Part shown: positions 1 through 64,000 of the stretch, in pieces
How the letters are laid out: the number at the start of each line of letters is the position of its first letter
How positions within the stretch are numbered: position 1 is the first letter of the stretch
Source: Thalassospira australica
GTDB lineage: Bacteria; Pseudomonadota; Alphaproteobacteria; Rhodospirillales; Thalassospiraceae
Assembly (NCBI RefSeq): GCF_000763295.1
Contig: NZ_JRJE01000032.1
Coordinates: forward strand, 496,001 to 560,000
Direction: 5' to 3'
Length of the DNA stretch: 64,000 bases
Position numbers and translations under genes: made by a program
The notes under the pieces: generated by a model
What the model was told of the DNA's origin: nothing
Databases searched by the model: none
The model's input: only the letters and a program-made list of their open reading frames with translations

Positions 1-694
1 TGGGACGTTGCAATTGCAGGCGATCACGAATGGCGTCAAGGTGACGCGACATTTCGGCGGCAGCAATATCTCCATCACCGCTTAGCAGTGCGTTCAGAAG
101 CTGATCATGTTCTGAGTGGGAGCAATCAACCGGCTGCGGACTTTCATACATGGCGATGATCAGAGATGTGCGCAGGATCAACCGTTCGAGGAACTCTTCA
201 ATCACCAGATTGCCGCTGAGCCGGGCAAGCAGCAGGTGAAATTCGCCTGACAGGATAATGGCTGCGCGGTGATCGCCGCGATGATGTGCATCATGTTCGC
301 GATCAAGGTGTTCCCTGATCTGTGTGGCGCGTTCATCGGTCATGCTGGTGGCGACTTTGCGGGCCACGCCATCTTCAATCATGCGCCGCGCAGAGAAAAC
401 TTCAATTGCTTCGTCGATGGTCGGTTCGGCAACAAAGGCCCCGCGATTTGGCACCAGATTGATCAGCTTGTCATGGGCCAGCTGCAAAAAGGTCGCACGG
501 ATGCGCGCACGACTAACCCCAAACGTCTTGGCAAGGTCTTCCTCGACAAGCTTCATGCCCGGTTCCAGACGGCGATCCAGGATGGCGTCCAGCATCTCGT
601 GATAGATCACTTCCTCCGGCCGCAGCTTTTCGCTGCCTTTATAGCTGCCGGTTTGGTCGGCTTTGGCCATCGTGAGGATACTTCCATCGTTCAT
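1..694 (-). CDS. GntR-family regulator, FCD type (3' end outside window)
   Basis: This is a DNA-binding transcriptional repressor or activator of the FadR/FCD subfamily. Reading the minus strand gives a winged-helix domain (about residues 20-90, with EEDLAKTFGVSRARIRATFL-type helix-turn-helix) followed by an all-helical ligand-binding domain with the RRMIEDGVA start typical of FCD proteins. The frame is open to base 1, where it reads RHLDAIRDRL, the usual FCD C-terminus, so only a few residues are likely missing. ATG at 694 is the longest start; an in-frame ATG at 670 has a GGAAG 10 nt upstream and is equally possible. It faces the ABC importer operon at 994, so it probably controls that operon and itself. 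The effector is unknown. Confidence 0.88.
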   Translation of the reverse strand, partial: MNDGSILTMAKADQTGSYKGSEKLRPEEVIYHEMLDAILDRRLEPGMKLVEEDLAKTFGVSRARIRATFLQLAHDKLINLVPNRGAFVAEPTIDEAIEVFSARRMIEDGVARKVATSMTDERATQIREHLDREHDAHHRGDHRAAIILSGEFHLLLARLSGNLVIEEFLERLILRTSLIIAMYESPQPVDCSHSEHDQLLNALLSGDGDIAAAEMSRHLDAIRDRLQLQRP

Positions 695-723
695 GTTGTT
701 GGGCAGTCTTTTATTTCTACAAA

Positions 724-735
724 ATTGTTGACGAT
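724..735. promoter_or_regulatory. Candidate GntR operator (imperfect palindrome)
   Basis: ATTGTTGACGAT lies 30 bp upstream of the GntR start. It matches the perfect palindrome at 957-968 in 10 of 12 bases and the FadR-subfamily pattern TTGTnnACAA. Binding is inferred from position and pattern only. Confidence 0.35.
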
Positions 736-956
736 TTGCACAATAGAAAACTGGTGCGCCATTTTCGCGTGAAACAACAAAGTGTCTATATTTGTGGCAT
801 AAAATAAGCATGCACAATATTTATACATTATCTGAGCATAAAACGGGCAGGTTGAACCTGTTGGTTCCGCAGAATATTTTCCTCAGGTCACGGGACTCGG
901 TGTAAAACTGCCAATGAAATCAAATGGCACGCATCTTGCGATTGATCGCTGACATG

Positions 957-968
957 ATTGTTAACAAT
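957..968. promoter_or_regulatory. Candidate GntR operator (perfect palindrome)
   Basis: ATTGTTAACAAT is a perfect 12-bp palindrome 26 bp before the ATPase start at 994. With the related site at 724 it brackets the shared 300-bp divergent control region, where the regulator at 694 would be expected to bind. The rest of 695-956 is AT-rich and holds no gene that I can see. Confidence 0.42.
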
Positions 969-993
969 TTTGCATGCAGTGACGGGTGAGCGG

Positions 994-2079
994 ATGACGG
1001 GTAACGGGGCCATTGAATTGATTGCTGTCAGTAAATTCTATGGCAGCACACAGGCAGTTAAATCGATTGATCTGCAAATTCCGGCAGGGGCGTATTGCTG
1101 CCTGATCGGTCCATCAGGATGCGGCAAGTCAACCACGCTACGCATGATTGCCGGTCACGAGGTCATCAGCGAAGGCGATCTTTTGATCGGGGACCGCAAT
1201 GTGACCGAACTGCCGCCGGTCAAACGTGGCACGGCGATGATGTTTCAGAACTACGCACTTTTCCCGCATATGACCTGTGCGGAGAACGTTGCCTTTGGCC
1301 TTAAGATGCAAGGTGTCTCCCCATCGGATCGTAAAGACCGGGCCAATGAGATGCTGGCCCGGGTCGATATGGCGCAGTTTGCCGATCGCAAGCCCGACCA
1401 GCTTTCAGGCGGGCAGCAGCAACGTATTGCGTTGGCGCGCTCCCTGATTACCGAGCCGTCCGTTCTTTTGCTTGATGAACCGCTTTCTGCCCTTGATCCG
1501 TTCCTGCGTGCGCGCATGCGTGATGAATTGCGGCGCCTGCAACAGGAACTGGGGATCACATTTGTCCATGTTACCCACGCCCAGGACGAGGCGCTTGCGC
1601 TTTCGGACATGGTTGTCGTGATGGAAGACGGGATCATTCGCCAGAAAGGCACCCCGCAGGAAATATTCAACCAGCCAAAATCACGCTTCATTGCCAATTT
1701 CATGGGTGGCCAGAACATTTTCAAGGGCACCGTTTCGGAATCGGGCGCGGCCGGCACTTTGCTTGCGCGTGGGCCAGACAGTTTCTTTCTTCCCGGCTTT
1801 TGCGACGGCACGGCAGGCGACGAGATCGAATTTACCATTCGGACCGACCTGATCGGTCTGGACGAAACCCCGCCCGAAGACGCCAAGAACGGTCAAATCC
1901 TGGTTGAAATTACCACGGTCGAATATCTTGGCCTGTGGGTGCGCATTGTCGCAACGACCGCAGACGGCAAGGAAATAACCCTAATGAAGACCGAAAGCGA
2001 ATTTCGGCAAGCACCGGTAAGGCGACGCGACAAGTTCGTCGCCTATTGGAAGCCGGAACATGCGCATGTTCTGGCCTGA
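994..2079 (+). CDS. Spermidine/putrescine-type ABC transporter ATP-binding protein
   Basis: This is the ATPase of a PotABCD-class importer, on the inner face of the cytoplasmic membrane. Walker A GPSGCGKST is at residues 39-47, the signature LSGGQQQRIALAR at 137-149 and Walker B LLLDEP at 158-163. A TOBE-like C-terminal domain follows from about residue 240, giving 361 residues in all, usual for PotA. I chose ATG 994, preceded by GGTGAG; a TTG at 958 would add 12 residues but lies inside the palindromic operator. It is the first gene of a five-gene operon (ATPase, binding protein, two permeases, racemase). The substrate need not be a polyamine. Confidence 0.93.
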   Translation: MTGNGAIELIAVSKFYGSTQAVKSIDLQIPAGAYCCLIGPSGCGKSTTLRMIAGHEVISEGDLLIGDRNVTELPPVKRGTAMMFQNYALFPHMTCAENVAFGLKMQGVSPSDRKDRANEMLARVDMAQFADRKPDQLSGGQQQRIALARSLITEPSVLLLDEPLSALDPFLRARMRDELRRLQQELGITFVHVTHAQDEALALSDMVVVMEDGIIRQKGTPQEIFNQPKSRFIANFMGGQNIFKGTVSESGAAGTLLARGPDSFFLPGFCDGTAGDEIEFTIRTDLIGLDETPPEDAKNGQILVEITTVEYLGLWVRIVATTADGKEITLMKTESEFRQAPVRRRDKFVAYWKPEHAHVLA

Positions 2080-2115
2080 ATCAAATAAACCAACAAATTA
2101 TCAGGAGTGCTTCAC

Positions 2116-3432
2116 ATGACGATCGAGAAGAAAGTTTCGACCAAAAATCTTGAGACGGAAACCGGCGTTTCGCGCCGTGGCTTTGTCAAGGGTGCGGCTG
2201 CGGTTACCGGCGCTGCAATCGGTTCGGGTGCAATCACCGGCTTCCCGACCATCTGGGCTCAGAACATCAAGGACGTTACCTTGCGTCAGTTCGGTACCGG
2301 CGTTTCGAACATCAATGCGGTTGCTGACAAAGTTAAGGAAGACCTTGGCTTTACCCTGCAGATGACCGCGCTTGATTCTGATGCGGTGGCCCAGCGCGCT
2401 GTGACCCAGCCGAACTCGTTTGATATCGCTGACATCGAATACTGGATCTGTAAGAAAGTTTTCCCGGCCGGCACCATGCAGCCGATGGATACCACCAAGC
2501 TTGCCAACTACAAGCATATCTCCAAACTGTTCATTGATGGCAAGTTGACCCCGGATTCCGAGATTGCCCAGGGAACCGCACCGCATACGGTTGGTTTCGT
2601 TGAAGGTGCCGACAGCACGACCTTTGCATCTGCACCGACCCAATGGATGACCCTGATCCCGACGATTTACAATGCCGATACGCTTGGCATTCGTCCTGAC
2701 CTGATTGACCGCGAGATCACCAGTTGGGCCGATCTGCTGGATCCGGCCTTCAAGGGCAAGGCATCGATCCTTAACATCCCGTCGATTGGTATCATGGATG
2801 CGGCAATGGTGTGCGAAGCCATGGGCGAAGTCACCTATGGCGATAAGGGCAACATGACCAAGGACGAAATCGACAAAACCATCGCGGTCATGATCGATGC
2901 CAAGAAAGCCGGTCAGTTCCGGGCCTTCTGGAAGAGCTTTGATGAGTCGGTCAACCTGATGGCGTCTGGCGAAGTTGTTATTCAGTCCATGTGGTCGCCT
3001 GCTGTTGCAGCCGTGCGTTCCAAAGGCATCGCCTGTAAGTACCAGCCGCTTAAGGAAGGGTACCGTGCATGGGGTGGCGGCATTGGTCTTGCCAAGCACC
3101 TGTCGGGTCTCGAACTTGAAGCGGCGTATGAATATATCGACTGGTACCTGTCGGGCTGGGTTGGTGCGTATCTTAACCGTCAGGGTTACTACAGCGCCGC
3201 ACCAGCAACTGCCAAAAAGTTCATGTCTGACGACGAATGGGGCTTCTGGATGGAAGGCAAGGCCGCCGAAGGCGACATCCTGAGCCCGGATGGCAAAGTC
3301 ATGGAAAAAGCAGGTGCGGTTCGCGATGGCGGTTCCTACGAAGAGCGTATGGGGTCGGTCGCGTGCTGGAACTCTGTCATGGACGAGAACAAGCACATGG
3401 TCCGCAAGTGGAACGAATTCATCGCAGCCTGA
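2116..3432 (+). CDS. ABC transporter substrate-binding protein, Tat-exported, PotD-like
   Basis: This is the periplasmic solute-binding protein (438 residues) of the importer, of the bacterial extracellular solute-binding family 1/PotD class. A twin-arginine signal is visible: SRRGFVK at residues 19-25, then an Ala/Gly-rich hydrophobic stretch ending near IWAQ (about residue 49). This means it is probably exported folded. The start at 2116 has AGGAG 8 nt upstream. It follows the ATPase by 36 nt and is followed by a strong hairpin (3453-3473). PotD homologues are shorter (about 350 residues); this longer form with a Tat signal is often found with opine, amino-acid-derivative or hydantoin-type gene neighbours, so the ligand is open. 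Confidence 0.9.
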   Translation: MTIEKKVSTKNLETETGVSRRGFVKGAAAVTGAAIGSGAITGFPTIWAQNIKDVTLRQFGTGVSNINAVADKVKEDLGFTLQMTALDSDAVAQRAVTQPNSFDIADIEYWICKKVFPAGTMQPMDTTKLANYKHISKLFIDGKLTPDSEIAQGTAPHTVGFVEGADSTTFASAPTQWMTLIPTIYNADTLGIRPDLIDREITSWADLLDPAFKGKASILNIPSIGIMDAAMVCEAMGEVTYGDKGNMTKDEIDKTIAVMIDAKKAGQFRAFWKSFDESVNLMASGEVVIQSMWSPAVAAVRSKGIACKYQPLKEGYRAWGGGIGLAKHLSGLELEAAYEYIDWYLSGWVGAYLNRQGYYSAAPATAKKFMSDDEWGFWMEGKAAEGDILSPDGKVMEKAGAVRDGGSYEERMGSVACWNSVMDENKHMVRKWNEFIAA

Positions 3433-3452
3433 TTTGCGAAAAGCATTTGTTG

Positions 3453-3473
3453 GGCGCGGCTTTATGCCGCGCC
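3453..3473 (+). terminator. Intercistronic hairpin after the binding-protein gene
   Basis: A perfect 8-bp GC stem (GGCGCGGC, loop TTTAT, GCCGCGCC) begins 20 nt after the binding-protein stop and is followed by a T-rich run. In binding-protein operons such hairpins usually stabilise the upstream message or attenuate, giving more binding protein than permease. It would be a partial terminator, since the permease genes continue in the same direction. Confidence 0.55.
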
Positions 3474-3581
3474 TGACCATTTCTTTTATGAATATTGCGC
3501 CCGTGTTTTTGGGCACGGCTTATTGGTTATCGCCTTTTCGGTACGCTTCTGGTTTTTCTGGCAGGTTTTCAAGGACAGAGC

Positions 3582-4439
3582 ATGGCTTCTGATACGTCAA
3601 AAAGATCGTCCTATTTTTTGATCACGCCGATGGCGCTGATCTTTGCGGTGTTTCTTGTCATCCCGCTTCTGACCATTGTTGTGGTCAGTTTCTGGGACTA
3701 TGACGAATATCGCATCCTGCCAGATTTCATTTTAGAGAATTACAGCTATTTGCTGAGTTCTTCGGTGACCTGGAGCATCTATCTCAATACCTTGAAATAT
3801 GCCGCTCTGACCTGGTTCTTCACCCTGGTTATCGGTTTCACGGTGGCCTATTTTCTGGCCTTCCATGTGCGCAGTCTTACATGGCAAATCGTGTTCTTCA
3901 TGTTGTGTACGATCCCGTTCTGGACATCGAACATCATTCGCATGATTTCGTGGATCCCGTTCCTTGGCCGCAACGGTCTTTTGAACTCTGCCCTTATCAA
4001 TCTTGGCATTGTTGATCAGCCCCTTGAGTTTCTTCTGTTTTCCGATTTCGCAGTCGTGTTGGCAGATGTGCATCTTTATGCGCTGTTCATGGTGGTGCCG
4101 ATCTTCAATTCCATGATGCGGATCGACCGGTCGTTGGTTGAGGCTGCACGTGATGCCGGGGCCAGCGGGTTTGAAACTTTGAAGTCGGTGATTGTGCCGC
4201 TTTCAAAACCCGGGATCGCGATTGGATCGATCTTTGTCATCACGGTGGTGATGGGCGATTTCATTACGGTGCGTTTGATGAGCGGCGGGCAAAGTGCATC
4301 GGTCGGTTTGCAGATTTCCAATGAAATCGGGCTTTTGCAATATCCGGCAGCGGCAGCCAGTGCGGTGGTTTTGCTGATCACGGTTTTGCTGATCGTGACC
4401 GCGCTTTTGCGTCTTGTTGATATCCGCAAGGAGCTGTGA
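3582..4439 (+). CDS. ABC transporter permease (PotB-like)
   Basis: This is the first transmembrane subunit of the importer (285 residues, about six membrane helices). The first helix starts near residue 12 (ITPMALIFAVFLVIPLL). The cytoplasmic coupling loop shows the EAA motif EAARDAGASG followed by a conserved VPLSKPG, which docks on the ATPase. I chose ATG 3582 because AAGGAC lies 7 nt upstream; a longer in-frame start at 3495 would add residues unlike any permease N-terminus. It overlaps or abuts the second permease (stop at 4439, next SD inside its last codons), so the two are translationally coupled. Confidence 0.92.
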   Translation: MASDTSKRSSYFLITPMALIFAVFLVIPLLTIVVVSFWDYDEYRILPDFILENYSYLLSSSVTWSIYLNTLKYAALTWFFTLVIGFTVAYFLAFHVRSLTWQIVFFMLCTIPFWTSNIIRMISWIPFLGRNGLLNSALINLGIVDQPLEFLLFSDFAVVLADVHLYALFMVVPIFNSMMRIDRSLVEAARDAGASGFETLKSVIVPLSKPGIAIGSIFVITVVMGDFITVRLMSGGQSASVGLQISNEIGLLQYPAAAASAVVLLITVLLIVTALLRLVDIRKEL

Positions 4440-4441
4440 TC

Positions 4442-5278
4442 ATGGCACTAATGACCAAAACCCGTGAACGTCGCCCAAGAAGCTTCTATTTCCTTGCAGC
4501 TTTCTTTGCGCTGTTTGTACTGTTTCTTTATGGGCCGATGTTGACCATCTTCATCCTGTCTTTTCAGGGCGAGAATGGCGGTCTGACATTTCCGATGAAC
4601 GGGTTTTCCTTCCATTGGTTTGGCAATCTGTTTGAACAGCAGGCTGTTGGTGACTTTGGGGGGTCGTTTGGCCGGTCCCTTAAGCTTGGCCTGATTGTCA
4701 TGGTCGTGACGGTGGTGGTTTCGTTCATGGCTGGTCTTGCCTTCCGCAAACGGTTTCGCGGTGACAGCGTGGTGTTTTATCTCGCACTTGCCAGCCTGAT
4801 TGTGCCGTCGATCCTGATTTCGCTTGGGATCGGGTTGTTGTTCAACATCGTGCAATGGCAGCCGCAATGGTTTACCTCAGCACTTGGTGCGCATCTGACA
4901 TGGACTTTCCCGTTCGGGCTTTTGATCATGTTTGCGGTGTTTAACCGCTTTGATCCGTCCTTTGAGGAAGCCGCACGTGATCTTGGGGCAAGCAACTGGC
5001 AGACCATTCAACATGTCGTGCTGCCGATGGTGGGGCCAAGTCTGATCGGGGTCGCGATGTTTTCGTTTACCCTGTCTTACGACGAATTTGCCCGCACGCT
5101 TATGACGGCCGGTGCGCTTAATACCCTGCCGCTTGAGATCTATGGCATGACGACCAATGTCACGACACCGGTTCTTTATGCGCTGGGCACGGTTACCACC
5201 GGGTTCTCGTTCCTTGTGATTGCCCTGGCACTGGGGACGGTAGCCGTCATGCGCCATCGCAAAGGGCAAAAAGCATGA
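4442..5278 (+). CDS. ABC transporter permease (PotC-like)
   Basis: This is the second transmembrane subunit (278 residues). It has six predicted helices, beginning with FYFLAAFFALFVLFLYGP, and the coupling-loop motif EAARDLGASNWQTI. The ATG at 4442 has AAGGAG 8 nt upstream; a GTG at 4436 overlapping the previous stop is closer to the SD than is usual. The stop overlaps the racemase ATG by 4 nt (ATGA), which is good evidence that transport and racemase are one functional unit. Confidence 0.92.
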   Translation: MALMTKTRERRPRSFYFLAAFFALFVLFLYGPMLTIFILSFQGENGGLTFPMNGFSFHWFGNLFEQQAVGDFGGSFGRSLKLGLIVMVVTVVVSFMAGLAFRKRFRGDSVVFYLALASLIVPSILISLGIGLLFNIVQWQPQWFTSALGAHLTWTFPFGLLIMFAVFNRFDPSFEEAARDLGASNWQTIQHVVLPMVGPSLIGVAMFSFTLSYDEFARTLMTAGALNTLPLEIYGMTTNVTTPVLYALGTVTTGFSFLVIALALGTVAVMRHRKGQKA

Positions 5279-6033
5279 GCCGCCTTGCTGTTATCAACCC
5301 CAATCTTTCGAGCGGGTTTACCAAAAAGATCGGGGCGCAGGCGCAAAAAATCGTTGGGGGTGCGACGCAGGTTCTTGCCCTTAATCCAGCGTTCGGACCC
5401 GACAGCATCGAAGGGTACTACGACGAAGCTTTTGCCAGTGTCGGGTTGCTGTCGGTTATTCGCGAACTTGAATCCCGGCCCGAACAGCAAGGCGATCCGA
5501 TTGGCGGATATATTGTCGCCTGTTTTGATGACACAGGGGTGGATGCGGCGCGCTGCCTGACCCATGCGCCGGTACTTGGATTATGTGAAGCCGCCCTTCG
5601 CATGGCGGCTGTCGTGGCATCACGCTTTGCCATTGTCACGCCCATGGCTGTTTCGGTCCGCCCGCTGGAACAGCTGGTCAGCAAATACGGCGCATCTTCG
5701 CAATGTGTGGTGCGGGCCGCTGGTGTGCGTACCCTTGATTTCGAAGGGGACAATGCCAGGGCGGCTTATGGGGCACTCAAGAATCAGGCCGAGCGTTGCC
5801 TGACAGATAATGATGCCGAGGCGATTGTTCTGGGGTGTGCCGGAATGACTGACATTGCCGATCGATTGCGCGAAGAGCTTGGCGTGCCGGTGATTGATGG
5901 GGTCAGTTCAGCGGTCAAGATGATCGAAGCCATGGCGTTTTTGGGATTGCACACCAGCAAGGCCGGGGCCTATGGCGCACCGCCGTCGAAGGCCTATCAC
6001 GGGATGTTTGCTGAATTTACCCCGCAGGGGTAG
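5275..6033 (+). CDS. Aspartate/glutamate/hydantoin racemase family protein
   Basis: This is a cofactor-independent racemase fold (252 residues) of the Asp/Glu/hydantoin racemase family. Both catalytic cysteines are present, in VACFDDTGVDAAR (first lobe) and VLGCAGMTD (second lobe), so it should be active. Family members racemise amino acids, hydantoins or allantoin. It is the last gene of the ABC importer operon, overlapping the upstream permease by 4 nt, so the imported solute is probably a chiral nitrogen compound that this enzyme epimerises before catabolism. No hydantoinase or carbamoylase is visible nearby, so the exact substrate cannot be named. Confidence 0.85.
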   Translation: MSRLAVINPNLSSGFTKKIGAQAQKIVGGATQVLALNPAFGPDSIEGYYDEAFASVGLLSVIRELESRPEQQGDPIGGYIVACFDDTGVDAARCLTHAPVLGLCEAALRMAAVVASRFAIVTPMAVSVRPLEQLVSKYGASSQCVVRAAGVRTLDFEGDNARAAYGALKNQAERCLTDNDAEAIVLGCAGMTDIADRLREELGVPVIDGVSSAVKMIEAMAFLGLHTSKAGAYGAPPSKAYHGMFAEFTPQG

Positions 6034-6064
6034 ATGCTAAGGTTTCGCTTCCGGTTTCCGCAAG

Positions 6065-6736
6065 TCAGTTTTGCTTAAGGGCGTGCTCGACCTCTGCCAG
6101 ATGACGGCGCATGGCGTCTTCGGCGCGTTTTGGGTCGCGCTGTTCAATCGCGTTGATGATGTCGCGATGCTGGGTGCTGAGCTCATGAATCAGGGTGTCA
6201 GAATGGCTGCTTTCGCGCAGACGTGCCCAGGCGGCTTCGCGGCGGACGGCATTGACGGCCTCAAACACAGCCAAAAACAGCGTGTTTTTGACCGATTCGG
6301 CAAGGCGCTGATGAAATGCAGCATCCCATTTTTCGTATTCAAGCTGTGTGGTGGCGCTGGCGGCCTTTTCGACCATGCTGCGCATGGCGTCAATGTCACC
6401 CTGTGATGCGCGGAGTGCTGCAAAGCGCGCCATGGAAGGTTCGATTTCCTGACGGACTTCCATGATTTCAAACGGGCTGGTTTTGGTGGCAAGCCCTTCG
6501 AGTTTGCGCAAGCGCGGGGTTGGCGGGGTGCCGACAAAGGTGCCCTGCCCCTGACGGCGCCAGATCAAACCTTCAGCTTCGAGCTCATCAAGGGCTTTGC
6601 GCAGGGCGCGTCGGCCAACATCAAGCTTTTCGGCAAGGGTGCGTTCGGCAATGACCCGGCCGTCCTTGACGAACTCGCCCTGTGCAAAGCCTGTTTTGAG
6701 CTTCTCTGCCAGGGCCTGTGTGGCGATCTCATTCAT
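6065..6736 (-). CDS. GntR-family regulator, FCD type
   Basis: This is a 223-residue transcriptional regulator. The N-terminal winged helix (residues about 8-72) contains RTLAEKLDVGRRALRKALDE. The FCD domain (about 90-215) has the metal-binding histidines expected for the family in AAFHQRLAES, STQHRDII and MRRHLAEVE. It is convergent with the racemase gene (31 nt between stops) and lies downstream of the TauE/SafE gene on the same strand, with a 142-bp gap. It could control TauE/SafE and the divergent tct-ggt operon, or the gene may belong with the upstream importer; the sequence does not decide. Confidence 0.88.
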   Translation of the reverse strand: MNEIATQALAEKLKTGFAQGEFVKDGRVIAERTLAEKLDVGRRALRKALDELEAEGLIWRRQGQGTFVGTPPTPRLRKLEGLATKTSPFEIMEVRQEIEPSMARFAALRASQGDIDAMRSMVEKAASATTQLEYEKWDAAFHQRLAESVKNTLFLAVFEAVNAVRREAAWARLRESSHSDTLIHELSTQHRDIINAIEQRDPKRAEDAMRRHLAEVEHALKQN

Positions 6737-6878
6737 CGTTATTGTTCATTTTAATGGCGTTTCTATTGACGTTTTTACGAACGTTTCCGTCGGCGAACCA
6801 ATGCGCACCTCTGATAGTAAGCCAGTGGTTTATCAAAGAACAAGTCCGCACTATTTCTGTTTGTGATCTGATGGGGTT

Positions 6879-7712
6879 TTAGCTCAGAAGATCATAGAAC
6901 ATACGCAGCGAGGTCACAGCGAGGAACAGACCAAAACACATGCGCAGTGCGCGGCGCGGGATGGTGTGTGCAATGCGTGCACCAATCGGGGCGCACAGCA
7001 CGGTCATCGGGATCAGAAGTGCTGCCGCGAGAACATTGACATAGCCAATGGAAAACGGCGGACGACCATCCACACCAACCCCGGAAATTGCATAACCAAT
7101 CGTACCGGGCAAGGCAATGATCAGGCCGATGGCAGCGGCCGTGCCAACGGCGCGGCGGATGTCATAGCCAAGGAAGTTCAGAACCGGCACGCAAATCGTG
7201 CCGCCACCAATGCCCATCATGGCCGACAGACCACCTGCGAGGACACCAAGCACCGCCCAAACCGACTTTGGCGGGTTCTTGGTGATGTCCGATTCACGGT
7301 CTTTCACAAGGATCATATTGGCAGCGACAAGCAGGGCGACCACGGCAAAGACGATGGTCAGAACCCGACCATCGGCAAGCCCGCCAATGGCGGTGCCGAT
7401 GATGACACCGACAATGATTGCTGGTCCCCAACGTTTGATCAGCCCGACATCCACCGAGCCTTTTTTATAGTGGCTGCGTGTCGAGGAAATGGCGGTTGCA
7501 ATAATTGTCGTCAGCGATGTGGCGACCGCAACCTGCATGCGAAGGGATTCATCAACCCCCATTGTGGTCAGGAAATGATACAGCACGGGCACGATTACAA
7601 TGCCGCCACCGACACCAAGAAGCCCCGCCATGATTCCACCGACAACCCCGGCAAACAGCATGGCTGCGCCCCAAACGAGATACAGGCTCATGGTGCCTTC
7701 AAGCTCAAACAT
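6879..7712 (-). CDS. TauE/SafE family membrane protein (putative anion exporter)
   Basis: This is a polytopic inner-membrane protein (277 residues, about eight helices) with the two internally repeated glycine-rich motifs of the TauE/SafE family: GLLGVGGGIVIVP near residue 30 and MMGIGGGTICVP near residue 165. Family members export sulfite, sulfoacetate or other organic anions. The ATG at 7712 has no clear SD; an in-frame ATG at 7691 has GAAGG close upstream and would shorten it by seven residues. It is divergent from the tct-ggt operon across a 208-bp region with two inverted repeats, so the genes are likely co-regulated. An export role for a sulfur anion from the imported compound is only an inference. 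Confidence 0.85.
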   Translation of the reverse strand: MFELEGTMSLYLVWGAAMLFAGVVGGIMAGLLGVGGGIVIVPVLYHFLTTMGVDESLRMQVAVATSLTTIIATAISSTRSHYKKGSVDVGLIKRWGPAIIVGVIIGTAIGGLADGRVLTIVFAVVALLVAANMILVKDRESDITKNPPKSVWAVLGVLAGGLSAMMGIGGGTICVPVLNFLGYDIRRAVGTAAAIGLIIALPGTIGYAISGVGVDGRPPFSIGYVNVLAAALLIPMTVLCAPIGARIAHTIPRRALRMCFGLFLAVTSLRMFYDLLS

Positions 7713-7727
7713 CTAAACCAATCCAAA

Positions 7728-7754
7728 CCAATTACGATATCAATAGTTAATTGG
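7728..7754. promoter_or_regulatory. Inverted repeat in TauE/tct control region
   Basis: CCAATTA, 13 nt, TAATTGG: perfect 7-bp arms, 16 bp upstream of the TauE/SafE start. The 27-bp span is compatible with a dimeric regulator. No consensus is recognised. Confidence 0.35.
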
Positions 7755-7866
7755 TACTATCCATGTTTAACGCTCTCATGCAACAAAATCCTGCGTTTTC
7801 GCCGAAGTTTCATTTTTAGGCTTGCAGAATTGGTTTGTTGATGCAAACAATGCGGAACGAATGAAT

Positions 7867-7889
7867 TGAACCAAAGTATAAATGGTTCA
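7867..7889. promoter_or_regulatory. Inverted repeat upstream of tctC
   Basis: TGAACCA, 9 nt, TGGTTCA: perfect 7-bp arms ending 31 bp before the tctC start and 17 bp before its SD. Its position fits an operator over the tct promoter. The regulator is not known; the FCD GntR protein at 6065 is the nearest candidate. Confidence 0.38.
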
Positions 7890-7920
7890 TAGTATGAGCA
7901 TGATATCAGGAGGCACACAC

Positions 7921-8865
7921 ATGTTCCGCAAGATTGCCGTTGCTGCTGGTTTGATGGCCGCTGCCATTGCAGGCCCCGCACAGGCGCAGGACTATCCGGA
8001 AAAACCGATCGAATTCATCGTTCCGTGGGGACCGGGTGGCGGTAGTGATACGCTGATGCGTATTGTTGCCCAGGGTCTTGCAGATGAAACCGGTCAGGCT
8101 GTTCCGGTCATTAATATGCCAGGTGTTGGTGGCAATGTCGGTTTGGCCGAGTTCGCCAAGCGTCCGGCAGATGGTTACACCATTTCGCAGGTCCATGAAG
8201 GTCTTCTGATTTCCAACGGGACGGGCATTACCGACCTGAATTGGGACAGCTTCATGCCGATCGCACTGGTGACGTCTTCGCCGCAGTATTTGACCCTGTC
8301 GAAAAATGACAACTTCTCGAACTTTGAAGAGATGGTTGCCTATGCTAAGGAAAACCCGGGTGCTGTTCGCGCCGGTGTGACCCTTGCTGGTGTGCCGCAT
8401 CTTCACATGGCGATGATCGAAGATGCCTTTGGTATCGAGTTCTCCTATGTCGGTTATGAGGGTACCGGTCAGCGTATCCGTGCCTTGGTTGGCGGTAACA
8501 TTGACGTTGCGATTGGCGATGTATCTTCGGCTGGTCAGTTCGTGGAAAACGGTGATTTGGTCTTTGCTGCGGTTGGTATGCCCGAGCGCACTGCAGAAGC
8601 GCCGGATGTTCCGACCTTCACCGAACTTGGTCATGCACTTGATCTGGCTGTGACCCGCGGTGTTGTTCTGCCCAAAGGTACGCCGCAGGATGTTGCTGAT
8701 GCACTGGAAGCGCATCTGGAAACCGTCATGCAGAATGACGACGTTCGCACCAAAATCCAGAACGTTGGTTCCGCACCGGTCTTCCTGGGGCAGGACGAAT
8801 ACAAGGCTTATCTCGGCAAATTGTCCGAGACGGTTAACCGTCTGGTTGGCAAGCTCGAAGGATGA
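7921..8865 (+). CDS. Tripartite tricarboxylate transporter substrate-binding protein (TctC/Bug family)
   Basis: This is the periplasmic binding protein of a TTT-class secondary importer (314 residues). A Sec signal peptide (MFRKIAVAAGLMAAAIAGP, cleaved after AQAQ) precedes the mature start DYPEKPIEFIVPWGPGGGSD, which is the family hallmark. The start at 7921 has a strong AGGAGG 8 nt upstream; in-frame starts further up have none. The following tctB ATG overlaps its stop by 4 nt. Bug proteins bind carboxylates and amino-acid-like anions, and their ligand cannot be read from the sequence. The downstream gamma-glutamyltransferase gene hints at gamma-glutamyl compounds. Confidence 0.93.
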   Translation: MFRKIAVAAGLMAAAIAGPAQAQDYPEKPIEFIVPWGPGGGSDTLMRIVAQGLADETGQAVPVINMPGVGGNVGLAEFAKRPADGYTISQVHEGLLISNGTGITDLNWDSFMPIALVTSSPQYLTLSKNDNFSNFEEMVAYAKENPGAVRAGVTLAGVPHLHMAMIEDAFGIEFSYVGYEGTGQRIRALVGGNIDVAIGDVSSAGQFVENGDLVFAAVGMPERTAEAPDVPTFTELGHALDLAVTRGVVLPKGTPQDVADALEAHLETVMQNDDVRTKIQNVGSAPVFLGQDEYKAYLGKLSETVNRLVGKLEG

Positions 8866-9413
8866 TGTCCCCGAACGGGAAATCAGCAGCAGCGGATGCA
8901 TCGGCATCCGCTGCTATGCGTGCAAAAACCGAACTCGCACGGCTGATTTCATATGTCGTTTTTGGTCTGGGGTCTGTGTATCTGTCGGTACGTGCCGGTC
9001 AATTGCCGACATCGCGCTGGGAGCCGCTTGGTGCCGGGTCATTCCCCAAGCTGGTGTTTGCTGTTCTGGCTGTCTTGTGCCTGATTGCTGCCGTGCGCGC
9101 AGTTGTTGATATCCGCAAAGGCGGCAAGCTTGATGGTCTTGGCAGTGCGTTTTGCCAGTGGATCAAGGTGCGCCGGGTTTCCTTTGCGATATTCGGTTTG
9201 CTGGTGGTGTATCTGCTGGCGCTGCCGGTTGTCGGCTTTTCGCTTGCGACCTTTGTGTTCCTGATGATCGCGCAGCTTTTGATCGCAGGCATTTCGAAAA
9301 AGACCATCATTCAGTCCCTGATCGCCGCCCTGATTTTCTCGGTCGGCTTGAACATGCTGTTTGCCGAAGTCTTTAACGTGTTCCTTCCGCGTGGCGTGCT
9401 GTTCGCGGGCTAA
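8862..9413 (+). CDS. Tripartite tricarboxylate transporter small membrane subunit (TctB)
   Basis: This is a 183-residue integral membrane protein with four or so helices (for example FAIFGLLVVYLLALPVVGF and QSLIAALIFSVGLNMLF). It is the small, poorly conserved subunit that pairs with TctA. The ATG overlaps the tctC stop (ATGA), showing translational coupling. The N-terminal 25 residues are Ala/Ser-rich and look cytoplasmic. Identification rests partly on its position between tctC and tctA, and the motif RWEPLGAGSFPKLV is typical of the family. Confidence 0.88.
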   Translation: MMSPNGKSAAADASASAAMRAKTELARLISYVVFGLGSVYLSVRAGQLPTSRWEPLGAGSFPKLVFAVLAVLCLIAAVRAVVDIRKGGKLDGLGSAFCQWIKVRRVSFAIFGLLVVYLLALPVVGFSLATFVFLMIAQLLIAGISKKTIIQSLIAALIFSVGLNMLFAEVFNVFLPRGVLFAG

Positions 9414-9425
9414 TTGAAGTTTACG

Positions 9426-10952
9426 ATGATGTTGGATGCATTTCTTGCCGGTGCTCATCAGGTTTTCGCGTTCGATACCCTGATTTACATGCTGATTGGT
9501 TCCGTTGCCGGGATCGTTGCTGCGGCCATTCCCGGTTTCACCGTAACCATGGCCATTATTCTGACACTGCCGCTGACCTTTGCGATGGGACCATTGCAAG
9601 GCGTTTCGGTGATGTTGTCGGTTTATGTCGGGGGATATACCGGCGGTCTGATCAGTGCTGCCCTGTTGGGTATTCCCGGAACACCGAGTTCGGTGGCGAC
9701 GACCTTTGATGCCTATCCGATGGCGCGCAAAGGTGAACCTGGTCGCGCATTGTCGCTTGGCATCTGGTCGTCCTTTTTCGGGACTGTGATTTCAACCATC
9801 GTTCTGATTGTTGCTGCCCCGCCGCTTGCGCTGATTGCGGTGAAGCTGGGGCCGTGGGAATATTTCGCGCTGATCGTGTTTGCGCTGACGATTGTGGCAA
9901 GCCTTGTTGGTAATTCGCTGTTGCGCGGATTGATTGCCGGTGTCATCGGCCTTGGCTTGGCGACCGTCGGGCCGGACCCGATGATGGGACGCCCGCGCTT
10001 AACGTTTGATGCCGACATGTTGATGGCCGGTCTGCCGTTCCTTGTGGTTCTGATCGGGATTTTTGCCATCAGCCAGCTGATGGGCGAGGTTGAAGATCAC
10101 GGCAAGGGTAAAGGCACGGATGCGCTGATTCCCGATGTGATCGAATTCAAGACCTGGGCGGTCATGCGCGAAGTTCTGATGCATCCGGTCAATCTTGTGC
10201 GTTCCTCGCTTGTGGGGGTGTTCATTGGGGCACTTCCCGGTGCGGGCGGATCAATTGCCAATCTTCTGGCCTATGATCAGGCCAAGCGCAGCTCGAAGAA
10301 CCCCGAAGAATTTGGCAAAGGCACGCCCGATGGTGTGATTGCGTCCGAAGCCGGGAACTCTGCCACGGCAGGGGGCGGGCTTATTCCGATGATTGCACTG
10401 GGCATTCCGGGATCGGCTGTTGATGCCATCCTGATGGCGGCCCTTATGGTGCACGGGATTTCGGTGGGACCGCGCCTGATCATGGATAATGCCGATCTGG
10501 CCTATGGCATGTTCGTTGCCATGGCGGTTGCGTCATTGATGATGTTGGTGGTGTGTGTGCTGTCTATGCGCCTGTTCCTGCGTGTGACGGATATTCCCAA
10601 ACAATTCATCGTCCCGACCGTGATGATTTGCTGTGTGATCGGGGCCTTTGCGCTCAATAACCGTGTGACGGACCTTTACCTGCTTGGGGCGATTGGTCTG
10701 GTGGGTTATGGCTTGAAATCGCTTGATTATCCGCTGGCCCCGCTTGTGCTGGGTGTCATTCTGGGTCCGATTGCCGAAACCAACCTGCGGCGTGCTTTGA
10801 TGAGTGACGGGGACTGGACGGTGTTCTTTACCCGTCCGATATCAGCCGTGTTGCTCGCTGCTGCTGTTCTCTCTGTTATCTTCAGTGTCCGTTCGGTTCT
10901 GAAGATGCGTAAAAAAGACCGTCCTGCCACCGATGAACAAGACGGCGATTAA
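9426..10952 (+). CDS. Tripartite tricarboxylate transporter large permease (TctA)
   Basis: This is the large permease (508 residues, about twelve helices) that carries the solute with a cation gradient. Conserved stretches include GSVAGIVAAAIPGFTVTMA near the N-terminus, GIPGTPSSVATTFDAYPMA, GALPGAGGSIANLLAYDQAK and SEAGNSATAGGGLIPMI, all diagnostic of TctA. I chose ATG 9426; a TTG at 9414 directly after the tctB stop is an alternative that adds four residues. It is followed 22 nt later by the gamma-glutamyltransferase gene. Confidence 0.94.
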   Translation: MMLDAFLAGAHQVFAFDTLIYMLIGSVAGIVAAAIPGFTVTMAIILTLPLTFAMGPLQGVSVMLSVYVGGYTGGLISAALLGIPGTPSSVATTFDAYPMARKGEPGRALSLGIWSSFFGTVISTIVLIVAAPPLALIAVKLGPWEYFALIVFALTIVASLVGNSLLRGLIAGVIGLGLATVGPDPMMGRPRLTFDADMLMAGLPFLVVLIGIFAISQLMGEVEDHGKGKGTDALIPDVIEFKTWAVMREVLMHPVNLVRSSLVGVFIGALPGAGGSIANLLAYDQAKRSSKNPEEFGKGTPDGVIASEAGNSATAGGGLIPMIALGIPGSAVDAILMAALMVHGISVGPRLIMDNADLAYGMFVAMAVASLMMLVVCVLSMRLFLRVTDIPKQFIVPTVMICCVIGAFALNNRVTDLYLLGAIGLVGYGLKSLDYPLAPLVLGVILGPIAETNLRRALMSDGDWTVFFTRPISAVLLAAAVLSVIFSVRSVLKMRKKDRPATDEQDGD

Positions 10953-10974
10953 GCTTTTGTCCGAGGAGATACCC

Positions 10975-12573
10975 ATGCACCTTCGTCATGACGCGCTTTA
11001 TGCGTCTCGCCGTTCGCCGGTTTTAGCACGCAATATGGTTTCCACGTCCCAGCCGCTTGCGGCACAGGCCGGCCTGCGCATGTTGTTGGCCGGTGGTAAT
11101 GCCGCCGATGCGGCCCTGGCATCTGCCATTGCGCTTACTGTGGTTGAGCCGACCGGTAACGGGCTTGGCTCTGATGCCTATGCCATCATCTGGGACGGCA
11201 AGGAACTGCATGGTTTGAATGCGTCGGGCCGGGCGCCTGCCGATTGGAACCCAGCGCGTTTTGCCGGGTCTGATACGATGCCCCAGCGCGGATGGGAATC
11301 GGTCACAACACCTGGTGCGGTGTCCGCATGGCGTGAAATTTCAGACAAGTTCGGCAAGCTGGCGTTTGAAAAGCTGTTCGAACCGGCCATCGAATATGCA
11401 ACGCGTGGCTTTGCCGTGTCGCCGATCATCGCGACCCTTTGGGAAAAGGGCGGGGAAACATTGGGCAAGCAACCCGGCTTTGCCGAGGCATTCCTGCCGG
11501 GCGGCAAGGCACCAAAGGCCGGTGAGTTGTTTGTCAACAAGGCCGCAGCCGACAGTCTGATTGATATCGCCGAAACCAAGGGTGAGAGTTTCTACCGTGG
11601 CAAGCTGGCTGCCAAAATTGCTGCCTTTGCAAAGGAGCATGGTGCAGCGCTTTCCGAGGATGATCTTGGCAACCACAAGGCCGATTGGGTCGGCACGATT
11701 TCCCAACAGTTCGGCAAGGTAAAGCTGCATGAAATTCCGCCAAACGGGCAGGGGATTTCGGCGCTCATCGCATTGGGGATTTTGCGCCATACCAACATTA
11801 CCGATTATGAACCGGACTCGGCCGAGGCCCTGCACCTTGAGATCGAGGCGATGAAGCTGGCATTTGCCGATATGCGCGCCTATGTCGCCGATCTTGATTA
11901 CATGACGGATGTCACGGTCGAACATCTTTTGTCCGATGATTATCTGAAATCGCGTGCGGCCCTGATTGATGCCAACAAGGCACAGGATTTCAAGGCCGGT
12001 GCGCCAAAGCATGGCGGTACGGTTTATGTCACGGCGGCCGATGAAAATGGCATGATGGTGTCGTTCATCCAGTCGAACTATATGGGCTTTGGATCGGGTG
12101 TTGTGGTGCCGGGCACCTCAATCAGCCTGCAAAACCGCGGTCATGGATTTAGCCTGCAAAACGGTCATCCCAACCTTGTCAAAGGTGGCAAACGTCCGTT
12201 CCAGACCATCATTCCGGCCTTCCTGATGAGTGACACCGGCAACCCGATCATGAGCTTTGGCGTCATGGGCGGGCCGATGCAGGCACAGGGACATTTGCAG
12301 ATGACACTGCGCACGCAGCTTTGGGGGCAGGACCCGCAAACAGCGGTTGATGCACCACGCTGGCAGGCGCTTTCGGGGCTTGATGTTGCGGTGGAAGCAT
12401 CGCTTGGCGCGGATGTGATCGAGGCACTTAAGGCCAAGGGCCATGCCATCAATGTGGAAACACCTGACAGCACCAATTTTGGTTTTGGTGGTGCGCAGCT
12501 TATTGCCAAAACCGATGCCGGATATGTCGCCGGGTCGGACCCGCGCAAGGACGGCTGTGCGGTTGGTTTCTGA
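10975..12573 (+). CDS. Gamma-glutamyltransferase family protein, no signal peptide
   Basis: This is an Ntn-hydrolase of the gamma-glutamyltransferase family (532 residues), which normally cleaves itself into two subunits at a threonine that becomes the nucleophile. The likely cleavage site is before Thr in KHGGTVYVTAADE, the place of TTHYSVVD in E. coli Ggt. The glycine-rich oxyanion region (SFGVMGGPMQAQGH) is intact. The start at 10975 has GAGGAG 7 nt upstream. Unlike E. coli Ggt it begins MHLRHDALYASRRSPVLA with no secretion signal, so it is probably cytoplasmic. As the last gene of the tctCBA operon it may hydrolyse an imported gamma-glutamyl compound; cephalosporin-acylase-like activity is an alternative. 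Confidence 0.9.
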   Translation: MHLRHDALYASRRSPVLARNMVSTSQPLAAQAGLRMLLAGGNAADAALASAIALTVVEPTGNGLGSDAYAIIWDGKELHGLNASGRAPADWNPARFAGSDTMPQRGWESVTTPGAVSAWREISDKFGKLAFEKLFEPAIEYATRGFAVSPIIATLWEKGGETLGKQPGFAEAFLPGGKAPKAGELFVNKAAADSLIDIAETKGESFYRGKLAAKIAAFAKEHGAALSEDDLGNHKADWVGTISQQFGKVKLHEIPPNGQGISALIALGILRHTNITDYEPDSAEALHLEIEAMKLAFADMRAYVADLDYMTDVTVEHLLSDDYLKSRAALIDANKAQDFKAGAPKHGGTVYVTAADENGMMVSFIQSNYMGFGSGVVVPGTSISLQNRGHGFSLQNGHPNLVKGGKRPFQTIIPAFLMSDTGNPIMSFGVMGGPMQAQGHLQMTLRTQLWGQDPQTAVDAPRWQALSGLDVAVEASLGADVIEALKAKGHAINVETPDSTNFGFGGAQLIAKTDAGYVAGSDPRKDGCAVGF

Positions 12574-12632
12574 TCGCGCTTTTTGAACATCTTTCTTTTC
12601 AGATCGGCAGTCGCAGTCATCTGAAATAGATA

Positions 12633-12667
12633 TGGCCGGTCCATTTACGTGGACCGGCCATTCTTTT
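12633..12667 (+). terminator. Rho-independent terminator of the tct-ggt operon
   Basis: A perfect 10-bp stem TGGCCGGTCC / GGACCGGCCA with an 8-nt loop is followed by TTCTTTT. It begins 60 nt after the gamma-glutamyltransferase stop. Confidence 0.85.
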
Positions 12668-12709
12668 CCGGGCAACAGGGATCAGGGGTGGCCCGGATTA
12701 AACGTGCGA

Positions 12710-13249
12710 TTATTGCGCGCCGATGGTCAGGCCGTCCGGCGCCATTTTTTCATCCGCGAGCTTGGCGTCTTCAATTGACTCGATGATGTCCCAGTTATGG
12801 TCAGCACCCCGGATGAAGCCCGGAATGTCCGTGACCCAGCGTTTCTGAATTTCCTTGTTCAGGTTGAGATACAGCTTGCCGTCAACAACGCGCCATGCTT
12901 GCGGATCGGCACCGAATTTGCGGCCCATTGCGGCGCCAAAGGCGCAGAAGCCACCATATTGCGGGGCATATTTGTCCGGGTCCTGATTAAACAGGTCGCG
13001 GTTTTCTGCACTGGCAAAGCGATAGGTCGCGCCATCGTGTTCGGCTTCAAAATTGGAATTGCCCGGGGTCGGGGCACCAACGGTGAAATAGGCCACCGGG
13101 TCGTAGCCTTGCAGGGCGTAACCTTCGACAATGTTGACTTCCTGTGCGGCGATCGCGGGTGAGGTGGTAGCGACAACGCCACCGATGGCGCTGATGCCAA
13201 GAACGGCGGCAAGGGCTGTGGTTCGCAGAATATTTGAACGATAGGCCAT
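12710..13249 (-). CDS. Secreted YHS-domain protein
   Basis: This is a 179-residue exported protein with a Sec signal peptide (about residues 1-35, ending SPAIAAQ) and a YHS domain. The domain is seen in GYDPVAYFTVGAPTPG, YRFASAENRDLF and YGGFCAFGAAMGRKFGADP, features shared by the YHS proteins of alphaproteobacteria, where the conserved cysteine has been linked to metal binding. AAGGAG lies 9 nt before the ATG at 13249. It is divergent from the AraC gene, which may control it. The function is unknown; a periplasmic metal-binding or sensing role is inferred from the domain. Confidence 0.85.
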   Translation of the reverse strand: MAYRSNILRTTALAAVLGISAIGGVVATTSPAIAAQEVNIVEGYALQGYDPVAYFTVGAPTPGNSNFEAEHDGATYRFASAENRDLFNQDPDKYAPQYGGFCAFGAAMGRKFGADPQAWRVVDGKLYLNLNKEIQKRWVTDIPGFIRGADHNWDIIESIEDAKLADEKMAPDGLTIGAQ

Positions 13250-13268
13250 AATTCGTACTCCTTCACGG

Positions 13269-13278
13269 GGTGATCACC
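13269..13278. promoter_or_regulatory. Palindrome between YHS gene and AraC gene
   Basis: GGTGATCACC is a perfect 10-bp palindrome within the longer CACGGGGTGATCACCGTG, 20 bp upstream of the YHS gene start. It may be an operator, but no family is recognised and a chance palindrome is possible. Confidence 0.25.
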
Positions 13279-13364
13279 GTGTCTTTACTGGCAGGCGATC
13301 ATGAAACTGGTTCATCAAGAGAGCGTCTTGAAATCTGAAATCAGACTACCGTCGGAGATGTGAT

Positions 13365-14261
13365 TTGTTGTCTGAGGAAACACGCAATTCGTCTGAAAGG
13401 GATGTGCTGTCGGATTTGTTCGCCGGGAATCATCCGCGCGGGGATGTCTTCTTTTCCGGAACGCTGTGTGGCAGCAGTCATCACAGCAGACAGGAAGGTC
13501 AGCCTGCCCGGCAGCAGGGAATGCTCCATGTTGTGCAAAGTGGTGCCTTGCGGGTGCGGTTGAACGATACAGAACATGCTGTGCTTGATCGTCCGGGTGT
13601 GATCCTGTTTGGGGCCCCCATCACGCATGACGTCGAAACGCCGGCTACCGGATCACAGGTTGTCTGTGCCAATTTGCTGTTTCCTGCGACCGGACCAACA
13701 CCAGCGCGGCTGGGATTGCCTGATTATGTCGTTTTGCCGTTTGACGACATTGCCGGGCTGGAGCCGATTACAGGACAGCTTTTCCGCGAAGCATTTGACG
13801 ATCATCCGGGAAAAAGAACTGCTGTGAACCTGTTGATCGATCTGTTGTTGTTGATGGTGTTGCGCCATTGTCAGGCAAATGATCTTGTCAGGCCGGGCAT
13901 TCTTGCGGCCATGCGTGATCCACGAATTGCACGCGTTGTTGGGCAATTGCATCAAACTCCTGGTGATAACTGGTCTGTTGAACGTCAGGCGGAAATTGCG
14001 GGCATGTCCCGCGCAAGCTTTGCCGCACGCTTTCGGGAATTGCTTGGCACGTCACCGGGCGATTTCTTGCAAACCATTCGCCTTGATCGGGCCCTTGCAC
14101 TGTTGCGTGATGGTAAACGCTTGCAGGTGGTGGCGGGGCAGGTCGGTTATCGCAGCAGTACGGCACTGGCGCGTGCCATTCAGCAGCGCCACAATGTTTC
14201 TCCGCGTGAATTGCATCAGGACTTTCACTCTGATGCGAAGGCATTATCGTCTGTGATCTGA
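13365..14261 (+). CDS. AraC-family transcriptional regulator (cupin N-terminus)
   Basis: This is a 298-residue regulator. The N-terminal half (about 15-180) is an AraC-binding cupin of the type that starts DVLSDLFAG. The C-terminal half (about 190-290) holds two helix-turn-helix units, WSVERQAEIAGMSRASFAAR and the second with VAGQVGYRSSTALARA. No in-frame ATG exists near the N-terminus; TTG at 13365 with CGGAG 8 nt upstream is the best start, and the next TTG at 13368 is the alternative. It is divergent from the YHS gene, so that gene is the likeliest target. The ligand is unknown. Confidence 0.88.
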   Translation: MLSEETRNSSERDVLSDLFAGNHPRGDVFFSGTLCGSSHHSRQEGQPARQQGMLHVVQSGALRVRLNDTEHAVLDRPGVILFGAPITHDVETPATGSQVVCANLLFPATGPTPARLGLPDYVVLPFDDIAGLEPITGQLFREAFDDHPGKRTAVNLLIDLLLLMVLRHCQANDLVRPGILAAMRDPRIARVVGQLHQTPGDNWSVERQAEIAGMSRASFAARFRELLGTSPGDFLQTIRLDRALALLRDGKRLQVVAGQVGYRSSTALARAIQQRHNVSPRELHQDFHSDAKALSSVI

Positions 14262-14382
14262 CTGGTTGATTGTGGGGGGAATGCGGATTCTTTCCCTGAA
14301 TTGGACACAATCATGCCCTGTTTTTCATGCAGAAACGCAACCAACAAGTTTGATAAACCAACAATTGGTAGCGTACACGAGC

Positions 14383-16155
14383 ATGACGCAATTCGTTCAG
14401 CGGCAAATAAAGCCGGGCTTTAGGTGTGACTTTCTGGGTGCTGTGGCATCCGGGTTGATCTTGCTTGCGGTGCCGGGCATGACGCATGCACAGGAAACCG
14501 ATCCCGCTTCGGTCAATCAGCCTGCCGAGAAGACACCGGCTGCGACCACAACCGTACCGGAACAACAAGCGCAAGACCCAAACACGGCCAAAGAGGCGGC
14601 TGACACGGAAAGTGACGCCACTCCTGAGGGAACAGTGTCTGTTCCGCCCGGTGGCGGGGCTCCGGCCAACCAAGAGCCGAAGAAGCGTTATGGGTCCTCG
14701 CCGGTCATGTTTGACCCGGCGATGGTGGCAGATCGTGCACGCCGGTTGGCAGCAGAGCCATTTGAAACCCCGCATCGTGAATTGCCCGAAAAGCTCTCTG
14801 ATCTGAGTGCCGAGGAATATGCGCAGATCCGGTTCAAATCACAGCGGGCCTTCTTCAATCCGTCTGAAACAGATTTCTCGTTGGAGCTGTTTCACCCCGG
14901 CAGCATGTATGATGTGCCTGTTGCGATAAATCTGGTCCGCGACGGTGAAATTCAGGTCATTCCTTTTTCCACCGGTTTGTTTGATTTCGGCAAGACCGGG
15001 TTAACAGGCAATGATTTCTCAACCCAGGGCTATGCAGGTTTCAGGCTGCGCTATCCGCTTTCAAATGTTCAAAGTAATGACGAGCTGACCCGTTTTCTTG
15101 GCGCGTCTTACTTCCGTTTGCAGGGGCAGGGCCAGTCAATTGGTCAGATGGCGCGCGGACTTGCGGTTGATCTTGCCAGTCCCACGGGTGAAGAAATCCC
15201 GGTATTTCGTGAATTTTGGATCGTCGAGCCGGAAAAGGGCGACAAAACCATCAGGGTTTATGCCCTTTTGGACAGCGAACGCGTGACGGGCGCCTATCGA
15301 TTTGACATCACACCGGGTGCGCGCAGCAAGGCTGATATCACGGCCAATCTGTTCTTCCGCGATGGCGTGGAAAAGATCGGCATCGCGCCGCTCAATGGCA
15401 TGTTCCTGTTTGGGGAGCAGCGCCGCCGATCATTTGGTGACTACCGCGGTGAGGTTCATTCAAGTGATGGGCTTTTGATCCATAACGGACGGGGTGAATG
15501 GCTTTGGCGGCCACTTGATAACCCGCTTGATTTGCAGCTGAGTGCGTTTTTGGACGAAAACCCGAACGGGTTCGGGCTTTTGCAGCGTGATCGCAATTTC
15601 GATCATTATCAGGACCTTGATCGCCGGTTTGAACAGCAACCGGGCTATTGGGTTACGCCCAAAGGCAGTTGGGGCAAAGGCCATGTCGAACTGGTTGAAA
15701 TCCCAAGTCCGTCTGAAACCAACGACAATATTGTTGCCTATTGGGTGCCCGAAACCAAACCGGCTGCGGGCGATGAAATGCAGGTCGAATATCGCGTGAC
15801 AGCGACCCGCGATGGAACAGACCTGCACCCGATGGCGCAGGCAACCGATACCCGCATCATGCGGATCGCGCCCGAGGGCGACGATGCGGTCGCGAGCACC
15901 CGTTTTGTCTTGAATTTTGCCGGCGGTGATTTGGACTACTTCAGCAAGAACATCGGTAAAATGCGTGCAGATGTTAGTGCGTCAGAAGGGGAAATCAAAA
16001 ATATCCGCCTGATGGAAGATCCGGAAAATGGTGGTGTGCGGCTGATGTTTGATCTTGTTGAGTCCAGCGAAGAAGCATCAAGCAATCTGCGGGTGTTTCT
16101 TTTGTATGATGATCAGGTCTTAAGCGAGACCTGGACAATGCCATGGGTCTTTTGA
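14383..16155 (+). CDS. opgG: Periplasmic glucan biosynthesis protein OpgG/MdoG family
   Basis: This is the periplasmic protein required with OpgH to make and branch osmoregulated periplasmic glucans. The MdoG domain runs from about residue 130 to the end (hallmarks include RFKSQRAFFN, VDLASPTGEEIPVFREFWI and PLDNPLDLQLSAF). With ATG 14383 the protein is 591 residues and begins with a Sec signal peptide (hydrophobic FLGAVASGLILLAVPGM, then THAQ). Between signal and domain lies an unusual Pro/Thr/Glu-rich linker of about 75 residues, so the protein is longer than E. coli OpgG (about 510). Neither 14383 nor the in-frame ATG at 14281 has a well-placed SD. opgH follows 37 nt later. Confidence 0.9.
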   Translation: MTQFVQRQIKPGFRCDFLGAVASGLILLAVPGMTHAQETDPASVNQPAEKTPAATTTVPEQQAQDPNTAKEAADTESDATPEGTVSVPPGGGAPANQEPKKRYGSSPVMFDPAMVADRARRLAAEPFETPHRELPEKLSDLSAEEYAQIRFKSQRAFFNPSETDFSLELFHPGSMYDVPVAINLVRDGEIQVIPFSTGLFDFGKTGLTGNDFSTQGYAGFRLRYPLSNVQSNDELTRFLGASYFRLQGQGQSIGQMARGLAVDLASPTGEEIPVFREFWIVEPEKGDKTIRVYALLDSERVTGAYRFDITPGARSKADITANLFFRDGVEKIGIAPLNGMFLFGEQRRRSFGDYRGEVHSSDGLLIHNGRGEWLWRPLDNPLDLQLSAFLDENPNGFGLLQRDRNFDHYQDLDRRFEQQPGYWVTPKGSWGKGHVELVEIPSPSETNDNIVAYWVPETKPAAGDEMQVEYRVTATRDGTDLHPMAQATDTRIMRIAPEGDDAVASTRFVLNFAGGDLDYFSKNIGKMRADVSASEGEIKNIRLMEDPENGGVRLMFDLVESSEEASSNLRVFLLYDDQVLSETWTMPWVF

Positions 16156-16192
16156 CCGTGATTTTACGCGCACCACTTTCAGGTAGAGCCAG

Positions 16193-18343
16193 ATGAGTCA
16201 GTGCCCTGACGATATGTCCAACAGTTCATCCCCGGTCGGTCCCGACACTGCCTTTAGCGTCGGGACGAATGCTGTGGTTGATGAAAGTCAATGTGATCCC
16301 ACGGTCAAACTGCGTGGACCCGGTGTCGGGTCACGGCGTGTTTTCCTGTTTGGCGCGTCGATTGCGGCAACGGCTTATGCGGCGTGGTTGATGATTGATG
16401 TGTTAGGGGCCGATCAGCTTACGATCATGGAAATGGTTGTGGTGGCGTTCTTTACCATCAACTTTGCCTGGATTTCCCTGTCCTTCTTTACCGGCATGGT
16501 CGGATTGGTCCTGCGTGGATTGAAACGGGATGCGATCACGCTAAAGCCCCTAAAACCCATTGTGCGCAAAGGGTCATTACGATCTAAAAACGTTATCGTC
16601 ATCCCGGTATATAACGAAGACCCCAACCGGGTTTTTGCCGGACTTCGTGCCAGTTATGAAAGTCTGGTTGCGACGGGCGAACTGGACGCGTTTGATTTCT
16701 TTGTCCTGTCGGATACCCGTGATCCTGACATCTGGATTGCCGAAGAAATGGCATGGGCAAAGGCCTGTAACGATCTTGATGCGCGTGGCCGGATTTTCTT
16801 CCGCCGCCGGGCTGAAAATACCGAACGTAAATCGGGCAATCTCAAGGAATTCTGCGAAACCTATGCGGCCAATTACGATCACATGATCGTCTTTGATGCT
16901 GACAGTGTCATGTCAGGCGAGGCTATGGTCAATATGGCCTATCTGATGGAAAACAATCCTGATGCCGGGATCATTCAAAGCCCGCCGCAGCCGACCGGGC
17001 GCCAGACCCTGTTTGCGCGTATCCTGCAATTCATTTCGCGCGTGCATGGCCCGACCATGTCTGCAGGCCTGTCATTCTGGTGCATGGGCAGTTCGAATTA
17101 CTGGGGGCACAATGCCATCATCCGGACCAAGGCATTCATCGAATGTTGCGGGCTTCCGGTATTGTCGGGCAAACCCCCATTGGGCGGGCATATCTTAAGC
17201 CATGATTTTGTCGAAGCAGCCTTTATGCGCAAGGCAGGCTGGCGGTGCTGGTTGATCCCGCAGCTTGAAGGCAGTTGGGAAGAACTACCGCCCAATCTGA
17301 TCGATTTTGCCATTCGTGACCGCCGCTGGTGTCAGGGCAATATGCAACACGGGCGTTTGATGGTGGCGCACGGATTTAAACCATTAAGCCGTCTGCATTT
17401 CTTTATGGGGGTGATGAGCTTTGTATCATCGCCATTGTGGCTGCTTTTGTTACTGAGCTCGACAATTGCCACCCTGCAAAACACTCAGCTGACTTACAGC
17501 TTCTTTCCGGGGCAATTCACCATGTTCCCGCAATGGCCGGTGGATCGATCATTTGAAATGCTGGTGTTGCTGATCTTTACCATTGGCATGTTGGTCTTGC
17601 CCAAGATCATCTCGATCCTGATGGTTTGCCTTGGCCGGGATCGCAAAAAGTATGGTGGCGTGATGGTGCTGGCAAGTGGGGTGCTTGAAACCCTTTATTC
17701 CGCACTTCAGGCACCGATCATGATGATGTTGCATTCGCAATTTGTCTTTTCGGTTTTGACCGGTAACCAGGTGGGCTGGGATGCGCAGGAACGTGATGAT
17801 GCCGGTGTGCCCCTTAAGGCAGCGTTCAAGACTCACCGAACGATTATTGTAATCGGTTTGATCTGGGGGGCTGTTGCAGTCTTTGTCGATACCGCGTTCT
17901 TCTGGTGGCTGTCGCCCATTCTGGCGGGGCTGATCCTGTCACCATGGCTGACGCATTATTCCAGTAGTCTTGCCGTTGGTAAGGCCGCGCGTCGGTGGAA
18001 GCTTTTTGTCACGCCCGAAGAATATGACAGCCCCGATGAGCTTCGCGCACTTGCGCGGATCAATGCCGACAGTGGTGGCGCGGATGTCAAAGATGGTTTG
18101 ATGCGCCTGATCGAAGATCCATATGCCAATGCGCTGCATTCGGCGTTGCTCCCAACCCGCAAACCCGATGCCCGTACAGCGATCGAGATCGGCATCATCT
18201 ATGAAAAGCTTGCCCGGTTGGGTGTTGAAAGTCTGACCCGCGATGAAAAACTTCTGATCCTGTCCTGGCCGGTCAAGCCGCTTGATCAGATCATGGCAGG
18301 GCGCGACGCCCACCCGTCCGCCAATCCGGTTGTGTCATCGTAA
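16193..18343 (+). CDS. opgH: Glucans biosynthesis glucosyltransferase OpgH/MdoH
   Basis: This is the inner-membrane family 2 glycosyltransferase that polymerises glucose from UDP-glucose and passes the chain to the periplasm (716 residues). Two helices precede the catalytic domain (about residues 45-105). The GT2 motifs are clear: VIPVYNEDPNRVFAG, LSDTRDPDIW, the metal-binding DADS, the catalytic SHDFVEAAFMRKAGW and RRWCQGNMQH. Several C-terminal helices form the channel. ATG 16193 has AGGTAGAG a few bases upstream. It forms an operon with opgG, the gene order seen across proteobacteria. Confidence 0.94.
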   Translation: MSQCPDDMSNSSSPVGPDTAFSVGTNAVVDESQCDPTVKLRGPGVGSRRVFLFGASIAATAYAAWLMIDVLGADQLTIMEMVVVAFFTINFAWISLSFFTGMVGLVLRGLKRDAITLKPLKPIVRKGSLRSKNVIVIPVYNEDPNRVFAGLRASYESLVATGELDAFDFFVLSDTRDPDIWIAEEMAWAKACNDLDARGRIFFRRRAENTERKSGNLKEFCETYAANYDHMIVFDADSVMSGEAMVNMAYLMENNPDAGIIQSPPQPTGRQTLFARILQFISRVHGPTMSAGLSFWCMGSSNYWGHNAIIRTKAFIECCGLPVLSGKPPLGGHILSHDFVEAAFMRKAGWRCWLIPQLEGSWEELPPNLIDFAIRDRRWCQGNMQHGRLMVAHGFKPLSRLHFFMGVMSFVSSPLWLLLLLSSTIATLQNTQLTYSFFPGQFTMFPQWPVDRSFEMLVLLIFTIGMLVLPKIISILMVCLGRDRKKYGGVMVLASGVLETLYSALQAPIMMMLHSQFVFSVLTGNQVGWDAQERDDAGVPLKAAFKTHRTIIVIGLIWGAVAVFVDTAFFWWLSPILAGLILSPWLTHYSSSLAVGKAARRWKLFVTPEEYDSPDELRALARINADSGGADVKDGLMRLIEDPYANALHSALLPTRKPDARTAIEIGIIYEKLARLGVESLTRDEKLLILSWPVKPLDQIMAGRDAHPSANPVVSS

Positions 18344-18479
18344 GTCATTGTTTTAACCGGCATACGACGCGCCACAAAAACGCCCTGATTCGAGCAAATT
18401 ATCCCGCGCTTTTTTGATGATCCTGTCTTTAACAAAGCGTTAACCCAAAAGATTGCTTGCCACCCGGAGGGCAGAACAC

Positions 18480-18959
18480 ATGACCGATATGACCGTTGCA
18501 TCACAGGGTTTTTCATATGCTGCTTTTGAATCAGCAGCGATGACCCGTTTGATCGAAGATACCGCGCATGCGTGGCTGCGGTCCTTTGGTGTAGAGAACG
18601 CATCAGCAAGTCAGAGGTTGGTAAACGCACTTCGTAATGCGTTGGCAGAAGACAGTTTCCCTGCTCATGATCAGACCAATATGCGCGATCTTCTGGATCG
18701 GGCAGCCCATGATGCAATTGCGAGCTGGCTTTCCAAAGTGACCGATCAGCATGATTGTTATAGTCCGGCGTCATTTTCAATGTTGCGCTGTGCGTTCCTT
18801 TCGGCCAACCGCGATGGCATTTGGTCGGAACAGTTCCTTGATATGGCGCGTGATCATCGCGATTTGGCCATTGCACTGTCGGTTCAGATGATGTTGCCGA
18901 CGCCGAGTCTGAAGGCATGTGAAATGCCACGTCAATCTTTGCAACGCCGGGCATCCTGA
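18480..18959 (+). CDS. Hypothetical protein downstream of opgGH
   Basis: This is a 159-residue soluble protein that I do not recognise. GGAGG lies 9 nt before the ATG at 18480, and codon use is like that of its neighbours, so it is very probably real. It is predicted largely helical, with RLVNALRNALAED and MLRCAFLSANRDGIW as the most distinctive stretches; there is no signal peptide, membrane helix or obvious catalytic motif. It sits 136 bp after opgH, with its own leader, which contains the inverted repeat TTAAC-5-GTTAA at 18429-18443. A terminator follows. A link to glucan synthesis is suggested only by position. Confidence 0.6.
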   Translation: MTDMTVASQGFSYAAFESAAMTRLIEDTAHAWLRSFGVENASASQRLVNALRNALAEDSFPAHDQTNMRDLLDRAAHDAIASWLSKVTDQHDCYSPASFSMLRCAFLSANRDGIWSEQFLDMARDHRDLAIALSVQMMLPTPSLKACEMPRQSLQRRAS

Positions 18960-19030
18960 CCCGGTAATTTGTCCTTCGCTTCTCGCTTTTTCATCTTTTC
19001 CCTCAACGTTAATGCGTTCAGGCGAAGGTC

Positions 19031-19065
19031 AGGCACCGCCAGTTCACTTGGCGGTGCCTTTATGT
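19031..19065 (+). terminator. Terminator after the 159-residue protein gene
   Basis: Perfect 10-bp stem AGGCACCGCC / GGCGGTGCCT with a 9-nt loop, followed by TTTAT. It lies 71 nt after the stop at 18959. Confidence 0.7.
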
Positions 19066-19084
19066 GTCAGCACCACCAATTGCC

Positions 19085-19112
19085 AAAAAGAACCCGCCAC
19101 AAAGGGCGGGTT
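19085..19112 (-). terminator. Terminator of the beta-oxidation operon
   Basis: On the minus strand AACCCGCC / GGCGGGTT (8-bp perfect stem, 6-nt loop) is followed by a CTTTTTGG run. It lies 105 nt beyond the SDR stop at 19217 and faces the plus-strand terminator at 19031, closing two convergent units. Confidence 0.7.
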
Positions 19113-19216
19113 GAGTTCAGCGGGCGAGAGAGCCCGATCCACGCTGTGATCATTCACAATCGTAAAATCAGGCCCCTACGAGACGCCGAGGCACACACTT
19201 CCCCGGCGCCATACGG

Positions 19217-20110
19217 TCAGGCTGCTTTGTGAAAGCGGCCCAGTTTCTCCAACAGTTTGGCGACCTCGGGGTCGTTCTTGCCGTTGCGATCAAGCTCCAG
19301 GAAGAAGTCTGGATAGGGCGCTTTGCCCGGCGTGAGGTTGTATTGTTCAAAATCGGTCACGCCGATTGCTTCAAGCACGCTTTCATCGGTAAAGAAGCCA
19401 CCGGTGATATCGCCTGCGGGTGCTGTCAGAATCGCGTGCGCGGCATCGGCAATGATATCGGGTTTGCGCGCCCGCCCCTGTTCAAGACCGGGGATCATGT
19501 TAAGGGCAGCGGTTTCAATCACCGTTACCGGCCAAAGCGAATTCACCGCGACCCCTTCATCGGCAAATTCGGCCGCCAGGCCAAGGGTGATCAAGCTCAT
19601 GCCGTATTTCGAAATGGTATAGGCCGTATGATTGGCAAACCATTGCGGTGACAGGTTGGGCGGTGGCGACATGGTCAGGATATGCGGATTATCCGACTTC
19701 AGAAGATGCGGCAGGCAGGCCTGTGCACAGGCAAAGCTTGCGCGGGTATTGACCTGGTGCATCAGATCAAACCGCTTCATCGGGGTTTGCAGGGTCGGGG
19801 TCAGATTGATAGCGCTGGCATTGTTGATCAGGATATCGATCCCGCCGAATGTTTCGACGGTTTTGGCAACGGCGGCGGCAATCTGGTCTTCTTCGCGGAT
19901 GTCGGTTTTTAACGCAAGTGCTTTGCCCCCGGCCGCGATGATTTCGGTGGCGGCTGTATGAATGGTGCCGGGCAATTTGGGGTGCGGTTCATCGGTTTTG
20001 GCGATGATCGCCACATTAGCCCCGTCGCGTGCAGCACGCAGGGCAATTTCCTTGCCGATACCGCGTGAGGCGCCGGTGATGAACAGTGTTTTACCTGCTA
20101 AACTTGCCAT
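19217..20110 (-). CDS. HSDL2-like short-chain dehydrogenase
   Basis: This is an NAD(P)-dependent oxidoreductase of the SDR superfamily (297 residues). Visible motifs are the cofactor loop TGASRGIG (residues about 11-18), NNASAINLTPT, the active-site Ser in LTMSPPPNLSPQW and YTISK. The middle section is strikingly like the SDR half of animal HSDL2 (for example NTLxTPxKRxDLM and ISPPLNLNPxWF there). HSDL2 carries a C-terminal SCP2 domain; here that domain is absent, but a separate SCP2 gene lies in the same regulon at 31277. ATG 20110 has CAGGGA upstream. It is the last gene of the MerR-led operon, so a role in fatty or sterol-like acyl oxidation is likely. Confidence 0.88.
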   Translation of the reverse strand: MASLAGKTLFITGASRGIGKEIALRAARDGANVAIIAKTDEPHPKLPGTIHTAATEIIAAGGKALALKTDIREEDQIAAAVAKTVETFGGIDILINNASAINLTPTLQTPMKRFDLMHQVNTRASFACAQACLPHLLKSDNPHILTMSPPPNLSPQWFANHTAYTISKYGMSLITLGLAAEFADEGVAVNSLWPVTVIETAALNMIPGLEQGRARKPDIIADAAHAILTAPAGDITGGFFTDESVLEAIGVTDFEQYNLTPGKAPYPDFFLELDRNGKNDPEVAKLLEKLGRFHKAA

Positions 20111-20132
20111 GTTTCTGGTCCCTGAATTCTTT

Positions 20133-20939
20133 TTATGATTTGCCGAAATTGGGGCTGCGCTTTTCAACGAAGGCGCTCACACCTTCGCGGAAATCAGCAC
20201 TTACTGCGCAATCTGCGAATGATCTGGCTTCAAGAGCCAGTTGGTCGGCCAAGTTGGTTTGGGGTGCTGTGTTCAGCAAAGCCTTGGTGCGCGCAATCGC
20301 ATCACGCGGTCCCATCGAAAGTCGGGCAGCATATTGTGCGGTGGCCGATGCAAGCTGATCGCTTGGCACAACCTTATTTATAAGACCGCAATCATGGGCC
20401 TCATCGGCACCAAATCGATCCCCAAGAAGGGCGATTTCCTTGGCCTTTTTCATGCCAACCAGACGGGTTAGTGAATGGGTGGAACCGCCATCGGGCGATG
20501 TGCCGATCTGGATATAGGCCAGTGTGAAAACAGTTTCCTCGGCTGCGACGGCCAGATCACAGGCATTCATCAGGCTGATGCCAAATCCGGCAACCGCGCC
20601 TTCAAGTTTGGCAATCACCGGACGCGGCAGGGCATTGATGCGCGAGATAATGGCATGGACCCGATTGATCATGTCTTCGATCAAGGGGCGGGCTTCCTCA
20701 GCGGGTGACTGGCTGATTTGATAAAAGAATTTCACATCGCCACCGGCCATGAAGGTCCCACCCGAACCTTCGAGGATGACAGCCCCGATGTCGTCAATCT
20801 TGGCTTCGATCTTGTCCATGGCTGCGCCAAGACCCGAAACCATCGCCTGATCAAGGGCATTCATCCGGTCAGGCCGGTTCAGGGTGATGGTTGCAATCGC
20901 GTCAGTTATCGTCAGCAATACGGCGTCATTGGATGCCAT
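20133..20939 (-). CDS. Enoyl-CoA hydratase/isomerase family protein
   Basis: This is a crotonase-fold enzyme (268 residues) that hydrates or isomerises enoyl-CoA in beta-oxidation. NRPDRMNALDQAM, the oxyanion loop GSGGTFMAGGDVKFF and AGFGISLMNACDLAVAA are typical. In the second half, IGTSPDGGSTHSLTRLVG carries an Asp where classical hydratases have the second catalytic Glu, so isomerase-type chemistry is possible. ATG 20939 has AGGAGG 8 nt upstream. It lies 22 nt before the SDR gene in the operon. Confidence 0.9.
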   Translation of the reverse strand: MASNDAVLLTITDAIATITLNRPDRMNALDQAMVSGLGAAMDKIEAKIDDIGAVILEGSGGTFMAGGDVKFFYQISQSPAEEARPLIEDMINRVHAIISRINALPRPVIAKLEGAVAGFGISLMNACDLAVAAEETVFTLAYIQIGTSPDGGSTHSLTRLVGMKKAKEIALLGDRFGADEAHDCGLINKVVPSDQLASATAQYAARLSMGPRDAIARTKALLNTAPQTNLADQLALEARSFADCAVSADFREGVSAFVEKRSPNFGKS

Positions 20940-21005
20940 GTCGTTTCCTCCTGCGGGTCGTTGCCGCATGTTTTGGTCCCGTTTTCCGGGATTTGATCGC
21001 AGCTG

Positions 21006-21554
21006 TTAAAGCGCAAGCCGCGCTTCGATGGCGGTTTCCATATCCGGCCAGCCAGACAGCCAGTCGGGCATCGACGGGGATGTCTGATCCGCCCCTACCA
21101 GCCGACAGACCTCTTGGGGGGCAATGATGCCACCGGGGCCGACAAACACCGCCTTGACCACGCCAAGGGCCAGTGTCTTGCCTTTGGCGACAAAGCGCTG
21201 TTCAAGATAGAAGCCCTTGTCATCCCAATAGAGTGCCTGGGTTTCGAGGGTGAATTTCTGAAAAGGTTTGATTGCGCGCTTGAACCGCATGGTCGATCCC
21301 GAGACGACCGGCTGCCATTTATGTTTCAGCATCTGTTTGGCAATGCCGTTGCGCACGATCAGTTCTGTTCTGCCCAAATCCATCAAAGCGAAATACCGCG
21401 AATTGGTCATATGCACATTGATATCAAGATCCAGTGGCCATGCCCGGAATTGCAGGGCCGATGGATCAAGCGGATGCAGGCGGGGCCGCAACAGTGACAG
21501 GATCACAATACGGATCAGTCGGAAAATCAGATTCACGACAAAGCTCCGTTCCAT
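21006..21554 (-). CDS. Hotdog-fold acyl-CoA thioesterase (THEM6/4HBT-like)
   Basis: This is a 182-residue thioesterase-like protein. An N-terminal hydrophobic segment (VVNLIFRLIRIVILSLL) could tether it to the membrane. It is followed by a hotdog domain with the D/HxN-type stretch RAWPLDLDINVHMTNSRYFA, as in 4-hydroxybenzoyl-CoA thioesterase relatives and THEM6. ATG 21554 is the first sensible start; upstream codons overlap the dehydrogenase gene. It probably recycles CoA by hydrolysing acyl-CoA that stalls in the pathway. The substrate range is unknown. Confidence 0.82.
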   Translation of the reverse strand: MERSFVVNLIFRLIRIVILSLLRPRLHPLDPSALQFRAWPLDLDINVHMTNSRYFALMDLGRTELIVRNGIAKQMLKHKWQPVVSGSTMRFKRAIKPFQKFTLETQALYWDDKGFYLEQRFVAKGKTLALGVVKAVFVGPGGIIAPQEVCRLVGADQTSPSMPDWLSGWPDMETAIEARLAL

Positions 21555-21591
21555 GAGGTCCGGTAATGCTGAATGCGGCCCACAGCCATGA

Positions 21592-23376
21592 TCAGAACAG
21601 CTCCTCGTCAAGGGCCATCATGGTCGATGACCCTGACATGATCTGACTGAACAGGGCACCGGATTGCGGCAAGATACGTTCCATATAGAACTTGGCCGTA
21701 ATCAGCTTGCCCTTATAGAAGCCGTCGTTGTCATCGTCCTGTTTTGCAAGGGCGATTTCCGCCATGCGGGCCCACATGAAACCAACGGCAACCAGACCAA
21801 ACAGACGCAGGAATTCGCTTGCGGCGGCCCCGGCTTCGTCAGGGTTTTTCATCCCGCGCTGAGCGAGTTCACCGGTTGCCTGTTGCAAGCGCATGAAGGC
21901 CTTTGCCAACGGTTGGACATATTCGCCAAGTTCGCCGTTGGAAACATTGGCCTCGATATATTCCTGAACCGGGTGGAAGAACCGGCGAAGGTAACGGCCG
22001 GCCTTGGTCGGCATTTTACGCCCGACAAGGTCAAGGGCCTGAATGCCGTTTGTGCCTTCGTAAATCTGGGCAATGCGGGCATCACGGACATATTGTTCCA
22101 TGCCCCATTCGCGGATATAGCCATGCCCGCCAAAGACCTGAACACCAAGGTTGGTATTGTCAAAGCCCCAGTCGGTGAACAGCGCCTTGACGATGGGCGT
22201 CATCAGCTGGACGAATTCGTCGGCCTCTTCGCGTTTGACCGGGTCTTCGTGATGCTTGGCGGTATCAAGCGCACGTGCGACCCACATGCCCATTGCGCGG
22301 CACCCTTCATTGGTCGCCTTGGCGGTCAAAAGCATACGCCGCACATCAGGATGAACGATGATGGAATCAGCAGGCTGGTTCGGCGATTTTGCCCCCGTAA
22401 GGGCACGGCCCTGCAGGCGATCCTTGGCATAGGCACGTGCGCCTTGATAGGCCGCCTCGCCAAGCCCAAGACCCTGAATGCCGACCGACAAACGTTCCTG
22501 GTTCATCATGGTAAACATCGCGGGCATGCCCTGATGGGGGTCGCCCACCAGATAGCCAACTGCACCATCGAAGTTCATCACACAGGTCGAAGATGCCTTG
22601 ATGCCCATCTTGTGTTCGATGGAACCGCATTTGACCGCATTGCGATCCCCAAGTGATCCGTCATCCCCGACCATGAATTTCGGCACAAGGAACAGGGAAA
22701 TGCCCTTGGTGCCCGAAGGTGCATCGGGCAGTTTTGCCAGAACCAGATGGATGATGTTTTCCGTCAGGTCATGTTCCCCGGCCGAGATGAAAATCTTGGT
22801 GCCGGAAATCGCATAGGACCCGTCACCCAGCGGTTCTGCCCTGGATTTGATGATGCCAAGATCGGTGCCGCAATGCGGTTCGGTCAGACACATGGTCCCC
22901 GACCAGGTGCCTTCGACCATCTTGGGCAAGAATTTGTCTTTGAGTTCATCGGATGCGTGACTGTGAAGCGCGGCGTAAGCGCCAAATGACAGACCCGGAT
23001 ACATGCCAAACGACAGGTTGGTTGAGCAAATCATTTCCTCGACCAGTGCATTGATCGATTTCGGGGCGCCCTGACCACCATATTTCGGATCGCAGGCAAT
23101 GCCCGTCCAGCCACCTTCGGCAAAGGTTTTATAGGCTTCCTTGAAACCTTTCGGGGTGGTGACCACACCGTCGTCCCAGGTACAACCTTCTTCGTCACCC
23201 GATCTGTTGATCGGATAGAGAACCTCTTCACAGACCTTGGCGGCTTCTTCGAGAACCGCATCAACCACATCCGGGGTGAAATCCTCGCAACCGGGCATCT
23301 GATTGATATCGTTGTAATCAAACAGCTCGGTCAGGACGAAGCGCATGTCGCGCAAGGGTGCTTTATATTCAGCCAT
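21592..23376 (-). CDS. Acyl-CoA dehydrogenase (long form, DmdC/FadE-like)
   Basis: This is an FAD-dependent acyl-CoA dehydrogenase of 594 residues, longer than the usual 380 because of N- and C-terminal extensions. FAD-binding stretches MCLTEPHCGTDLG and ISGTKIFISAGEHD are clear, and the catalytic Glu is in IAQIYEGTNGIQALDL. Proteins of this architecture are annotated either as long-chain acyl-CoA dehydrogenase or as 3-methylmercaptopropionyl-CoA dehydrogenase (DmdC). The fatty-acid operon here favours a straight-chain acyl-CoA. AGGAGG lies 9 nt before ATG 23376. It follows the FadN-type gene by 21 nt. Confidence 0.93.
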   Translation of the reverse strand: MAEYKAPLRDMRFVLTELFDYNDINQMPGCEDFTPDVVDAVLEEAAKVCEEVLYPINRSGDEEGCTWDDGVVTTPKGFKEAYKTFAEGGWTGIACDPKYGGQGAPKSINALVEEMICSTNLSFGMYPGLSFGAYAALHSHASDELKDKFLPKMVEGTWSGTMCLTEPHCGTDLGIIKSRAEPLGDGSYAISGTKIFISAGEHDLTENIIHLVLAKLPDAPSGTKGISLFLVPKFMVGDDGSLGDRNAVKCGSIEHKMGIKASSTCVMNFDGAVGYLVGDPHQGMPAMFTMMNQERLSVGIQGLGLGEAAYQGARAYAKDRLQGRALTGAKSPNQPADSIIVHPDVRRMLLTAKATNEGCRAMGMWVARALDTAKHHEDPVKREEADEFVQLMTPIVKALFTDWGFDNTNLGVQVFGGHGYIREWGMEQYVRDARIAQIYEGTNGIQALDLVGRKMPTKAGRYLRRFFHPVQEYIEANVSNGELGEYVQPLAKAFMRLQQATGELAQRGMKNPDEAGAAASEFLRLFGLVAVGFMWARMAEIALAKQDDDNDGFYKGKLITAKFYMERILPQSGALFSQIMSGSSTMMALDEELF

Positions 23377-23397
23377 TTTCTGTTTCCTCCTGGACCG

Positions 23398-25734
23398 TTA
23401 GTTGCGCAACGGCTTGCCGGTTAGCAGCATGTGTTCAACACGGGCCATGGTGCCTTCATTACGGACCAGCCGCATGAAGCCTTCGCGTTCCAATTCAAGA
23501 ATGTCGTCTTCGGACAGTTCCTCGGTCACGTCGGTATCGCCCCCGGCCAGAACCTTGGCCAGTTCACCGGCAACCACACGGTCGTAATCGGTGGCCTTGC
23601 CAAGACGGTGGAACCCATCGACCGCCATTTCAAAGGCAACCCGTGCGGCTTCGCCCGGCAGGCGATAGGTGAATTCTTCGGGTGCTTCGTAACCATCAAC
23701 CATCGATAGTGCCCGTTCCTTGGCATCGGCCAGCAAACGGTTGCGGTTCATGGTGATGCCGTCACTCTCGCGGAAGAACAGGTTTTCCTTGGCTTCCATC
23801 GCGGATTTGGCAACCGTTGCGACCGAGATGATCTCGAACGCCTTGGCACTTGGGGCCATCGGACCTTTGACGAATTTGGAATTTTCCGCCCAGCGACGTA
23901 TCATTTCCTTACACCCGCCCCAGGCCGGGATCAGACCGACACCGGGTTCGACAAGCCCGATATAGGTTTCCCCATGCGCCTGAACCGCATCGCAATGAAG
24001 CAGAACTTCACACCCGCCTCCAAGGGCCAGGCCACTGGGGGCACCCACCACCGGGAACGGCGAATATTTCAGGGCCTTGTAGGTTTCCTGACCGGTTTCA
24101 ACCAGATTTTCGATTTCCGGCCATGCGGCGATATTGGCAGCAAACAGTGCGAGGCCAAGGTTTGCCCCGGCCGAGAAATTGCTGCCTTCGTTATAGATGA
24201 CCATTGCCTTGAACTGCTTTTTGACAGTCCGAATGGATGTCTTGATCGCGCCTAGAACATCCGAATCAAGGGCGTTCATCTTGGTATGGATTTCAAGGCA
24301 GGCAACGCCATCGCCGATATCCCAAAGCGATGCAGCACGGTTGCCGGCCACCCGTTCGGATTTGCGTTTGATGTCTTCAAGCAGGATGACGCCATCCGGG
24401 CGCGTGACTTTGGTATATGCACCATCAAAGCCAAGATAATAAAGATCACCATCCTCGACCTTGTAGAACGATTTGCCAGCCGCCTTTTTCAACAAGGCCG
24501 GGACTTCAACACCGTCCTCTTCCAGCATTGAAATCAGGGCATCAACACCGATGGCATCGATCAGTTCAAACGGCCCGGTTTTCCACGCATAGCCCAGCTT
24601 CATCGCATCATCGACATCGACGATGGAATTGGCCGCAGCCTCGGCAATGAAGGCAGCATAGGCAAGGGTCTTGCCCATAACAGCACGGCCATATTGGCCC
24701 CCCTTGTCAGAGGCTTCCATCATCTTGCGCGGGTCTTTGCCAGCGGCCCGGACACTGCTTAGGCGGGCTTTCTCGGATTTGGCAAATTCACCGGTTTGCA
24801 GATCAACCGATTCCTTGACCTTCTGGCCGCCATTGCGGTTCAGGCGGTAAAAACCACCCTTGCCCTTACGCCCGGTATAACCATCGGCAATCAGTTTGCT
24901 AACCAACTCGCTTTCACGGTAGATCGCGTGGAACGGATCGGATTTATCCAGAAGCCCCGCCATGCTCGATTGCACATGGGGCATCAGATCAAGACCGACC
25001 AGATCCATCAGGCCAAACACCCCGGTTTTGGGAATACCAAACGGGCGGCCAATGACACTGTCGGCTTCTTCGACTGTCAGGTTGCGGTCCATGGCCTCAA
25101 CCATGGCGGCCTGAATCCAGTAAACACCCAGACGGTTGGCGATAAAGCCCGGTTCGTCATGGCAGGTGACACAGGTCTTGCCCAGTTTGCGATCGGCAAA
25201 GTCGGCAACCATGTCAATCACGCCATCACGGGTAACACCCGATCCAACCAGCTCCAGCAGGCGCATATAGCGCGGCGGGTTGAAGAAGTGGGTGATGATG
25301 AAGTCCTGTGCGAAGCTTTCATCCATCCCGTAAATCAGGGTGGCGAGCGGAATGGTTGATGTGTTTGACGACACCACCGATCCCTTGGCACGGACCGCAT
25401 CAATCTTGCGATAGAGATCCTGCTTGATATCAAGGCGTTCGATGACAGCCTCGATCACCCATTCACAATTGGCGATTTTATCAAGGTCATCCTCGATATT
25501 GCCGCATGTGATCAGCTTGGCGACCCGTTTGGACATAAAGGGTGCCGGGTCGGTTTTCAGCATTTTGGCAACCGCGCCCTCAGCCACCGCATTGCGGTTT
25601 TTGGCCCCGTCGGGAACGATATCAAGCAACAGGACAGGCGTCCCTGAGTTGGCGATATGGGCAGCAATCCCGGCCCCCATAACACCAGCGCCAATAACGG
25701 CGACCTGTTTGATGTCTTTGGCTACCTTGGGCAT
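23398..25734 (-). CDS. 3-hydroxyacyl-CoA dehydrogenase / enoyl-CoA hydratase (FadN-type)
   Basis: This bifunctional beta-oxidation enzyme (778 residues) hydrates enoyl-CoA and oxidises 3-hydroxyacyl-CoA with NAD. The dehydrogenase half comes first: Rossmann motif IGAGVMGAGIAAHIANSG at residues 13-30, then the catalytic-His stretch IITHFFNPPRYM. The crotonase half follows (about 480-690) with NFSAGANLGLAL and LALGGGCEVLLHCD. This order is that of Bacillus FadN, the reverse of E. coli FadB. The ATG at 25734 overlaps the thiolase stop by one base (TAATG), so the two are translationally coupled. Confidence 0.93.
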   Translation of the reverse strand: MPKVAKDIKQVAVIGAGVMGAGIAAHIANSGTPVLLLDIVPDGAKNRNAVAEGAVAKMLKTDPAPFMSKRVAKLITCGNIEDDLDKIANCEWVIEAVIERLDIKQDLYRKIDAVRAKGSVVSSNTSTIPLATLIYGMDESFAQDFIITHFFNPPRYMRLLELVGSGVTRDGVIDMVADFADRKLGKTCVTCHDEPGFIANRLGVYWIQAAMVEAMDRNLTVEEADSVIGRPFGIPKTGVFGLMDLVGLDLMPHVQSSMAGLLDKSDPFHAIYRESELVSKLIADGYTGRKGKGGFYRLNRNGGQKVKESVDLQTGEFAKSEKARLSSVRAAGKDPRKMMEASDKGGQYGRAVMGKTLAYAAFIAEAAANSIVDVDDAMKLGYAWKTGPFELIDAIGVDALISMLEEDGVEVPALLKKAAGKSFYKVEDGDLYYLGFDGAYTKVTRPDGVILLEDIKRKSERVAGNRAASLWDIGDGVACLEIHTKMNALDSDVLGAIKTSIRTVKKQFKAMVIYNEGSNFSAGANLGLALFAANIAAWPEIENLVETGQETYKALKYSPFPVVGAPSGLALGGGCEVLLHCDAVQAHGETYIGLVEPGVGLIPAWGGCKEMIRRWAENSKFVKGPMAPSAKAFEIISVATVAKSAMEAKENLFFRESDGITMNRNRLLADAKERALSMVDGYEAPEEFTYRLPGEAARVAFEMAVDGFHRLGKATDYDRVVAGELAKVLAGGDTDVTEELSEDDILELEREGFMRLVRNEGTMARVEHMLLTGKPLRN

Positions 25735-26870
25735 TACATCGCCTCCAGAATGGTCGCGATTCCCTGACCCCCGCCAATGCATTGCGAGGCCAACGCATAT
25801 TTGCCGCCATCACGTTTAAGGATGCTTGCAGCCTTGCCGACAATGCGTGCGCCTGTCGCCCCAAGCGGATGTCCAAGGGCAAGCGCACCGCCATCAATAT
25901 TGACCTTGGCCCCATCCAGACCAAGGTCGGAAATGCTTGCCATGGCTTGGGATGAGAAGGCTTCGTTAAGTTCGGTGACATCGATATCGCCCGCACTCAG
26001 CCCGGCACGCGAAAGCGCCTTTTTCGAGGCGCCAACCGGACCGATGCCCATGATTTCCGGAAGGCATCCATCAACCGCAACCGATTTGATCCGCGCAATC
26101 GGGGTCAGCCCGTTTTTGGCGGCATATTCTTCGGAACAGACCAGAACCGCCGATGCGCCATCGGTCAGCGGCGAAGATGTACCCGCAGTGACAATACCGT
26201 CGGCCCTGAAGGCCGGTTTAAGGTCTGCAAGGCTTTCAGCGGTAGTTTCAGCACGAATGCAACCATCTTCGGAAACAACGCCGTCTTTGGTCTGGATCGG
26301 GATAATTTCATCGGTGAATTTGCCAGCTGCCTGTGCGCTCGCGGCACGTTTGTGGCTTTCAACCGCAAAGGATTCCTGGTCGGAACGGCTGAGTTTGTAT
26401 TTTGCGGCAACGTTTTCTGCCGTGTCGCCCATGCCCATATATGCTTCGGGCATGGTTTTATATAGTTCCGGATTGGGCAGCGGGTTAAAGCCCATCATTG
26501 GCACCCGGGTCATGCTTTCGACACCTGCACAGATGAAAACATCCCCGGCCCCAATGGCAATTGCGCCAGCAGCCTGATGAATTGACTGCATTGATGATCC
26601 GCAGAAACGGTTGACCGTCACACCACCGACAGAGCGCGGAAGGTCAGCAAGAAAAGTGATCAGGCGGGCAACGTTGAAGCCCTGTTCACCTTCGGGAAAG
26701 GCGCAGCCAAGGATAAGGTCCTCGATGGCTTTGGGATCAATACCGGTCTTTTCGACCAGACCTTTGACGACCTGTGCCGCAAGGTCGTCAGGACGGACCT
26801 TGGCAAGGGCCCCTTTGCGGGCCGGGGTAAAGGGGGACCGGACATACCCGGCAATTACGGCGTTGGTCAT
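25734..26870 (-). CDS. fadA: Acetyl-CoA acetyltransferase (thiolase)
   Basis: This thiolase (378 residues) cleaves 3-ketoacyl-CoA to acetyl-CoA and a shortened acyl-CoA. All catalytic residues are visible: the nucleophile Cys in NRFCGSSMQS (near residue 88), the His in ALALGHPLGATGAR and the second Cys in SQCIGGGQGIA near the C-terminus. AGGAAG lies upstream of ATG 26870. It is the first structural gene after the MerR regulator (44-nt gap) and works with the FadN-type enzyme that follows. The symbol is by function; paralogues in such genomes make the exact orthologue uncertain. Confidence 0.93.
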   Translation of the reverse strand: MTNAVIAGYVRSPFTPARKGALAKVRPDDLAAQVVKGLVEKTGIDPKAIEDLILGCAFPEGEQGFNVARLITFLADLPRSVGGVTVNRFCGSSMQSIHQAAGAIAIGAGDVFICAGVESMTRVPMMGFNPLPNPELYKTMPEAYMGMGDTAENVAAKYKLSRSDQESFAVESHKRAASAQAAGKFTDEIIPIQTKDGVVSEDGCIRAETTAESLADLKPAFRADGIVTAGTSSPLTDGASAVLVCSEEYAAKNGLTPIARIKSVAVDGCLPEIMGIGPVGASKKALSRAGLSAGDIDVTELNEAFSSQAMASISDLGLDGAKVNIDGGALALGHPLGATGARIVGKAASILKRDGGKYALASQCIGGGQGIATILEAM

Positions 26871-26914
26871 GGCTTTGTCTTCCTTCCTGAGCTGTCCTCT
26901 AATCCGGAAGCGTT

Positions 26915-27319
26915 TTACGCGACCGAATCGATTCCTTTTTCTTCAAGCGCATCAACCGATTGCTGTTCGATATCGCGCAGTTCGTCCAAAGTGACGTCCA
27001 GTGCCTGGCGTTGTTCTTCCAGGTCCGAAATCCGTTCCCGAACGCGATCGAGCAGCATTTTGATCTGCTCTGTCTGGGTGGGGTCCGCCCCATAAAGATC
27101 GAGATAATCTGCGATCTCTTTCAGGCTGAATCCCAGTCGCTTGCCCCGCAAAATAAGGAGCAGTTTGGCGCGATCCTGTCGGGTATAGACCCGGGTGGTA
27201 CCAGCACGCTGCGGGTTCAAAAGCCCCTTTTGCTCGTAAAAGCGGATGGTGCGTGGCGTGATGCCAAGATCGTCGGCCAGTTCGGGAACGGTATAAAACC
27301 GTTCGTCAGTTTTGGTCAT
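26915..27319 (-). CDS. MerR-family regulator, LiuR-like
   Basis: This is a 134-residue MerR-type regulator that heads the beta-oxidation operon. The winged helix-turn-helix spans about residues 8-75 (YTVPELADDLGITPRTIRFY, then TRVYTRQDRAKL). A helical dimerisation segment rich in Glu, Gln and Arg follows (about 82-120). There are no metal-binding cysteines, so it belongs with the acyl-CoA-responsive LiuR-type regulators described in proteobacteria, not the metal sensors. Two 16-bp GTTAAC-centred near-palindromes lie 45 and 85 bp upstream, and the same motif precedes the acyl-CoA ligase and SCP2 genes. It therefore probably controls all three units and itself. Confidence 0.9.
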   Translation of the reverse strand: MTKTDERFYTVPELADDLGITPRTIRFYEQKGLLNPQRAGTTRVYTRQDRAKLLLILRGKRLGFSLKEIADYLDLYGADPTQTEQIKMLLDRVRERISDLEEQRQALDVTLDELRDIEQQSVDALEEKGIDSVA

Positions 27320-27363
27320 TGTTCGCCCTCAATCGTATCTATTTTTCAGTATACGTCAATTAG

Positions 27364-27379
27364 TTTACGTTAACGTCAC
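27364..27379. promoter_or_regulatory. MerR/LiuR-type operator, site A
   Basis: TTTACGTTAACGTCAC, a near-perfect palindrome centred 52 bp upstream of the MerR start. Its exact reverse complement recurs at 31634. A possible promoter (TTGACG, 16 nt, TACGAT on the minus strand) starts just downstream. The consensus resembles the published LiuR motif as I remember it. Confidence 0.75.
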
Positions 27380-27403
27380 ATAGATTTTTTTGGTGTGTGT
27401 GAT

Positions 27404-27419
27404 GTGACGTTAACGCACT
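27404..27419. promoter_or_regulatory. MerR/LiuR-type operator, site B
   Basis: GTGACGTTAACGCACT, centred 40 bp from site A (about four helical turns, so on the same DNA face), between the ligase stop and the MerR promoter. One half-site is weaker than in the other copies. Confidence 0.65.
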
Positions 27420-27423
27420 GTAG

Positions 27424-29115
27424 TCAGGCAGTATTTTTTTCACGCTTTTTGCGTTCTTCTTCGACCAGTTCCTTTTTGGACAATTTGCCAACCATGGTTT
27501 TGGGAAGTTCTTCGCGAATTTCGATTTCGCGCGGCATTTCGATTCGTGAAATCTTGTCGTCAAGAAACGCCCGCAGATCTTCGGCGGTGACGTCTGTCAC
27601 GCCATCCTTTAAGCGGACAAATGCCTTGGGGGCCTGACCGCGATATTGATCGGGAACACCGATGCAGGTGACTTCGGCAATCTGTTCGTGCAGATAAAGT
27701 GCTTCTTCGATCGCGCGGGGATACACATTATAACCGCTGCACAGAATGACGTCTTTCAGGCGATCAACAAGGAAGGTGTAGCCTTCTTCATCCTGAAACC
27801 CGACGTCGCCAGTCTTGAGCCATCCATCAACGAATGTTTCTTTTGTTGCCGCCTCATTTTGCCAATATCCCGGCATCACTTGCGGGCCGCGAATGCAGAC
27901 TTCGCCCTTTTCGCCAAGGGCAACCGTTTGTTCGGGGCGTTCGAGTGACCTGATTTCAATTTCGGTGCCGGGCATTGGCCGACCAATCGAGCCTTCTTTG
28001 TTGACGCCCTTGACCGGGTTACAAGTGCAGACCGGGCTGGCTTCGGAAAGACCATAGCCTTCAACCACTTTGGATCCCGTGATTTCTTCAAAGCGGTGTT
28101 TGACTTCGACTGGCAGCGGCGCACCGCCAGAAATACAGCAGCGAACGTTCGACAGATCGTATTTCAACGTTTCCGGCGAATTGTTGATCGCTGTATAGAT
28201 CGTCGGCACACCGGGGAAGATGGTTGCCTTTTTCTTATCAAGCGCCTTGATCAGGGAAGCCAGCTCAAAGCGGGGTTGCAACACCAGTTCTGCCCCCATG
28301 TTGATCGATGTGTTCAGTGCCACGGTCATCGCAAAGACATGGAAGAACGGCAGAACACACAGGGTGACTTCATGGCCCGGATTGGCGTCAGGCATCCATC
28401 GGGTCAGTTGATCGACATTGGCGCTAAGATTGGCATGTGTCAGCATTGCCCCCTTGGGACGCCCGGTTGTGCCGCCGGTATATTGCAGAACAGCCAGATC
28501 ATTGACGTCCACATTGCTTGCCGTATCAATCGGTTTGCAGTCCAGAACGCGTGAATAGGGGATGTGGCGCAGATCGGTCGGGACGTCGGCCAGTTCACTG
28601 CGTTTAAACAGCGAAAACAGAACGCTTTTGACCGGTGGCAGGATGCTGCTCATTTCGCAAACAACAATGCGTTTCAGGCAAGTTTCATCCAGACAGGCCG
28701 CGACCTTTGGATAGATCTGTTTAAGGTTAAGCGTCACCATCAGGCGACAGCCGGAATCCTCGATCTGATAGGCGATCTCGCGCTTGGCATAAAGCGGGTT
28801 GAAATTCACCACCACGCCACCGCATTTCAGAATCGCGTAATAGCAAACCACATAATAGGGTGTGTTGGGCAGGCAAAGACCGACCTTGTCGCCCTTGCGT
28901 ATGCCAAGCTGTTTGAAACCTTCAGCAGCACGGTCAATTTGTGCACCAATGGTTTTATAGTCGTAAATCCGCCCCATGAAATCCAGGCATGGTCGCAACG
29001 GAAAACGTGCGGCAGCATTATCGAAAATCTCGTGGACCGGACGCGTTTTCACAGGCGAGCTGATATCAACGCCGTCTCGCAGGGTCGGGGATTCTTGAAC
29101 GTTTACTTTGTTCAC
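27424..29115 (-). CDS. fadD: Long-chain fatty-acid CoA ligase
   Basis: This enzyme activates fatty acids to acyl-CoA with ATP via an acyl-adenylate (about 563 residues). The AMP-binding P-loop YTGGTTGRPKGA, the YGLSEASPVC motif and the hinge GWLKTGDVGF..DRLKDVI are complete. I prefer GTG 29115, which has GGAG 9 nt upstream. An ATG at 29130 would add five residues, but it has no SD and lies inside operator C. It is a single-gene unit between the FadL gene and the MerR operon, on the same strand, and works with FadL by vectorial acylation. The C-terminus (KKREKN) is charged and soluble. Confidence 0.93.
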   Translation of the reverse strand: MNKVNVQESPTLRDGVDISSPVKTRPVHEIFDNAAARFPLRPCLDFMGRIYDYKTIGAQIDRAAEGFKQLGIRKGDKVGLCLPNTPYYVVCYYAILKCGGVVVNFNPLYAKREIAYQIEDSGCRLMVTLNLKQIYPKVAACLDETCLKRIVVCEMSSILPPVKSVLFSLFKRSELADVPTDLRHIPYSRVLDCKPIDTASNVDVNDLAVLQYTGGTTGRPKGAMLTHANLSANVDQLTRWMPDANPGHEVTLCVLPFFHVFAMTVALNTSINMGAELVLQPRFELASLIKALDKKKATIFPGVPTIYTAINNSPETLKYDLSNVRCCISGGAPLPVEVKHRFEEITGSKVVEGYGLSEASPVCTCNPVKGVNKEGSIGRPMPGTEIEIRSLERPEQTVALGEKGEVCIRGPQVMPGYWQNEAATKETFVDGWLKTGDVGFQDEEGYTFLVDRLKDVILCSGYNVYPRAIEEALYLHEQIAEVTCIGVPDQYRGQAPKAFVRLKDGVTDVTAEDLRAFLDDKISRIEMPREIEIREELPKTMVGKLSKKELVEEERKKREKNTA

Positions 29116-29128
29116 TTGCGTTAACTCC

Positions 29129-29144
29129 ATTACGTTAACGTCAC
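29129..29144. promoter_or_regulatory. MerR/LiuR-type operator, site C
   Basis: ATTACGTTAACGTCAC, 14-29 bp upstream of the preferred ligase start GTG 29115. A second GTTAAC at 29120-29125 sits 14 bp away inside the SD region, giving a possible tandem half-site. Confidence 0.72.
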
Positions 29145-29152
29145 TTTACGGG

Positions 29153-29197
29153 CAAAAAAAAGCGGCCCGGTGGGGATGGCTTCTGCCACCCCGCACC
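29153..29197 (-). terminator. Probable terminator after fadL
   Basis: On the minus strand a stem with one bulge and one mismatch (GGTGCGGGGTGGC, loop AGAA, GCCATCCCCACC) is followed after seven bases by a run of eight T. It begins 16 nt after the FadL stop at 29213 and separates fadL from fadD. Confidence 0.5.
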
Positions 29198-29212
29198 GAA
29201 CATTATAGCAGA

Positions 29213-30520
29213 TCAGAACTTGAATTTCGCCTGCAGTGCTAGGATATCCACGCTCGCTTCGTAATCGGCAGAAAAGTTGCCGAGGTTTGTGCTTCCGTGG
29301 TCGACACGTGCTTCATCGGCAAAGATGTGAGTATAGCCGAAGGTAACATCTACCCATTCTTTGACCTTGTAAGAAGCGCCTAGCGAAGCCCAATAACGGT
29401 TGGAGTCAGGCAGTCGCACGTTACGATTGCGGGTTTTGATCGGGGTCTCATCGTATGCTACACCGCCTGTAAACGACAAATTATCATCGTAGGCATAGCG
29501 TGCACCCAAAGCGCCAAACCATGAGCTGCCCCAATTATAAGCTTCAATGGTTGAGGCAGAGGCGGCGCCAACGGCGCTATTGGTCTCCCCGTCATAAAGG
29601 AACCGCAATGTGCCGATTGAGTTCCAGTTCGTCCACTGGGCGTCGGCCATCACTGTCCACTGATTGTTCAGATTATGTGAGATGCCAAATGCGATTGCTT
29701 CAGGCGTGGCAACTTTGGCTGTTGCATTGCGGTCAACGTAGTTAATTGCTTCTGCAGCGGTATCGAAGTCGATTTTTCCGTCGAGGTTATGTTTGACTTG
29801 CGAGTTGTATGAAAGGCCAAGATGAGTACCTTCAACCACTTCCCAGTTCAGGCCAGCTGTCCAACCAAAATCAATCGCGTCACCACTTATCTCCGCATTG
29901 CCCTCGGCTTTTGGAGCACCAACGCGCGGTACAGCTTTGCTCAGAGATGCCTCAAGTTGTTGAATTTGTGGTCCAACACCGATGCTAAGGCCGTTATCAA
30001 ATCGATAAGCGACTACAGGTTTGATATTAATAGTCTTAATTTTGGATGTTGTGCCAAAGAAGCGGCCGGCAAAGTCGGAATCATTGTCTGTCACAAGTCC
30101 CCACGGCGAGGTTATAGATACTCCCAAGTTGACTTGTTCGTTGAGTTTCCAAACAGCGTGAGCATTTGGAACTGCAGCATCTTGGGCCATGTCTTTATAA
30201 CCGCCACCGGTTTGTTCAATTGTGGTTAGGTTCCCATCACTAGCAACAATATTCGTTGCTTTTGCGACCGGACGAATAATCGTTACACCGGCGCTATAGG
30301 TCGTTTCATCATACTGACCAACTGTGCCCGGGTTGTAGGACATTGTTGAGGCATCAGTTGAAAGCGTCGCCATACCGGCAAAGCTTGACCCTTGCAGCGT
30401 GCCACTGGTTTCACGAACCTGAAAGCCCGACGCTTGTGCGGTGCTGACGCTGGCCAGTGCACACAAAAGTGCCGTACCCGAAGCTGCTCCCCACAAGCAG
30501 CCTTTCTTGAACTTTGACAT
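29213..30520 (-). CDS. fadL: FadL-family outer-membrane fatty-acid transporter
   Basis: This is an outer-membrane beta-barrel channel for long-chain fatty acids or other hydrophobic compounds (435 residues; FadL of E. coli is about 446). A Sec signal peptide ends at TAQA and the mature protein begins SGFQVRETSG, the plug-domain N-terminus typical of FadL. MSYNPGTVGQ and SSFAGMATLSTD are also family features, and the last residue is Phe, as barrels require. AAGGGAG precedes ATG 30520. Its central part has lower GC than its neighbours (20 of 60 bases in 30001-30060 by hand count). It is the third gene of the SCP2-DUF6134-fadL unit. Confidence 0.92.
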   Translation of the reverse strand: MSKFKKGCLWGAASGTALLCALASVSTAQASGFQVRETSGTLQGSSFAGMATLSTDASTMSYNPGTVGQYDETTYSAGVTIIRPVAKATNIVASDGNLTTIEQTGGGYKDMAQDAAVPNAHAVWKLNEQVNLGVSITSPWGLVTDNDSDFAGRFFGTTSKIKTINIKPVVAYRFDNGLSIGVGPQIQQLEASLSKAVPRVGAPKAEGNAEISGDAIDFGWTAGLNWEVVEGTHLGLSYNSQVKHNLDGKIDFDTAAEAINYVDRNATAKVATPEAIAFGISHNLNNQWTVMADAQWTNWNSIGTLRFLYDGETNSAVGAASASTIEAYNWGSSWFGALGARYAYDDNLSFTGGVAYDETPIKTRNRNVRLPDSNRYWASLGASYKVKEWVDVTFGYTHIFADEARVDHGSTNLGNFSADYEASVDILALQAKFKF

Positions 30521-30574
30521 TTGTTTCTCCCTTAATCTTGAAACGCTTCAAATCATTGATTTAAAACGCCCGCT

Positions 30575-31243
30575 TTATTCCTGAAGGGCAATCGCATCGA
30601 CCCGGATAAAGTCGATGTCGTAACCCTTTCTTTTGAAACTTGTTTTAAGCAATTTTCCGTCCGTGCCGTACCAAAGGTCACGTTCGACATCGCCTGACAT
30701 TTGGTAATGGACCGCCGGTGTTTCCCGGCTTTCGACCATTACGGTTTCTTCGCCGACCTTGCGTGTTGTCACGCTATAAGGTTCGGCATTGATGACGCTA
30801 AAGAGATTTGTTTTGGCGGTGACGCCTTCATGCCACAGGGTCAGTGGCCAGGCATTGTCACAGCCATCGCGTTTCCCGACACCCTTTCCGGCAAGTGCGT
30901 AGCAATCGTCTTCGAAGCTTGCCTGATAGGTGTAGTGTGTGCCGTCATCATTGGTGGTGGTATCCACGGCAATCAGCGTGTCACCCTGCCATTGTTCGGT
31001 GCGCTGATGGTCATAGTGAAATTGCAAAAACAGCACGCGAACGTCTGTCAGGGTTTCTACCCTGACGTTATGACCTGTTGCTGTTGGTGTGATTTCAACT
31101 GTCTCATAGCCGATTGGTTCCCCGTCCTTGAGGACACGGAAATTCAGCATTTCAGACCCAAAAGCCAACGAGACCGTGGCAGCTTGGATTAGAAACCCAG
31201 CAATCAGTACCGATATGGCGCGGTTTGCAACGCGATTGCGCAT
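30575..31243 (-). CDS. DUF6134 family secreted protein
   Basis: This is a 222-residue exported protein of unknown function. A Sec signal peptide covers about residues 1-29 (ending LAFGS). The mature part starts MLNFRVLKDGEPIGYETV and continues with alternating hydrophobic strands (HYDHQRTEQWQGDTLIAV, TNDDGTHYTYQASFEDD), which suggests an antiparallel beta-barrel or lipocalin-like fold. Two cysteines (DDCYAL and DGCDNAW) could form a disulfide. It lies 33 nt after the SCP2 gene and 54 nt before fadL in one operon under operator E, so a periplasmic role in handling fatty acids delivered by FadL is a reasonable inference. Confidence 0.8.
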   Translation of the reverse strand: MRNRVANRAISVLIAGFLIQAATVSLAFGSEMLNFRVLKDGEPIGYETVEITPTATGHNVRVETLTDVRVLFLQFHYDHQRTEQWQGDTLIAVDTTTNDDGTHYTYQASFEDDCYALAGKGVGKRDGCDNAWPLTLWHEGVTAKTNLFSVINAEPYSVTTRKVGEETVMVESRETPAVHYQMSGDVERDLWYGTDGKLLKTSFKRKGYDIDFIRVDAIALQE

Positions 31244-31276
31244 TTTCCCCTCGTAGAACAGATCATTCTGATGGTC

Positions 31277-31573
31277 TCAGTCGAGCATGGAGGACAATTT
31301 TGCCGCCACGCCCATGGAACCCTTGATTTTCAGTTTGCCCATTGTGAAGGCAAGCATCGGGTCAAGTTTTCCGGCGATCAGTTTTTCGAGGTTGGCTTTC
31401 TTGATTTTAAGAATGCAATCCGCATCGGACAGATCATCATCGCTGATTTCCGGTTCATCCCCGGTGGCATCGACAACAATATGTCCATCGTCGCCGCAAT
31501 CAAATGCGACAACAGCATTCAGGCCGCGCAATTGCGGTAGTTTTTCTTTTACGGTTTCGAGGATGTTATCCAC
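31277..31573 (-). CDS. Stand-alone SCP2 sterol-carrier domain protein
   Basis: This is a small cytoplasmic lipid-binding protein (98 residues) that consists of one SCP2 domain. Features are DADCILKIKKANLEKLIAGKL-like helix-strand pattern, LDPMLAFTMGKLKIKG and the C-terminal GVAAKLSSML. No ATG is available; GTG 31573 with GGGAGG 5 nt upstream is better than the TTG at 31588, which would place the SD inside the gene. First gene of the SCP2-DUF6134-fadL unit. SCP2 domains bind acyl-CoA and fatty acids; the partner could be the HSDL2-like SDR at 19217, which lacks this domain. Confidence 0.87.
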   Translation of the reverse strand: MDNILETVKEKLPQLRGLNAVVAFDCGDDGHIVVDATGDEPEISDDDLSDADCILKIKKANLEKLIAGKLDPMLAFTMGKLKIKGSMGVAAKLSSMLD

Positions 31574-31633
31574 GAACGCCTCCCTCAATCAGCAGGTATT
31601 CTTGTTATGGTTATGACCCGACTGTAATACAAT

Positions 31634-31649
31634 GTGACGTTAACGTAAA
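31634..31649. promoter_or_regulatory. MerR/LiuR-type operator, site E, with promoter
   Basis: GTGACGTTAACGTAAA is the exact reverse complement of site A. On the minus strand it lies largely within the 18-bp spacer of a possible promoter (-35 TTGTTT at 31648-31653, -10 TATTAC at 31624-31629), the arrangement expected for MerR regulators. The SCP2 start is 60 bp downstream. Confidence 0.72.
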
Positions 31650-31736
31650 ACAAATAACGAATACGAAAAATGACATACTATTAAGACATTGAATTAAAAT
31701 GAGTTCAACCTATCGAACGCCAGCAAAACGGCATAA

Positions 31737-31763
31737 AAAAAGCCCGGCAACACCGAGCTTTTT
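31737..31763 (-). terminator. Terminator of the glycine-zipper gene pair
   Basis: AAAAAGCCCGG / CCGAGCTTTTT: 11-bp stem with one mismatch and a 5-nt loop, flanked by A- and T-runs, so it can work in both directions. It lies 44 nt after the stop at 31807 and insulates the fatty-acid unit. Confidence 0.75.
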
Positions 31764-31806
31764 GTGAGAGATATCTCAAATTCAGATGACAACAGTGAAT
31801 GCCTGC

Positions 31807-32397
31807 CTATGAAACAAGTTGCCATGACCCGTCTGCCCGACGGCAAGCTGTGCCATAGGTTTTTTGCAGTTTTCCGCCAATGTTGGCTGTTGCGCTATAC
31901 TCGCGGCAATATCGGCCTTGTGCATTTTGCCAGCTATCCGTCGGAACAACATTATAGCTGCGGCCCGAATCCGGGTTTTGCCAACGAACAGATTGGCCAT
32001 CAGGAACCCGATCAAGGGCATAGCCCGTGCAGGCCTGATCACTTTGATCAAGAGACTGGCCAAAGGCGTAGCCCCCAAGCATCCCGAGAATCGCACCACC
32101 AATCATTGCCGCATCCCGGCCATCCCCTTTTCCGACGGTCGAGCCGAGTAACGCACCTGTGCCACCGCCAAGAATCGCGCCAACAACGTCGCGATTACAC
32201 CGAAGGAAATCGCCGTTGGAGACAAACACTTCATTGCTGCGGGTGCGATTTTTGTGTCTGTTTCCCTTATGGTCTTGCTTGGCGCGATACCCGTGGGCTG
32301 GCGCCCATGACGGTGGTTCGGCGGTCGCTGATGTCGGAAGGCCGACTGGCAGGGCAAAGTTCATTGCCACGGCTGCGAGGATGAATCTTTTCATCAT
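31807..32397 (-). CDS. Glycine-zipper 2TM-domain envelope protein
   Basis: This is a 196-residue secreted protein. The Sec signal peptide (about residues 1-26, ending SATAE) is followed by a basic, polar region, a glycine-zipper pair (VVGAILGGGTGALLGSTVG and AAMIGGAILGMLGGYAFG) and a C-terminal domain with RVPDGQSVRWQNPDSGRSY and GRYCREYSATANIGGK. That last part is the surface-antigen domain found in the rickettsial 17-kDa antigen family. The ATG overlaps the stop of the upstream lipoprotein gene by 4 nt. A structural role in the outer membrane is likely but unproven. Confidence 0.85.
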   Translation of the reverse strand: MMKRFILAAVAMNFALPVGLPTSATAEPPSWAPAHGYRAKQDHKGNRHKNRTRSNEVFVSNGDFLRCNRDVVGAILGGGTGALLGSTVGKGDGRDAAMIGGAILGMLGGYAFGQSLDQSDQACTGYALDRVPDGQSVRWQNPDSGRSYNVVPTDSWQNAQGRYCREYSATANIGGKLQKTYGTACRRADGSWQLVS

Positions 32398-32627
32398 TCG
32401 CGGGCCTTCTCGTTCTCATGCATGATGTAGCCGGCACCGGTACCAACAGCACCACCAATCACCGCACCACAGGTCACGCAGCCGCCGGTGATCACGGTGC
32501 CAACAGCACCGACACCCGCGCCAATCGCGCCACCGCTCAGCATTTTCTGATTTCGGTCGTTCAGTCCGCTACAAGCCGAAAGTCCCAATGCGCTTGCAAC
32601 CGCCAGGATCATGGCTGTCTGTCGCAT
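32394..32627 (-). CDS. Small glycine-zipper lipoprotein
   Basis: This is a 77-residue predicted lipoprotein. Its signal MRQTAMILAVASALGLSAC ends in a lipobox (LSAC), so Cys19 would be lipidated. It then shows a glycine zipper (GGAIGAGVGAVGTVITGG and GAVIGGAVGTGAGYI). Starting at 32627 gives an ideal lipoprotein signal and has AAAGGA upstream; a longer in-frame start at 32687 would hide the signal. It is translationally coupled to the 2TM-domain gene (ATGA overlap), which suggests that the two proteins act together in the envelope. Confidence 0.82.
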   Translation of the reverse strand: MRQTAMILAVASALGLSACSGLNDRNQKMLSGGAIGAGVGAVGTVITGGCVTCGAVIGGAVGTGAGYIMHENEKARE

Positions 32628-33073
32628 CTCTCGTGTCCTTTCCATTGTTTTTGGGCACAGGTCGCTGGTTGCCTGTGTCTGGATCAAAAGGTTGAATGAC
32701 GAATAGGTGCGCGGTTTGGCCGTATTGGGGGTAATTTCGGGCAGATATGACGAAAAAAGGGCACAAACACCCCAGTGAGGTGGCCTTTAAGCTCTTTTTC
32801 CCGGGGAAAGAGCCAAGTTTTGCGACGAGTTTAGCCCCAAATATGCTGCTGCAATCAATCATTGCTACCAACCGATCCGGGGTGAAGACAGTGGCATTAT
32901 AACCCGCAAAAACATTTTAAAACCGTGGCTTGGGAGATTATTCAGTGGTGTCGCATCGGGGCGCCTTGCGCGCATATCGCGTCACGTCATTTCCGTTGAA
33001 ACGGTTCGGGCAAGCAGATAGCTTGGGACCCAATCAATACAGGTTTGAACCTGTGCCACCATAAGGAAACGTC
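32628..33073. other. Intergenic region, 446 bp, no gene seen
   Basis: It separates the divergent lipoprotein and LysE genes. I see three short inverted repeats: CACAGG-10-CCTGTG near 32655-32682, GCTCTTT-9-AAAGAGC at 32791-32813, and CAGGTT-2-AACCTG at 33040-33053, the last 20 bp before the LysE start. None has a T-run, so they are more likely operators or chance than terminators. No convincing reading frame with an SD is present. Confidence 0.4.
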
Positions 33074-33706
33074 ATGAGCTTTGCTGCCTGGTTGTCGGTT
33101 GCAACCATTTGCATGCTTGGTGCGATGACGCCAGGCCCCAGTCTGGCAGTCGTGCTGCGCTATTCTGTCGGGCAATCGCGCCAAGCCGGTTTTGCCTGTG
33201 CGCTGGCCCATGGTCTTGGGATCGGTTTTTACGCCGTGATCACCATGACCGGCCTTGGTATCCTGTTTCAAACGGTGCCGACATTTCACAATGCGGTCAG
33301 CATTCTTGGCGCGCTTTATCTGATCTGGCTTGCGATCAAGGCCTGGCGCGCTGCGGCATCTGGTGCAAAGTTTGATGCCAGTGGCGCGGGCAAGGTTTCC
33401 GGTTCCGTTTTACAGGCAGCACGCGACGGGTTCATGATCGCGTTTCTCAATCCCAAGATTGCACTGTTCTTTCTGGCGCTGTTTAGTCAATTTGTTTCGC
33501 CCGAATTCGAATGGTCGGGCAAATTCTTGTTGGCCTTCACCGCTGCGGTGATTGATGCACTATGGTATTGCCTTGTTGCCATTGGTTTGTCGCACGGGGC
33601 GGTACTGCCCTGGTTGCGGGAACATTCCGCGTGGATTGAACGCTGTGTTGCCATCCTGTTTGTTTTGATCGCCCTGCGTGTCCTGTGGGGATTGGTTGCG
33701 ATATAA
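33074..33706 (+). CDS. LysE-family translocator
   Basis: This is an inner-membrane exporter (210 residues, six helices) of the LysE/RhtB superfamily, which exports amino acids or their derivatives. The N-terminal signature MTPGPSLAVVLRYSVGQSR is clear, as is FLNPKIALFFLALFSQFV in the fourth helix. AAGGAAA precedes ATG 33074. It is monocistronic, with an MFS transporter gene 119 bp further on the same strand. The substrate cannot be told; most paralogues export basic or small neutral amino acids. Confidence 0.9.
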   Translation: MSFAAWLSVATICMLGAMTPGPSLAVVLRYSVGQSRQAGFACALAHGLGIGFYAVITMTGLGILFQTVPTFHNAVSILGALYLIWLAIKAWRAAASGAKFDASGAGKVSGSVLQAARDGFMIAFLNPKIALFFLALFSQFVSPEFEWSGKFLLAFTAAVIDALWYCLVAIGLSHGAVLPWLREHSAWIERCVAILFVLIALRVLWGLVAI

Positions 33707-33825
33707 CGGATCGCGGCCCTGAACTTTTCGTGCCTTAGTCAATATTTTCTTCGCGCCACCATCGCGAAATAACACGGATCATCCTGGGTCTTTCCTATCC
33801 AGTCTGATTCAGACGGAGCCATCCG

Positions 33826-35067
33826 ATGACTGACAATTCTGCGCCAAAAGCGCATTCGCCCCAATCTACTTCCCCCCAAGAAGCCGGTCGCGGTTTTAAC
33901 CGCCTAGGCGCGCATATCGGATTTTTGCTGGCAATCTTGCTGTTGGCGGCAAACATGCGCGGCAGCATTGTCGGGCTTGGCCCGCTGGCCGAGATCATTG
34001 GCACTGATCTGTCGCTTTCGGGCACTCAGCTTGGATTGCTAACGACATTGCCGGTGTTGAGCTTTGGGGTTTTGTCGATTTTTGCACCGCGTCTGGGCCA
34101 GAAGTTTGGGCTTGAGGCAACCTTGCTGGTGATGTTGCTGTTTATCGCTGTCGGGCAGGGGCTCCGTGCCAGTGGGGCCTATGACATCATGGTGGTTGGC
34201 ACGATCATTCTCGGCGCAGCCATTGCTATTTTGAATGTTCTGACACCATCGCTGGTGCGGCGCAGTTTTCCGACCCATGTGGCACTGGTGACCGCCCTTT
34301 ACACCTTTACCATGTCCAGCGGGGCAACGATTGCAGCCTTCGTTTCCATTCCGATCCGGAATGCCGCAGATGGTGACTGGCGCTGGTCATTGGGGGTTTG
34401 GGCCGTGTTTGCGGCAATAGCCTTTGTGTGTTGGTTGCCGATGCTGCGTTATCGCCACAGGGGTGTCGCGCCTGCGCCGGTTACCAAAATATCCTTGTGG
34501 AAAAATGTTGAAGCCTGGTGGCTGGCGCTGTTTTTCGGCTGTCAGTCATTGATGTTCTATACCGGCACCGCATGGGTTGCCAAAGTCTTCATTGACCATG
34601 GTATCAGCGAGGCCGAAGCAGCAACTCTTCTGACCCTTTTTAATGTGTTTGGTATTCCGGCAGCCTTTGGCGCACCGCTGATTTATTCAAAAATCGCCAA
34701 CAAGAAACTGGCAATGCTGGTGCTGCATGTGCCGTTGATTATCGCCATTCCGGGCTTTGTCTTTGCCACAACCGAACTGCCGTATGTTTGGGCCGTGTGC
34801 ATGGGACTTGGGCAGGGCAGCATGATTAGTATTGCCCTGACACTGGTGGGGATGCGCGGCGCTGATCCGCAAACATCGGCCCGCCTGTCAGGTATGGCGC
34901 AATCGGTTGGCTATCTGTTTGCCGCCATTGGGCCGGTGCTGTTTGGCGCGCTTCATGACCTGTTGGGCGACTGGCAGGTTGCGCTTTACTTCCTGTTTGC
35001 AGTGGTTGTGGTGCAACTCGTTGCCGCGATGCGGGCCGGGTCAGCAGAAAAGATCGGCACCGTATAG
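33826..35067 (+). CDS. MFS transporter, CynX/NimT-like
   Basis: This is a twelve-helix major facilitator (413 residues) after a short polar N-terminus. The first helix is followed by NMRGSIVGLGPLAEIIGTDL, typical of the CynX/NimT (cyanate, 2-nitroimidazole) branch, and the A-loop region LAPRLG-like FAPRLGQKFGLE is present. GGAG lies upstream of ATG 33826. It is convergent with the chemoreceptor gene (58 nt between stops). It is probably a drug or small-molecule exporter; cyanate import is unlikely, as no cyanase is nearby. Confidence 0.88.
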   Translation: MTDNSAPKAHSPQSTSPQEAGRGFNRLGAHIGFLLAILLLAANMRGSIVGLGPLAEIIGTDLSLSGTQLGLLTTLPVLSFGVLSIFAPRLGQKFGLEATLLVMLLFIAVGQGLRASGAYDIMVVGTIILGAAIAILNVLTPSLVRRSFPTHVALVTALYTFTMSSGATIAAFVSIPIRNAADGDWRWSLGVWAVFAAIAFVCWLPMLRYRHRGVAPAPVTKISLWKNVEAWWLALFFGCQSLMFYTGTAWVAKVFIDHGISEAEAATLLTLFNVFGIPAAFGAPLIYSKIANKKLAMLVLHVPLIIAIPGFVFATTELPYVWAVCMGLGQGSMISIALTLVGMRGADPQTSARLSGMAQSVGYLFAAIGPVLFGALHDLLGDWQVALYFLFAVVVVQLVAAMRAGSAEKIGTV

Positions 35068-35125
35068 CGTTCGCCAATTGCATTTGACCCACCAGTTGCC
35101 CGCGCCACACCCTTAGGCGATTACG

Positions 35126-36880
35126 TCAGGTGCGGGCTTCTTCGGCAAGTTGTTTGAGGGCTGCCAAAAGATCGATGGTTGCCTTTTCCATATCGGCGAA
35201 GGCGGCTTCGGCACCGGGCATATCATTGTTTGCATAGGCTGCAAGGGCCTTGTGGCCTGCGGTATGTTGGTCTTGGTGCGGTGTGTGGACGGCACCAAAA
35301 CCCGGCAGATTTCGGAACGGTGCGCTTGCATCGCTGTCATACCATTTGCCAAACCGGCAGGCGTTCGCCGCGCCCATCTCTATTGTTGACGCATCGGTTA
35401 AACCTGCAAGAACTTCGGCTACGGATTTGAAATAGACTGCATGTTCTGCGCGCGCACTTCGGATCGTGCGATTGGGAATGTCATAGCGGACCAATTCGGA
35501 AACCTGCTGATCTATCAATGCTTCAACCTCGGTCACTGTGCCGATTGCTGATTTGATTGCGTTGACCTGACCACTGGTTTGATCGGCAATGCCGGTGATG
35601 CCCTCGCGCACGGCATCGGTTGCGCGGTTTTGCTCATCAAGGATGTTGGAAATGTCGGCAATGCGCTGGGTGGTGTCTTCCATCTTGTTGCCGATTGTAC
35701 CAATTTCACGGGCCACTTCCCCCATCACTTCCTGTCCGCGTGAAACGGCATCGGTTCCGGAATTCATGGCATCGACAATGCCCTGTGTTTCGCTCTGAAG
35801 ATTGGCGATACGGGATCGGATTTCCTCGGTTGCGCGGGCGGTTTGCTGACTGAGTGCCTTGACCTCGTTGGCGACTACGGCAAAACCTTTGCCTGCGTCC
35901 CCGGCACGAGCAGCCTCAATAGTGGCGTTTAGCGCCAAAAGATTGGTTTCCGAGGCAATGGCTTCGATCGATTCAACAATTTCGCCGATTTTCTCCGATG
36001 CGTCGGCCAAAATATCGACCCGTTTTGACGCATCGCTTACAGCATTGGCGATCTCATCCATGCTGTTAACAGCGCCATTGACGGTTTCCTGCCCGGTGCG
36101 GGTAACATTAATCGCGTCTTCGGCATTATCAGCGGCCACACGACCGTTTTCGGCAATGTGACTGATGCCTGATACCATCTGGTCGACGGCTGCCGAGATC
36201 GACTGTGCCTTGCGATCGACGTCCTCGATCACATTCATCATCCGGGCGTTGGAAATCGCACTTTCATTGATCGCAACCGACAGGTCCATGGTGCGATCAA
36301 GTTGCTGATCAGCAAATGCATTCTCGGATGCAGTGTGACGTTTGTCCGCACTGGCATCGCAATAGGCGGTCAGTGTCAATTCGATATCAAGCAGCATGAC
36401 AGATGTCAGGGCCGTGACGATCTTGGCAGCTTCACCTGCGCGCCAGCGGAACTTTACGATGATGGTTTCAATCAGTGCATCTGTCACCGCGTTATAAGTC
36501 GCAATGTACAGTTTGGGCGTGATGCCCAATTCTTCGTGTTTTTGACCAATGGCGCGCGATTGATGAACAAAATCTTCGTCAATCTTGCCATCAAACAGTT
36601 TTTGCCAGTGCTGATGCAGGGCGGCTGTCAGTGCATCCAGCGTATCGCCGGGAATGGGCGGTTGATCGGCATCGGGATTTTGGGAAATGATCTGATAAAA
36701 GGTGCTGGCACGGTTGGCAGCCCCATCATGGATGTCTTTTGAAGCCTTGCGCAGAAGGCCAAAAGTAGCGGGCAGGACGCCGTAGCGCTCCAACCGATCT
36801 TCAAGTAACGACACAGCCTGACTTTCCTTTTCCCAGAACCTGACACGGGTGTCAGGCAACTCCCGAATATGCGTATTCAC
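35126..36880 (-). CDS. Globin-coupled chemoreceptor with C-terminal CZB domain
   Basis: This is a soluble methyl-accepting chemotaxis protein (584 residues) with no membrane helix. It has three modules. A protoglobin sensor (about 15-185) shows HWQKLFDG and [20 protein letters not shown], in which His115 is the expected haem ligand, as in HemAT. A signalling domain (about 210-470) contains the conserved hairpin tip [21 protein letters not shown] chemoreceptor zinc-binding domain (about 475-575) shows CRFGKWY and the ligand set His480, Cys508, His535 and His539, with spacing close to that of E. coli DgcZ. It should sense O2 or another gas through haem and zinc or oxidants (such as HOCl) through CZB. 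No che genes are adjacent. Confidence 0.88.
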
Positions 36881-37189
36881 AGTTATTTTTCTATTTGGGG
36901 ATTATGTACCGTCATTTGGCAAAAATCCGAATACGGGAACTTTAGGGTTGTGTGTTTCAATCGGCAATAAAATTCCCAGCCCTCAAGAATAGTATTTGAT
37001 CGTCATCAGTCATTTAGCGTGAAATCCGGTGCATGCGATTCACGGTCAGGGCCCAACCCGTTCGTACTTAGAATCACCTTTGTTTTGAGGCACTGGCGTC
37101 ACGTCATAACTGACGTAAAGCAACATGCGCGAGACATCATAAACAGCGGGTGATCGGGTCTTTCAGGAATATTTCCGGAAACTCTGCGC
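36881..37189. other. Divergent control region, no gene seen
   Basis: This stretch lies between the chemoreceptor and the haem operon promoter. It holds an inverted repeat ACGTCA-TAAC-TGACGT at 37101-37116 and AT-rich sequence close to the chemoreceptor start. No reading frame with a credible SD is visible. Confidence 0.4.
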
Positions 37190-37218
37190 TTGACTTGCAT
37201 TCTTAACAAAACTATAGG
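37190..37218 (+). promoter_or_regulatory. Sigma-70-type promoter of the haem-uptake operon
   Basis: TTGACT (37190-37195), a 17-bp spacer and TATAGG (37213-37218): a good match to the -35 and -10 boxes. The predicted start is near 37225, about 40 nt before hemP. Confidence 0.65.
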
Positions 37219-37245
37219 AATGCAAATCATTATTAATAACAATCA
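37219..37245. promoter_or_regulatory. Candidate iron-responsive operator (Fur/Irr/RirA type)
   Basis: An AT-rich stretch (AATGCAAATCATTATTAATA and on to AACAATC) covers the predicted transcription start of the haem operon, where iron repressors bind. It resembles but does not closely match the classical Fur box, and in alphaproteobacteria Irr or RirA are alternatives. Confidence 0.45.
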
Positions 37246-37263
37246 TCCAGCAAGGAGTTTGCG

Positions 37264-37431
37264 ATGCATGACATCGCACCAAAGCCGGACTCGTCGGGGA
37301 AGTTCGATCCGGTCAAACAGATACATTTGCAGGATCTGATGGGGAATGACCGCGAAGTCATCATTATTCATCAAGGGGAAGAATATCGACTGCGTCTGAC
37401 CTCAAACAACAAACTGATCCTGACCAAATAG
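37264..37431 (+). CDS. hemP: Hemin uptake protein HemP/HmuP
   Basis: This small protein (55 residues) is recognised by its C-terminal half: IHLQDLMGNDREVIIIHQGE followed by YRLRLTSNNKLILTK, the HemP signature. HemP/HmuP proteins are needed for expression of the haem receptor gene in several alpha- and betaproteobacteria. AGGAG lies 8 nt before ATG 37264. It is the first gene of the haem operon, just downstream of the promoter and iron-box-like element and 117 nt ahead of the receptor gene. Confidence 0.88.
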   Translation: MHDIAPKPDSSGKFDPVKQIHLQDLMGNDREVIIIHQGEEYRLRLTSNNKLILTK

Positions 37432-37548
37432 GGCGTTTGAACGCCTGTCTCACAAATCAATCCGTTGCCAGCCAGCGCGCCAGTGCCCTGCACAAGCCAG
37501 CCAGCCAGCCGAAATCGGTCAAAAAAGCTGCCTTACAGGGGAATCATT

Positions 37549-39603
37549 ATGGTTCGAAACACTTCTGTGCGCCTTCTTCTGGCGACAGTTTCCACACTCG
37601 CGCTTGGTGCTGCGGCACATGCCCAGGATACGTCATCACAACCGGAAAGCGGTATCGAAGCCGCCGAAACTTCCGAAACAAACGTGCTTGAAACGGCTGC
37701 TGTTCTTGATGCCATCACGGTGACAGCAAGCAAAGTCGAAACCTCGGTCATTGATGCGCCGGCCTCTATTTCCATTGTCGATGATGAAGAGCTGGATCGT
37801 TATCAGCCTGAGAACCTTGGGGATATTTTACGCGGCCTTCCGGGTGTCGATACATCTGGTGGTCCGCGCAGCACAGCCCAGGTGCCAACCATTCGTGGTT
37901 TGACGGACGACCGTGTGGTGATTCGTGTTGATGGTGCCCGTGCAAACTTCAACTCTGGTCATAAGGGCGGTCTGTTTCTCGATCCGGAAGTTCTCAAACA
38001 GGTTGAAGTATTTCGCGGGCCGGCATCGACCATGCAGGGTACGGGGGCACTTGGCGGTGTGCTGGTGCTTGAAACAGTTACGGCTGAAGACATGCTCGAA
38101 GATGGTGCGCGCGTCGGTGCGCGGGTCAAAAGCGGTTATGCATCAGTTGACAGCGCTTTGACATTGAACTCTATGGCCTATGCCAAGCCGACGGATGGAT
38201 CGGATGTTCTGGTATCGCTGTCACATAAAAACAGCGGTAACTATGAAACCGGCGATGGCCTGAAAGAAGAATACACTGACGACAACTACATCAATGGCCT
38301 GTTCAAGGGGTCGGTTGATGTTGGTGATACCGGTAATATTCATCTGTCCCTGCAGCGTTATGCTGACCACCACATCCTGCCCACCTCGCCTGATAGTGCG
38401 ATCGGTTCGACGACAGTGATCGTAAAGCGTAAAACCAGACAAACCACCGGTGTGCTTGGTTTTGACTACTATTCCGACAGTTCCGATCTGATTGATGCCA
38501 ATGTCAATGTCTATGGCATGAACACGAACCTGCGTGAAAGTCGGCTTAGTGCGGCGCGTTTCGATGAACGTGATCTTCTGACGTTGGGTGTGGACGGTAG
38601 CAATACCGCCCATTTTGCGCTCGGCGAAAGTGATCTTGCCGTTACTTTTGGCGGTGAAGTTTTCAAAGACAGTCAGGAAGGACGTCGTGACGGGGCGCCG
38701 ACCCCGGGGTTGTATCCGGATGCCGATATGCTGATCTCGGGCTTTTATATCGACAATCAGTTTGATGTTACCGATGCGCTTCAACTGACGGCAGGTGTTC
38801 GTTATGACAGTTTTGATCTGTCATCAAGCGGTGGGCAAAACCGCACAGACGAGGCGCTGTCGCCGCGGTTCTCTGCAAGTTACCGCGTGACATCCTGGAT
38901 GCAACCGTATGTCAGCTATGCCGAAGCGTTCAACGCGCCGTCACTGACCCAACTTTACAATGACGGCATTCATTTTGGCGCCAACAACTTCGTGCCGAAC
39001 CCCAACCTTGACGCGGAAAAAGCCAAGACATGGGAATTTGGTACGAACTTCAAGGCTGATCAGCTCTTTACCAACCGCGATAGTCTGCGGGCGAAAGTCG
39101 CGATCTTCCAAAACGAAATCACTGATTACATCGAACAAAGTGTCACCGGTGGTTTCTCTGGAACCACGACCAGCAGCAATCTGCCAGAAGCCGAAATCAA
39201 GGGTTTTGAGGCGGACATCAATTACGACACAGGTGTGGTCTTTGCCGGGGTGGCGGGGTCGATCCTGCGTGGTGAAAATAGCGAAACCGGCGAAAACCTG
39301 TCGAACATTCAGGGCGATAAACTGAGCCTGTCGGGCGGATATCGTCTGATGGATTACGGTCTTGAACTGGGCGGGCGTGCCACCATGGTTGCCGGTCAGG
39401 ACCGGGTTCCCGACGATACGGCAAAGCGCGGTGGCTATAACCGGATTGATCTGTTCGCCCGTTGGGATGCAGACGAATATGTCGAAGGTCTTGATGTCAA
39501 CTTTGGCATCGACAATCTGCTCGACCAGACCTACCGCACCAGCGATGCGATCATCTATGAGCCGGGTCGCAATTTCAAAATTTCCGCAAGCATGAAATTC
39601 TAA
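37549..39603 (+). CDS. TonB-dependent haem/haemoglobin receptor
   Basis: This is the outer-membrane haem receptor (684 residues). It has a Sec signal peptide (ending AAAHAQ), a TonB box near ITVTASKVET, a plug domain with LRGLPGVDTSGGP and EVFRGPASTMQGTGALGG, and a 22-strand barrel ending in Phe. The haem-receptor signature is present: YAEAFNAPSLTQLYNDG followed by a His in GIHFGANNF and NPNLDAEKA, which correspond to the FRAP and NPNL boxes. ATG 37549 has CAGGGG upstream; a longer in-frame start at 37465 lacks an SD. The symbol could be hmuR or hutA. Confidence 0.92.
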   Translation: MVRNTSVRLLLATVSTLALGAAAHAQDTSSQPESGIEAAETSETNVLETAAVLDAITVTASKVETSVIDAPASISIVDDEELDRYQPENLGDILRGLPGVDTSGGPRSTAQVPTIRGLTDDRVVIRVDGARANFNSGHKGGLFLDPEVLKQVEVFRGPASTMQGTGALGGVLVLETVTAEDMLEDGARVGARVKSGYASVDSALTLNSMAYAKPTDGSDVLVSLSHKNSGNYETGDGLKEEYTDDNYINGLFKGSVDVGDTGNIHLSLQRYADHHILPTSPDSAIGSTTVIVKRKTRQTTGVLGFDYYSDSSDLIDANVNVYGMNTNLRESRLSAARFDERDLLTLGVDGSNTAHFALGESDLAVTFGGEVFKDSQEGRRDGAPTPGLYPDADMLISGFYIDNQFDVTDALQLTAGVRYDSFDLSSSGGQNRTDEALSPRFSASYRVTSWMQPYVSYAEAFNAPSLTQLYNDGIHFGANNFVPNPNLDAEKAKTWEFGTNFKADQLFTNRDSLRAKVAIFQNEITDYIEQSVTGGFSGTTTSSNLPEAEIKGFEADINYDTGVVFAGVAGSILRGENSETGENLSNIQGDKLSLSGGYRLMDYGLELGGRATMVAGQDRVPDDTAKRGGYNRIDLFARWDADEYVEGLDVNFGIDNLLDQTYRTSDAIIYEPGRNFKISASMKF

Positions 39604-39611
39604 TGTCACGG

Positions 39612-39644
39612 GATCAGACGATGCAGCACCTGCATCGTCTGATC
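39612..39644 (+). other. Long perfect intercistronic hairpin between receptor gene and hmuS
   Basis: The 15-bp arms GATCAGACGATGCAG and CTGCATCGTCTGATC are perfectly complementary with a 3-nt loop, 8 nt after the receptor stop. No T-run follows; the hmuS SD (AGGAGG) starts 4-5 nt after the stem. It could protect the receptor message from 3' decay or lower hmuS translation. Confidence 0.7.
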
Positions 39645-39665
39645 TTACAGGAGGTATAAAACGCC

Positions 39666-40739
39666 ATGAATGAAAACAATTTCAAAAATGCCACTGAAGC
39701 ATGGATCGCCTTTGCCGCAGGCAATGCCAAAGGATATGCCGTTGATATCGCCGCCGAACTGTCCCTGACCGAAGGGGAACTGGTTGCGGCGGGGATCGGA
39801 ACCAATGTGGTGCGCCTTGATGCCGACTGGAATGATTTTATTCCCCGTCTGGAAGAACTGGGCCAGGTTAAGATCCTGACGCGCAATCCAAGTGTCGTGC
39901 ATGAAAAAATCGGTACTTTCGGCAAGGTCAGCATCAATGGCGAAATGGGTCTGGTGTTAAACCACGATGTTGACTTGCGTCTGTTCCTTGGTCGTTGGGG
40001 GCATTGTTTTGCGGTTGAAACCCACAATCCACATGCAGGCCGTCGTCGTAGTTTCCAGATCTTTGATCATGACGGTCGGGCCATACACAAAATTTTCCTG
40101 ACCGATCAATCCGATGAAGCTGGTTATGACCGTTTGATCAATGATTTCCGTGCCGATAACCAGTCACCGGGGATTGAGGTGTTGCCGCCACTGCCAAAGG
40201 CCGTCACCGTTGCCGATGATCAGGTCGACGTTGAAAGTCTGCGTGCGCATTGGCGCCGAATGACAGATGTGCATCAATACCACGGCTTGCTGAAGGACTT
40301 TAACGTCACCCGCCAGCAGGGCATGCGCCTTGCCGGGCCGGAATTTGCCGAGCGACTTGATATTGATGCGCTGAAAATTCTTCTGGGAAAAGCATCCCAA
40401 CGCGATATTTCCATCATGGTGTTTGTCGGCAACAGCGGCGCCATCCAGATTCATACCGGACCCATCGAAACCATTCGTGAAATGGGTAACTGGATCAACA
40501 TCATGGATCCCACTTTCACGCTGCATTTACGTATGGATCAGATTGCCGAAGCATGGATTGTACGTAAACCGATCCGTGAAGGTGTTGTTACCACGGTTGA
40601 GCTTTATGACGCTGATCTGAACAATTTTGCGATCTTCTGCGGAGAACGCAAACGCAAGGATCCGGAAAACCCCGACTGGCAGAAGCTGGCAGAAAGCTTG
40701 CCGCGTCTTGGGGCCGCAGTACAAGCGGTTGCGGAGTAA
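39666..40739 (+). CDS. hmuS: Hemin-degrading/haem-trafficking factor HmuS/HemS
   Basis: This is a cytoplasmic haem-binding protein (357 residues) made of two similar halves, as in HemS, HmuS and ChuS. It accepts haem from the importer and delivers or degrades it. The first half starts LTEGELVAAGIGTNVVRLDAD and the second LRAHWRRMTDVHQYHGLLKD; the KIGTFGKVSINGEMGLVLN and IQIHTGPIETIREMGNWIN blocks are characteristic. AGGAGG lies 10 nt before ATG 39666. hmuT follows after 3 nt. Confidence 0.93.
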   Translation: MNENNFKNATEAWIAFAAGNAKGYAVDIAAELSLTEGELVAAGIGTNVVRLDADWNDFIPRLEELGQVKILTRNPSVVHEKIGTFGKVSINGEMGLVLNHDVDLRLFLGRWGHCFAVETHNPHAGRRRSFQIFDHDGRAIHKIFLTDQSDEAGYDRLINDFRADNQSPGIEVLPPLPKAVTVADDQVDVESLRAHWRRMTDVHQYHGLLKDFNVTRQQGMRLAGPEFAERLDIDALKILLGKASQRDISIMVFVGNSGAIQIHTGPIETIREMGNWINIMDPTFTLHLRMDQIAEAWIVRKPIREGVVTTVELYDADLNNFAIFCGERKRKDPENPDWQKLAESLPRLGAAVQAVAE

Positions 40740-40742
40740 CAC

Positions 40743-41600
40743 ATGCGCTATTTTATTGGGTTTGTCTTTGCAGTTATCGGTTTTATCGGGTTGTGCATGC
40801 CCGCCTTTGCCGATGGGTATCCCAAGCGTGTTGTGACGGTCGGTGCACCGGCGACCGAGATCGTCTTTGCGCTTGGTGCAGGGCACAACGTGATTGCGAC
40901 CGATACAACCAGCACCCGGCCCGAACCGGTGCCCTCGCTGCCAAAGGTTGGCTATATGCGAAATCTGGCATCCGAAGGCATCATCAGCCTGAAACCGGAC
41001 CTGATCATTGCTGTGGAAAAATCCGGGCCGGATGTTGTGTTAAAGGAACTTGCGGACCTTGGCATTCCGATTGTTACGCTGCCATCCCTTGCAAGGATGG
41101 CAAATTTGCCCGATGCGATTGCACTTGTTGGTGAGGCCCTGGGGCGGACCAAAGAGGCTGATGCACTTGCACAAAAGGTCCGTGATGACATTGCCCGATT
41201 GGGGACATTGGCCGAGGCCGGCAGTCCGAGCATCATCTTTTTGATGGCGGTTGGTCATGGCAGGCCGCTTTCGGCCGGAAGCCATACAACGGCAGCCGAG
41301 ATCATCGAGCTGATCGGTGGGAGGAACCCGATGGCAACCTTTGACGGGTTCAAGCCGGTTTCACCGGAAATCATCGCGGCGGATCAGTCCGATTACGTTT
41401 TGGTATCTCAGTCGACCGTTGATCATTATGGCGGGTTGGAAGGCCTGAAAACTGACCCGATACTGGGGTTGAACAAGGCCGTGGCCAAGGGCAAGGTCCT
41501 GACGGTTTCGTCTTCCACTATCCTTGGATTCGGGCCGCAATCGGCGTCTGAAATCCGTGATGTGGCGGCCTCCCTTCATCAGCAAGAACAAGGTAAGTGA
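40743..41600 (+). CDS. hmuT: Hemin ABC transporter substrate-binding protein HmuT
   Basis: This is the periplasmic haem-binding protein (285 residues) with a Sec signal peptide (about residues 1-21, ending PAFA). The fold is that of the class III (BtuF-like) binding proteins, with the conserved start RVVTVGAPATEIVFALGAG, KVGYMRNLASEGIISLKPDL and the second-lobe GGRNPMATFDGFKPVSPE. The conserved Tyr of the motif GYMR is the expected haem ligand. It starts 3 nt after hmuS and its stop overlaps the permease GTG, showing tight coupling. Confidence 0.92.
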   Translation: MRYFIGFVFAVIGFIGLCMPAFADGYPKRVVTVGAPATEIVFALGAGHNVIATDTTSTRPEPVPSLPKVGYMRNLASEGIISLKPDLIIAVEKSGPDVVLKELADLGIPIVTLPSLARMANLPDAIALVGEALGRTKEADALAQKVRDDIARLGTLAEAGSPSIIFLMAVGHGRPLSAGSHTTAAEIIELIGGRNPMATFDGFKPVSPEIIAADQSDYVLVSQSTVDHYGGLEGLKTDPILGLNKAVAKGKVLTVSSSTILGFGPQSASEIRDVAASLHQQEQGK

Positions 41601-42682
41601 AGACCGTGAAGCAGGTGGCAACATCGCTTCGGCAATTTGGGCAGATCAATCGTCGTGTTTGGTCTCTTGTCCTTTTGCTGCTGGTACTGGTTTTGGTGAC
41701 CGTGATGTCGCTGGGGACGGGGGGTGCACATATTGCTTTGGGGGATGTTATTGTGCATATCGCCCAGCGCATCGGTCTTTCCGGAAGCGGGATTGATGCC
41801 TTTGACGGGCGCATTCTTGATACCTTGCGCCTGCCGCGGATCCTTCGGGCAATCGTGATTGGCGGTGGGCTTGGCCTTGCCGGGGCGGTGATGCAAAGCC
41901 TGTTTCGCAATCCGATTGCCGATCCGGGCATCATCGGCGTATCGGCCAGTGCTGCATTTGGTGCTGTGGCGATGATTGTTTCAGGCCACATCATTCTGGG
42001 TAGTTTTTATCCGACAATCGGGCCATATGGTGTTCCGGTGGCGGCTTTTGCCGGTGCTGTAATTGCAACGGCGTTCATTCGCATATTATCGCGTCAGGAT
42101 GGCCAAACCGATGCTGCCATCATGTTGTTGATCGGGGTGGCGATCAATGCGATGGCCTTTGCCGGTGTTGGTGTCTTTACCTATATGGCCGATGATGCCC
42201 AGTTACGCAGTCTGACATTCTGGCAGATGGGGGCCCTGGCAGGAAATGGGCCGACTGATACCCCGGCCCTGATCATTATGGTGCTAGGCATTGCCTATCT
42301 CATGAGTTTGGGATCGCCGCTTAACCTGTTTTTGCTGGGGGAGGCCGAAGCACGCCATCTTGGTGTTGAAGTTGAACACCTCAAGCGTCGGGCAACGGTT
42401 GCCACAGCACTGGTGGTCGGGGCGGCTGTGGCGGTGTCGGGGATCATTGGTTTTGTCGGACTTGTGGCCCCGCATCTGGTGCGGTTGGTGACCGGGCCGG
42501 ATAATCGTTATGTACTGCCAGCTTCGGCAATTTGCGGGGCGATCATGCTGACCGGGGCTGATGCCGTGGCGCGGATCATTGTTCTTCCGGCAGAACTGCC
42601 GATTGGTCTGGTGACCGGGATTATTGGCGGGCCGTTTTTCCTTGGATTGTTGATGCGCGAAAAGAAAAGGCGTCGGCTATGA
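41597..42682 (+). CDS. hmuU: Hemin ABC transporter permease HmuU
   Basis: This is a BtuC-type permease (361 residues, about ten helices). Typical stretches are RLPRILRAIVIGGGLGLAGA, MQSLFRNPIADPGIIGVS, GALAGNGPTD and the coupling-loop region EAEARHLGVEVEHLKRRA. VAVSGIIGFVGLVAPHLVRL near the C-terminus is the second hallmark. GTG 41597 overlaps the hmuT stop; the SD (AAGG) is only 3 nt away, so GTG 41606 is an alternative start. Its stop overlaps the ATPase ATG (ATGA). Confidence 0.92.
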   Translation: MKTVKQVATSLRQFGQINRRVWSLVLLLLVLVLVTVMSLGTGGAHIALGDVIVHIAQRIGLSGSGIDAFDGRILDTLRLPRILRAIVIGGGLGLAGAVMQSLFRNPIADPGIIGVSASAAFGAVAMIVSGHIILGSFYPTIGPYGVPVAAFAGAVIATAFIRILSRQDGQTDAAIMLLIGVAINAMAFAGVGVFTYMADDAQLRSLTFWQMGALAGNGPTDTPALIIMVLGIAYLMSLGSPLNLFLLGEAEARHLGVEVEHLKRRATVATALVVGAAVAVSGIIGFVGLVAPHLVRLVTGPDNRYVLPASAICGAIMLTGADAVARIIVLPAELPIGLVTGIIGGPFFLGLLMREKKRRRL

Positions 42683-43503
42683 GTTTGGTCGCAAACAAGG
42701 CGGGCTTTGTCGTCCGCGGGCGGCATTTGCTTCGTGATGTGACGGTTGCTGTCAAACCGGGTGAAGTGCTTGCCGTTTTGGGCCCAAACGGTGCCGGGAA
42801 ATCAACCCTTCTTCGGGTGATGGCCGGGGAATATCAGGCGACATCAGGTACCATTCATCAGAATGGGCAGGATGTTTCGCAAGTGGCGGCTTTGGCGTTG
42901 GCGCAAACACGTGCCGTCATGCCGCAGGCCGCATCAATGACCTTTCCGTTTGCTGTCCGCGATGTGGTTGCGCTGGGACGTGCGCCATTTCGCAGAAATT
43001 CGACACGGCAGTTTGATCAGAAACTGGTCGACCATGCGATCAGGCTGGCCGATATCGACCATCTCGCAGATCGTGCCTATCCCGCGCTTTCAGGCGGGGA
43101 AAAGCAGCGCGTCCATCTTGCCCGTGCTTTGGTTCAGGTTTGGGGGATGAACAATCCGGAAACGACGGGCCGTTTGGATCATGAGCGGGATGGCAAGGAG
43201 CGTTTTCTGCTGCTTGATGAGCCGACAGCGGGGCTGGATGTTTCCCATCAGCACGCATTGCTTGCCGTCGCCCGGCGCGAGGCACATCAAAACAATGTCG
43301 GGGTGATGATGATCCTGCATGATTTCAATCAGGTCACGGCCTATGCCGATCGCGTGGCGGTTCTGTCTGCGGGCGAAATCGTTGCCCAAGGCCCGGTATC
43401 AGACATTATGGAGCCGGGGTTGCTGTCATCAGTATTCAAAAGCCCGATCCGTGCCATTGATGACCCTGCGGGTGGTTTTGTGCTGGTCAGTCACGGTGGT
43501 TGA
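42679..43503 (+). CDS. hmuV: Hemin ABC transporter ATP-binding protein HmuV
   Basis: This is the ATPase of the haem importer (274 residues). Walker A GPNGAGKST (residues about 35-43), the Q-loop MPQAASMTF, the signature LSGGEKQRVHLAR and Walker B LLLDEPTAGLD are complete. About 20 polar residues (GMNNPETTGRLDHERDGKE) are inserted between signature and Walker B, a length-variable spot in HmuV proteins. It is the last gene of the operon, convergent with the LysR gene with only 6 nt between stops and no terminator visible. Confidence 0.93.
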   Translation: MSLVANKAGFVVRGRHLLRDVTVAVKPGEVLAVLGPNGAGKSTLLRVMAGEYQATSGTIHQNGQDVSQVAALALAQTRAVMPQAASMTFPFAVRDVVALGRAPFRRNSTRQFDQKLVDHAIRLADIDHLADRAYPALSGGEKQRVHLARALVQVWGMNNPETTGRLDHERDGKERFLLLDEPTAGLDVSHQHALLAVARREAHQNNVGVMMILHDFNQVTAYADRVAVLSAGEIVAQGPVSDIMEPGLLSSVFKSPIRAIDDPAGGFVLVSHGG

Positions 43504-43509
43504 TGCCGG

Positions 43510-44442
43510 TTAGTCTGGCGTGGGTGACGGGGTGGTGCGGTCTTCCTGTTCGGTTCGGCATGTCGTGATCAGCCAGTCGCGAAAGGCACGGACGGCAAAG
43601 TTGTTTTCCTTTTCCTTGGGATACACCACGTAATAGGCGTGCTGATTGGGAATGGAAACATCAAACGGTGCGACCAAACGCCCGCTTTCAAGTTCTTCAC
43701 GCACCAGAAATTCCGGCAAAAGTGCCAGCCCAAGCCCAGCCACAGCAGCCTGAATCACCATGTGGAAATGTTCAAACCGGGGCCCGGCCAATTCATCCAC
43801 CACGGCAACACCGGTTGCCGCCAGCCAGTCCTGCCAGGCGCGTGGGCGGGTGGAATGCTGCAAAAGGGTGCAGTTGCGTACCCGTTCACGGGCAATCGGC
43901 AGATCGTCATTTTCCTTCAGCAGCTTGGGCGCACAAACCGCAATCAGGGTTTCCCCCATCAAACGGTGCGTCACACAGCCCGGCAGGTTGTCTTCGCCAA
44001 AGTGAATGGCAATATCGATGCCTTCGCGGTCGAAATTAAATTCACGCGTCTGGGTAATAAGATTTAGCTGAATGTCAGGCCAGGTCGCCTTGAAATCGCC
44101 AAGGCGCGGGACAAGCCAGCGTGCACCAAATGTCGGTAAGGTCCCGACATTAAGCATCCCGCCCGCATCGGAATAGGCCATCACCTGAAGTGTTGCGGCC
44201 TCCGCCCGATCCAGAAGATCTCGTACCTGTGCGGCATAGGCTTCACCGGCGGCGGTTAGTTTCAGGCGCTTTTTTACGCGGCGAAACAGATCGCGACCCA
44301 GATATTCTTCAAGCGACCTGATCTGACGGCTGATCGCGCTTTGCGTGACATTAAGTTCCTCTGCCGCGCGGGTGAAAGACAAGTGACGTGCTGAGCTTTC
44401 AAAAAACTGTAGAGCAGTCAGGGACGGCAAGACGCGACGCAT
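43510..44442 (-). CDS. LysR-family regulator (GcvA-like)
   Basis: This is a 310-residue LysR-type regulator. The N-terminal winged helix-turn-helix (LSFTRAAEELNVTQSAISRQ, about residues 20-39) begins with PSLTALQFFESSARH, the GcvA-subfamily form. The effector-binding domain follows (about 90-295), with LNVGTLPTFGARWLVPRL and IDIAIHFGEDNLPG. It is divergent from the FAD oxidoreductase gene across 278 bp, so it most likely activates the oxidoreductase, aminotransferase and dehydrogenase genes. The C-terminal tail is polar and variable. Confidence 0.9.
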   Translation of the reverse strand: MRRVLPSLTALQFFESSARHLSFTRAAEELNVTQSAISRQIRSLEEYLGRDLFRRVKKRLKLTAAGEAYAAQVRDLLDRAEAATLQVMAYSDAGGMLNVGTLPTFGARWLVPRLGDFKATWPDIQLNLITQTREFNFDREGIDIAIHFGEDNLPGCVTHRLMGETLIAVCAPKLLKENDDLPIARERVRNCTLLQHSTRPRAWQDWLAATGVAVVDELAGPRFEHFHMVIQAAVAGLGLALLPEFLVREELESGRLVAPFDVSIPNQHAYYVVYPKEKENNFAVRAFRDWLITTCRTEQEDRTTPSPTPD

Positions 44443-44720
44443 GAAAAATCCAGTTCATAACAAAACGGAATGATGTGGTGCGAATATATCGTTTGTTTGC
44501 TTTTCATCCAAGGCATAGGATTTTAACTGGTTCCAGTCCCATCGTGCCACCGCACAAACAGCTTGGGCCGAAAACCAACCGCGTTGGCATGTCGATACTT
44601 TGTAATGTTTTGGAAGGATGTCTTCCCGATATGCAGGTAACGGCGCCGCGTGCAAAGATAAAAAATGTCAGATGAAGACAATCAAAAAGGCTGAAAGACT
44701 GTATCGGGTAGAAGGCAAGC

Positions 44721-45908
44721 ATGGCTTCAGTTGACGCAAATTATGATGTGATCATTGTCGGGGGTGCCGTGATTGGCAGCTCCATCGCATGGCATTTGAC
44801 CGGGCGGGATGATTTCAAGGGCCGGGTTTTGGTAATCGAAAAGGATTCCAGTTATGAATTCTGTTCGACAGCGCTTTCAGCCGCATCGATCCGTCAGCAG
44901 TTCTCAACCCCGATCAATATTGAAATGTCGGCCTATGGCATTGATTTCCTGCGCAACCTGAAACGTGACCTGGACCCGGAAGTTGATATTGCCCTGCATG
45001 AAAAGGGCTATCTGATTCTTGCGACCGATCAGGGGCGCGATATCCTGCGTCAGAACCATGCGACGCAAACCGAATTTGGTGGCGATATCATCTGGATGGA
45101 GCCCGACGAACTGGCGGCCAAATATCCGTGGATGAACACATCCGATCTTGCAGCCGGATGTTGGGGCCGTACGGGAGAAGGCTGGTTTGATGCCTATTGT
45201 CTAATGCAGTCATTTCGCAAACAGGCGCGCCGCCGCGGTGCGGATTACATTGATGGCGAAGTGATCGAAGTCCTGCGCGATGGCGATCAGGTAAGCGGTG
45301 TGGTGCTTAAAGACGGCCGTCGTTTCGGTTGTGGTCAGCTTGTGAATGCCGCAGGCACGGGTGGATCCAAGATCGCGAGAATGGCGGGGCTGGAAATCCC
45401 GGTTGAGCCGCGCAAACGGTGTATTTTTGTGTTTAATTGCCGCGATGCCGACGACATCAACGCATCCTGCCCGATGCTAATTGACCCAAGTGGTCTTTAT
45501 GTCCGCCCCGAAGGCGAGTTTTTCATCACCGGCATCGCCCCGCCCAAAGAGCGCGACACGGAATGCTGGGATTTCGATGTTGATCACAGCCTGTTTGACG
45601 ACATCATCTGGCCGGGGCTGTACGAGCGCTGCGAACGGTTCGAAGCCATCAAGGTGGTGAACGCCTGGGCGGGGCATTATGCCTATAACCTGCTTGATCA
45701 GAACGCGATCCTTGGTCGTCATAGCGATGTTTCCAACTTCATCTTTGCCAACGGGTTTTCTGGTCATGGCCTGCAGCAAAGCCCGGCTGTCGGGCGCGGA
45801 ATTGCCGAACTGGTGACCACCGGCGGATATGAAACCCTTGATCTGTCGGTATTTGGTTATGAACGCATCCGTGATCAGGCACCGGTTTTTGAACTGAATG
45901 TAATTTAA
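44721..45908 (+). CDS. FAD-dependent oxidoreductase (DAO family)
   Basis: This is a 395-residue flavoprotein of the D-amino-acid-oxidase/glycine-oxidase/sarcosine-oxidase superfamily. The Rossmann motif YDVIIVGGAVIGSSIAWHL lies at residues 8-26; its third Gly is Ala. C-terminal FAD contacts are in FIFANGFSGHGLQQSPAVGR. STALSAASIRQQFS replaces the usual SGRNGG stretch, as in FOXRED1-like and related dehydrogenases of secondary amines. GAAGG lies upstream of ATG 44721. With the aminotransferase and ALDH7 genes it fits an amino-acid degradation pathway, perhaps oxidation of pipecolate or saccharopine on the way to 2-aminoadipate semialdehyde. Confidence 0.85.
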   Translation: MASVDANYDVIIVGGAVIGSSIAWHLTGRDDFKGRVLVIEKDSSYEFCSTALSAASIRQQFSTPINIEMSAYGIDFLRNLKRDLDPEVDIALHEKGYLILATDQGRDILRQNHATQTEFGGDIIWMEPDELAAKYPWMNTSDLAAGCWGRTGEGWFDAYCLMQSFRKQARRRGADYIDGEVIEVLRDGDQVSGVVLKDGRRFGCGQLVNAAGTGGSKIARMAGLEIPVEPRKRCIFVFNCRDADDINASCPMLIDPSGLYVRPEGEFFITGIAPPKERDTECWDFDVDHSLFDDIIWPGLYERCERFEAIKVVNAWAGHYAYNLLDQNAILGRHSDVSNFIFANGFSGHGLQQSPAVGRGIAELVTTGGYETLDLSVFGYERIRDQAPVFELNVI

Positions 45909-45980
45909 TGCGGTTTCGTAACGATATCGCGAAATCAGATGCTTAAGACCCGTTTTAACCCATTGCCGGAGCAGGCCCCA

Positions 45981-47300
45981 ATGCCCCGTGACGAAAATAC
46001 CAAACCCGCCCAAGACAGCACCATGATTCGTGATCGTGCGGGTGTTTCAGTGTCTGCCGGGGTGCGCAGTTTGCATCCGGTTTATCTGGACCGGGCCTTG
46101 AATGCCCAGGCATGGGATGTGGATGGTACGCGCTACATCGATTTCATTGGCGGGATCGGGGTTTTGACTGTCGGGCATCGCAATCCAGTGGTGATGGAAC
46201 GCGTCAGTGCACAGTGCGAACGCTTTACCCATAGCTGTTATAACGCGTTGCCCCATGAACCCTATATTGCGGTAACCGACTGGCTGGCTGCAAACTGCCC
46301 GATCGAAGGTCCGGCAAAATCGATGCTGACCAATTCTGGGGCGGAGGCGATGGAAAACGCCCTGAAACTGGCGCGTGCCTTTACCGGGCGCACGGGCGTG
46401 ATTGCCTTTGAAGGCGCATTTCATGGCCGAACCCTTGCGACCCTGGCGCTCACGGGGAAAACCAAACCTTATAAAGCCGGGCTTGGGCCGTTGCCGGGGC
46501 CCGTGTGGCATCTGCCATATCCTTGCCCGGAAACAGGTGTATCAACCGATGAAGCGATGGATGCCATCGCCAAGCTGTTTGCCGTATCTGCCGATCCCGC
46601 ATCGATCGGGGCGGTGGTGATTGAACCCATTCAGGGCGAAGGTGGTTTTCGTGCCTGCGACGGGGAGTTCATCCATGCCTTGCGGCAGCTCTGTGATGAA
46701 AACGGTATGGTCTTGATTGCCGATGAAATTCAGTCAGGCTTTGGTCGGACGGGCAAAATGTTTGCCATCGAACATGCTGGGGTTGCACCCGATATCCTTG
46801 TTATGGGCAAGGGCATTGGCGGTGGGTTTCCATTGGCCGCCATTACGGGGGCCGAAGATGTCATGAATGCGTTGGCGCCCGGTGGTCTTGGTGGGACTTA
46901 TTCCGGTAACCCTGTGGCCTGTGCGGCAGCAACCGGGGTGTTTGAAGTCCTTGAGACTGATGGGGTTTTGGGTCGTGCCAACCAACTTGGCGAAAAATAC
47001 GCCACCCATATCGCATGGCTGCGCGATCTGCCCGGCGGGCATGTGATCGGCAGGATGCGCGGGATCGGGGCGATGCGTGCTTTTGAATTGATTGCAGATG
47101 ACGGCAAACCGTCGCCCAAACGTCTGCAAACCTTGTTGCAACTGGCCCGGAATGCCGGGCTATTGTTAATGCCAAGTGGTGAACACGCCAATGTCGTGCG
47201 CCTGCTGGCACCTTTGACCATTCCGTTTGATCAGGTCGATGAGGCCTTTGCCATCATCGCCAAGCTGCTGCCCAAGGTGGCCGAAACACAAGAACCGTAA
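45981..47300 (+). CDS. Class III PLP-dependent aminotransferase (GabT-like)
   Basis: This is a fold-type I aminotransferase (439 residues) that acts on omega-amino groups. It shows TNSGAEAMENALKLARA, the cofactor-contact stretch FEGAFHGRT, the PLP-ring Asp in LIADEIQSGFGRTG and the Schiff-base Lys in VMGKGIGGGFP. ATG 45981 has GGAGCAGG upstream; ATG 45939 has none. GabT relatives use 4-aminobutyrate, 5-aminovalerate, ornithine or lysine. The ALDH7 gene next door favours removal of the epsilon-amino group of lysine, giving 2-aminoadipate semialdehyde, but this is inferred from context. Confidence 0.88.
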   Translation: MPRDENTKPAQDSTMIRDRAGVSVSAGVRSLHPVYLDRALNAQAWDVDGTRYIDFIGGIGVLTVGHRNPVVMERVSAQCERFTHSCYNALPHEPYIAVTDWLAANCPIEGPAKSMLTNSGAEAMENALKLARAFTGRTGVIAFEGAFHGRTLATLALTGKTKPYKAGLGPLPGPVWHLPYPCPETGVSTDEAMDAIAKLFAVSADPASIGAVVIEPIQGEGGFRACDGEFIHALRQLCDENGMVLIADEIQSGFGRTGKMFAIEHAGVAPDILVMGKGIGGGFPLAAITGAEDVMNALAPGGLGGTYSGNPVACAAATGVFEVLETDGVLGRANQLGEKYATHIAWLRDLPGGHVIGRMRGIGAMRAFELIADDGKPSPKRLQTLLQLARNAGLLLMPSGEHANVVRLLAPLTIPFDQVDEAFAIIAKLLPKVAETQEP

Positions 47301-47358
47301 CTGAGATCGAATTTGCCGGTGGTGCGCGCCGGAACGTTAAAACGAAGGGAGTTTGACT

Positions 47359-48858
47359 GTGAGCTATAAATCCATTCTGACCGAACTTGGTCTGTCTGAC
47401 GCAGAGATTACCAATGGCACGCTGAGTGTCCAGACGCCGGTTGACGGTTCGGAATTTGCAAGTGTTACCGAAACCACCCCGGCCGAGATGACCGATGTCA
47501 TCGGCAATGCCAAAAAGGCCTTTGGCGCATGGCGTCAGGTTCCCGGTCCGCGTCGTGGCGAACTGGTGCGTCTGTTGGGTGAAGAACTACGTGCGGCAAA
47601 AGAACCGCTGGGCCGTTTGGTGTCGCTTGAATGCGGCAAGATCTATCAGGAAGGTCTGGGCGAAGTTCAGGAAATGATCGATATCTGCGACTTTGCCCTT
47701 GGCCTGTCGCGCCAGCTGTATGGTCTGACCATCGCGTCCGAACGTCCGGGCCACAAAATGATGGAAAACTGGCATCCGCTGGGTGTTGCGGGGTTGATCA
47801 CCGCATTTAACTTCCCGGTGGCACCGTGGGCATGGAATACTGCCCTTGCACTGGCTTGCGGCAATGCCGTGATCTGGAAACCGTCGGAAAAAACCCCGGT
47901 CACGGCAATGGCATGCCAAAAGATCCTTGAAAAGGCGATTGCCAAATTCGGTGATGCCCCGGCCAACTTGCATCAGGTCGTTGTGGGGGATCGTGAAATC
48001 GGTGAAATCATGACCGACAGCCGTGACGTCGCCCTGATTTCGGCCACCGGTTCGACCCGTATGGGCCGTGAAGTTGCCCCGCGTGTGGCCCAGCGCTTTG
48101 GCCGCACCATTCTGGAACTTGGCGGCAACAACGCCATGATCGTTACTCCGTCGGCCGATCTTGATATGACCGTGCGGGCGGTTGTGTTCTCGGCTGTTGG
48201 GACCTGTGGTCAGCGGTGCACATCCTTGCGTCGCCTGATCGTTCACAAGGACGTCAAGGATCAGCTGCTGCCGAAAATCATCGCCGCTTACAAGTCGGTC
48301 AAGATCGGTGATCCGCTTGAAGATGGTGTTCTTGTCGGCCCACTGATTGATGAAGAAGCCTTCACCAACATGCAAACGGCCCTTGCCAATGCCAAGAAAG
48401 ACGGTGGCACCGTGCATGGTGGCGAACGCACCCTGGAATCGGAATATCCAAACGCGTTCTATGTCACCCCGTCGGTGGTTGAAATGCCCGGTCAGACCGA
48501 CACGGTAAAGCACGAAACCTTCGCGCCGATCCTGTATGTCATGACCTACGAGACGCTTGAAGAGGCCATCGCGCTCCAAAATGACGTTCCGCAGGGTCTG
48601 TCGTCCTGCATCTTCTCGACCGATCTGCGCGAAACCGAACTGTTCCTGTCGTCGGTTGGCTCCGATTGCGGGATTGCCAACGTCAATATCGGCCCGTCCG
48701 GCGCAGAAATCGGTGGTGCGTTTGGTGGTGAAAAAGAAACCGGTGGCGGTCGTGAATCCGGTTCGGACGCTTGGAAAGGCTACATGCGCCGCGCGACCAA
48801 TACCATCAACTACTCCCGCGAGCTGCCATTGGCTCAGGGCATTAAATTCGATATCTGA
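47359..48858 (+). CDS. Aldehyde dehydrogenase, ALDH7/AmaB type
   Basis: This NAD-dependent dehydrogenase (499 residues) belongs to the antiquitin/ALDH7 branch, whose members oxidise 2-aminoadipate 6-semialdehyde (in equilibrium with piperideine-6-carboxylate) to 2-aminoadipate. Features include ITAFNFPVAPWAWNTALAL, the general base Glu in LELGGNNAMIV and the nucleophile Cys in GTCGQRCTSLRR; ETGGGRESGSDAWKGYMRR near the C-terminus is specific to ALDH7. GTG 47359 has AGGGAG 8 nt upstream; the TTG at 47353 is too close to it. It is the last gene of the three-gene unit and is followed by a terminator. Confidence 0.92.
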   Translation: MSYKSILTELGLSDAEITNGTLSVQTPVDGSEFASVTETTPAEMTDVIGNAKKAFGAWRQVPGPRRGELVRLLGEELRAAKEPLGRLVSLECGKIYQEGLGEVQEMIDICDFALGLSRQLYGLTIASERPGHKMMENWHPLGVAGLITAFNFPVAPWAWNTALALACGNAVIWKPSEKTPVTAMACQKILEKAIAKFGDAPANLHQVVVGDREIGEIMTDSRDVALISATGSTRMGREVAPRVAQRFGRTILELGGNNAMIVTPSADLDMTVRAVVFSAVGTCGQRCTSLRRLIVHKDVKDQLLPKIIAAYKSVKIGDPLEDGVLVGPLIDEEAFTNMQTALANAKKDGGTVHGGERTLESEYPNAFYVTPSVVEMPGQTDTVKHETFAPILYVMTYETLEEAIALQNDVPQGLSSCIFSTDLRETELFLSSVGSDCGIANVNIGPSGAEIGGAFGGEKETGGGRESGSDAWKGYMRRATNTINYSRELPLAQGIKFDI

Positions 48859-48884
48859 TCTCTCGTCCGATCAGGTTCAATGCC

Positions 48885-48917
48885 AAACCCCGCCGGTTCG
48901 CTGGCGGGGTTTTTTGT
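48885..48917 (+). terminator. Rho-independent terminator after the ALDH7 gene
   Basis: AAACCCCGCC / GGCGGGGTTT, a perfect 10-bp stem with an 8-nt loop, ends in TTTTTTG. It lies 27 nt after the stop. Confidence 0.9.
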
Positions 48918-48974
48918 GATTTCCTGAGGCTGCGGTAGAATTTTCTTTTGCCATGAAAAAAATGGGGTAACGCA

Positions 48975-49211
48975 GTGGACAAAAACAAATTCTCGCCAGG
49001 TACGAACGGGAAGGGTCTGAAATGGTTTGAGCAGCTGATTGCGGGACGTTTACGGCGCATCTCCGATGGCAGTGCTAAGTTGATTTCGCATGAAGATGTC
49101 ATGGAAATGTTTGACAGGCATTTTGCAAAAAATGGTGTCCAACGAACATGCCAAAAAAACGGCCCCCGAAGGAGCCGTTTTCTTGAATTTCATCTCAAAG
49201 CTTGGGCTTGA
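48975..49211 (+). CDS. Small hypothetical protein, antitoxin-like segment
   Basis: This is a possible 78-residue protein that starts with GTG 48975. The central part, WFEQLIAGRLRRISDGSAKL followed by ISHEDVMEMFDRHF, resembles the C-terminal region of small addiction-module antitoxins, where an Arg-rich helix is followed by a short x-DG-x-K-x-I loop. No toxin gene is next to it. The last 22 residues are translated through the sodB terminator (49153-49181) and stop at the sodB stop, which suggests a decayed or read-through 3' end. The SD (GGGGT) is weak. It may be a remnant or not coding at all. Confidence 0.38.
   Translation: MDKNKFSPGTNGKGLKWFEQLIAGRLRRISDGSAKLISHEDVMEMFDRHFAKNGVQRTCQKNGPRRSRFLEFHLKAWA
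49153..49181 (-). terminator. Rho-independent terminator of sodB
   Basis: On the minus strand AAAACGGCTCC, loop TTCG, GGGGCCGTTTT is an 11-bp stem (one T-G pair) with a stable UUCG tetraloop, and the T-run extends to seven. It starts 31 nt after the sodB stop. Confidence 0.88.
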
Positions 49212-49817
49212 TTAGCCAGCTTTGGAGAAGCGTTCTGCGACATATTCCCAGTTTACCAGGCTGTCGAGGAAGGCTTTGACATAGTCCGGGCGCGCGTTGC
49301 GGTAGTCGATGTAGTAGGAGTGTTCCCAAACATCGCAACCGAGCAGCGGGGTCTGACCGTGAACAAGCGGGTTTTCCGCGTTCGGGGTCTTGGTGACGAC
49401 CAGTTTGCCGGATTTGTCCATAGCAAGCCAGCACCAGCCCGAACCGAACTGGGTTACACCTGCCTGAACGAAGGCTTCCTTGAAGGCATCGACAGAGCCG
49501 AAATCTTCAACGATTTTCTTTTCAAGTTCACCCGGGATGGCGCCACCGCCATTGCCCTTCATCATCTGCCAGAACTCGATGTGGTTCCAGTGCTGGGCAG
49601 CGTTGTTGAACAGGCCGGCTTTGGCCGGGTCACCATAGGAAGCAACAACGACTTCTTCGAGCGACTTGCCTTCAAGGCCCGAACCTTCGAGCAGCTTGTT
49701 GCCGTTCACAACGTATGCGTTGTGGTGCTTGTCATGGTGAAACTCAAGGGTTTCAGACGACATGACCGGTGCAAGTGCGTCATATGCATACGGAAGTGCT
49801 GGGAGTTCAAATGCCAT
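49212..49817 (-). CDS. sodB: Superoxide dismutase, Fe type
   Basis: This enzyme converts superoxide to H2O2 and O2 in the cytoplasm (201 residues). The metal ligands are all present: His27 (EFHHDKHH), His79 (QHWNHIEFW), Asp162 and His166 (CDVWEHSYY). The gap between SVDAFKEAFVQAG and FGSGWCWLAMD, and NAENPL further on, match FeSOD more than MnSOD. No signal peptide. The ATG at 49817 opens MAFELPALPYAYDAL, as in nearly all SodB proteins. It is monocistronic, with its own terminator. Confidence 0.95.
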   Translation of the reverse strand: MAFELPALPYAYDALAPVMSSETLEFHHDKHHNAYVVNGNKLLEGSGLEGKSLEEVVVASYGDPAKAGLFNNAAQHWNHIEFWQMMKGNGGGAIPGELEKKIVEDFGSVDAFKEAFVQAGVTQFGSGWCWLAMDKSGKLVVTKTPNAENPLVHGQTPLLGCDVWEHSYYIDYRNARPDYVKAFLDSLVNWEYVAERFSKAG

Positions 49818-50131
49818 GATACAGTTCCTCGACTTTCATTATTGGTCTGTGCGGTAACGCAACATATCCCTTTTTGCCGCTTTGGTGAAAGTGAAAATCC
49901 CGTGCAACCTGTTGGAAACCTTTGTTGCAGGGTCACAATCCGCGACCGGGAAGGATGCCTCTGGGCCTTAATCTAGGTCAGAGGCGCAATTATGCAATGC
50001 GTCGTTTGGCAATGCTTTATTGCCCAAACACACTTGAAGAACTTCCCAAAGATGAAAACGTTCCAGAAAAACCGCGAAGTTTTTGACCGGAAATGCGTTT
50101 CCTGCCTCGGGGAAGAAGGGGGTGTGCAAGG
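49818..50131. other. Intergenic region, 314 bp, no gene seen
   Basis: It contains the sodB leader and promoter region next to 49818 and, near 50004-50029, a hairpin GTTTGGCAAT / ATTGCCCAAAC with one bulge. No T-run follows the hairpin in either direction. I see no reading frame with an SD, no RNA gene and no iron-box match. Confidence 0.4.
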
Positions 50132-50437
50132 CTATTCCTTGTAAAGCCCGCTCATGTGCTTGATGTCGGTCCCGCTGCGGATCATGACGTCATATTCGCC
50201 CTTTGGCAGGGCGGAAAGATCAAGTTTGCACGGGAAGGTCCGGCAATCACGGTTAAGCGCAATTGTCCCATCCTGATAGGTCAGGATCACTTCACCAGTC
50301 GCTTTTTCAGACCGGATCGTGACACTGTCTGTGGTTGGCTTCGGGGCGATTCTGATCGCGGCCACGGCGGCTGTCGTTCCGGTCAGGATACAGATCAGGG
50401 CAATGGCAATCGGCTTGCTGCGCATAGATTTCAACAT
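50132..50437 (-). CDS. Small exported protein of unknown function
   Basis: This is a 101-residue protein. The first 28 residues (MLKSMRSKPIAIALICILTG and on to AVAA) look like an uncleaved anchor or Sec signal. The rest is a small beta-rich domain with two cysteines close together (NRDCRTFPCKLDLSALPKGE) that may pair in the periplasm. I chose ATG 50437, with AGGG 6-7 nt upstream; an in-frame ATG five codons later (MRSKP) also works. A perfect 9-bp inverted repeat at 50456-50485 sits in its leader. No family is recognised. Confidence 0.6.
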   Translation of the reverse strand: MLKSMRSKPIAIALICILTGTTAAVAAIRIAPKPTTDSVTIRSEKATGEVILTYQDGTIALNRDCRTFPCKLDLSALPKGEYDVMIRSGTDIKHMSGLYKE

Positions 50438-50455
50438 GATATCCCTCGCGCTTGT

Positions 50456-50485
50456 GAGCATCTTAGTCATGAAACCAAGATGCTC
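50456..50485 (-). other. Inverted repeat in the leader of the 101-residue protein gene
   Basis: GAGCATCTT-12-AAGATGCTC, perfect 9-bp arms, 19 bp upstream of the start codon at 50437. It could be an operator or an mRNA hairpin near the SD. No T-run, so not a typical thiE terminator. Confidence 0.45.
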
Positions 50486-50639
50486 TCTGAAGCCGGAGAA
50501 TTCGCGGCGCAATTGCGGCATTTCCGTGCTGTTTGCGCCGCTTTGCGCGGGGCAGCCATGCGCGCCGTAAATCATCCTGTCTTGCCAGTCACTTACGTGG
50601 GTAGGACACATTGATGCAAATTGAATGATCGAGGCGTTG

Positions 50640-51272
50640 TTATTTTACCAAGGCAATGGCGTCTGAAAGTTTGCGGCTGGCGGCTTCCGGATCGGGTTGT
50701 CCGCAGATTGCCGAGACAACGGCAATCCCGTTTGCACCTGCGCGAAAAACCGGTGTGACATGTTCGTGTTTGAGACCGCCAATCGCAACCGATGGTACCT
50801 CGACCATACCTACCAAATCCGCAAGGCCATCAAAGCCGATCGCGGGCTTATGATCGGGTTTTGTTGGTGTGGCAAAGATCGGGCCGATGCCGACATAGTC
50901 AACAATGGCGGGATCGACTTTGGCAGCGACGGCCTTGTCTTCAATCGACAGGCCGATGATCTTGTCACGCCCCAGACGTTCGCGCGCAGCCTGTGAGGGC
51001 AGGTCATCCTGCCCCACATGCAGGCCATGGGCCCCGATGGCAATTGCCGCGTCGATATCATCATTTACAATCAATGGCACCCCGGTACCGGCCATCACAT
51101 CCATCAATTCGCGGCCAATGCGGATCAGGCCTTCGGTGCCCGCCCGCTTGTCACGCAATTGCACGATGGTTGCCCCACCGGCAATGGCCGCCATGGTGGT
51201 TTCAACCATGGAATGGGTGCGGCACAGGCCGGGGTCAAGAACCAGATAAAGCGACAGATCAAAGGACTTCAT
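50640..51272 (-). CDS. thiE: Thiamine phosphate synthase
   Basis: This enzyme joins hydroxymethylpyrimidine diphosphate and thiazole phosphate to make thiamine phosphate (210 residues, TIM barrel). Recognisable stretches are GGATIVQLRDKRA (substrate-binding Gln and Arg), PLIVNDDIDAAIAIGAHGLHVGQDDLP, DYVGIGPIFATPTKPDH and AIGGL. The start overlaps the thiM stop by 4 nt. It is in an operon with thiM behind the TPP riboswitch, so it belongs to the salvage branch; no thiC or thiG is nearby. Confidence 0.94.
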   Translation of the reverse strand: MKSFDLSLYLVLDPGLCRTHSMVETTMAAIAGGATIVQLRDKRAGTEGLIRIGRELMDVMAGTGVPLIVNDDIDAAIAIGAHGLHVGQDDLPSQAARERLGRDKIIGLSIEDKAVAAKVDPAIVDYVGIGPIFATPTKPDHKPAIGFDGLADLVGMVEVPSVAIGGLKHEHVTPVFRAGANGIAVVSAICGQPDPEAASRKLSDAIALVK

Positions 51273-52078
51273 TGGGAGCTAATCCGAAGGTTCTTGGCAA
51301 AGGTTGTACCGTCAAGGTTATGCAGACCATCGACAAAGGCCGTCATGAAGGACGCCGGGCCGTTGGCAGATTTTGCCGCGAATTCGCCTGCAACCGAGAA
51401 ATTGGCAAGGGCGGCAACCGTTGCCTCAAACACCTGATCCGGGGCAATGGCAACATAGGCCCCAACGAGTGCAGTTAGCGAACAGCCTGTTGCGGTGACT
51501 TTTGCCATCAGTTCAGAACCACCGGCAATACGCACCGATCGTTTGCCATCGGTGACGAAATCAACCTCGCCAGTAACGGCAACGACTGCGTTTTGTGCAT
51601 TGGCAAGCGTGCGTGCGGCTTCTTCGGCCTGTTCGACCGGGTCGCCACTATCAACCCCTTGACCGGCACTTTGACCGCCACCAAGAGCAATGATTTCCGA
51701 TGCGTTGCCGCGAATGACAGTTGGTTTGAGCGTCAAAAGTTCTGCCACGGTGTCGCGGCGATAGCCGGTGGCAAAATGGGCGACGGGATCAAGTACCCAA
51801 GGTTTTCCGGCATTATTGGCCGATTTGGCCGCCGCAATCATGCCATCAACCCAGTTGGGCGACAGTGTTCCGATATTGACCGTCAATGCCCCGGCAATCG
51901 CGGCAAATTCACCGGATTCTTCGGGGGTATGAACCATGGCGGGCGATGCGCCTGCTGCTAACAAAACGTTGGCGGCATAATTCATCGCCACATAATTGGT
52001 GATGCATTGCACCAGCGGATTGGTGGTGCGCATACGCTCGAAAAGGTCTGTGATGGTTTGGGAAATATCGTTCGTCAT
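51269..52078 (-). CDS. thiM: Hydroxyethylthiazole kinase
   Basis: This salvage enzyme phosphorylates 4-methyl-5-(2-hydroxyethyl)thiazole with ATP (269 residues, ribokinase-like fold). VQCITNYVAMNYAANVLLAAG near residue 24 binds the thiazole, PWVLDPVAHFATGYRRDT and TVIRGNASEIIALGG are typical, and the catalytic Cys region is VTATGCSLTALVGAYVA. ATG 52078 has TGGAG 7 nt upstream. It is first in the thiM-thiE unit, 90 nt after the riboswitch. Confidence 0.94.
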   Translation of the reverse strand: MTNDISQTITDLFERMRTTNPLVQCITNYVAMNYAANVLLAAGASPAMVHTPEESGEFAAIAGALTVNIGTLSPNWVDGMIAAAKSANNAGKPWVLDPVAHFATGYRRDTVAELLTLKPTVIRGNASEIIALGGGQSAGQGVDSGDPVEQAEEAARTLANAQNAVVAVTGEVDFVTDGKRSVRIAGGSELMAKVTATGCSLTALVGAYVAIAPDQVFEATVAALANFSVAGEFAAKSANGPASFMTAFVDGLHNLDGTTFAKNLRISSQ

Positions 52079-52164
52079 ATCGAGGCTCCAATGCATTTGA
52101 TGTGCGTGCGGTTGGAGACCCAGTTCGAAGTCGGAAAGATGGAGAACGTTGTGATCAGCGTTCG

Positions 52165-52268
52165 CACCGTCCCTACGCCAGTATGAACTGGATCAGGTTC
52201 AACGGGTCACTGCGCTGCTTTCACACGGCAGTTTCTCAGCCCCCTGTCGGGGCTCCCCTTGGTGAGGC
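52165..52268 (-). ncRNA. TPP riboswitch (THI element)
   Basis: On the minus strand the leader of thiM contains the conserved pieces of the thiamine pyrophosphate aptamer in order: AAGGGGAGCC, GGGGCTGAGAAA, GACCCGTTGAACCTGATC and ACTGGCGTAGGGA, with variable stems between. Binding of TPP is expected to turn off thiM-thiE, probably by hiding the ribosome site, as no terminator stem with a T-run separates it from thiM. Confidence 0.95.
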
Positions 52269-52330
52269 CTCAACATGGGTTTTAAAGCGCCTTCTGTCAA
52301 TTCATCCGGTTGCAATGACTGCGCAAAATA

Positions 52331-52367
52331 AAAACGGCGCGATTGTGTTTGCCAATCCCGCCGTTTT
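52331..52367 (-). terminator. Rho-independent terminator of tex
   Basis: On the minus strand AAAACGGCG / CGCCGTTTT is a perfect 9-bp stem with a 19-nt loop, followed by TATTTTG. It starts 21 nt after the tex stop and upstream of the thiamine riboswitch. Confidence 0.75.
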
Positions 52368-52387
52368 GTTTGTGTTTTGTGGTGTCG

Positions 52388-54751
52388 TTACTTGCGCCGC
52401 TCCATCGCGGCCTTAAGGGCAGCGGCCATGGTGCCACCATCACCGCCGGAATTGCCGCCCGCATTCGCACGCCCACCACCCTGCGGACGGCTGCCTGATG
52501 AATGCTGCGCACGGTTGCCACCGCGTGGCGCGGCGCCGCGATTGTCCGCACGCTTTTCGCGCGTGCCTTCGTAATCTGGTGCTGATTTCATCGAAAGTCC
52601 GATGCGCTTGCGCGGGGCATCGACTTCCATCACCGTGACCGAGACAATCTGACCGGCCTTGACCACCTGACGGGGGTCCTCGACGAACTTGTCAGCCAGT
52701 TGGGAAATATGGACAAGGCCATCCTGATGCACGCCGATATCCACAAATGCGCCGAAATTGGTCACGTTGGTGACCGTACCCTCAAGCTTCATGCCGGTGC
52801 GCAGGTCCTTGATCTCGTTGACACCTTCGGTGAACTTGGCGGTCTTGAATTCCGGGCGCGGGTCACGGCCGGGCTTATCAAGTTCGGCGATGATGTCGCG
52901 GATCGTGGGAACGCCAAATTTCTCATCGGCGAAATCTTCGGCCCGAAGCGTTTTGATAAAGGCCGAATCGCCAATCAAATCTGCCAGCGGCTTGGCGGCC
53001 TTGGCACTGATCTTTTCGACCAGCGGATAGGCTTCGGGGTGAACGGCTGATGCATCAAGCGGGTTGGTCGCCCCGCGAATACGCAAGAATCCCGCACATT
53101 GTTCAAACGCCTTTGGTCCCAGACGTTCGACCTTTTTCAGATCGGCACGTGACTGAAACGCACCGTTGGAGTCGCGATAGCCGACAATATTACGTGCCAG
53201 CGTTTCGGTCAGGCCGGCCACACGGGTCAGAAGCGGGATCGATGCGGTATTAAGATCCACCCCGACCCCGTTCACGCAATCCTCGACCACGGCATCAAGG
53301 GATCGGGCCAGCTTGGTTTCCGATACATCGTGCTGATACTGCCCGACACCGATGGATTTCGGTTCGATCTTGACCAATTCCGCCAACGGGTCCTGCAAAC
53401 GGCGCGCAATCGATGCAGCCCCACGCAGTGACACATCAAGGTCAGGGAATTCTTCGGCGGCAAATTGCGATGCGGAATAAACCGATGCGCCCGCCTCATT
53501 GACGATGACCTTGGTGGCCTTGAGTGCCGGGAAGCGTTTAAGCATCTGACCAGCCAATTCGTCGGTTTCACGTGAAAAGGTCCCGTTACCGATCGCGATC
53601 AGTTCGATGTTATGGCGCGATGCAAGGGCGGCCATGGTGTTGATCGCACCTTCGACGTCATTGCGCGGTTGGAAGGGGTAAACCGTCGCGGTATCGACCA
53701 GCTTGCCAGTCGCATCGACAACTGCGACCTTCACGCCCGTGCGTACCCCCGGATCAAGCCCCATGGTGGCCTTTTGTCCTGCCGGTGCAGCGAGCAGAAG
53801 GTCCTTGATGTTATCGGCAAAGACCTGGATAGCGCCTTCTTCGGCGGAATCACGCAGTGTGCCAAACAGATCAAGCTCAATCGACAGCGACAATTTGACC
53901 CGCCAAGTCCAGCGCACGGTATCAAGCAGCCATTTATCGGCAGCGCGGCCCTTGTCAGATATACCGACATGGGCGGCAATCATGATTTCGGCCCGGCCCG
54001 GCTGGCTACGCGGACGGTCTTCATCTTCTTTGCCAAGTGTCAGTTTCAGTTGCAGGATGTCTTCGTTGCGGCCACGGAAAAGGGCCAGCGCACGGTGTGA
54101 CGGGCAGGATTTGATTTTTTCGGAATGCTCGAAATAATCCGAGAATTTCGCACCTTCGGCCTGCTTGCCTTCGATCACGGATGCGGTGATTTCGCCTTCG
54201 TTCCATAAATGATCACGCAGCTTGGCAACAAGATCGGCATCCTCGGCAAAGCGTTCCATCAGAATCTGGCGTGCGCCATCAAGGGCAGCTTTGGTGTCTT
54301 CGATACCTTTTTCGGTATCGACAAATTTGGTGGCCTCGGTTTCCGGATCAAGCGTCGGGTCGTTAAACAGGCTATCTGCCAGCGGCTCCAGCCCGGCTTC
54401 GCGGGCAATCTGGGCCTTGGTGCGGCGCTTTTTCTTATAGGGAAGGTACAAATCTTCCAGGCGAGTTTTGGTGTCTGCCTCGTTGATTGCGGCTTCAAGT
54501 TCCGCGGTGAGCTTTTCCTGTTCGCGGATGCTTTCAAGGACCGATGTGCGGCGCTCTTCAAGCTCGGTCAGATAGCGCAGGCGTTCTTCCAGCGTACGAA
54601 GTTGCGTGTCATCAAGCCCACCGGTTTTCTCTTTGCGGTAACGGGCGATGAACGGAACGGTGGAGCCTTCATTAAGCATCTCAATGGTGGCAATGACCTG
54701 TTCCGGACGAACCGAAAGTTCTTCGGCGATACGCTGGGGAATTGGACGCAT
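52388..54751 (-). CDS. tex: Tex-family RNA-binding protein
   Basis: This is a cytoplasmic nucleic-acid-binding protein (787 residues) of the Tex family, linked in other bacteria to transcription and stress survival. In order it has an N-terminal helical region ([18 protein letters not shown]), a YqgF/RNase H-like domain ([10 protein letters not shown]-like [20 protein letters not shown] and TYPF), helix-hairpin-helix units ([19 protein letters not shown]) and an S1 domain ([20 protein letters not shown] and [14 protein letters not shown]). The C-terminal 45 residues are Arg/Gly/Ala-rich and probably disordered. It appears to be transcribed alone. Confidence 0.95.
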
Positions 54752-54984
54752 GGTTTCTCCTTGTTTTGCTCGTCTGCCTGAAATAGCGGCTTTACGCGCA
54801 ATCGGAAAGGGCCAGTTTTTCTAAAAAATCAATCGTCATGCTGATTTGAATTTCATCTTTGATTCCAAGGGGCTGAAAACCAACATGTTTGTCTGTGTAA
54901 AGCCCTTCAGCACGGGGCTTGCCGATTTTGTGCTATGGCGCTATTTCTGTGGCAACGCATATAGGCGACAATCAGGTGAAGTTA

Positions 54985-55746
54985 ATGTCCGGCGCTGAGA
55001 ACTACAAAAACGTATATGACGATGATTTCTTCGCCTACACGTCGGGGATTTCCTGGAAGTCGGCTCAAAAGGTTGTGCCGGTGTTCAAGGAGATACTCCC
55101 ATTTTGTCGCAGCGTTGCTGATTTTGGCTGCGCGGAGGGTGTCTGGCTAAAGTGCTGGATTGAAAATGGCGTTGACGACGTGGTCGGTATTGATGGGGCT
55201 TATGTCAATACAGATGCTCTTCACATTCCCAAAGATCGCTTTTTTGCGCGCAACCTCGATACACCGGTCGATTTGGGCCGGACGTTTGATGTTGCCTGCA
55301 GTCTTGAGGTTGCTGAACACCTGTGCCCTGAAAGTTCGCGAGAATTTGTACAATCATTGACGCGGCATTCCGACTTTGTGATTTTTTCGGCGGCTCCTCC
55401 GGGGCAGGGCGGCGAGTTTCATATGAACGAGCGTGAATATGATGAATGGCGCGCATTTTTTGCGGAGCAGGGCTACGAGGCCTATGATTGCGTTCGCTCA
55501 AAATTGCGAGATTATCACGATGTTTCATTCTGGTATCGCTACAATGTCATTCTATACGTGAGGAAAACTGCTGCCGATCAGTTGCCAGACACCATTCAGG
55601 CAACCAAGGTTGCAAGCGATGCGAAAATTCCCGATATTGCCCCGCCGCTTTTTAAGCTCAGGAAGTCTATTGTGAAAAAGCTGCCGTATGGTGTGCAGAA
55701 CAAATTGGCTGCGTTAAACTCCAAACTCCGAAGTATTGCAGGATAG
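54985..55746 (+). CDS. Class I SAM-dependent methyltransferase
   Basis: This is a 253-residue methyltransferase. The SAM-binding motif SVADFGCAEGVWLKCWIE lies near residue 42, the acidic loop VVGIDGAYVN follows, and post-I motifs are in FDVACSLEVAEHL. The C-terminal tail (about 190-253) is basic (KLRKSIVKKLPYGVQNK), as in methyltransferases that act on envelope polysaccharides. ATG 54985 has AGGTGAAG upstream. Codon use is more AT-rich and irregular than in its neighbours, which suggests later acquisition. It precedes the SdhAF4 gene by only 6 nt, but a functional link is doubtful. The substrate is unknown. Confidence 0.82.
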   Translation: MSGAENYKNVYDDDFFAYTSGISWKSAQKVVPVFKEILPFCRSVADFGCAEGVWLKCWIENGVDDVVGIDGAYVNTDALHIPKDRFFARNLDTPVDLGRTFDVACSLEVAEHLCPESSREFVQSLTRHSDFVIFSAAPPGQGGEFHMNEREYDEWRAFFAEQGYEAYDCVRSKLRDYHDVSFWYRYNVILYVRKTAADQLPDTIQATKVASDAKIPDIAPPLFKLRKSIVKKLPYGVQNKLAALNSKLRSIAG

Positions 55747-55752
55747 GCAAAG

Positions 55753-56016
55753 ATGGCTGGAAAGTTCCGCGAGACCGTCATTCACGAAGTCCCCAAGGAA
55801 AAGGCAGAACCGCAAACCGATGCAAATGGGGCATCTGACGAGGTTGCAGGTGCCGATGCCGCGCCCAAGCTGTCTCAGGATGCGATCAATGCGCTGAACG
55901 AAGCCAAGGCCGCAAAGGAAGCAGCAGCCAAAGCACGTGAAATCGGCGGCCCCAAAGGCCCGGAACCGACCCGTTTTGGCGATTGGGAAAACAAGGGCCG
56001 TTGCATCGATTTTTGA
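55753..56016 (+). CDS. DUF1674 protein (SdhAF4-like succinate dehydrogenase assembly factor)
   Basis: This is an 87-residue protein whose last 25 residues, GGPKGPEPTRFGDWENKG and then RCIDF, are the DUF1674 signature shared with SdhAF4, which helps flavinylated SdhA mature. The first two thirds are low-complexity (Ala, Glu, Lys) and probably disordered. No sdh genes are nearby, which is usual. It is convergent with the small protein gene at 56025 (8 nt between stops). Confidence 0.88.
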   Translation: MAGKFRETVIHEVPKEKAEPQTDANGASDEVAGADAAPKLSQDAINALNEAKAAKEAAAKAREIGGPKGPEPTRFGDWENKGRCIDF

Positions 56017-56024
56017 TGCAACTT

Positions 56025-56375
56025 TTAATCGGCGCGACGGTGGGGCAGGCGTTCTGCCTTGCCAATATTCAGATTTTTGTCCCCGGGTACGTAGTGGGTG
56101 CGCAACGTGCGCGCATCGCGCTGGGTGAGGGTCAACAGATCGGTTGATTGCAAAAGCGCATTAAGTTCCCGCAAGACAATTGCGTGCGCCATCCCGAAAT
56201 GCCGGGAAAATGTGCGGCTGTCACGGGCAATATTTTGATCTGCAGCGACAATAATACCTGCTTGAACCGCGGTGAGTTCCGGGTGGATCACCATCAGGCG
56301 GTCCACCAGATGCAGAAATGTTGATGCATCTGGCGAAAGATCGTCAGTCTTGCGATTTTGGGGATTGTTGTTCAA
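56025..56375 (-). CDS. Small winged-helix-like protein coupled to YdeP-type oxidoreductase
   Basis: This is a 116-residue protein. I do not recognise a named family. The middle and C-terminal part (HPELTAVQAGIIVAADQNIA, SRTFSRHFGMAHAIVLRELN, LLTLTQRDARTLRTHYVPG) looks like a compact winged helix, with strand-turn-strand LLTLTQR as the wing. No metal-binding cluster or membrane helix. Its ATG overlaps the upstream oxidoreductase stop by 4 nt, so it is made together with it. It might be an autoregulator that binds the inverted repeat at 58711, or an accessory protein of the enzyme. Confidence 0.62.
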   Translation of the reverse strand: MNNNPQNRKTDDLSPDASTFLHLVDRLMVIHPELTAVQAGIIVAADQNIARDSRTFSRHFGMAHAIVLRELNALLQSTDLLTLTQRDARTLRTHYVPGDKNLNIGKAERLPHRRAD

Positions 56376-58684
56376 ACCCGGTTTTCCTGGCGGAACGAAA
56401 CCATTACCGATTTAGATGTCGGTGTATCGCTTTGCTCGCCGGCACTGCCAAGCGGCACCAGAACATTAAGTTCCGGATAATAGCCAGCCACACTGCCACG
56501 CGGAATATCATAGGAGACGAAGCGGAATTCATTAGCAATCCGTTCGATCCCGTCATCATATTCGCAAATAACATCCACGCGATCCCCCGCCTTCGCTCCA
56601 AGGGTCGCAAGATCATCGGGGTGAATGAAAATGACCTTTCGTTCGCCGTAAACCCCGCGATAGCGATCATCAAGACCGTAAACGGTTGTGTTGTACTGAT
56701 CGTGTGATCGGAATGTCTGCAAGGCAAACCGGGAGTGTGTGCCGGATGTGGATTGGTTCTGGCGTGCCTGTTGATGCACCGTTTGTTTTGGAAGGGGCGC
56801 GTCGGAAAATGTCGCCTTGCCGGACAGTGTATTCCATTCCCGATGTGCGGCGTCGTTGCGCAGATGGAAGCCACGCGGCTTGCGCAGACGGGTATTATAA
56901 TTGGCAAAGCCCGGAACGGTCGCTTCGATATGATTGCGGATCAGTTCGTAATCATCTGCAAGGGCGGCCCAGGAAACGATATCACTGCCGACCGTGGCGT
57001 CGGCAATTCCGGCAATGATACCGACTTCGGATAAAAGATGCGGCGATGCCGGGCGGTTGATGCCAGCCGATCCGTGCACCATGCTCATGGAATCTTCTAC
57101 GCTGACCACTTGTGACTGTCCGTGGGAATTAAGGTCAATCTCGGTCCGGCCGAGACAAGGCAGGATAAAGGCCGTTTCACCGGGCATAAGGTGCGAATGG
57201 TTGGGCTTGGTCGCGATGTGAACTGTCAGCTTAAGGTTCTTCATTGCCTTTTCGACAAGTGCGCTATCGGGCGTTGCACGGGCGAAATTGCCGCCCAGTC
57301 CGATAAAGGCCTTGGCACTGCCATCAAGCATCGCCCCGATTGCGCCCAGAACATTGTGGCCTGGCTTGCGCGGGGCCGTGAAGCCGAATTCCTTTTCCAA
57401 AGCATCAAGGAAAGCTTTGGACGGTTGTTCATTAATCCCGACGGTGCGATCGCCCTGCACATTGGAATGTCCGCGTACCGGGCACAAACCGGCACCGGGT
57501 CGCCCGATATTGCCGCGCAGGAACATGAAATTGGCGATTTCGCGGATGGTCGGTACAGAATGAAGATGCTGGGTAATGCCCATCGCCCACGTACAAATGA
57601 CACGTTCGGCAGACAAATAGACATTTGCGGCCTGTTCGATTTCCTGTCGGGTTAGGCCGGACTGGTCTTCAATTTCCGACCAGCTGGTGGCATCGACCAC
57701 GGCGCGGTATTGGGTCAGTCCATCGCAATGTTTTTCAAGGAAGTCATGGTCAAGAACCGATGGCTGCCCATTGGACAGTGCCGCGTCATCGGCGGCAAAG
57801 ACCACTTTGCTCATGCCGCGGATGGCGGCCATATCGCCGCCCAGGCAAGGCTGGAAATAGTGGCTGGCGATTTCGGTGGATCCGCCTTGCAGCATTTCAA
57901 GTTTTTCCTGGGGATCGGAAAAACGTTCAAGCCCGCGTTCCTTGACCGGGTTGAAGACAACGATTTTGGCACCTCGAAGTGCCGCGCGGCGCAAATCACC
58001 CAGCATCCGGGGATGGTTGGTGCCCGGGTTCTGCCCCAGGACGAAAATGGCATCGGCCTTTTCGAAATCTTCCAGTAGAACCGTACCCTTGCCAACACCG
58101 ATGGACTGTCGCAGACCAACGCCACTGGCTTCGTGGCACATGTTTGAACAATCAGGGAAATTGTTCGTGCCAAAAATACGGACAAACAACTGATAAAGGT
58201 AGGCGGCCTCGTTGCTGGCGCGGCCCGATGTATAAAATTCGGCCTCGTCGGGGGTATTTAGCCCCGCAAGGATGTTACCGATTTCGGCAAAAGCATCTTC
58301 CCACGCAACCGGCTGATAGGTGTCGCTTTGCCGGTCATAGCGCATCGGATGGGTGATGCGGCCGTTCAATTCCAGCTCGTAATCGCTAAGCTTGGCAAGT
58401 TCGTCGACGGTGTTATTGGCGAAAAAGGCGGGGGTCGCACGTTTTTCGGTCGCTTCCCAGGAAACGGCTTTGACGCCGTTTTCACAGAATTCGAATGATG
58501 ATCCGTGCTCGGGATCGCCCCATGCGCAACCCGGGCAGTCAAAACCGTCAGGCTGGTTTGCCTTAAGCATCGTACGTGCACCGCTCAGGGGGCTGCCGCT
58601 TTGCAGCAATTGTTTGCCGCAACTTTTCAGCGCACCCCAGCCACCGGCGGCTGACGATTTTTTTCCGATGAAATGTTTGTTCAT
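56372..58684 (-). CDS. FdhF/YdeP-family molybdopterin oxidoreductase
   Basis: This is a cytoplasmic molybdopterin-guanine-dinucleotide enzyme (770 residues) of the YdeP family, related to formate dehydrogenase H. It begins with QPDGFDCPGCAWGDPEHGS, a cysteine pair in place of the usual four-cysteine [4Fe-4S] site, as in YdeP. Cofactor contacts are seen in FYTSGRASNEAAYLYQLF, SNMCHEASGVGL and LGQNPGTNHPRMLGDLR. The C-terminal domain (NTTVYGLDDRYRGVYGERKV) is the molydopterin dinucleotide-binding domain. E. coli YdeP is tied to acid resistance, but the reaction is unknown. Only a weak SD precedes ATG 58684. It is coupled to the small protein downstream. Confidence 0.9.
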   Translation of the reverse strand: MNKHFIGKKSSAAGGWGALKSCGKQLLQSGSPLSGARTMLKANQPDGFDCPGCAWGDPEHGSSFEFCENGVKAVSWEATEKRATPAFFANNTVDELAKLSDYELELNGRITHPMRYDRQSDTYQPVAWEDAFAEIGNILAGLNTPDEAEFYTSGRASNEAAYLYQLFVRIFGTNNFPDCSNMCHEASGVGLRQSIGVGKGTVLLEDFEKADAIFVLGQNPGTNHPRMLGDLRRAALRGAKIVVFNPVKERGLERFSDPQEKLEMLQGGSTEIASHYFQPCLGGDMAAIRGMSKVVFAADDAALSNGQPSVLDHDFLEKHCDGLTQYRAVVDATSWSEIEDQSGLTRQEIEQAANVYLSAERVICTWAMGITQHLHSVPTIREIANFMFLRGNIGRPGAGLCPVRGHSNVQGDRTVGINEQPSKAFLDALEKEFGFTAPRKPGHNVLGAIGAMLDGSAKAFIGLGGNFARATPDSALVEKAMKNLKLTVHIATKPNHSHLMPGETAFILPCLGRTEIDLNSHGQSQVVSVEDSMSMVHGSAGINRPASPHLLSEVGIIAGIADATVGSDIVSWAALADDYELIRNHIEATVPGFANYNTRLRKPRGFHLRNDAAHREWNTLSGKATFSDAPLPKQTVHQQARQNQSTSGTHSRFALQTFRSHDQYNTTVYGLDDRYRGVYGERKVIFIHPDDLATLGAKAGDRVDVICEYDDGIERIANEFRFVSYDIPRGSVAGYYPELNVLVPLGSAGEQSDTPTSKSVMVSFRQENRV

Positions 58685-58710
58685 GCAGGCATCTATTTGC
58701 CAGAACCGAA

Positions 58711-58735
58711 ATTAGGTCAAGTATGCATACCTAAT
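58711..58735. promoter_or_regulatory. Candidate operator of the YdeP-type operon
   Basis: ATTAGGT-11-ACCTAAT is a perfect 7-bp inverted repeat, and inside it GTATGCATAC (58721-58730) is a perfect 10-bp palindrome. The element lies 27 bp upstream of the oxidoreductase start, in the likely promoter. The regulator is unknown; the co-transcribed small protein is a candidate. Confidence 0.5.
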
Positions 58736-58796
58736 GAGGCGATAGAAAAAATTTATCAAACAGTTCCGGCAATGGTTTGAATGTGTTCAAAATGCA

Positions 58797-58833
58797 ATCG
58801 GGGTCGGAACCGTGTGATGGTTCCGACCCCGAT
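58797..58833 (-). terminator. Perfect 15-bp hairpin after rpe
   Basis: ATCGGGGTCGGAACC / GGTTCCGACCCCGAT with a 7-nt loop begins 29 nt after the rpe stop. The T-run on the minus strand is short (ATTTTG), but stem strength makes termination or 3'-end protection of rpe likely. Confidence 0.75.
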
Positions 58834-58861
58834 AAATCTTTGATGCTACTTTGAAAGCAGA

Positions 58862-59533
58862 TTATGCGCCGCGAATGGCCTTGATGTTGTTGGCATATTC
58901 GCCCGGACCGCCTTTGAAGGTGGCGGAACCGGCAACCAGAACATTGGCACCGGCTTCGATCACCTGCGGGGCGATTTCCGGGTTTACGCCGCCATCGACT
59001 TCAAGATCGATATCGCGCCCCGTAGCGTCGATCATTTTGCGGATACGTTTGATTTTCTCAAGCTGGCTTGGAATGAATTTCTGGCCACCAAAGCCCGGGT
59101 TCACGGTCATGACCAGAACCAGATCGACCATGTCCATGACATATTCAATGACACTTTCCGGGGTTGATGGGTTCAGCGACACGCCAGCCTTTTTGCCAAG
59201 CGACTTGATCAGTTGCAACGAGCGATGCAGGTGCGGACCAGCTTCGGCATGGATGGTGATGATATCCGAACCGGCATTGGCAAAGGCCTCGATATAAGGA
59301 TCGACGGGCGCAATCATCAGATGGACGTCAAACACCTTGTCGCTATGCGGGCGGAGCGCCTTTACCACATCCGGGCCGATGGTGATGTTGGGTACATAAT
59401 GGCCGTCCATCACATCAATGTGGATATAGTCAGCGCCGGCTGCGTCAACAGCGCGGACATCAACGCCAAGCTGGGCGAAATCGGCCGAAAGGATCGAAGG
59501 TGCGATTTTAATGTTCGACGTGGTCATGCTCAT
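58862..59533 (-). CDS. rpe: Ribulose-phosphate 3-epimerase
   Basis: This enzyme interconverts ribulose 5-phosphate and xylulose 5-phosphate in the pentose phosphate pathway (about 224 residues, TIM barrel). The motifs are complete: [33 protein letters not shown] (catalytic Asp and metal His), [15 protein letters not shown] and [12 protein letters not shown] 59533 with AGGA upstream opens [14 protein letters not shown] 59527 is an alternative. It lies 126 bp downstream of rsmB on the same strand, a gene order seen in other alphaproteobacteria. Confidence 0.95.
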
Positions 59534-59659
59534 CGGTCCTGAAGCAATGCGGGATACGGGAAATTTGCAGCTCTCATAGCGCAAAATGCCCACCCTGTCA
59601 CCCGGATGGGCAGCATGGCAGCCTTGTTGCGTTAACGATGTACGGTAGTGTGTGCGTAA

Positions 59660-61006
59660 TCAGGACGTTTTGACAAGCCGGGCGCAGAAAAAGCCATCCA
59701 TTCCACCGTATTCTTCCATATGGATCGGCAGAATGCGCAATTCACCTGCATCATTGATCGCCTCGCTCCAGCCGCCAAGTTCATCGGCGGTGATGGCTTT
59801 GCGTTCGTAGTTTGGATGATTGGCAAGGAACGATTTGACCTGATGTTCGCCCTCTTCGGGTTGCAGCGAACAGGTGCAATAGATCAGCTCGCCACCAACA
59901 TTCAAAAGCTTGTCTGCTTGATTAAGCAGCTTGGTCTGGATCGGCAGAAGCGACCGCATCAGCTTGTCATTCTGACGCAGCAGGATGTCGGGATGACGGC
60001 GAATGGTGCCTGTGGCTGAACAGGGCGCATCAAGCAGGACCGCATCGGCACGCGGGGTGTCGGGGGCCAGATCGGTGGCATCGCCGGTAACAACAGCTGC
60101 ACCAAGTGACACACGTTCAAGATTTTCAAAAACGCGTTTCAGACGGCCTTCGGATTTGTCGACGGCAATTGCACTGGCGCCAAGGGCGGCCAGTTGCATT
60201 GTTTTGCCGCCCGGCGCGGCACAAAGGTCATAGATGGTTTTGTCTTTGTAGTTCGAAAACAGCGTTGCCGGAATGGCCGCAGCCGCATCCTGTACCCACC
60301 AGTCGCCATCCTTGTATCCTGGAAGATCACGGATACGACGGCCTGGTTCAAGCCGGACCGATCCGGTCGGCAGGACAAGACCATCCATCTTTTCTGACCA
60401 GTCGGCAGCCTGATTGCGACCCTTGATCGACAGATCCAGCATAGCGTGTCCAAGGCTGGCTTCGGCAATGCCTTGGGCGATTTCAGCGCCATAGGCCTTT
60501 TTCCACGATCCACGCAGCCATGCCGGAATGTTAAGCTGCCAGTCTTCGACACCTTCGGGCCATTCAAAGCCGTCGCGTTGCAAGCCACGCAGCACCGCGT
60601 TCACAAGCTTCACATATTTATGAAGCCCGGCATCACGGGTCAGGTTCACGGTGCTGTCAACCGCACCGTAATCTGACGTGTCCATGAAAAACAATTGTGC
60701 GACACCCAGACGAATGATGTTGGTCAGGCGCGCGGCAACCCGATCCTGTGGCGGTTGATATCGCGGGGCAAGGACCGCATCGATTTCGCCCAGATGGCGA
60801 AGCGTGGTGCCAAGCAACTGGCGCAGAAAGTTGCGATCCAAAGACGGCAGACCATAGCCATGCTTTGACAGAAGTTCATCCAGCGTCACTTCACCACCGC
60901 GCAATTCCTGCAACGTTTTCAGCGCCAGCATACGCGGATCGGGTGCTTCTACCTGCTGTTTGCGGGGAGCATTGCGTTGCTGCGGACGGGACCGACGTTC
61001 TGTCAA
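59660..61006 (-). CDS. rsmB: 16S rRNA m5C967 methyltransferase family protein
   Basis: This is an RsmB/Sun/NOL1-type RNA cytosine methyltransferase (448 residues). The N-terminal NusB-like RNA-binding domain (about 25-165) is followed by the methyltransferase domain with the SAM motif IYDLCAAPGGKTMQLAALG and both cysteines: DAPCSATGTIRRHPD and LIYCTCSLQPEEGE, where the second is the nucleophile. No ATG fits; TTG 61006 with GGAG 8 nt upstream is a well-supported start, opening TERRSRPQQRNAPRK, a basic disordered tail. Alphaproteobacteria often have two such paralogues, so the exact target base is not certain. Confidence 0.9.
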   Translation of the reverse strand: MTERRSRPQQRNAPRKQQVEAPDPRMLALKTLQELRGGEVTLDELLSKHGYGLPSLDRNFLRQLLGTTLRHLGEIDAVLAPRYQPPQDRVAARLTNIIRLGVAQLFFMDTSDYGAVDSTVNLTRDAGLHKYVKLVNAVLRGLQRDGFEWPEGVEDWQLNIPAWLRGSWKKAYGAEIAQGIAEASLGHAMLDLSIKGRNQAADWSEKMDGLVLPTGSVRLEPGRRIRDLPGYKDGDWWVQDAAAAIPATLFSNYKDKTIYDLCAAPGGKTMQLAALGASAIAVDKSEGRLKRVFENLERVSLGAAVVTGDATDLAPDTPRADAVLLDAPCSATGTIRRHPDILLRQNDKLMRSLLPIQTKLLNQADKLLNVGGELIYCTCSLQPEEGEHQVKSFLANHPNYERKAITADELGGWSEAINDAGELRILPIHMEEYGGMDGFFCARLVKTS

Positions 61007-61229
61007 AAGGGTATCTCCAGTTTCGAGTTATGTGCTGTAGTTAAGCGCAGCACATCAAACTGTAAAGCATCAAGCGTTTGTTTCAATGGCATGGCTGCCT
61101 TGTTTGTGAGGCGATCTATGGGGTGAAAGTACGTTTTTCACAGGTTGAAAAGCCTTGCGATAGTGTTGTCACCCGGCTAATCCAGACAGTCCAGATTTGA
61201 CCGGGGCAGGTGACAGGGACAACCCAACG

Positions 61230-62243
61230 ATGACTTTTGCCGGACTTGCGACCTTTGCAAGCATCTTTCTTGTCAGCTCGATGTTGCTGACTTGGGGTGT
61301 GCTGAATTATCTGCGGCGCAAGGCGATCCTTGATACGCCCAATCATCGTTCCAGCCATGCCGTACCAACCCCGCGCGGGGGTGGTCTTGCGATTACACCG
61401 CTTTTGATTGTGCTGATCGCAGTTGTTTTTGCCTTTACCGGTGTGACCTCTATCGGTCCCTGGTTGATGTTGGCGGCTGCAGGCGGGCTTGGTTTGTTAA
61501 GCTGGCTTGATGATCGTCATGACCTGCCTGCAGCCAAACGTTTTGCCCTGCAATTTGTTGCTGTGATGATCGGCGTGCTTGCCCTGGATAAACCCGTTTT
61601 GGGCGGAATTGTGCCGATCTGGCTGGATCATGTTCTGGTGGTGATCGCTTGGGTCTGGTTCATCAATCTGTTCAATTTCATGGATGGAATTGACGGCATT
61701 TCCGGGGTAGAAGCCGGGTCCATCGGGCTTGGCATATTCATTTTGGCGCTTTTCGTGCCATTGCCGCAATTTATTGGCCTTGGCTACATTGGGCTTGGCA
61801 TTCTTGCGATCATGATCGGATTTCTGATCTGGAACTGGCATCCGGCGAAGCTGTTTTTGGGGGATGTCGGGTCCGTTCCGCTTGGCTTTATCTTGGGTTG
61901 GTTGTTGCTTAAGGTCGCATCAGAAGGGGCGTGGGCCATCGCACTTATCCTGCCGTCTTATTATCTGTTTGATGCAAGCTTCACCCTGATCAAACGCGCC
62001 CTGAGACGTGAAAAAATCTGGCAGGCCCATCGCGAGCATTTCTATCAACTGGCGATCCAGCGCGGATTTTCCCATGCGCGGGTTTCGATCATGATCCTGA
62101 TCAGCAACATGATTTTGATCGCGATCTGTTTTGCCCAGAATGATACGCCCGATTGGATGCGTGTTGTTGCGGCCCTGTTTGTTGTTCTGGGGCTTGTCGG
62201 GATGATGGTGCGTATGCCGGTTGGGCGCGCACCAAACGCGTGA
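61230..62243 (+). CDS. Undecaprenyl-phosphate sugar-phosphate transferase (WecA/WbpL family)
   Basis: This is an inner-membrane enzyme (337 residues, about ten helices) of the MraY/WecA family that puts the first sugar phosphate on undecaprenyl phosphate to start O-antigen or other polysaccharide units. Hallmarks are DTPNHRSSHAVPTPRGGG near the N-terminus, the active-site Asp region LFNFMDGIDGISGVEAG, LFLGDVGSVPLGFILG and the cytoplasmic HREHFYQLA loop. ATG 61230 has AGGGAC upstream; a TTG at 61197 has no SD. It is followed by the FlaA1-like dehydratase gene, which supplies a matching sugar nucleotide. Confidence 0.92.
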   Translation: MTFAGLATFASIFLVSSMLLTWGVLNYLRRKAILDTPNHRSSHAVPTPRGGGLAITPLLIVLIAVVFAFTGVTSIGPWLMLAAAGGLGLLSWLDDRHDLPAAKRFALQFVAVMIGVLALDKPVLGGIVPIWLDHVLVVIAWVWFINLFNFMDGIDGISGVEAGSIGLGIFILALFVPLPQFIGLGYIGLGILAIMIGFLIWNWHPAKLFLGDVGSVPLGFILGWLLLKVASEGAWAIALILPSYYLFDASFTLIKRALRREKIWQAHREHFYQLAIQRGFSHARVSIMILISNMILIAICFAQNDTPDWMRVVAALFVVLGLVGMMVRMPVGRAPNA

Positions 62244-62367
62244 TCCCTATCCCATCAATCGGCTTTGCTTGACTTGACGGGGGCGGAGGGCGAAAAGAAA
62301 GCCCTATCCGTCTTTCGCAAAGTGGATATATCCTTATAAAAACAGAAAACTGCCGGTAAGGGACCGC

Positions 62368-64000
62368 ATGCTGCGATTAATTCAGCGAAGCCACATTGCC
62401 TTTGCCCATGACATTCTCATGGCTGCCCTTTCCTTCCCGCTGGCGTTATATCTGCGGGTTGGCGACGGTGTGGCCTATTATTCGCTGGATAATATCATCT
62501 TCTCGGCAGCGATTTTTACCCTGATTGCAGCAGTATCATTCTGGTACTTCGGGCTTTATCGTGGCATCTGGCGCTATGCGTCGCTTAATGACGTTATCCG
62601 CATTGCCAAGGCGGTCTCGGTTGCAGTTGCTGCTCTGTTTATCGTGTTGTTTTTAACCACACGTCTTGACTGGATGCCGCGTTCGGCACCGATCATTCAA
62701 TGGTTCCTGTTGATGGCGATGTTGGGTGGATCGCGACTGACCTACAGGATTGCCAAGGATAAATCGACTGCCCGTGCGCTTGTTCGCCAGGGAACGACGC
62801 GGTTGCCGGTTCTGTTGATTGGGGCGGGGGATGAGGCCGAAGCTTTCATCCGTGAAACAGAACGGTCTGCTGATACGCCTTTTAGGGTTATTGGCATCGT
62901 ATCGCTGACTCAGGGGCGGGTTGGGCGCAACATGCACGGTGTTGACGTGCTCGCCACGGTGGATCAGCTTGAAGATGTCATCAAGAAGCTGGAAAAGAGC
63001 CGGTATGGTTTACCGCGTCGTCTTGTGCTGAGCGGCGATGCCTTGCGCCATGAAGACAACGCCAAGTGGGTGGAAATTGCCGATCGTTATGGCATGACGC
63101 TTGCCCGGTTGCCGAAACTGGGTGACCTGCGCGAAGGCCTTGCCGATCCGTTGCAAATTCGCCCGGTGGCGATTGAAGATTTGCTTGGTCGACCACAGGC
63201 CCGCCTTGATCGTGAGCGCGTACGTCAGATGATCGCCGGTAAGCGGGTTCTGGTGACCGGTGCCGGGGGGTCTATCGGGTCGGAATTGGTGCGCCAGATC
63301 GCATCTTATGGCCCACTCAGCCTGACGTTGGTCGATGCTGGCGAATACCAGCTTTATGCCATTGATATGGAGATGGCGGAAAAATATCCCGATATCGCGC
63401 GCGACAGTATTCTTGGCGATGTTCGGGATCGTACCCGGATCGGTCAGGTGTTTGGTCGCCATGCCCCGGAAATCGTTTTCCATGCCGCGGCCTACAAACA
63501 TGTTCCATTGGTTGAACACAATCCCAATGAAGGCATCCTGACAAATACACTTGGCACGCGAAATGTTGCTGAAGCCTGCCGGGAGGCCGGGGTTGGCACC
63601 ATGGTTCTGATTTCAACCGACAAGGCGGTGAACCCGGCAAATGTGATGGGTGCGTCAAAACGTCTGGCAGAATGCTATTGTCAGGCACTGGAAACCTTGC
63701 CTGCCGATCAACGTGGCCCAACCCGGTTCGTGACAGTGCGGTTTGGCAACGTTCTGGGATCAACCGGATCGGTGGTGCCACTGTTTAAGCGTCAGCTTGA
63801 AGAAGGCGGGCCGCTTACGGTGACCCATCAGGATATCACCCGGTATTTCATGACCATTGCCGAAGCGGTTGAACTTGTTCTGCAGTCAGCAGAACTCGGG
63901 CGGCATGGTGTGACGGATGGTGGCAAAATCTTTGTTCTTGATATGGGACGGCCGGTCAAAATCGTTGATCTGGCTCGTCAGATGATCCTGCTGTCAGGTC
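62368..64000 (+). CDS. NDP-sugar 4,6-dehydratase, FlaA1/WbpM/PglF type (truncated by window end)
   Basis: This is an integral-membrane nucleotide-sugar dehydratase; the window cuts it after about 544 residues. Four N-terminal helices (for example IFTLIAAVSFWYFGLY) and a CoA-binding-like domain (RLPVLLIGAGDEAEAFI) precede the SDR domain: VTGAGGSIGSELVRQIA, HAAAYKHVPLVEHNPNE and LISTDKAVNPANVMGASKR. As in FlaA1 and WbpM, the usual catalytic Tyr of YxxxK is Met (MGASK) and Asp-Lys of STDKA takes over. ATG 62368 has GGTAAGGGA upstream. It probably makes a UDP-4-keto-6-deoxyhexosamine for the polysaccharide begun by the preceding transferase. Confidence 0.94.
   Translation, partial: MLRLIQRSHIAFAHDILMAALSFPLALYLRVGDGVAYYSLDNIIFSAAIFTLIAAVSFWYFGLYRGIWRYASLNDVIRIAKAVSVAVAALFIVLFLTTRLDWMPRSAPIIQWFLLMAMLGGSRLTYRIAKDKSTARALVRQGTTRLPVLLIGAGDEAEAFIRETERSADTPFRVIGIVSLTQGRVGRNMHGVDVLATVDQLEDVIKKLEKSRYGLPRRLVLSGDALRHEDNAKWVEIADRYGMTLARLPKLGDLREGLADPLQIRPVAIEDLLGRPQARLDRERVRQMIAGKRVLVTGAGGSIGSELVRQIASYGPLSLTLVDAGEYQLYAIDMEMAEKYPDIARDSILGDVRDRTRIGQVFGRHAPEIVFHAAAYKHVPLVEHNPNEGILTNTLGTRNVAEACREAGVGTMVLISTDKAVNPANVMGASKRLAECYCQALETLPADQRGPTRFVTVRFGNVLGSTGSVVPLFKRQLEEGGPLTVTHQDITRYFMTIAEAVELVLQSAELGRHGVTDGGKIFVLDMGRPVKIVDLARQMILLSG

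Follow-up and report, generated by a model that had tools for sequence, protein, structure and literature searches.

A conserved palindrome marks a putative LiuR-like MerR regulon of acyl-CoA catabolism in Thalassospira

Members of the marine genus Thalassospira are frequently encountered on hydrocarbons. Kazakov and colleagues reportedly described in 2009 how LiuR, a MerR-family protein, governs a proteobacterial regulon of branched-chain amino-acid degradation, and LiuR orthologues are said in that work to control fatty-acid genes in alphaproteobacteria; that bacterial class, regulator family and target pathway are those of the locus presented here. In sections of two other papers the LiuR regulon is likewise one of branched-chain amino-acid degradation in proteobacteria (PMC3223726, PMC5343134), and LiuR is termed a repressor in Shewanella (PMC3223726). 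In the part of a Rhodospirillum rubrum report that concerns it, the merR gene and the ivd and liu clusters are each preceded by the LiuR/ILV box, and the regulon is tied to butyrate assimilation (PMC7238569). FadR, PsrA and FadP, as introduced in a further section, are fatty-acid degradation regulators of the GntR or TetR families (PMC5343134).

Here we analysed a 64-kb stretch of the Thalassospira australica genome (the window) in which fatty-acid genes surround a LiuR-like merR gene, hereafter paralogue A. The system shares with the LiuR regulon, as those sections outline it, a small MerR-family protein, a palindrome at its own gene and liuA and liuBCD as putative targets, whereas paralogue A sits with fad genes outside the liu-linked clade, fadD, fadL and fadN-type genes join the candidate targets, and two more paralogues coexist with it. 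The ILV box before merR, ivd and liu clusters is shared with R. rubrum, but the targets named in that part of the report are ivd and liu, not fadD, fadL or fadN (PMC7238569). FadR, PsrA and FadP control fatty-acid degradation genes, as would the regulator here, which is however a MerR protein (PMC5343134); among the Pfam domains listed for paralogue A, MerR-type domains were found and no GntR or TetR match. Because the same element also precedes leucine/valine-breakdown and electron-transfer genes, the regulon appears to be a broader form of a control circuit whose type has been described before; its breadth, three paralogues and invariant operators are what it adds. No experimental report of a MerR fatty-acid regulator in alphaproteobacteria was among the literature matches listed, which is weak evidence as subscription journals are thinly covered.

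The gene calls of the initial annotation were broadly supported by Pfam and NCBIfam matches, as follows.

19217-20167, minus strand: SDR of PRK08278 type (NF006133, 430 bits, cut-off 250)
20133-20969, minus strand: enoyl-CoA hydratase/isomerase (PF00378)
21006-21611, minus strand: 4HBT thioesterase-like protein (PF13279)
21592-23376, minus strand: acyl-CoA dehydrogenase with C-terminal PF12806 (Pfam match)
23398-25782, minus strand: fadN-like 3-hydroxyacyl-CoA dehydrogenase/enoyl-CoA hydratase (PF02737, PF00725 and PF00378 in order)
25734-26870, minus strand: fadA-like thiolase (TIGR01930, 441.5 bits, cut-off 240.55)
26915-27319, minus strand: merR (paralogue A), LiuR-like MerR regulator of 134 aa (PF13411, 67.3 bits; PF09278, 54 bits; place in the tree)
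27424-29115, minus strand: fadD-like acyl-CoA ligase, its start moved from 29130 (best NCBIfam match NF005220)
29213-30520, minus strand: fadL-like outer-membrane transporter (PF03349)
30575-31243, minus strand: DUF6134 protein with an apparent signal peptide (by eye) and a predicted barrel (PF19630)
31277-31573, minus strand: SCP2 domain protein (PF02036)

The fadD-like ligase reached 514 bits against NF005220, under the model cut-off of 1116, and the fadN-like protein, which has its dehydrogenase part first, likewise stayed under the cut-off of its best NCBIfam model.

Four GTTAAC-centred palindromes had been reported in this cluster, and the sequence confirms them as TTTACGTTAACGTCAC (27364-27379), GTGACGTTAACGCACT (27404-27419), ATTACGTTAACGTCAC (29129-29144) and GTGACGTTAACGTAAA (31634-31649), the first and last being exact reverse complements as claimed. 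They had been described as standing at every promoter; the promoters are three, not four, since the element at 27404 lies just past the fadD stop and was assigned to the merR promoter region. A fifth, degenerate element, whose GTTAAC is at 29120 and which is 14 bp away from the one at fadD, had been missed. The candidate operators and the merR promoter are listed below; the alignment comprises 21 genomes, our own and 20 of the 28 relatives.

27332-27359, minus strand: putative merR promoter TTGACG-16-TACGAT, directly downstream of O1 (consensus scan)
27364-27379, no strand: operator O1 of the merR-fad operon (TGACGTTAACGTAA in 20/21 and TTACGTTAACGTAA in 1/21 aligned promoters)
27404-27419, no strand: operator O2, lying 40 bp further upstream than O1, past the fadD stop (recognisable in 16/21, including our own)
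29116-29129, no strand: O3b, a second and degenerate element that covers the Shine-Dalgarno/start region of fadD (ATGGAGTTAACGC invariant in 21/21)
29129-29144, no strand: operator O3a of fadD (TGACGTTAACGTAA in 21/21)
31634-31649, no strand: operator O4 of scp2-DUF6134-fadL (TTACGTTAACGTCA in 16/21, TTACCTTTACGTCA in 4/21, TTACGTATACGTCA in 1/21)

With up to three mismatches allowed, TTACGTTAACGTCA gave 11 strand-hits in the window; shuffles averaged 2.42, and 0/100 of them reached 11. The only positions matched beyond the cluster were 16588 and 40295, with three mismatches each. The claim that the element occurs nowhere else stands within the window but fails genome-wide. Bare GTTAAC (11 occurrences, shuffle mean 6.36, 11/100 shuffles reaching 11) was nothing special and was rejected as a marker by itself. 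Across the alignment ACGTTAACGTAA was unchanged at merR and fadD in all 21 genomes and the scp2 site was exact in 16, while the 27-bp stretch GTGACGTTAACGTAATGGAGTTAACGC, holding O3a and O3b, was invariant throughout. O2 was weak in one of its 16 genomes (L089) and absent from L076 and L085-L088. The same alignment led us to reject ATG 29130 as the fadD start, which is probably GTG 29115 (ATG in many relatives), preceded by a conserved TGGAG.

The cluster had been described as self-contained and its regulator as local, neither of which was borne out. Exact or variant elements lie elsewhere in the genome before a thioesterase gene, the isovaleryl-CoA dehydrogenase operon, liuBCD, a DUF2889 gene and etfB, and also before an isobutyryl-CoA-dehydrogenase-like gene and a MoxR-type ATPase gene, so that leucine, valine and ETF genes carry the same element; the leucine-degradation operons concerned are the liuA operon and liuBCD. 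Matches supported the identity of the targets isovaleryl-CoA dehydrogenase (4o5m, E 7.4e-199), isobutyryl-CoA-dehydrogenase-like protein (ACAD8 1rx0, E 1.9e-151) and methylcrotonyl-CoA carboxylase beta (3u9r, E 1.5e-268), and an ETF domain was found for etfB. In each of the 29 genomes TKACGTTWACGTMA had 3-7 strand-hits on the forward and 3-8 on the reverse strand, where the reversed pattern had 0-2 and 0-1, and in our own genome TKACGTTWACGTMA occurred at 6 places against 0 for the control. From the matches listed, 20 stretches outside the cluster were selected in six relatives, and an identified gene stood behind the site in 19 of them (thioesterase 4, liuA operon 5, liuB operon 3, DUF2889 5, moxR 2) and none in L242. 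The etfB site was present in 27/27 aligned loci (2/29 not anchored), and that of the isobutyryl-CoA-dehydrogenase-like gene in 25/26, one drifted (L300), where the 26th locus (L301) was mis-anchored and 3/29 were not anchored. The moxR palindrome was found in 29/29 genomes with a few variable positions, our own deviating from the ACGT-NN-ACGT form. The centre is TTAA at merR-A, fadD, scp2, thioesterase, liuA and etfB, and TTTA or TAAA at liuB, DUF2889 and the isobutyryl-CoA-dehydrogenase-like gene, a form that moxR shows less regularly.

The shorter core ACGTTAACGTNA was hardly enriched genome-wide (6+6 strand-hits, control 5+4) and allowing up to one mismatch gave no enrichment (36 per strand, control 44); for this reason the weak sites rest on conservation, and the one-mismatch search was discarded as a regulon list, sites being kept only where conserved. 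The one-mismatch places examined were C19:335390, C3:47719, C4:208760 (overlapping the liuB site), C5:77865, C30:193030, C30:350698, C5:173192 and C31:681740/681746. C19:335390 was dropped as it lies, by eye, inside a flagellar-protein-like frame. C3:47719 overlaps, by eye, the start of an argC-like frame.

Three LiuR-like MerR paralogues (A, B and C) with similar DNA-binding sequences were found in 29/29 Thalassospira genomes compared. An ACGT-NN-ACGT operator, judged by form and not against a published LiuR motif, precedes merR-A in 21/21, and a palindrome lies upstream of merR-B in 10/10 and of merR-C in 12/12 sequences; merR-C has a TAAG centre in 12/12, while that of merR-B is variable (TAAG 4/10). 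In a tree of 132 columns A groups with fad-linked and C with liu-linked MerRs, the deeper split being less firm (80/63), with five fad-linked rows on its liu side. All four rows that have liu genes as their only link fall in a starred clade of 11 rows (100/98); as C belongs to this clade and A does not, we call A LiuR-like and C LiuR proper.

We therefore favour, with a probability of about 0.7, the reading that a LiuR-family MerR dimer uses the palindromes as its operators, that A controls the window units and that the targets form one acyl-CoA-catabolism regulon. A would control its own gene and operon (fadA-fadN-acyl-CoA dehydrogenase-thioesterase-ECH-SDR), fadD and scp2-DUF6134-fadL, and the same operator class at the seven extra-cluster targets would join these to one regulon. 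Judging from sequence, A would bind the operators alone or together with B and C, which could also act on the element. The LiuR-like protein had already been proposed as regulator, and the palindromes upstream of all three paralogues and the related ones in other families support that proposal. Most likely it acts as a repressor that would sit on promoters or start regions and leave when acyl-CoA, the presumed ligand, accumulates. Repression is favoured because O4 overlaps the putative -35 of scp2 (TTTACG-17-TACAGT, placed by eye and not among the consensus-scan sites) and the putative spacers are 16-17 bp; at merR-A, merR-B and etfB an activator position would fit equally well, since the operator there directly adjoins the upstream side of the putative -35. 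Most promoter positions were assigned by eye, and the consensus scan gave 2 promoter-like sites, fewer than the 4.3 found on average in shuffles.

A classical MerR activator, whose dimer would untwist a 19-20 bp spacer and turn the promoters on, is suggested by family membership and by the GTGACG-20-TATACT that can be read at our own merR promoter and in two relatives. That TATACT was rejected as the merR -10, however, occurring in only 3/21 promoters (own, L071, L072) against 21/21 for TTGACG; the putative 16-17 bp spacers would not suit it, the operators do not regularly lie midway between the putative -35 and -10, and A contains no cysteine for metal sensing among its 134 residues and stayed under the curated cut-off for all metal-sensor models listed. 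We consider this mechanism improbable, marginally more so than the proposal that C (LiuR) or B chiefly binds the operators while A is a minor partner merely beside the fad genes. The latter draws on the similar DNA-binding sequences and on the operator class at liu genes, but A is located with fad genes in 20/20 relatives examined, and its own operator is TTAA-centred like that of fadD, a centre found in 0/10 B and 0/12 C own operators. That an unrelated regulator, for instance of TetR or GntR type, owns the palindrome, which would then lie near merR by accident, is very improbable: the operator-MerR pairing is indeed putative, yet such a palindrome stands upstream of each of the three paralogues and in several relatives of other families.

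The strongest competitor, possible but clearly less probable than the favoured reading, is a dedicated division in which A is a private fatty-acid regulator of TTAA sites only, C serves TTTA/TAAA sites and the networks do not overlap. Centre bases do vary by target set, the clade positions of A and C differ accordingly, and several fad-linked MerRs elsewhere have TATA centres. On the other hand, TTAA also centres the sites of the isovaleryl-CoA dehydrogenase operon, etfB and a liu-linked MerR of Jiangella (L223), the scp2 site has drifted to TTTA in four relatives, and the own operator of C is TAAG-centred rather than TTTA. Somewhat more doubtful, and offered as speculation, is that the three paralogues use one palindrome class to couple long-chain fatty-acid uptake and oxidation, leucine/valine breakdown and the shared electron acceptor ETF, the centre bases setting which acyl-CoA sensor acts where.

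The initial annotation had set LiuR control of branched-chain amino acids against the fatty-acid genes seen here. This is no break with what is known, as at least one fad-type neighbour occurs at 70 of the 80 best-scoring MerR relatives (of 592 confirmed). Upstream of merR in the same best 80, searched against plain base shuffling (200 per locus), 12/12 positions matched in 14 relatives, 11 in 5, 10 in 12 and 9 in 7. The remaining 42 had only 7-8 of 12 matching within 200 bp, which is no good match, so that the link between the operator and the MerR family is not universal; as most sphingomonads showed no match there, their operator, if any, differs. A whole-locus search of 14 of the 80, run without shuffled control, gave at least one drifted element in 13 and none in L161, and the TATA tendency in it is partly built in, because one of the two patterns was TATA-centred. 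In other families of alphaproteobacteria, related palindromes precede merR as well as fadL or scp2; Magnetospirillum sp. 64-120 (L156) carries an identical 14-mer before scp2, and the liu-linked MerR loci L219 and L226 have the same ACGT-NN-ACGT operator type.

Thalassospira thus offers a clean, strongly conserved example of a putative MerR-family acyl-CoA regulon with defined operators and three paralogues, in which the fatty-acid genes do not stand apart from branched-chain amino-acid catabolism and in which one can ask how duplicated regulators split a shared operator code. The common operator also lends functional context to DUF6134, DUF2889 and the MoxR-type ATPase. The predicted DUF6134 structure (pLDDT 87.2) had its best PDB match in 6ntr (DUF1849; Z 14.1, rmsd 3.5, 183 aligned), followed by the axonemal chain 9fqr (Z 13.4), 2h1t (DUF1089; Z 11.7) and LmcA (Z 9.5), and its likeness to LolA, LprG and ependymin-like folds (Z ~6-8) may reflect only a common arrangement.

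By family matches, three minus-strand units lie within 19217-31573 of the window:

within 19217-31573, minus strand, unit merR-fadA-fadN-acyl-CoA dehydrogenase-thioesterase-ECH-SDR
within 19217-31573, minus strand, second unit, fadD
within 19217-31573, minus strand, third unit, scp2-DUF6134-fadL

All eleven proteins were held by one 16-kb stretch in each of the 20 relatives fetched (out of the genus's 28), and an identical gene order was seen in four named Thalassospira loci (L147-L150). Among the matches listed, the closest named relative of the window MerR was that of Thalassospira sp. HF15 (97% identity). An SDR of the PRK08278 type (19217-20167) and a free-standing SCP2 domain (31277-31573) belong to one proposed regulon; human HSDL2 unites an SDR of this kind and SCP2 in a single protein, so the two may, by analogy, work together. 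DUF6134 (30575-31243), encoded between SCP2 and FadL, carries an apparent signal peptide and a predicted barrel resembling Brucella DUF1849 (6ntr), and is a possible periplasmic partner of FadL.

The sequence bore out the positions of the four GTTAAC-centred palindromes of the initial annotation (27364 and 27404 at merR, 29129 at fadD, 31634 at scp2). Across 21 genomes (T. australica plus the 20 relatives), merR was preceded by TGACGTTAACGTAA in 20 and TTACGTTAACGTAA in one, fadD by TGACGTTAACGTAA in all 21, and scp2 by TTACGTTAACGTCA in 16, TTACCTTTACGTCA in four and TTACGTATACGTCA in one. The upstream merR element (27404) was recognisable in 16/21, weakly in L089, and was missing from L076 and L085-L088 among the 21 promoters compared. 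At fadD, TGACGTTAACGTAA is enclosed by a 27-bp stretch invariant in the 21 promoters, GTGACGTTAACGTAATGGAGTTAACGC, which includes a second, degenerate GTTAAC element and a TGGAG ribosome site. Translation of fadD probably begins at GTG 29115 (window 29115-29130), a position preceded by the conserved TGGAG and occupied by ATG in many relatives; the degenerate element fills the gap from this ribosome site to the start codon. Assuming 55% GC, the exact 14-mer TTACGTTAACGTCA is expected at 0.02 places in the 4.26-Mb genome, compared to four found, three of them inside the window; shortened or mismatched forms occurred at or near chance level.

The initial annotation had regarded the fatty-acid regulon as self-contained, a view that did not hold, as elements also precede genes elsewhere in the T. 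australica genome.

Genes outside the cluster with an element in front (C, contig)
C3: 4HBT thioesterase, exact 14-mer
C31:681740: hotdog-isovaleryl-CoA dehydrogenase-thiolase operon, overlapping elements TTTGACGTTAACGTTAACGTCAAC
C4: liuB-liuC-liuD, TGACGTTTACGTAA
C6: DUF2889 gene, TTACGTTTACGTAA
C30: ACAD8-like acyl-CoA dehydrogenase, one-mismatch site
C5: etfB, one-mismatch site

The one-mismatch sites were accepted only because they are conserved in relatives. The etfB element was kept in 27/27 aligned sequences (2/29 loci were not anchorable) and is followed in the own genome by TTGACA-17-TATTGT; the dehydrogenase element was kept in 25 of 26 (one of the 25, L300, has drifted, and L301 is the mis-anchored 26th), 3/29 loci not being anchorable, including that of the own genome, whose site was read directly. 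The etfB operator has, immediately upstream, a frame that by eye is cobalamin adenosyltransferase-like (L026:829-1401). Isovaleryl-CoA dehydrogenase, the methylcrotonyl-CoA carboxylase beta subunit and ACAD8, which is isobutyryl-CoA dehydrogenase, were each checked against a solved structure. Extra-cluster sites were followed in 20 stretches from six relatives. In 19 of these the gene behind the site could be identified, the same five gene types recurring; no identified regulon gene stood behind the TTACGTTAACGTAA site of the remaining one (L242, genome G010). At the DUF2889 gene L031:7497-8069 a TTTACGTTTACGTAAA palindrome stands immediately ahead of the start, and this site recurred at DUF2889 in five stretches from five relatives. 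A LiuR-like palindrome resembling GTTAACGYAAACGTYAAC, with a few variable positions and first spotted via two relatives, accompanies a MoxR-type AAA ATPase in 29/29 genomes (L306-L334, among them L313, G000:C19:268126-268971), and the ATPase may have some tie to acyl-CoA metabolism.

Three close MerR proteins, the window's A and paralogues B and C (56% and 50% identity), were found in 29/29 genomes of the genus examined. A TKACGTNNNCGTAA palindrome stands directly ahead of TTGACT at merR-B in 10/10 sequences, a layout as at A, and TTTACGTAAGCGTAAA directly ahead of the merR-C start codon in 12/12; ACGTAAGCGTAAA occurred at 9 places over six genomes, every one before merR-B or merR-C. At L038:7611-8048 merR-B is solitary, beside a convergent gene that by eye is acyl-CoA synthetase/acetyltransferase-like. 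In a MerR tree of 94 rows and 132 columns, with many forks unresolved, C fell in a starred clade (100/98) together with all four rows linked to liu genes alone, A grouped with fad-linked rows and B stood outside this liu clade; the split at the root was weakly supported (80/63), with five fad-linked rows on its liu side. With a lenient threshold for neighbours (tblastn E 1e-15, coverage of half the query), one or more of fad type were present in 70 of the best 80 relatives from named genomes, out of at least 592 confirmed, in a few of them just a distant FadD. Neighbours of liu type were present in 5, one of which had both types. From tree places and neighbour counts, A is therefore called LiuR-like and fad-linked, and C the LiuR proper.

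With most promoters placed by eye, the putative operator overlaps the proposed -35 at scp2 and liuB, lies within the spacer of a proposed TTGACG-17-TACAAG at liuA, near the proposed -10 at the acyl-CoA dehydrogenase, and at the start region of fadD and merR-C. These positions suit a repressor, which would occupy promoters or start regions; Shewanella LiuR is termed a repressor in PMC3223726. At merR-A, merR-B and etfB the putative operator abuts the proposed -35 on its upstream side, which fits a repressor or an activator alike. The lack of cysteines in A speaks against the DNA-untwisting action of metal-sensing MerR proteins, and the proposed spacers of 16-17 bp, if borne out, would do so too. 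Judged by the target set, the candidate ligands of the proposed repressor are acyl-CoAs and intermediates related to them. The centre bases of the operators suggest a pattern by target, with L085-L088, L223 and merR-B (TAAG 4, TATG 3, TTTG 1, TAAA 1, TTAG 1; n=10) as exceptions.

Control of fatty-acid degradation was reportedly assigned to LiuR orthologues in alphaproteobacteria by Kazakov et al. in 2009. LiuR regulons of proteobacteria are well described, with 103 genomes in Table 1 of PMC5343134, and PMC7238569 ties a LiuR box to growth on butyrate in Rhodospirillum rubrum; the Thalassospira case is thus a known type of regulon. What seems to be added is how large the regulon is within a single genus, the presence of three paralogues, and a putative operator that overlaps the fadD translation start. 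A related element was present in 13/14 loci of other genera, searched whole, mostly before merR, fadL or scp2, which, at the sequence level, suggests that the Thalassospira case belongs to an arrangement widespread in alphaproteobacteria. Centres in these loci were mostly TATA, one of the two search patterns being itself TATA-shaped, and in Magnetospirillum sp. 64-120 an identical TGACGTTAACGTAA lies ahead of scp2.
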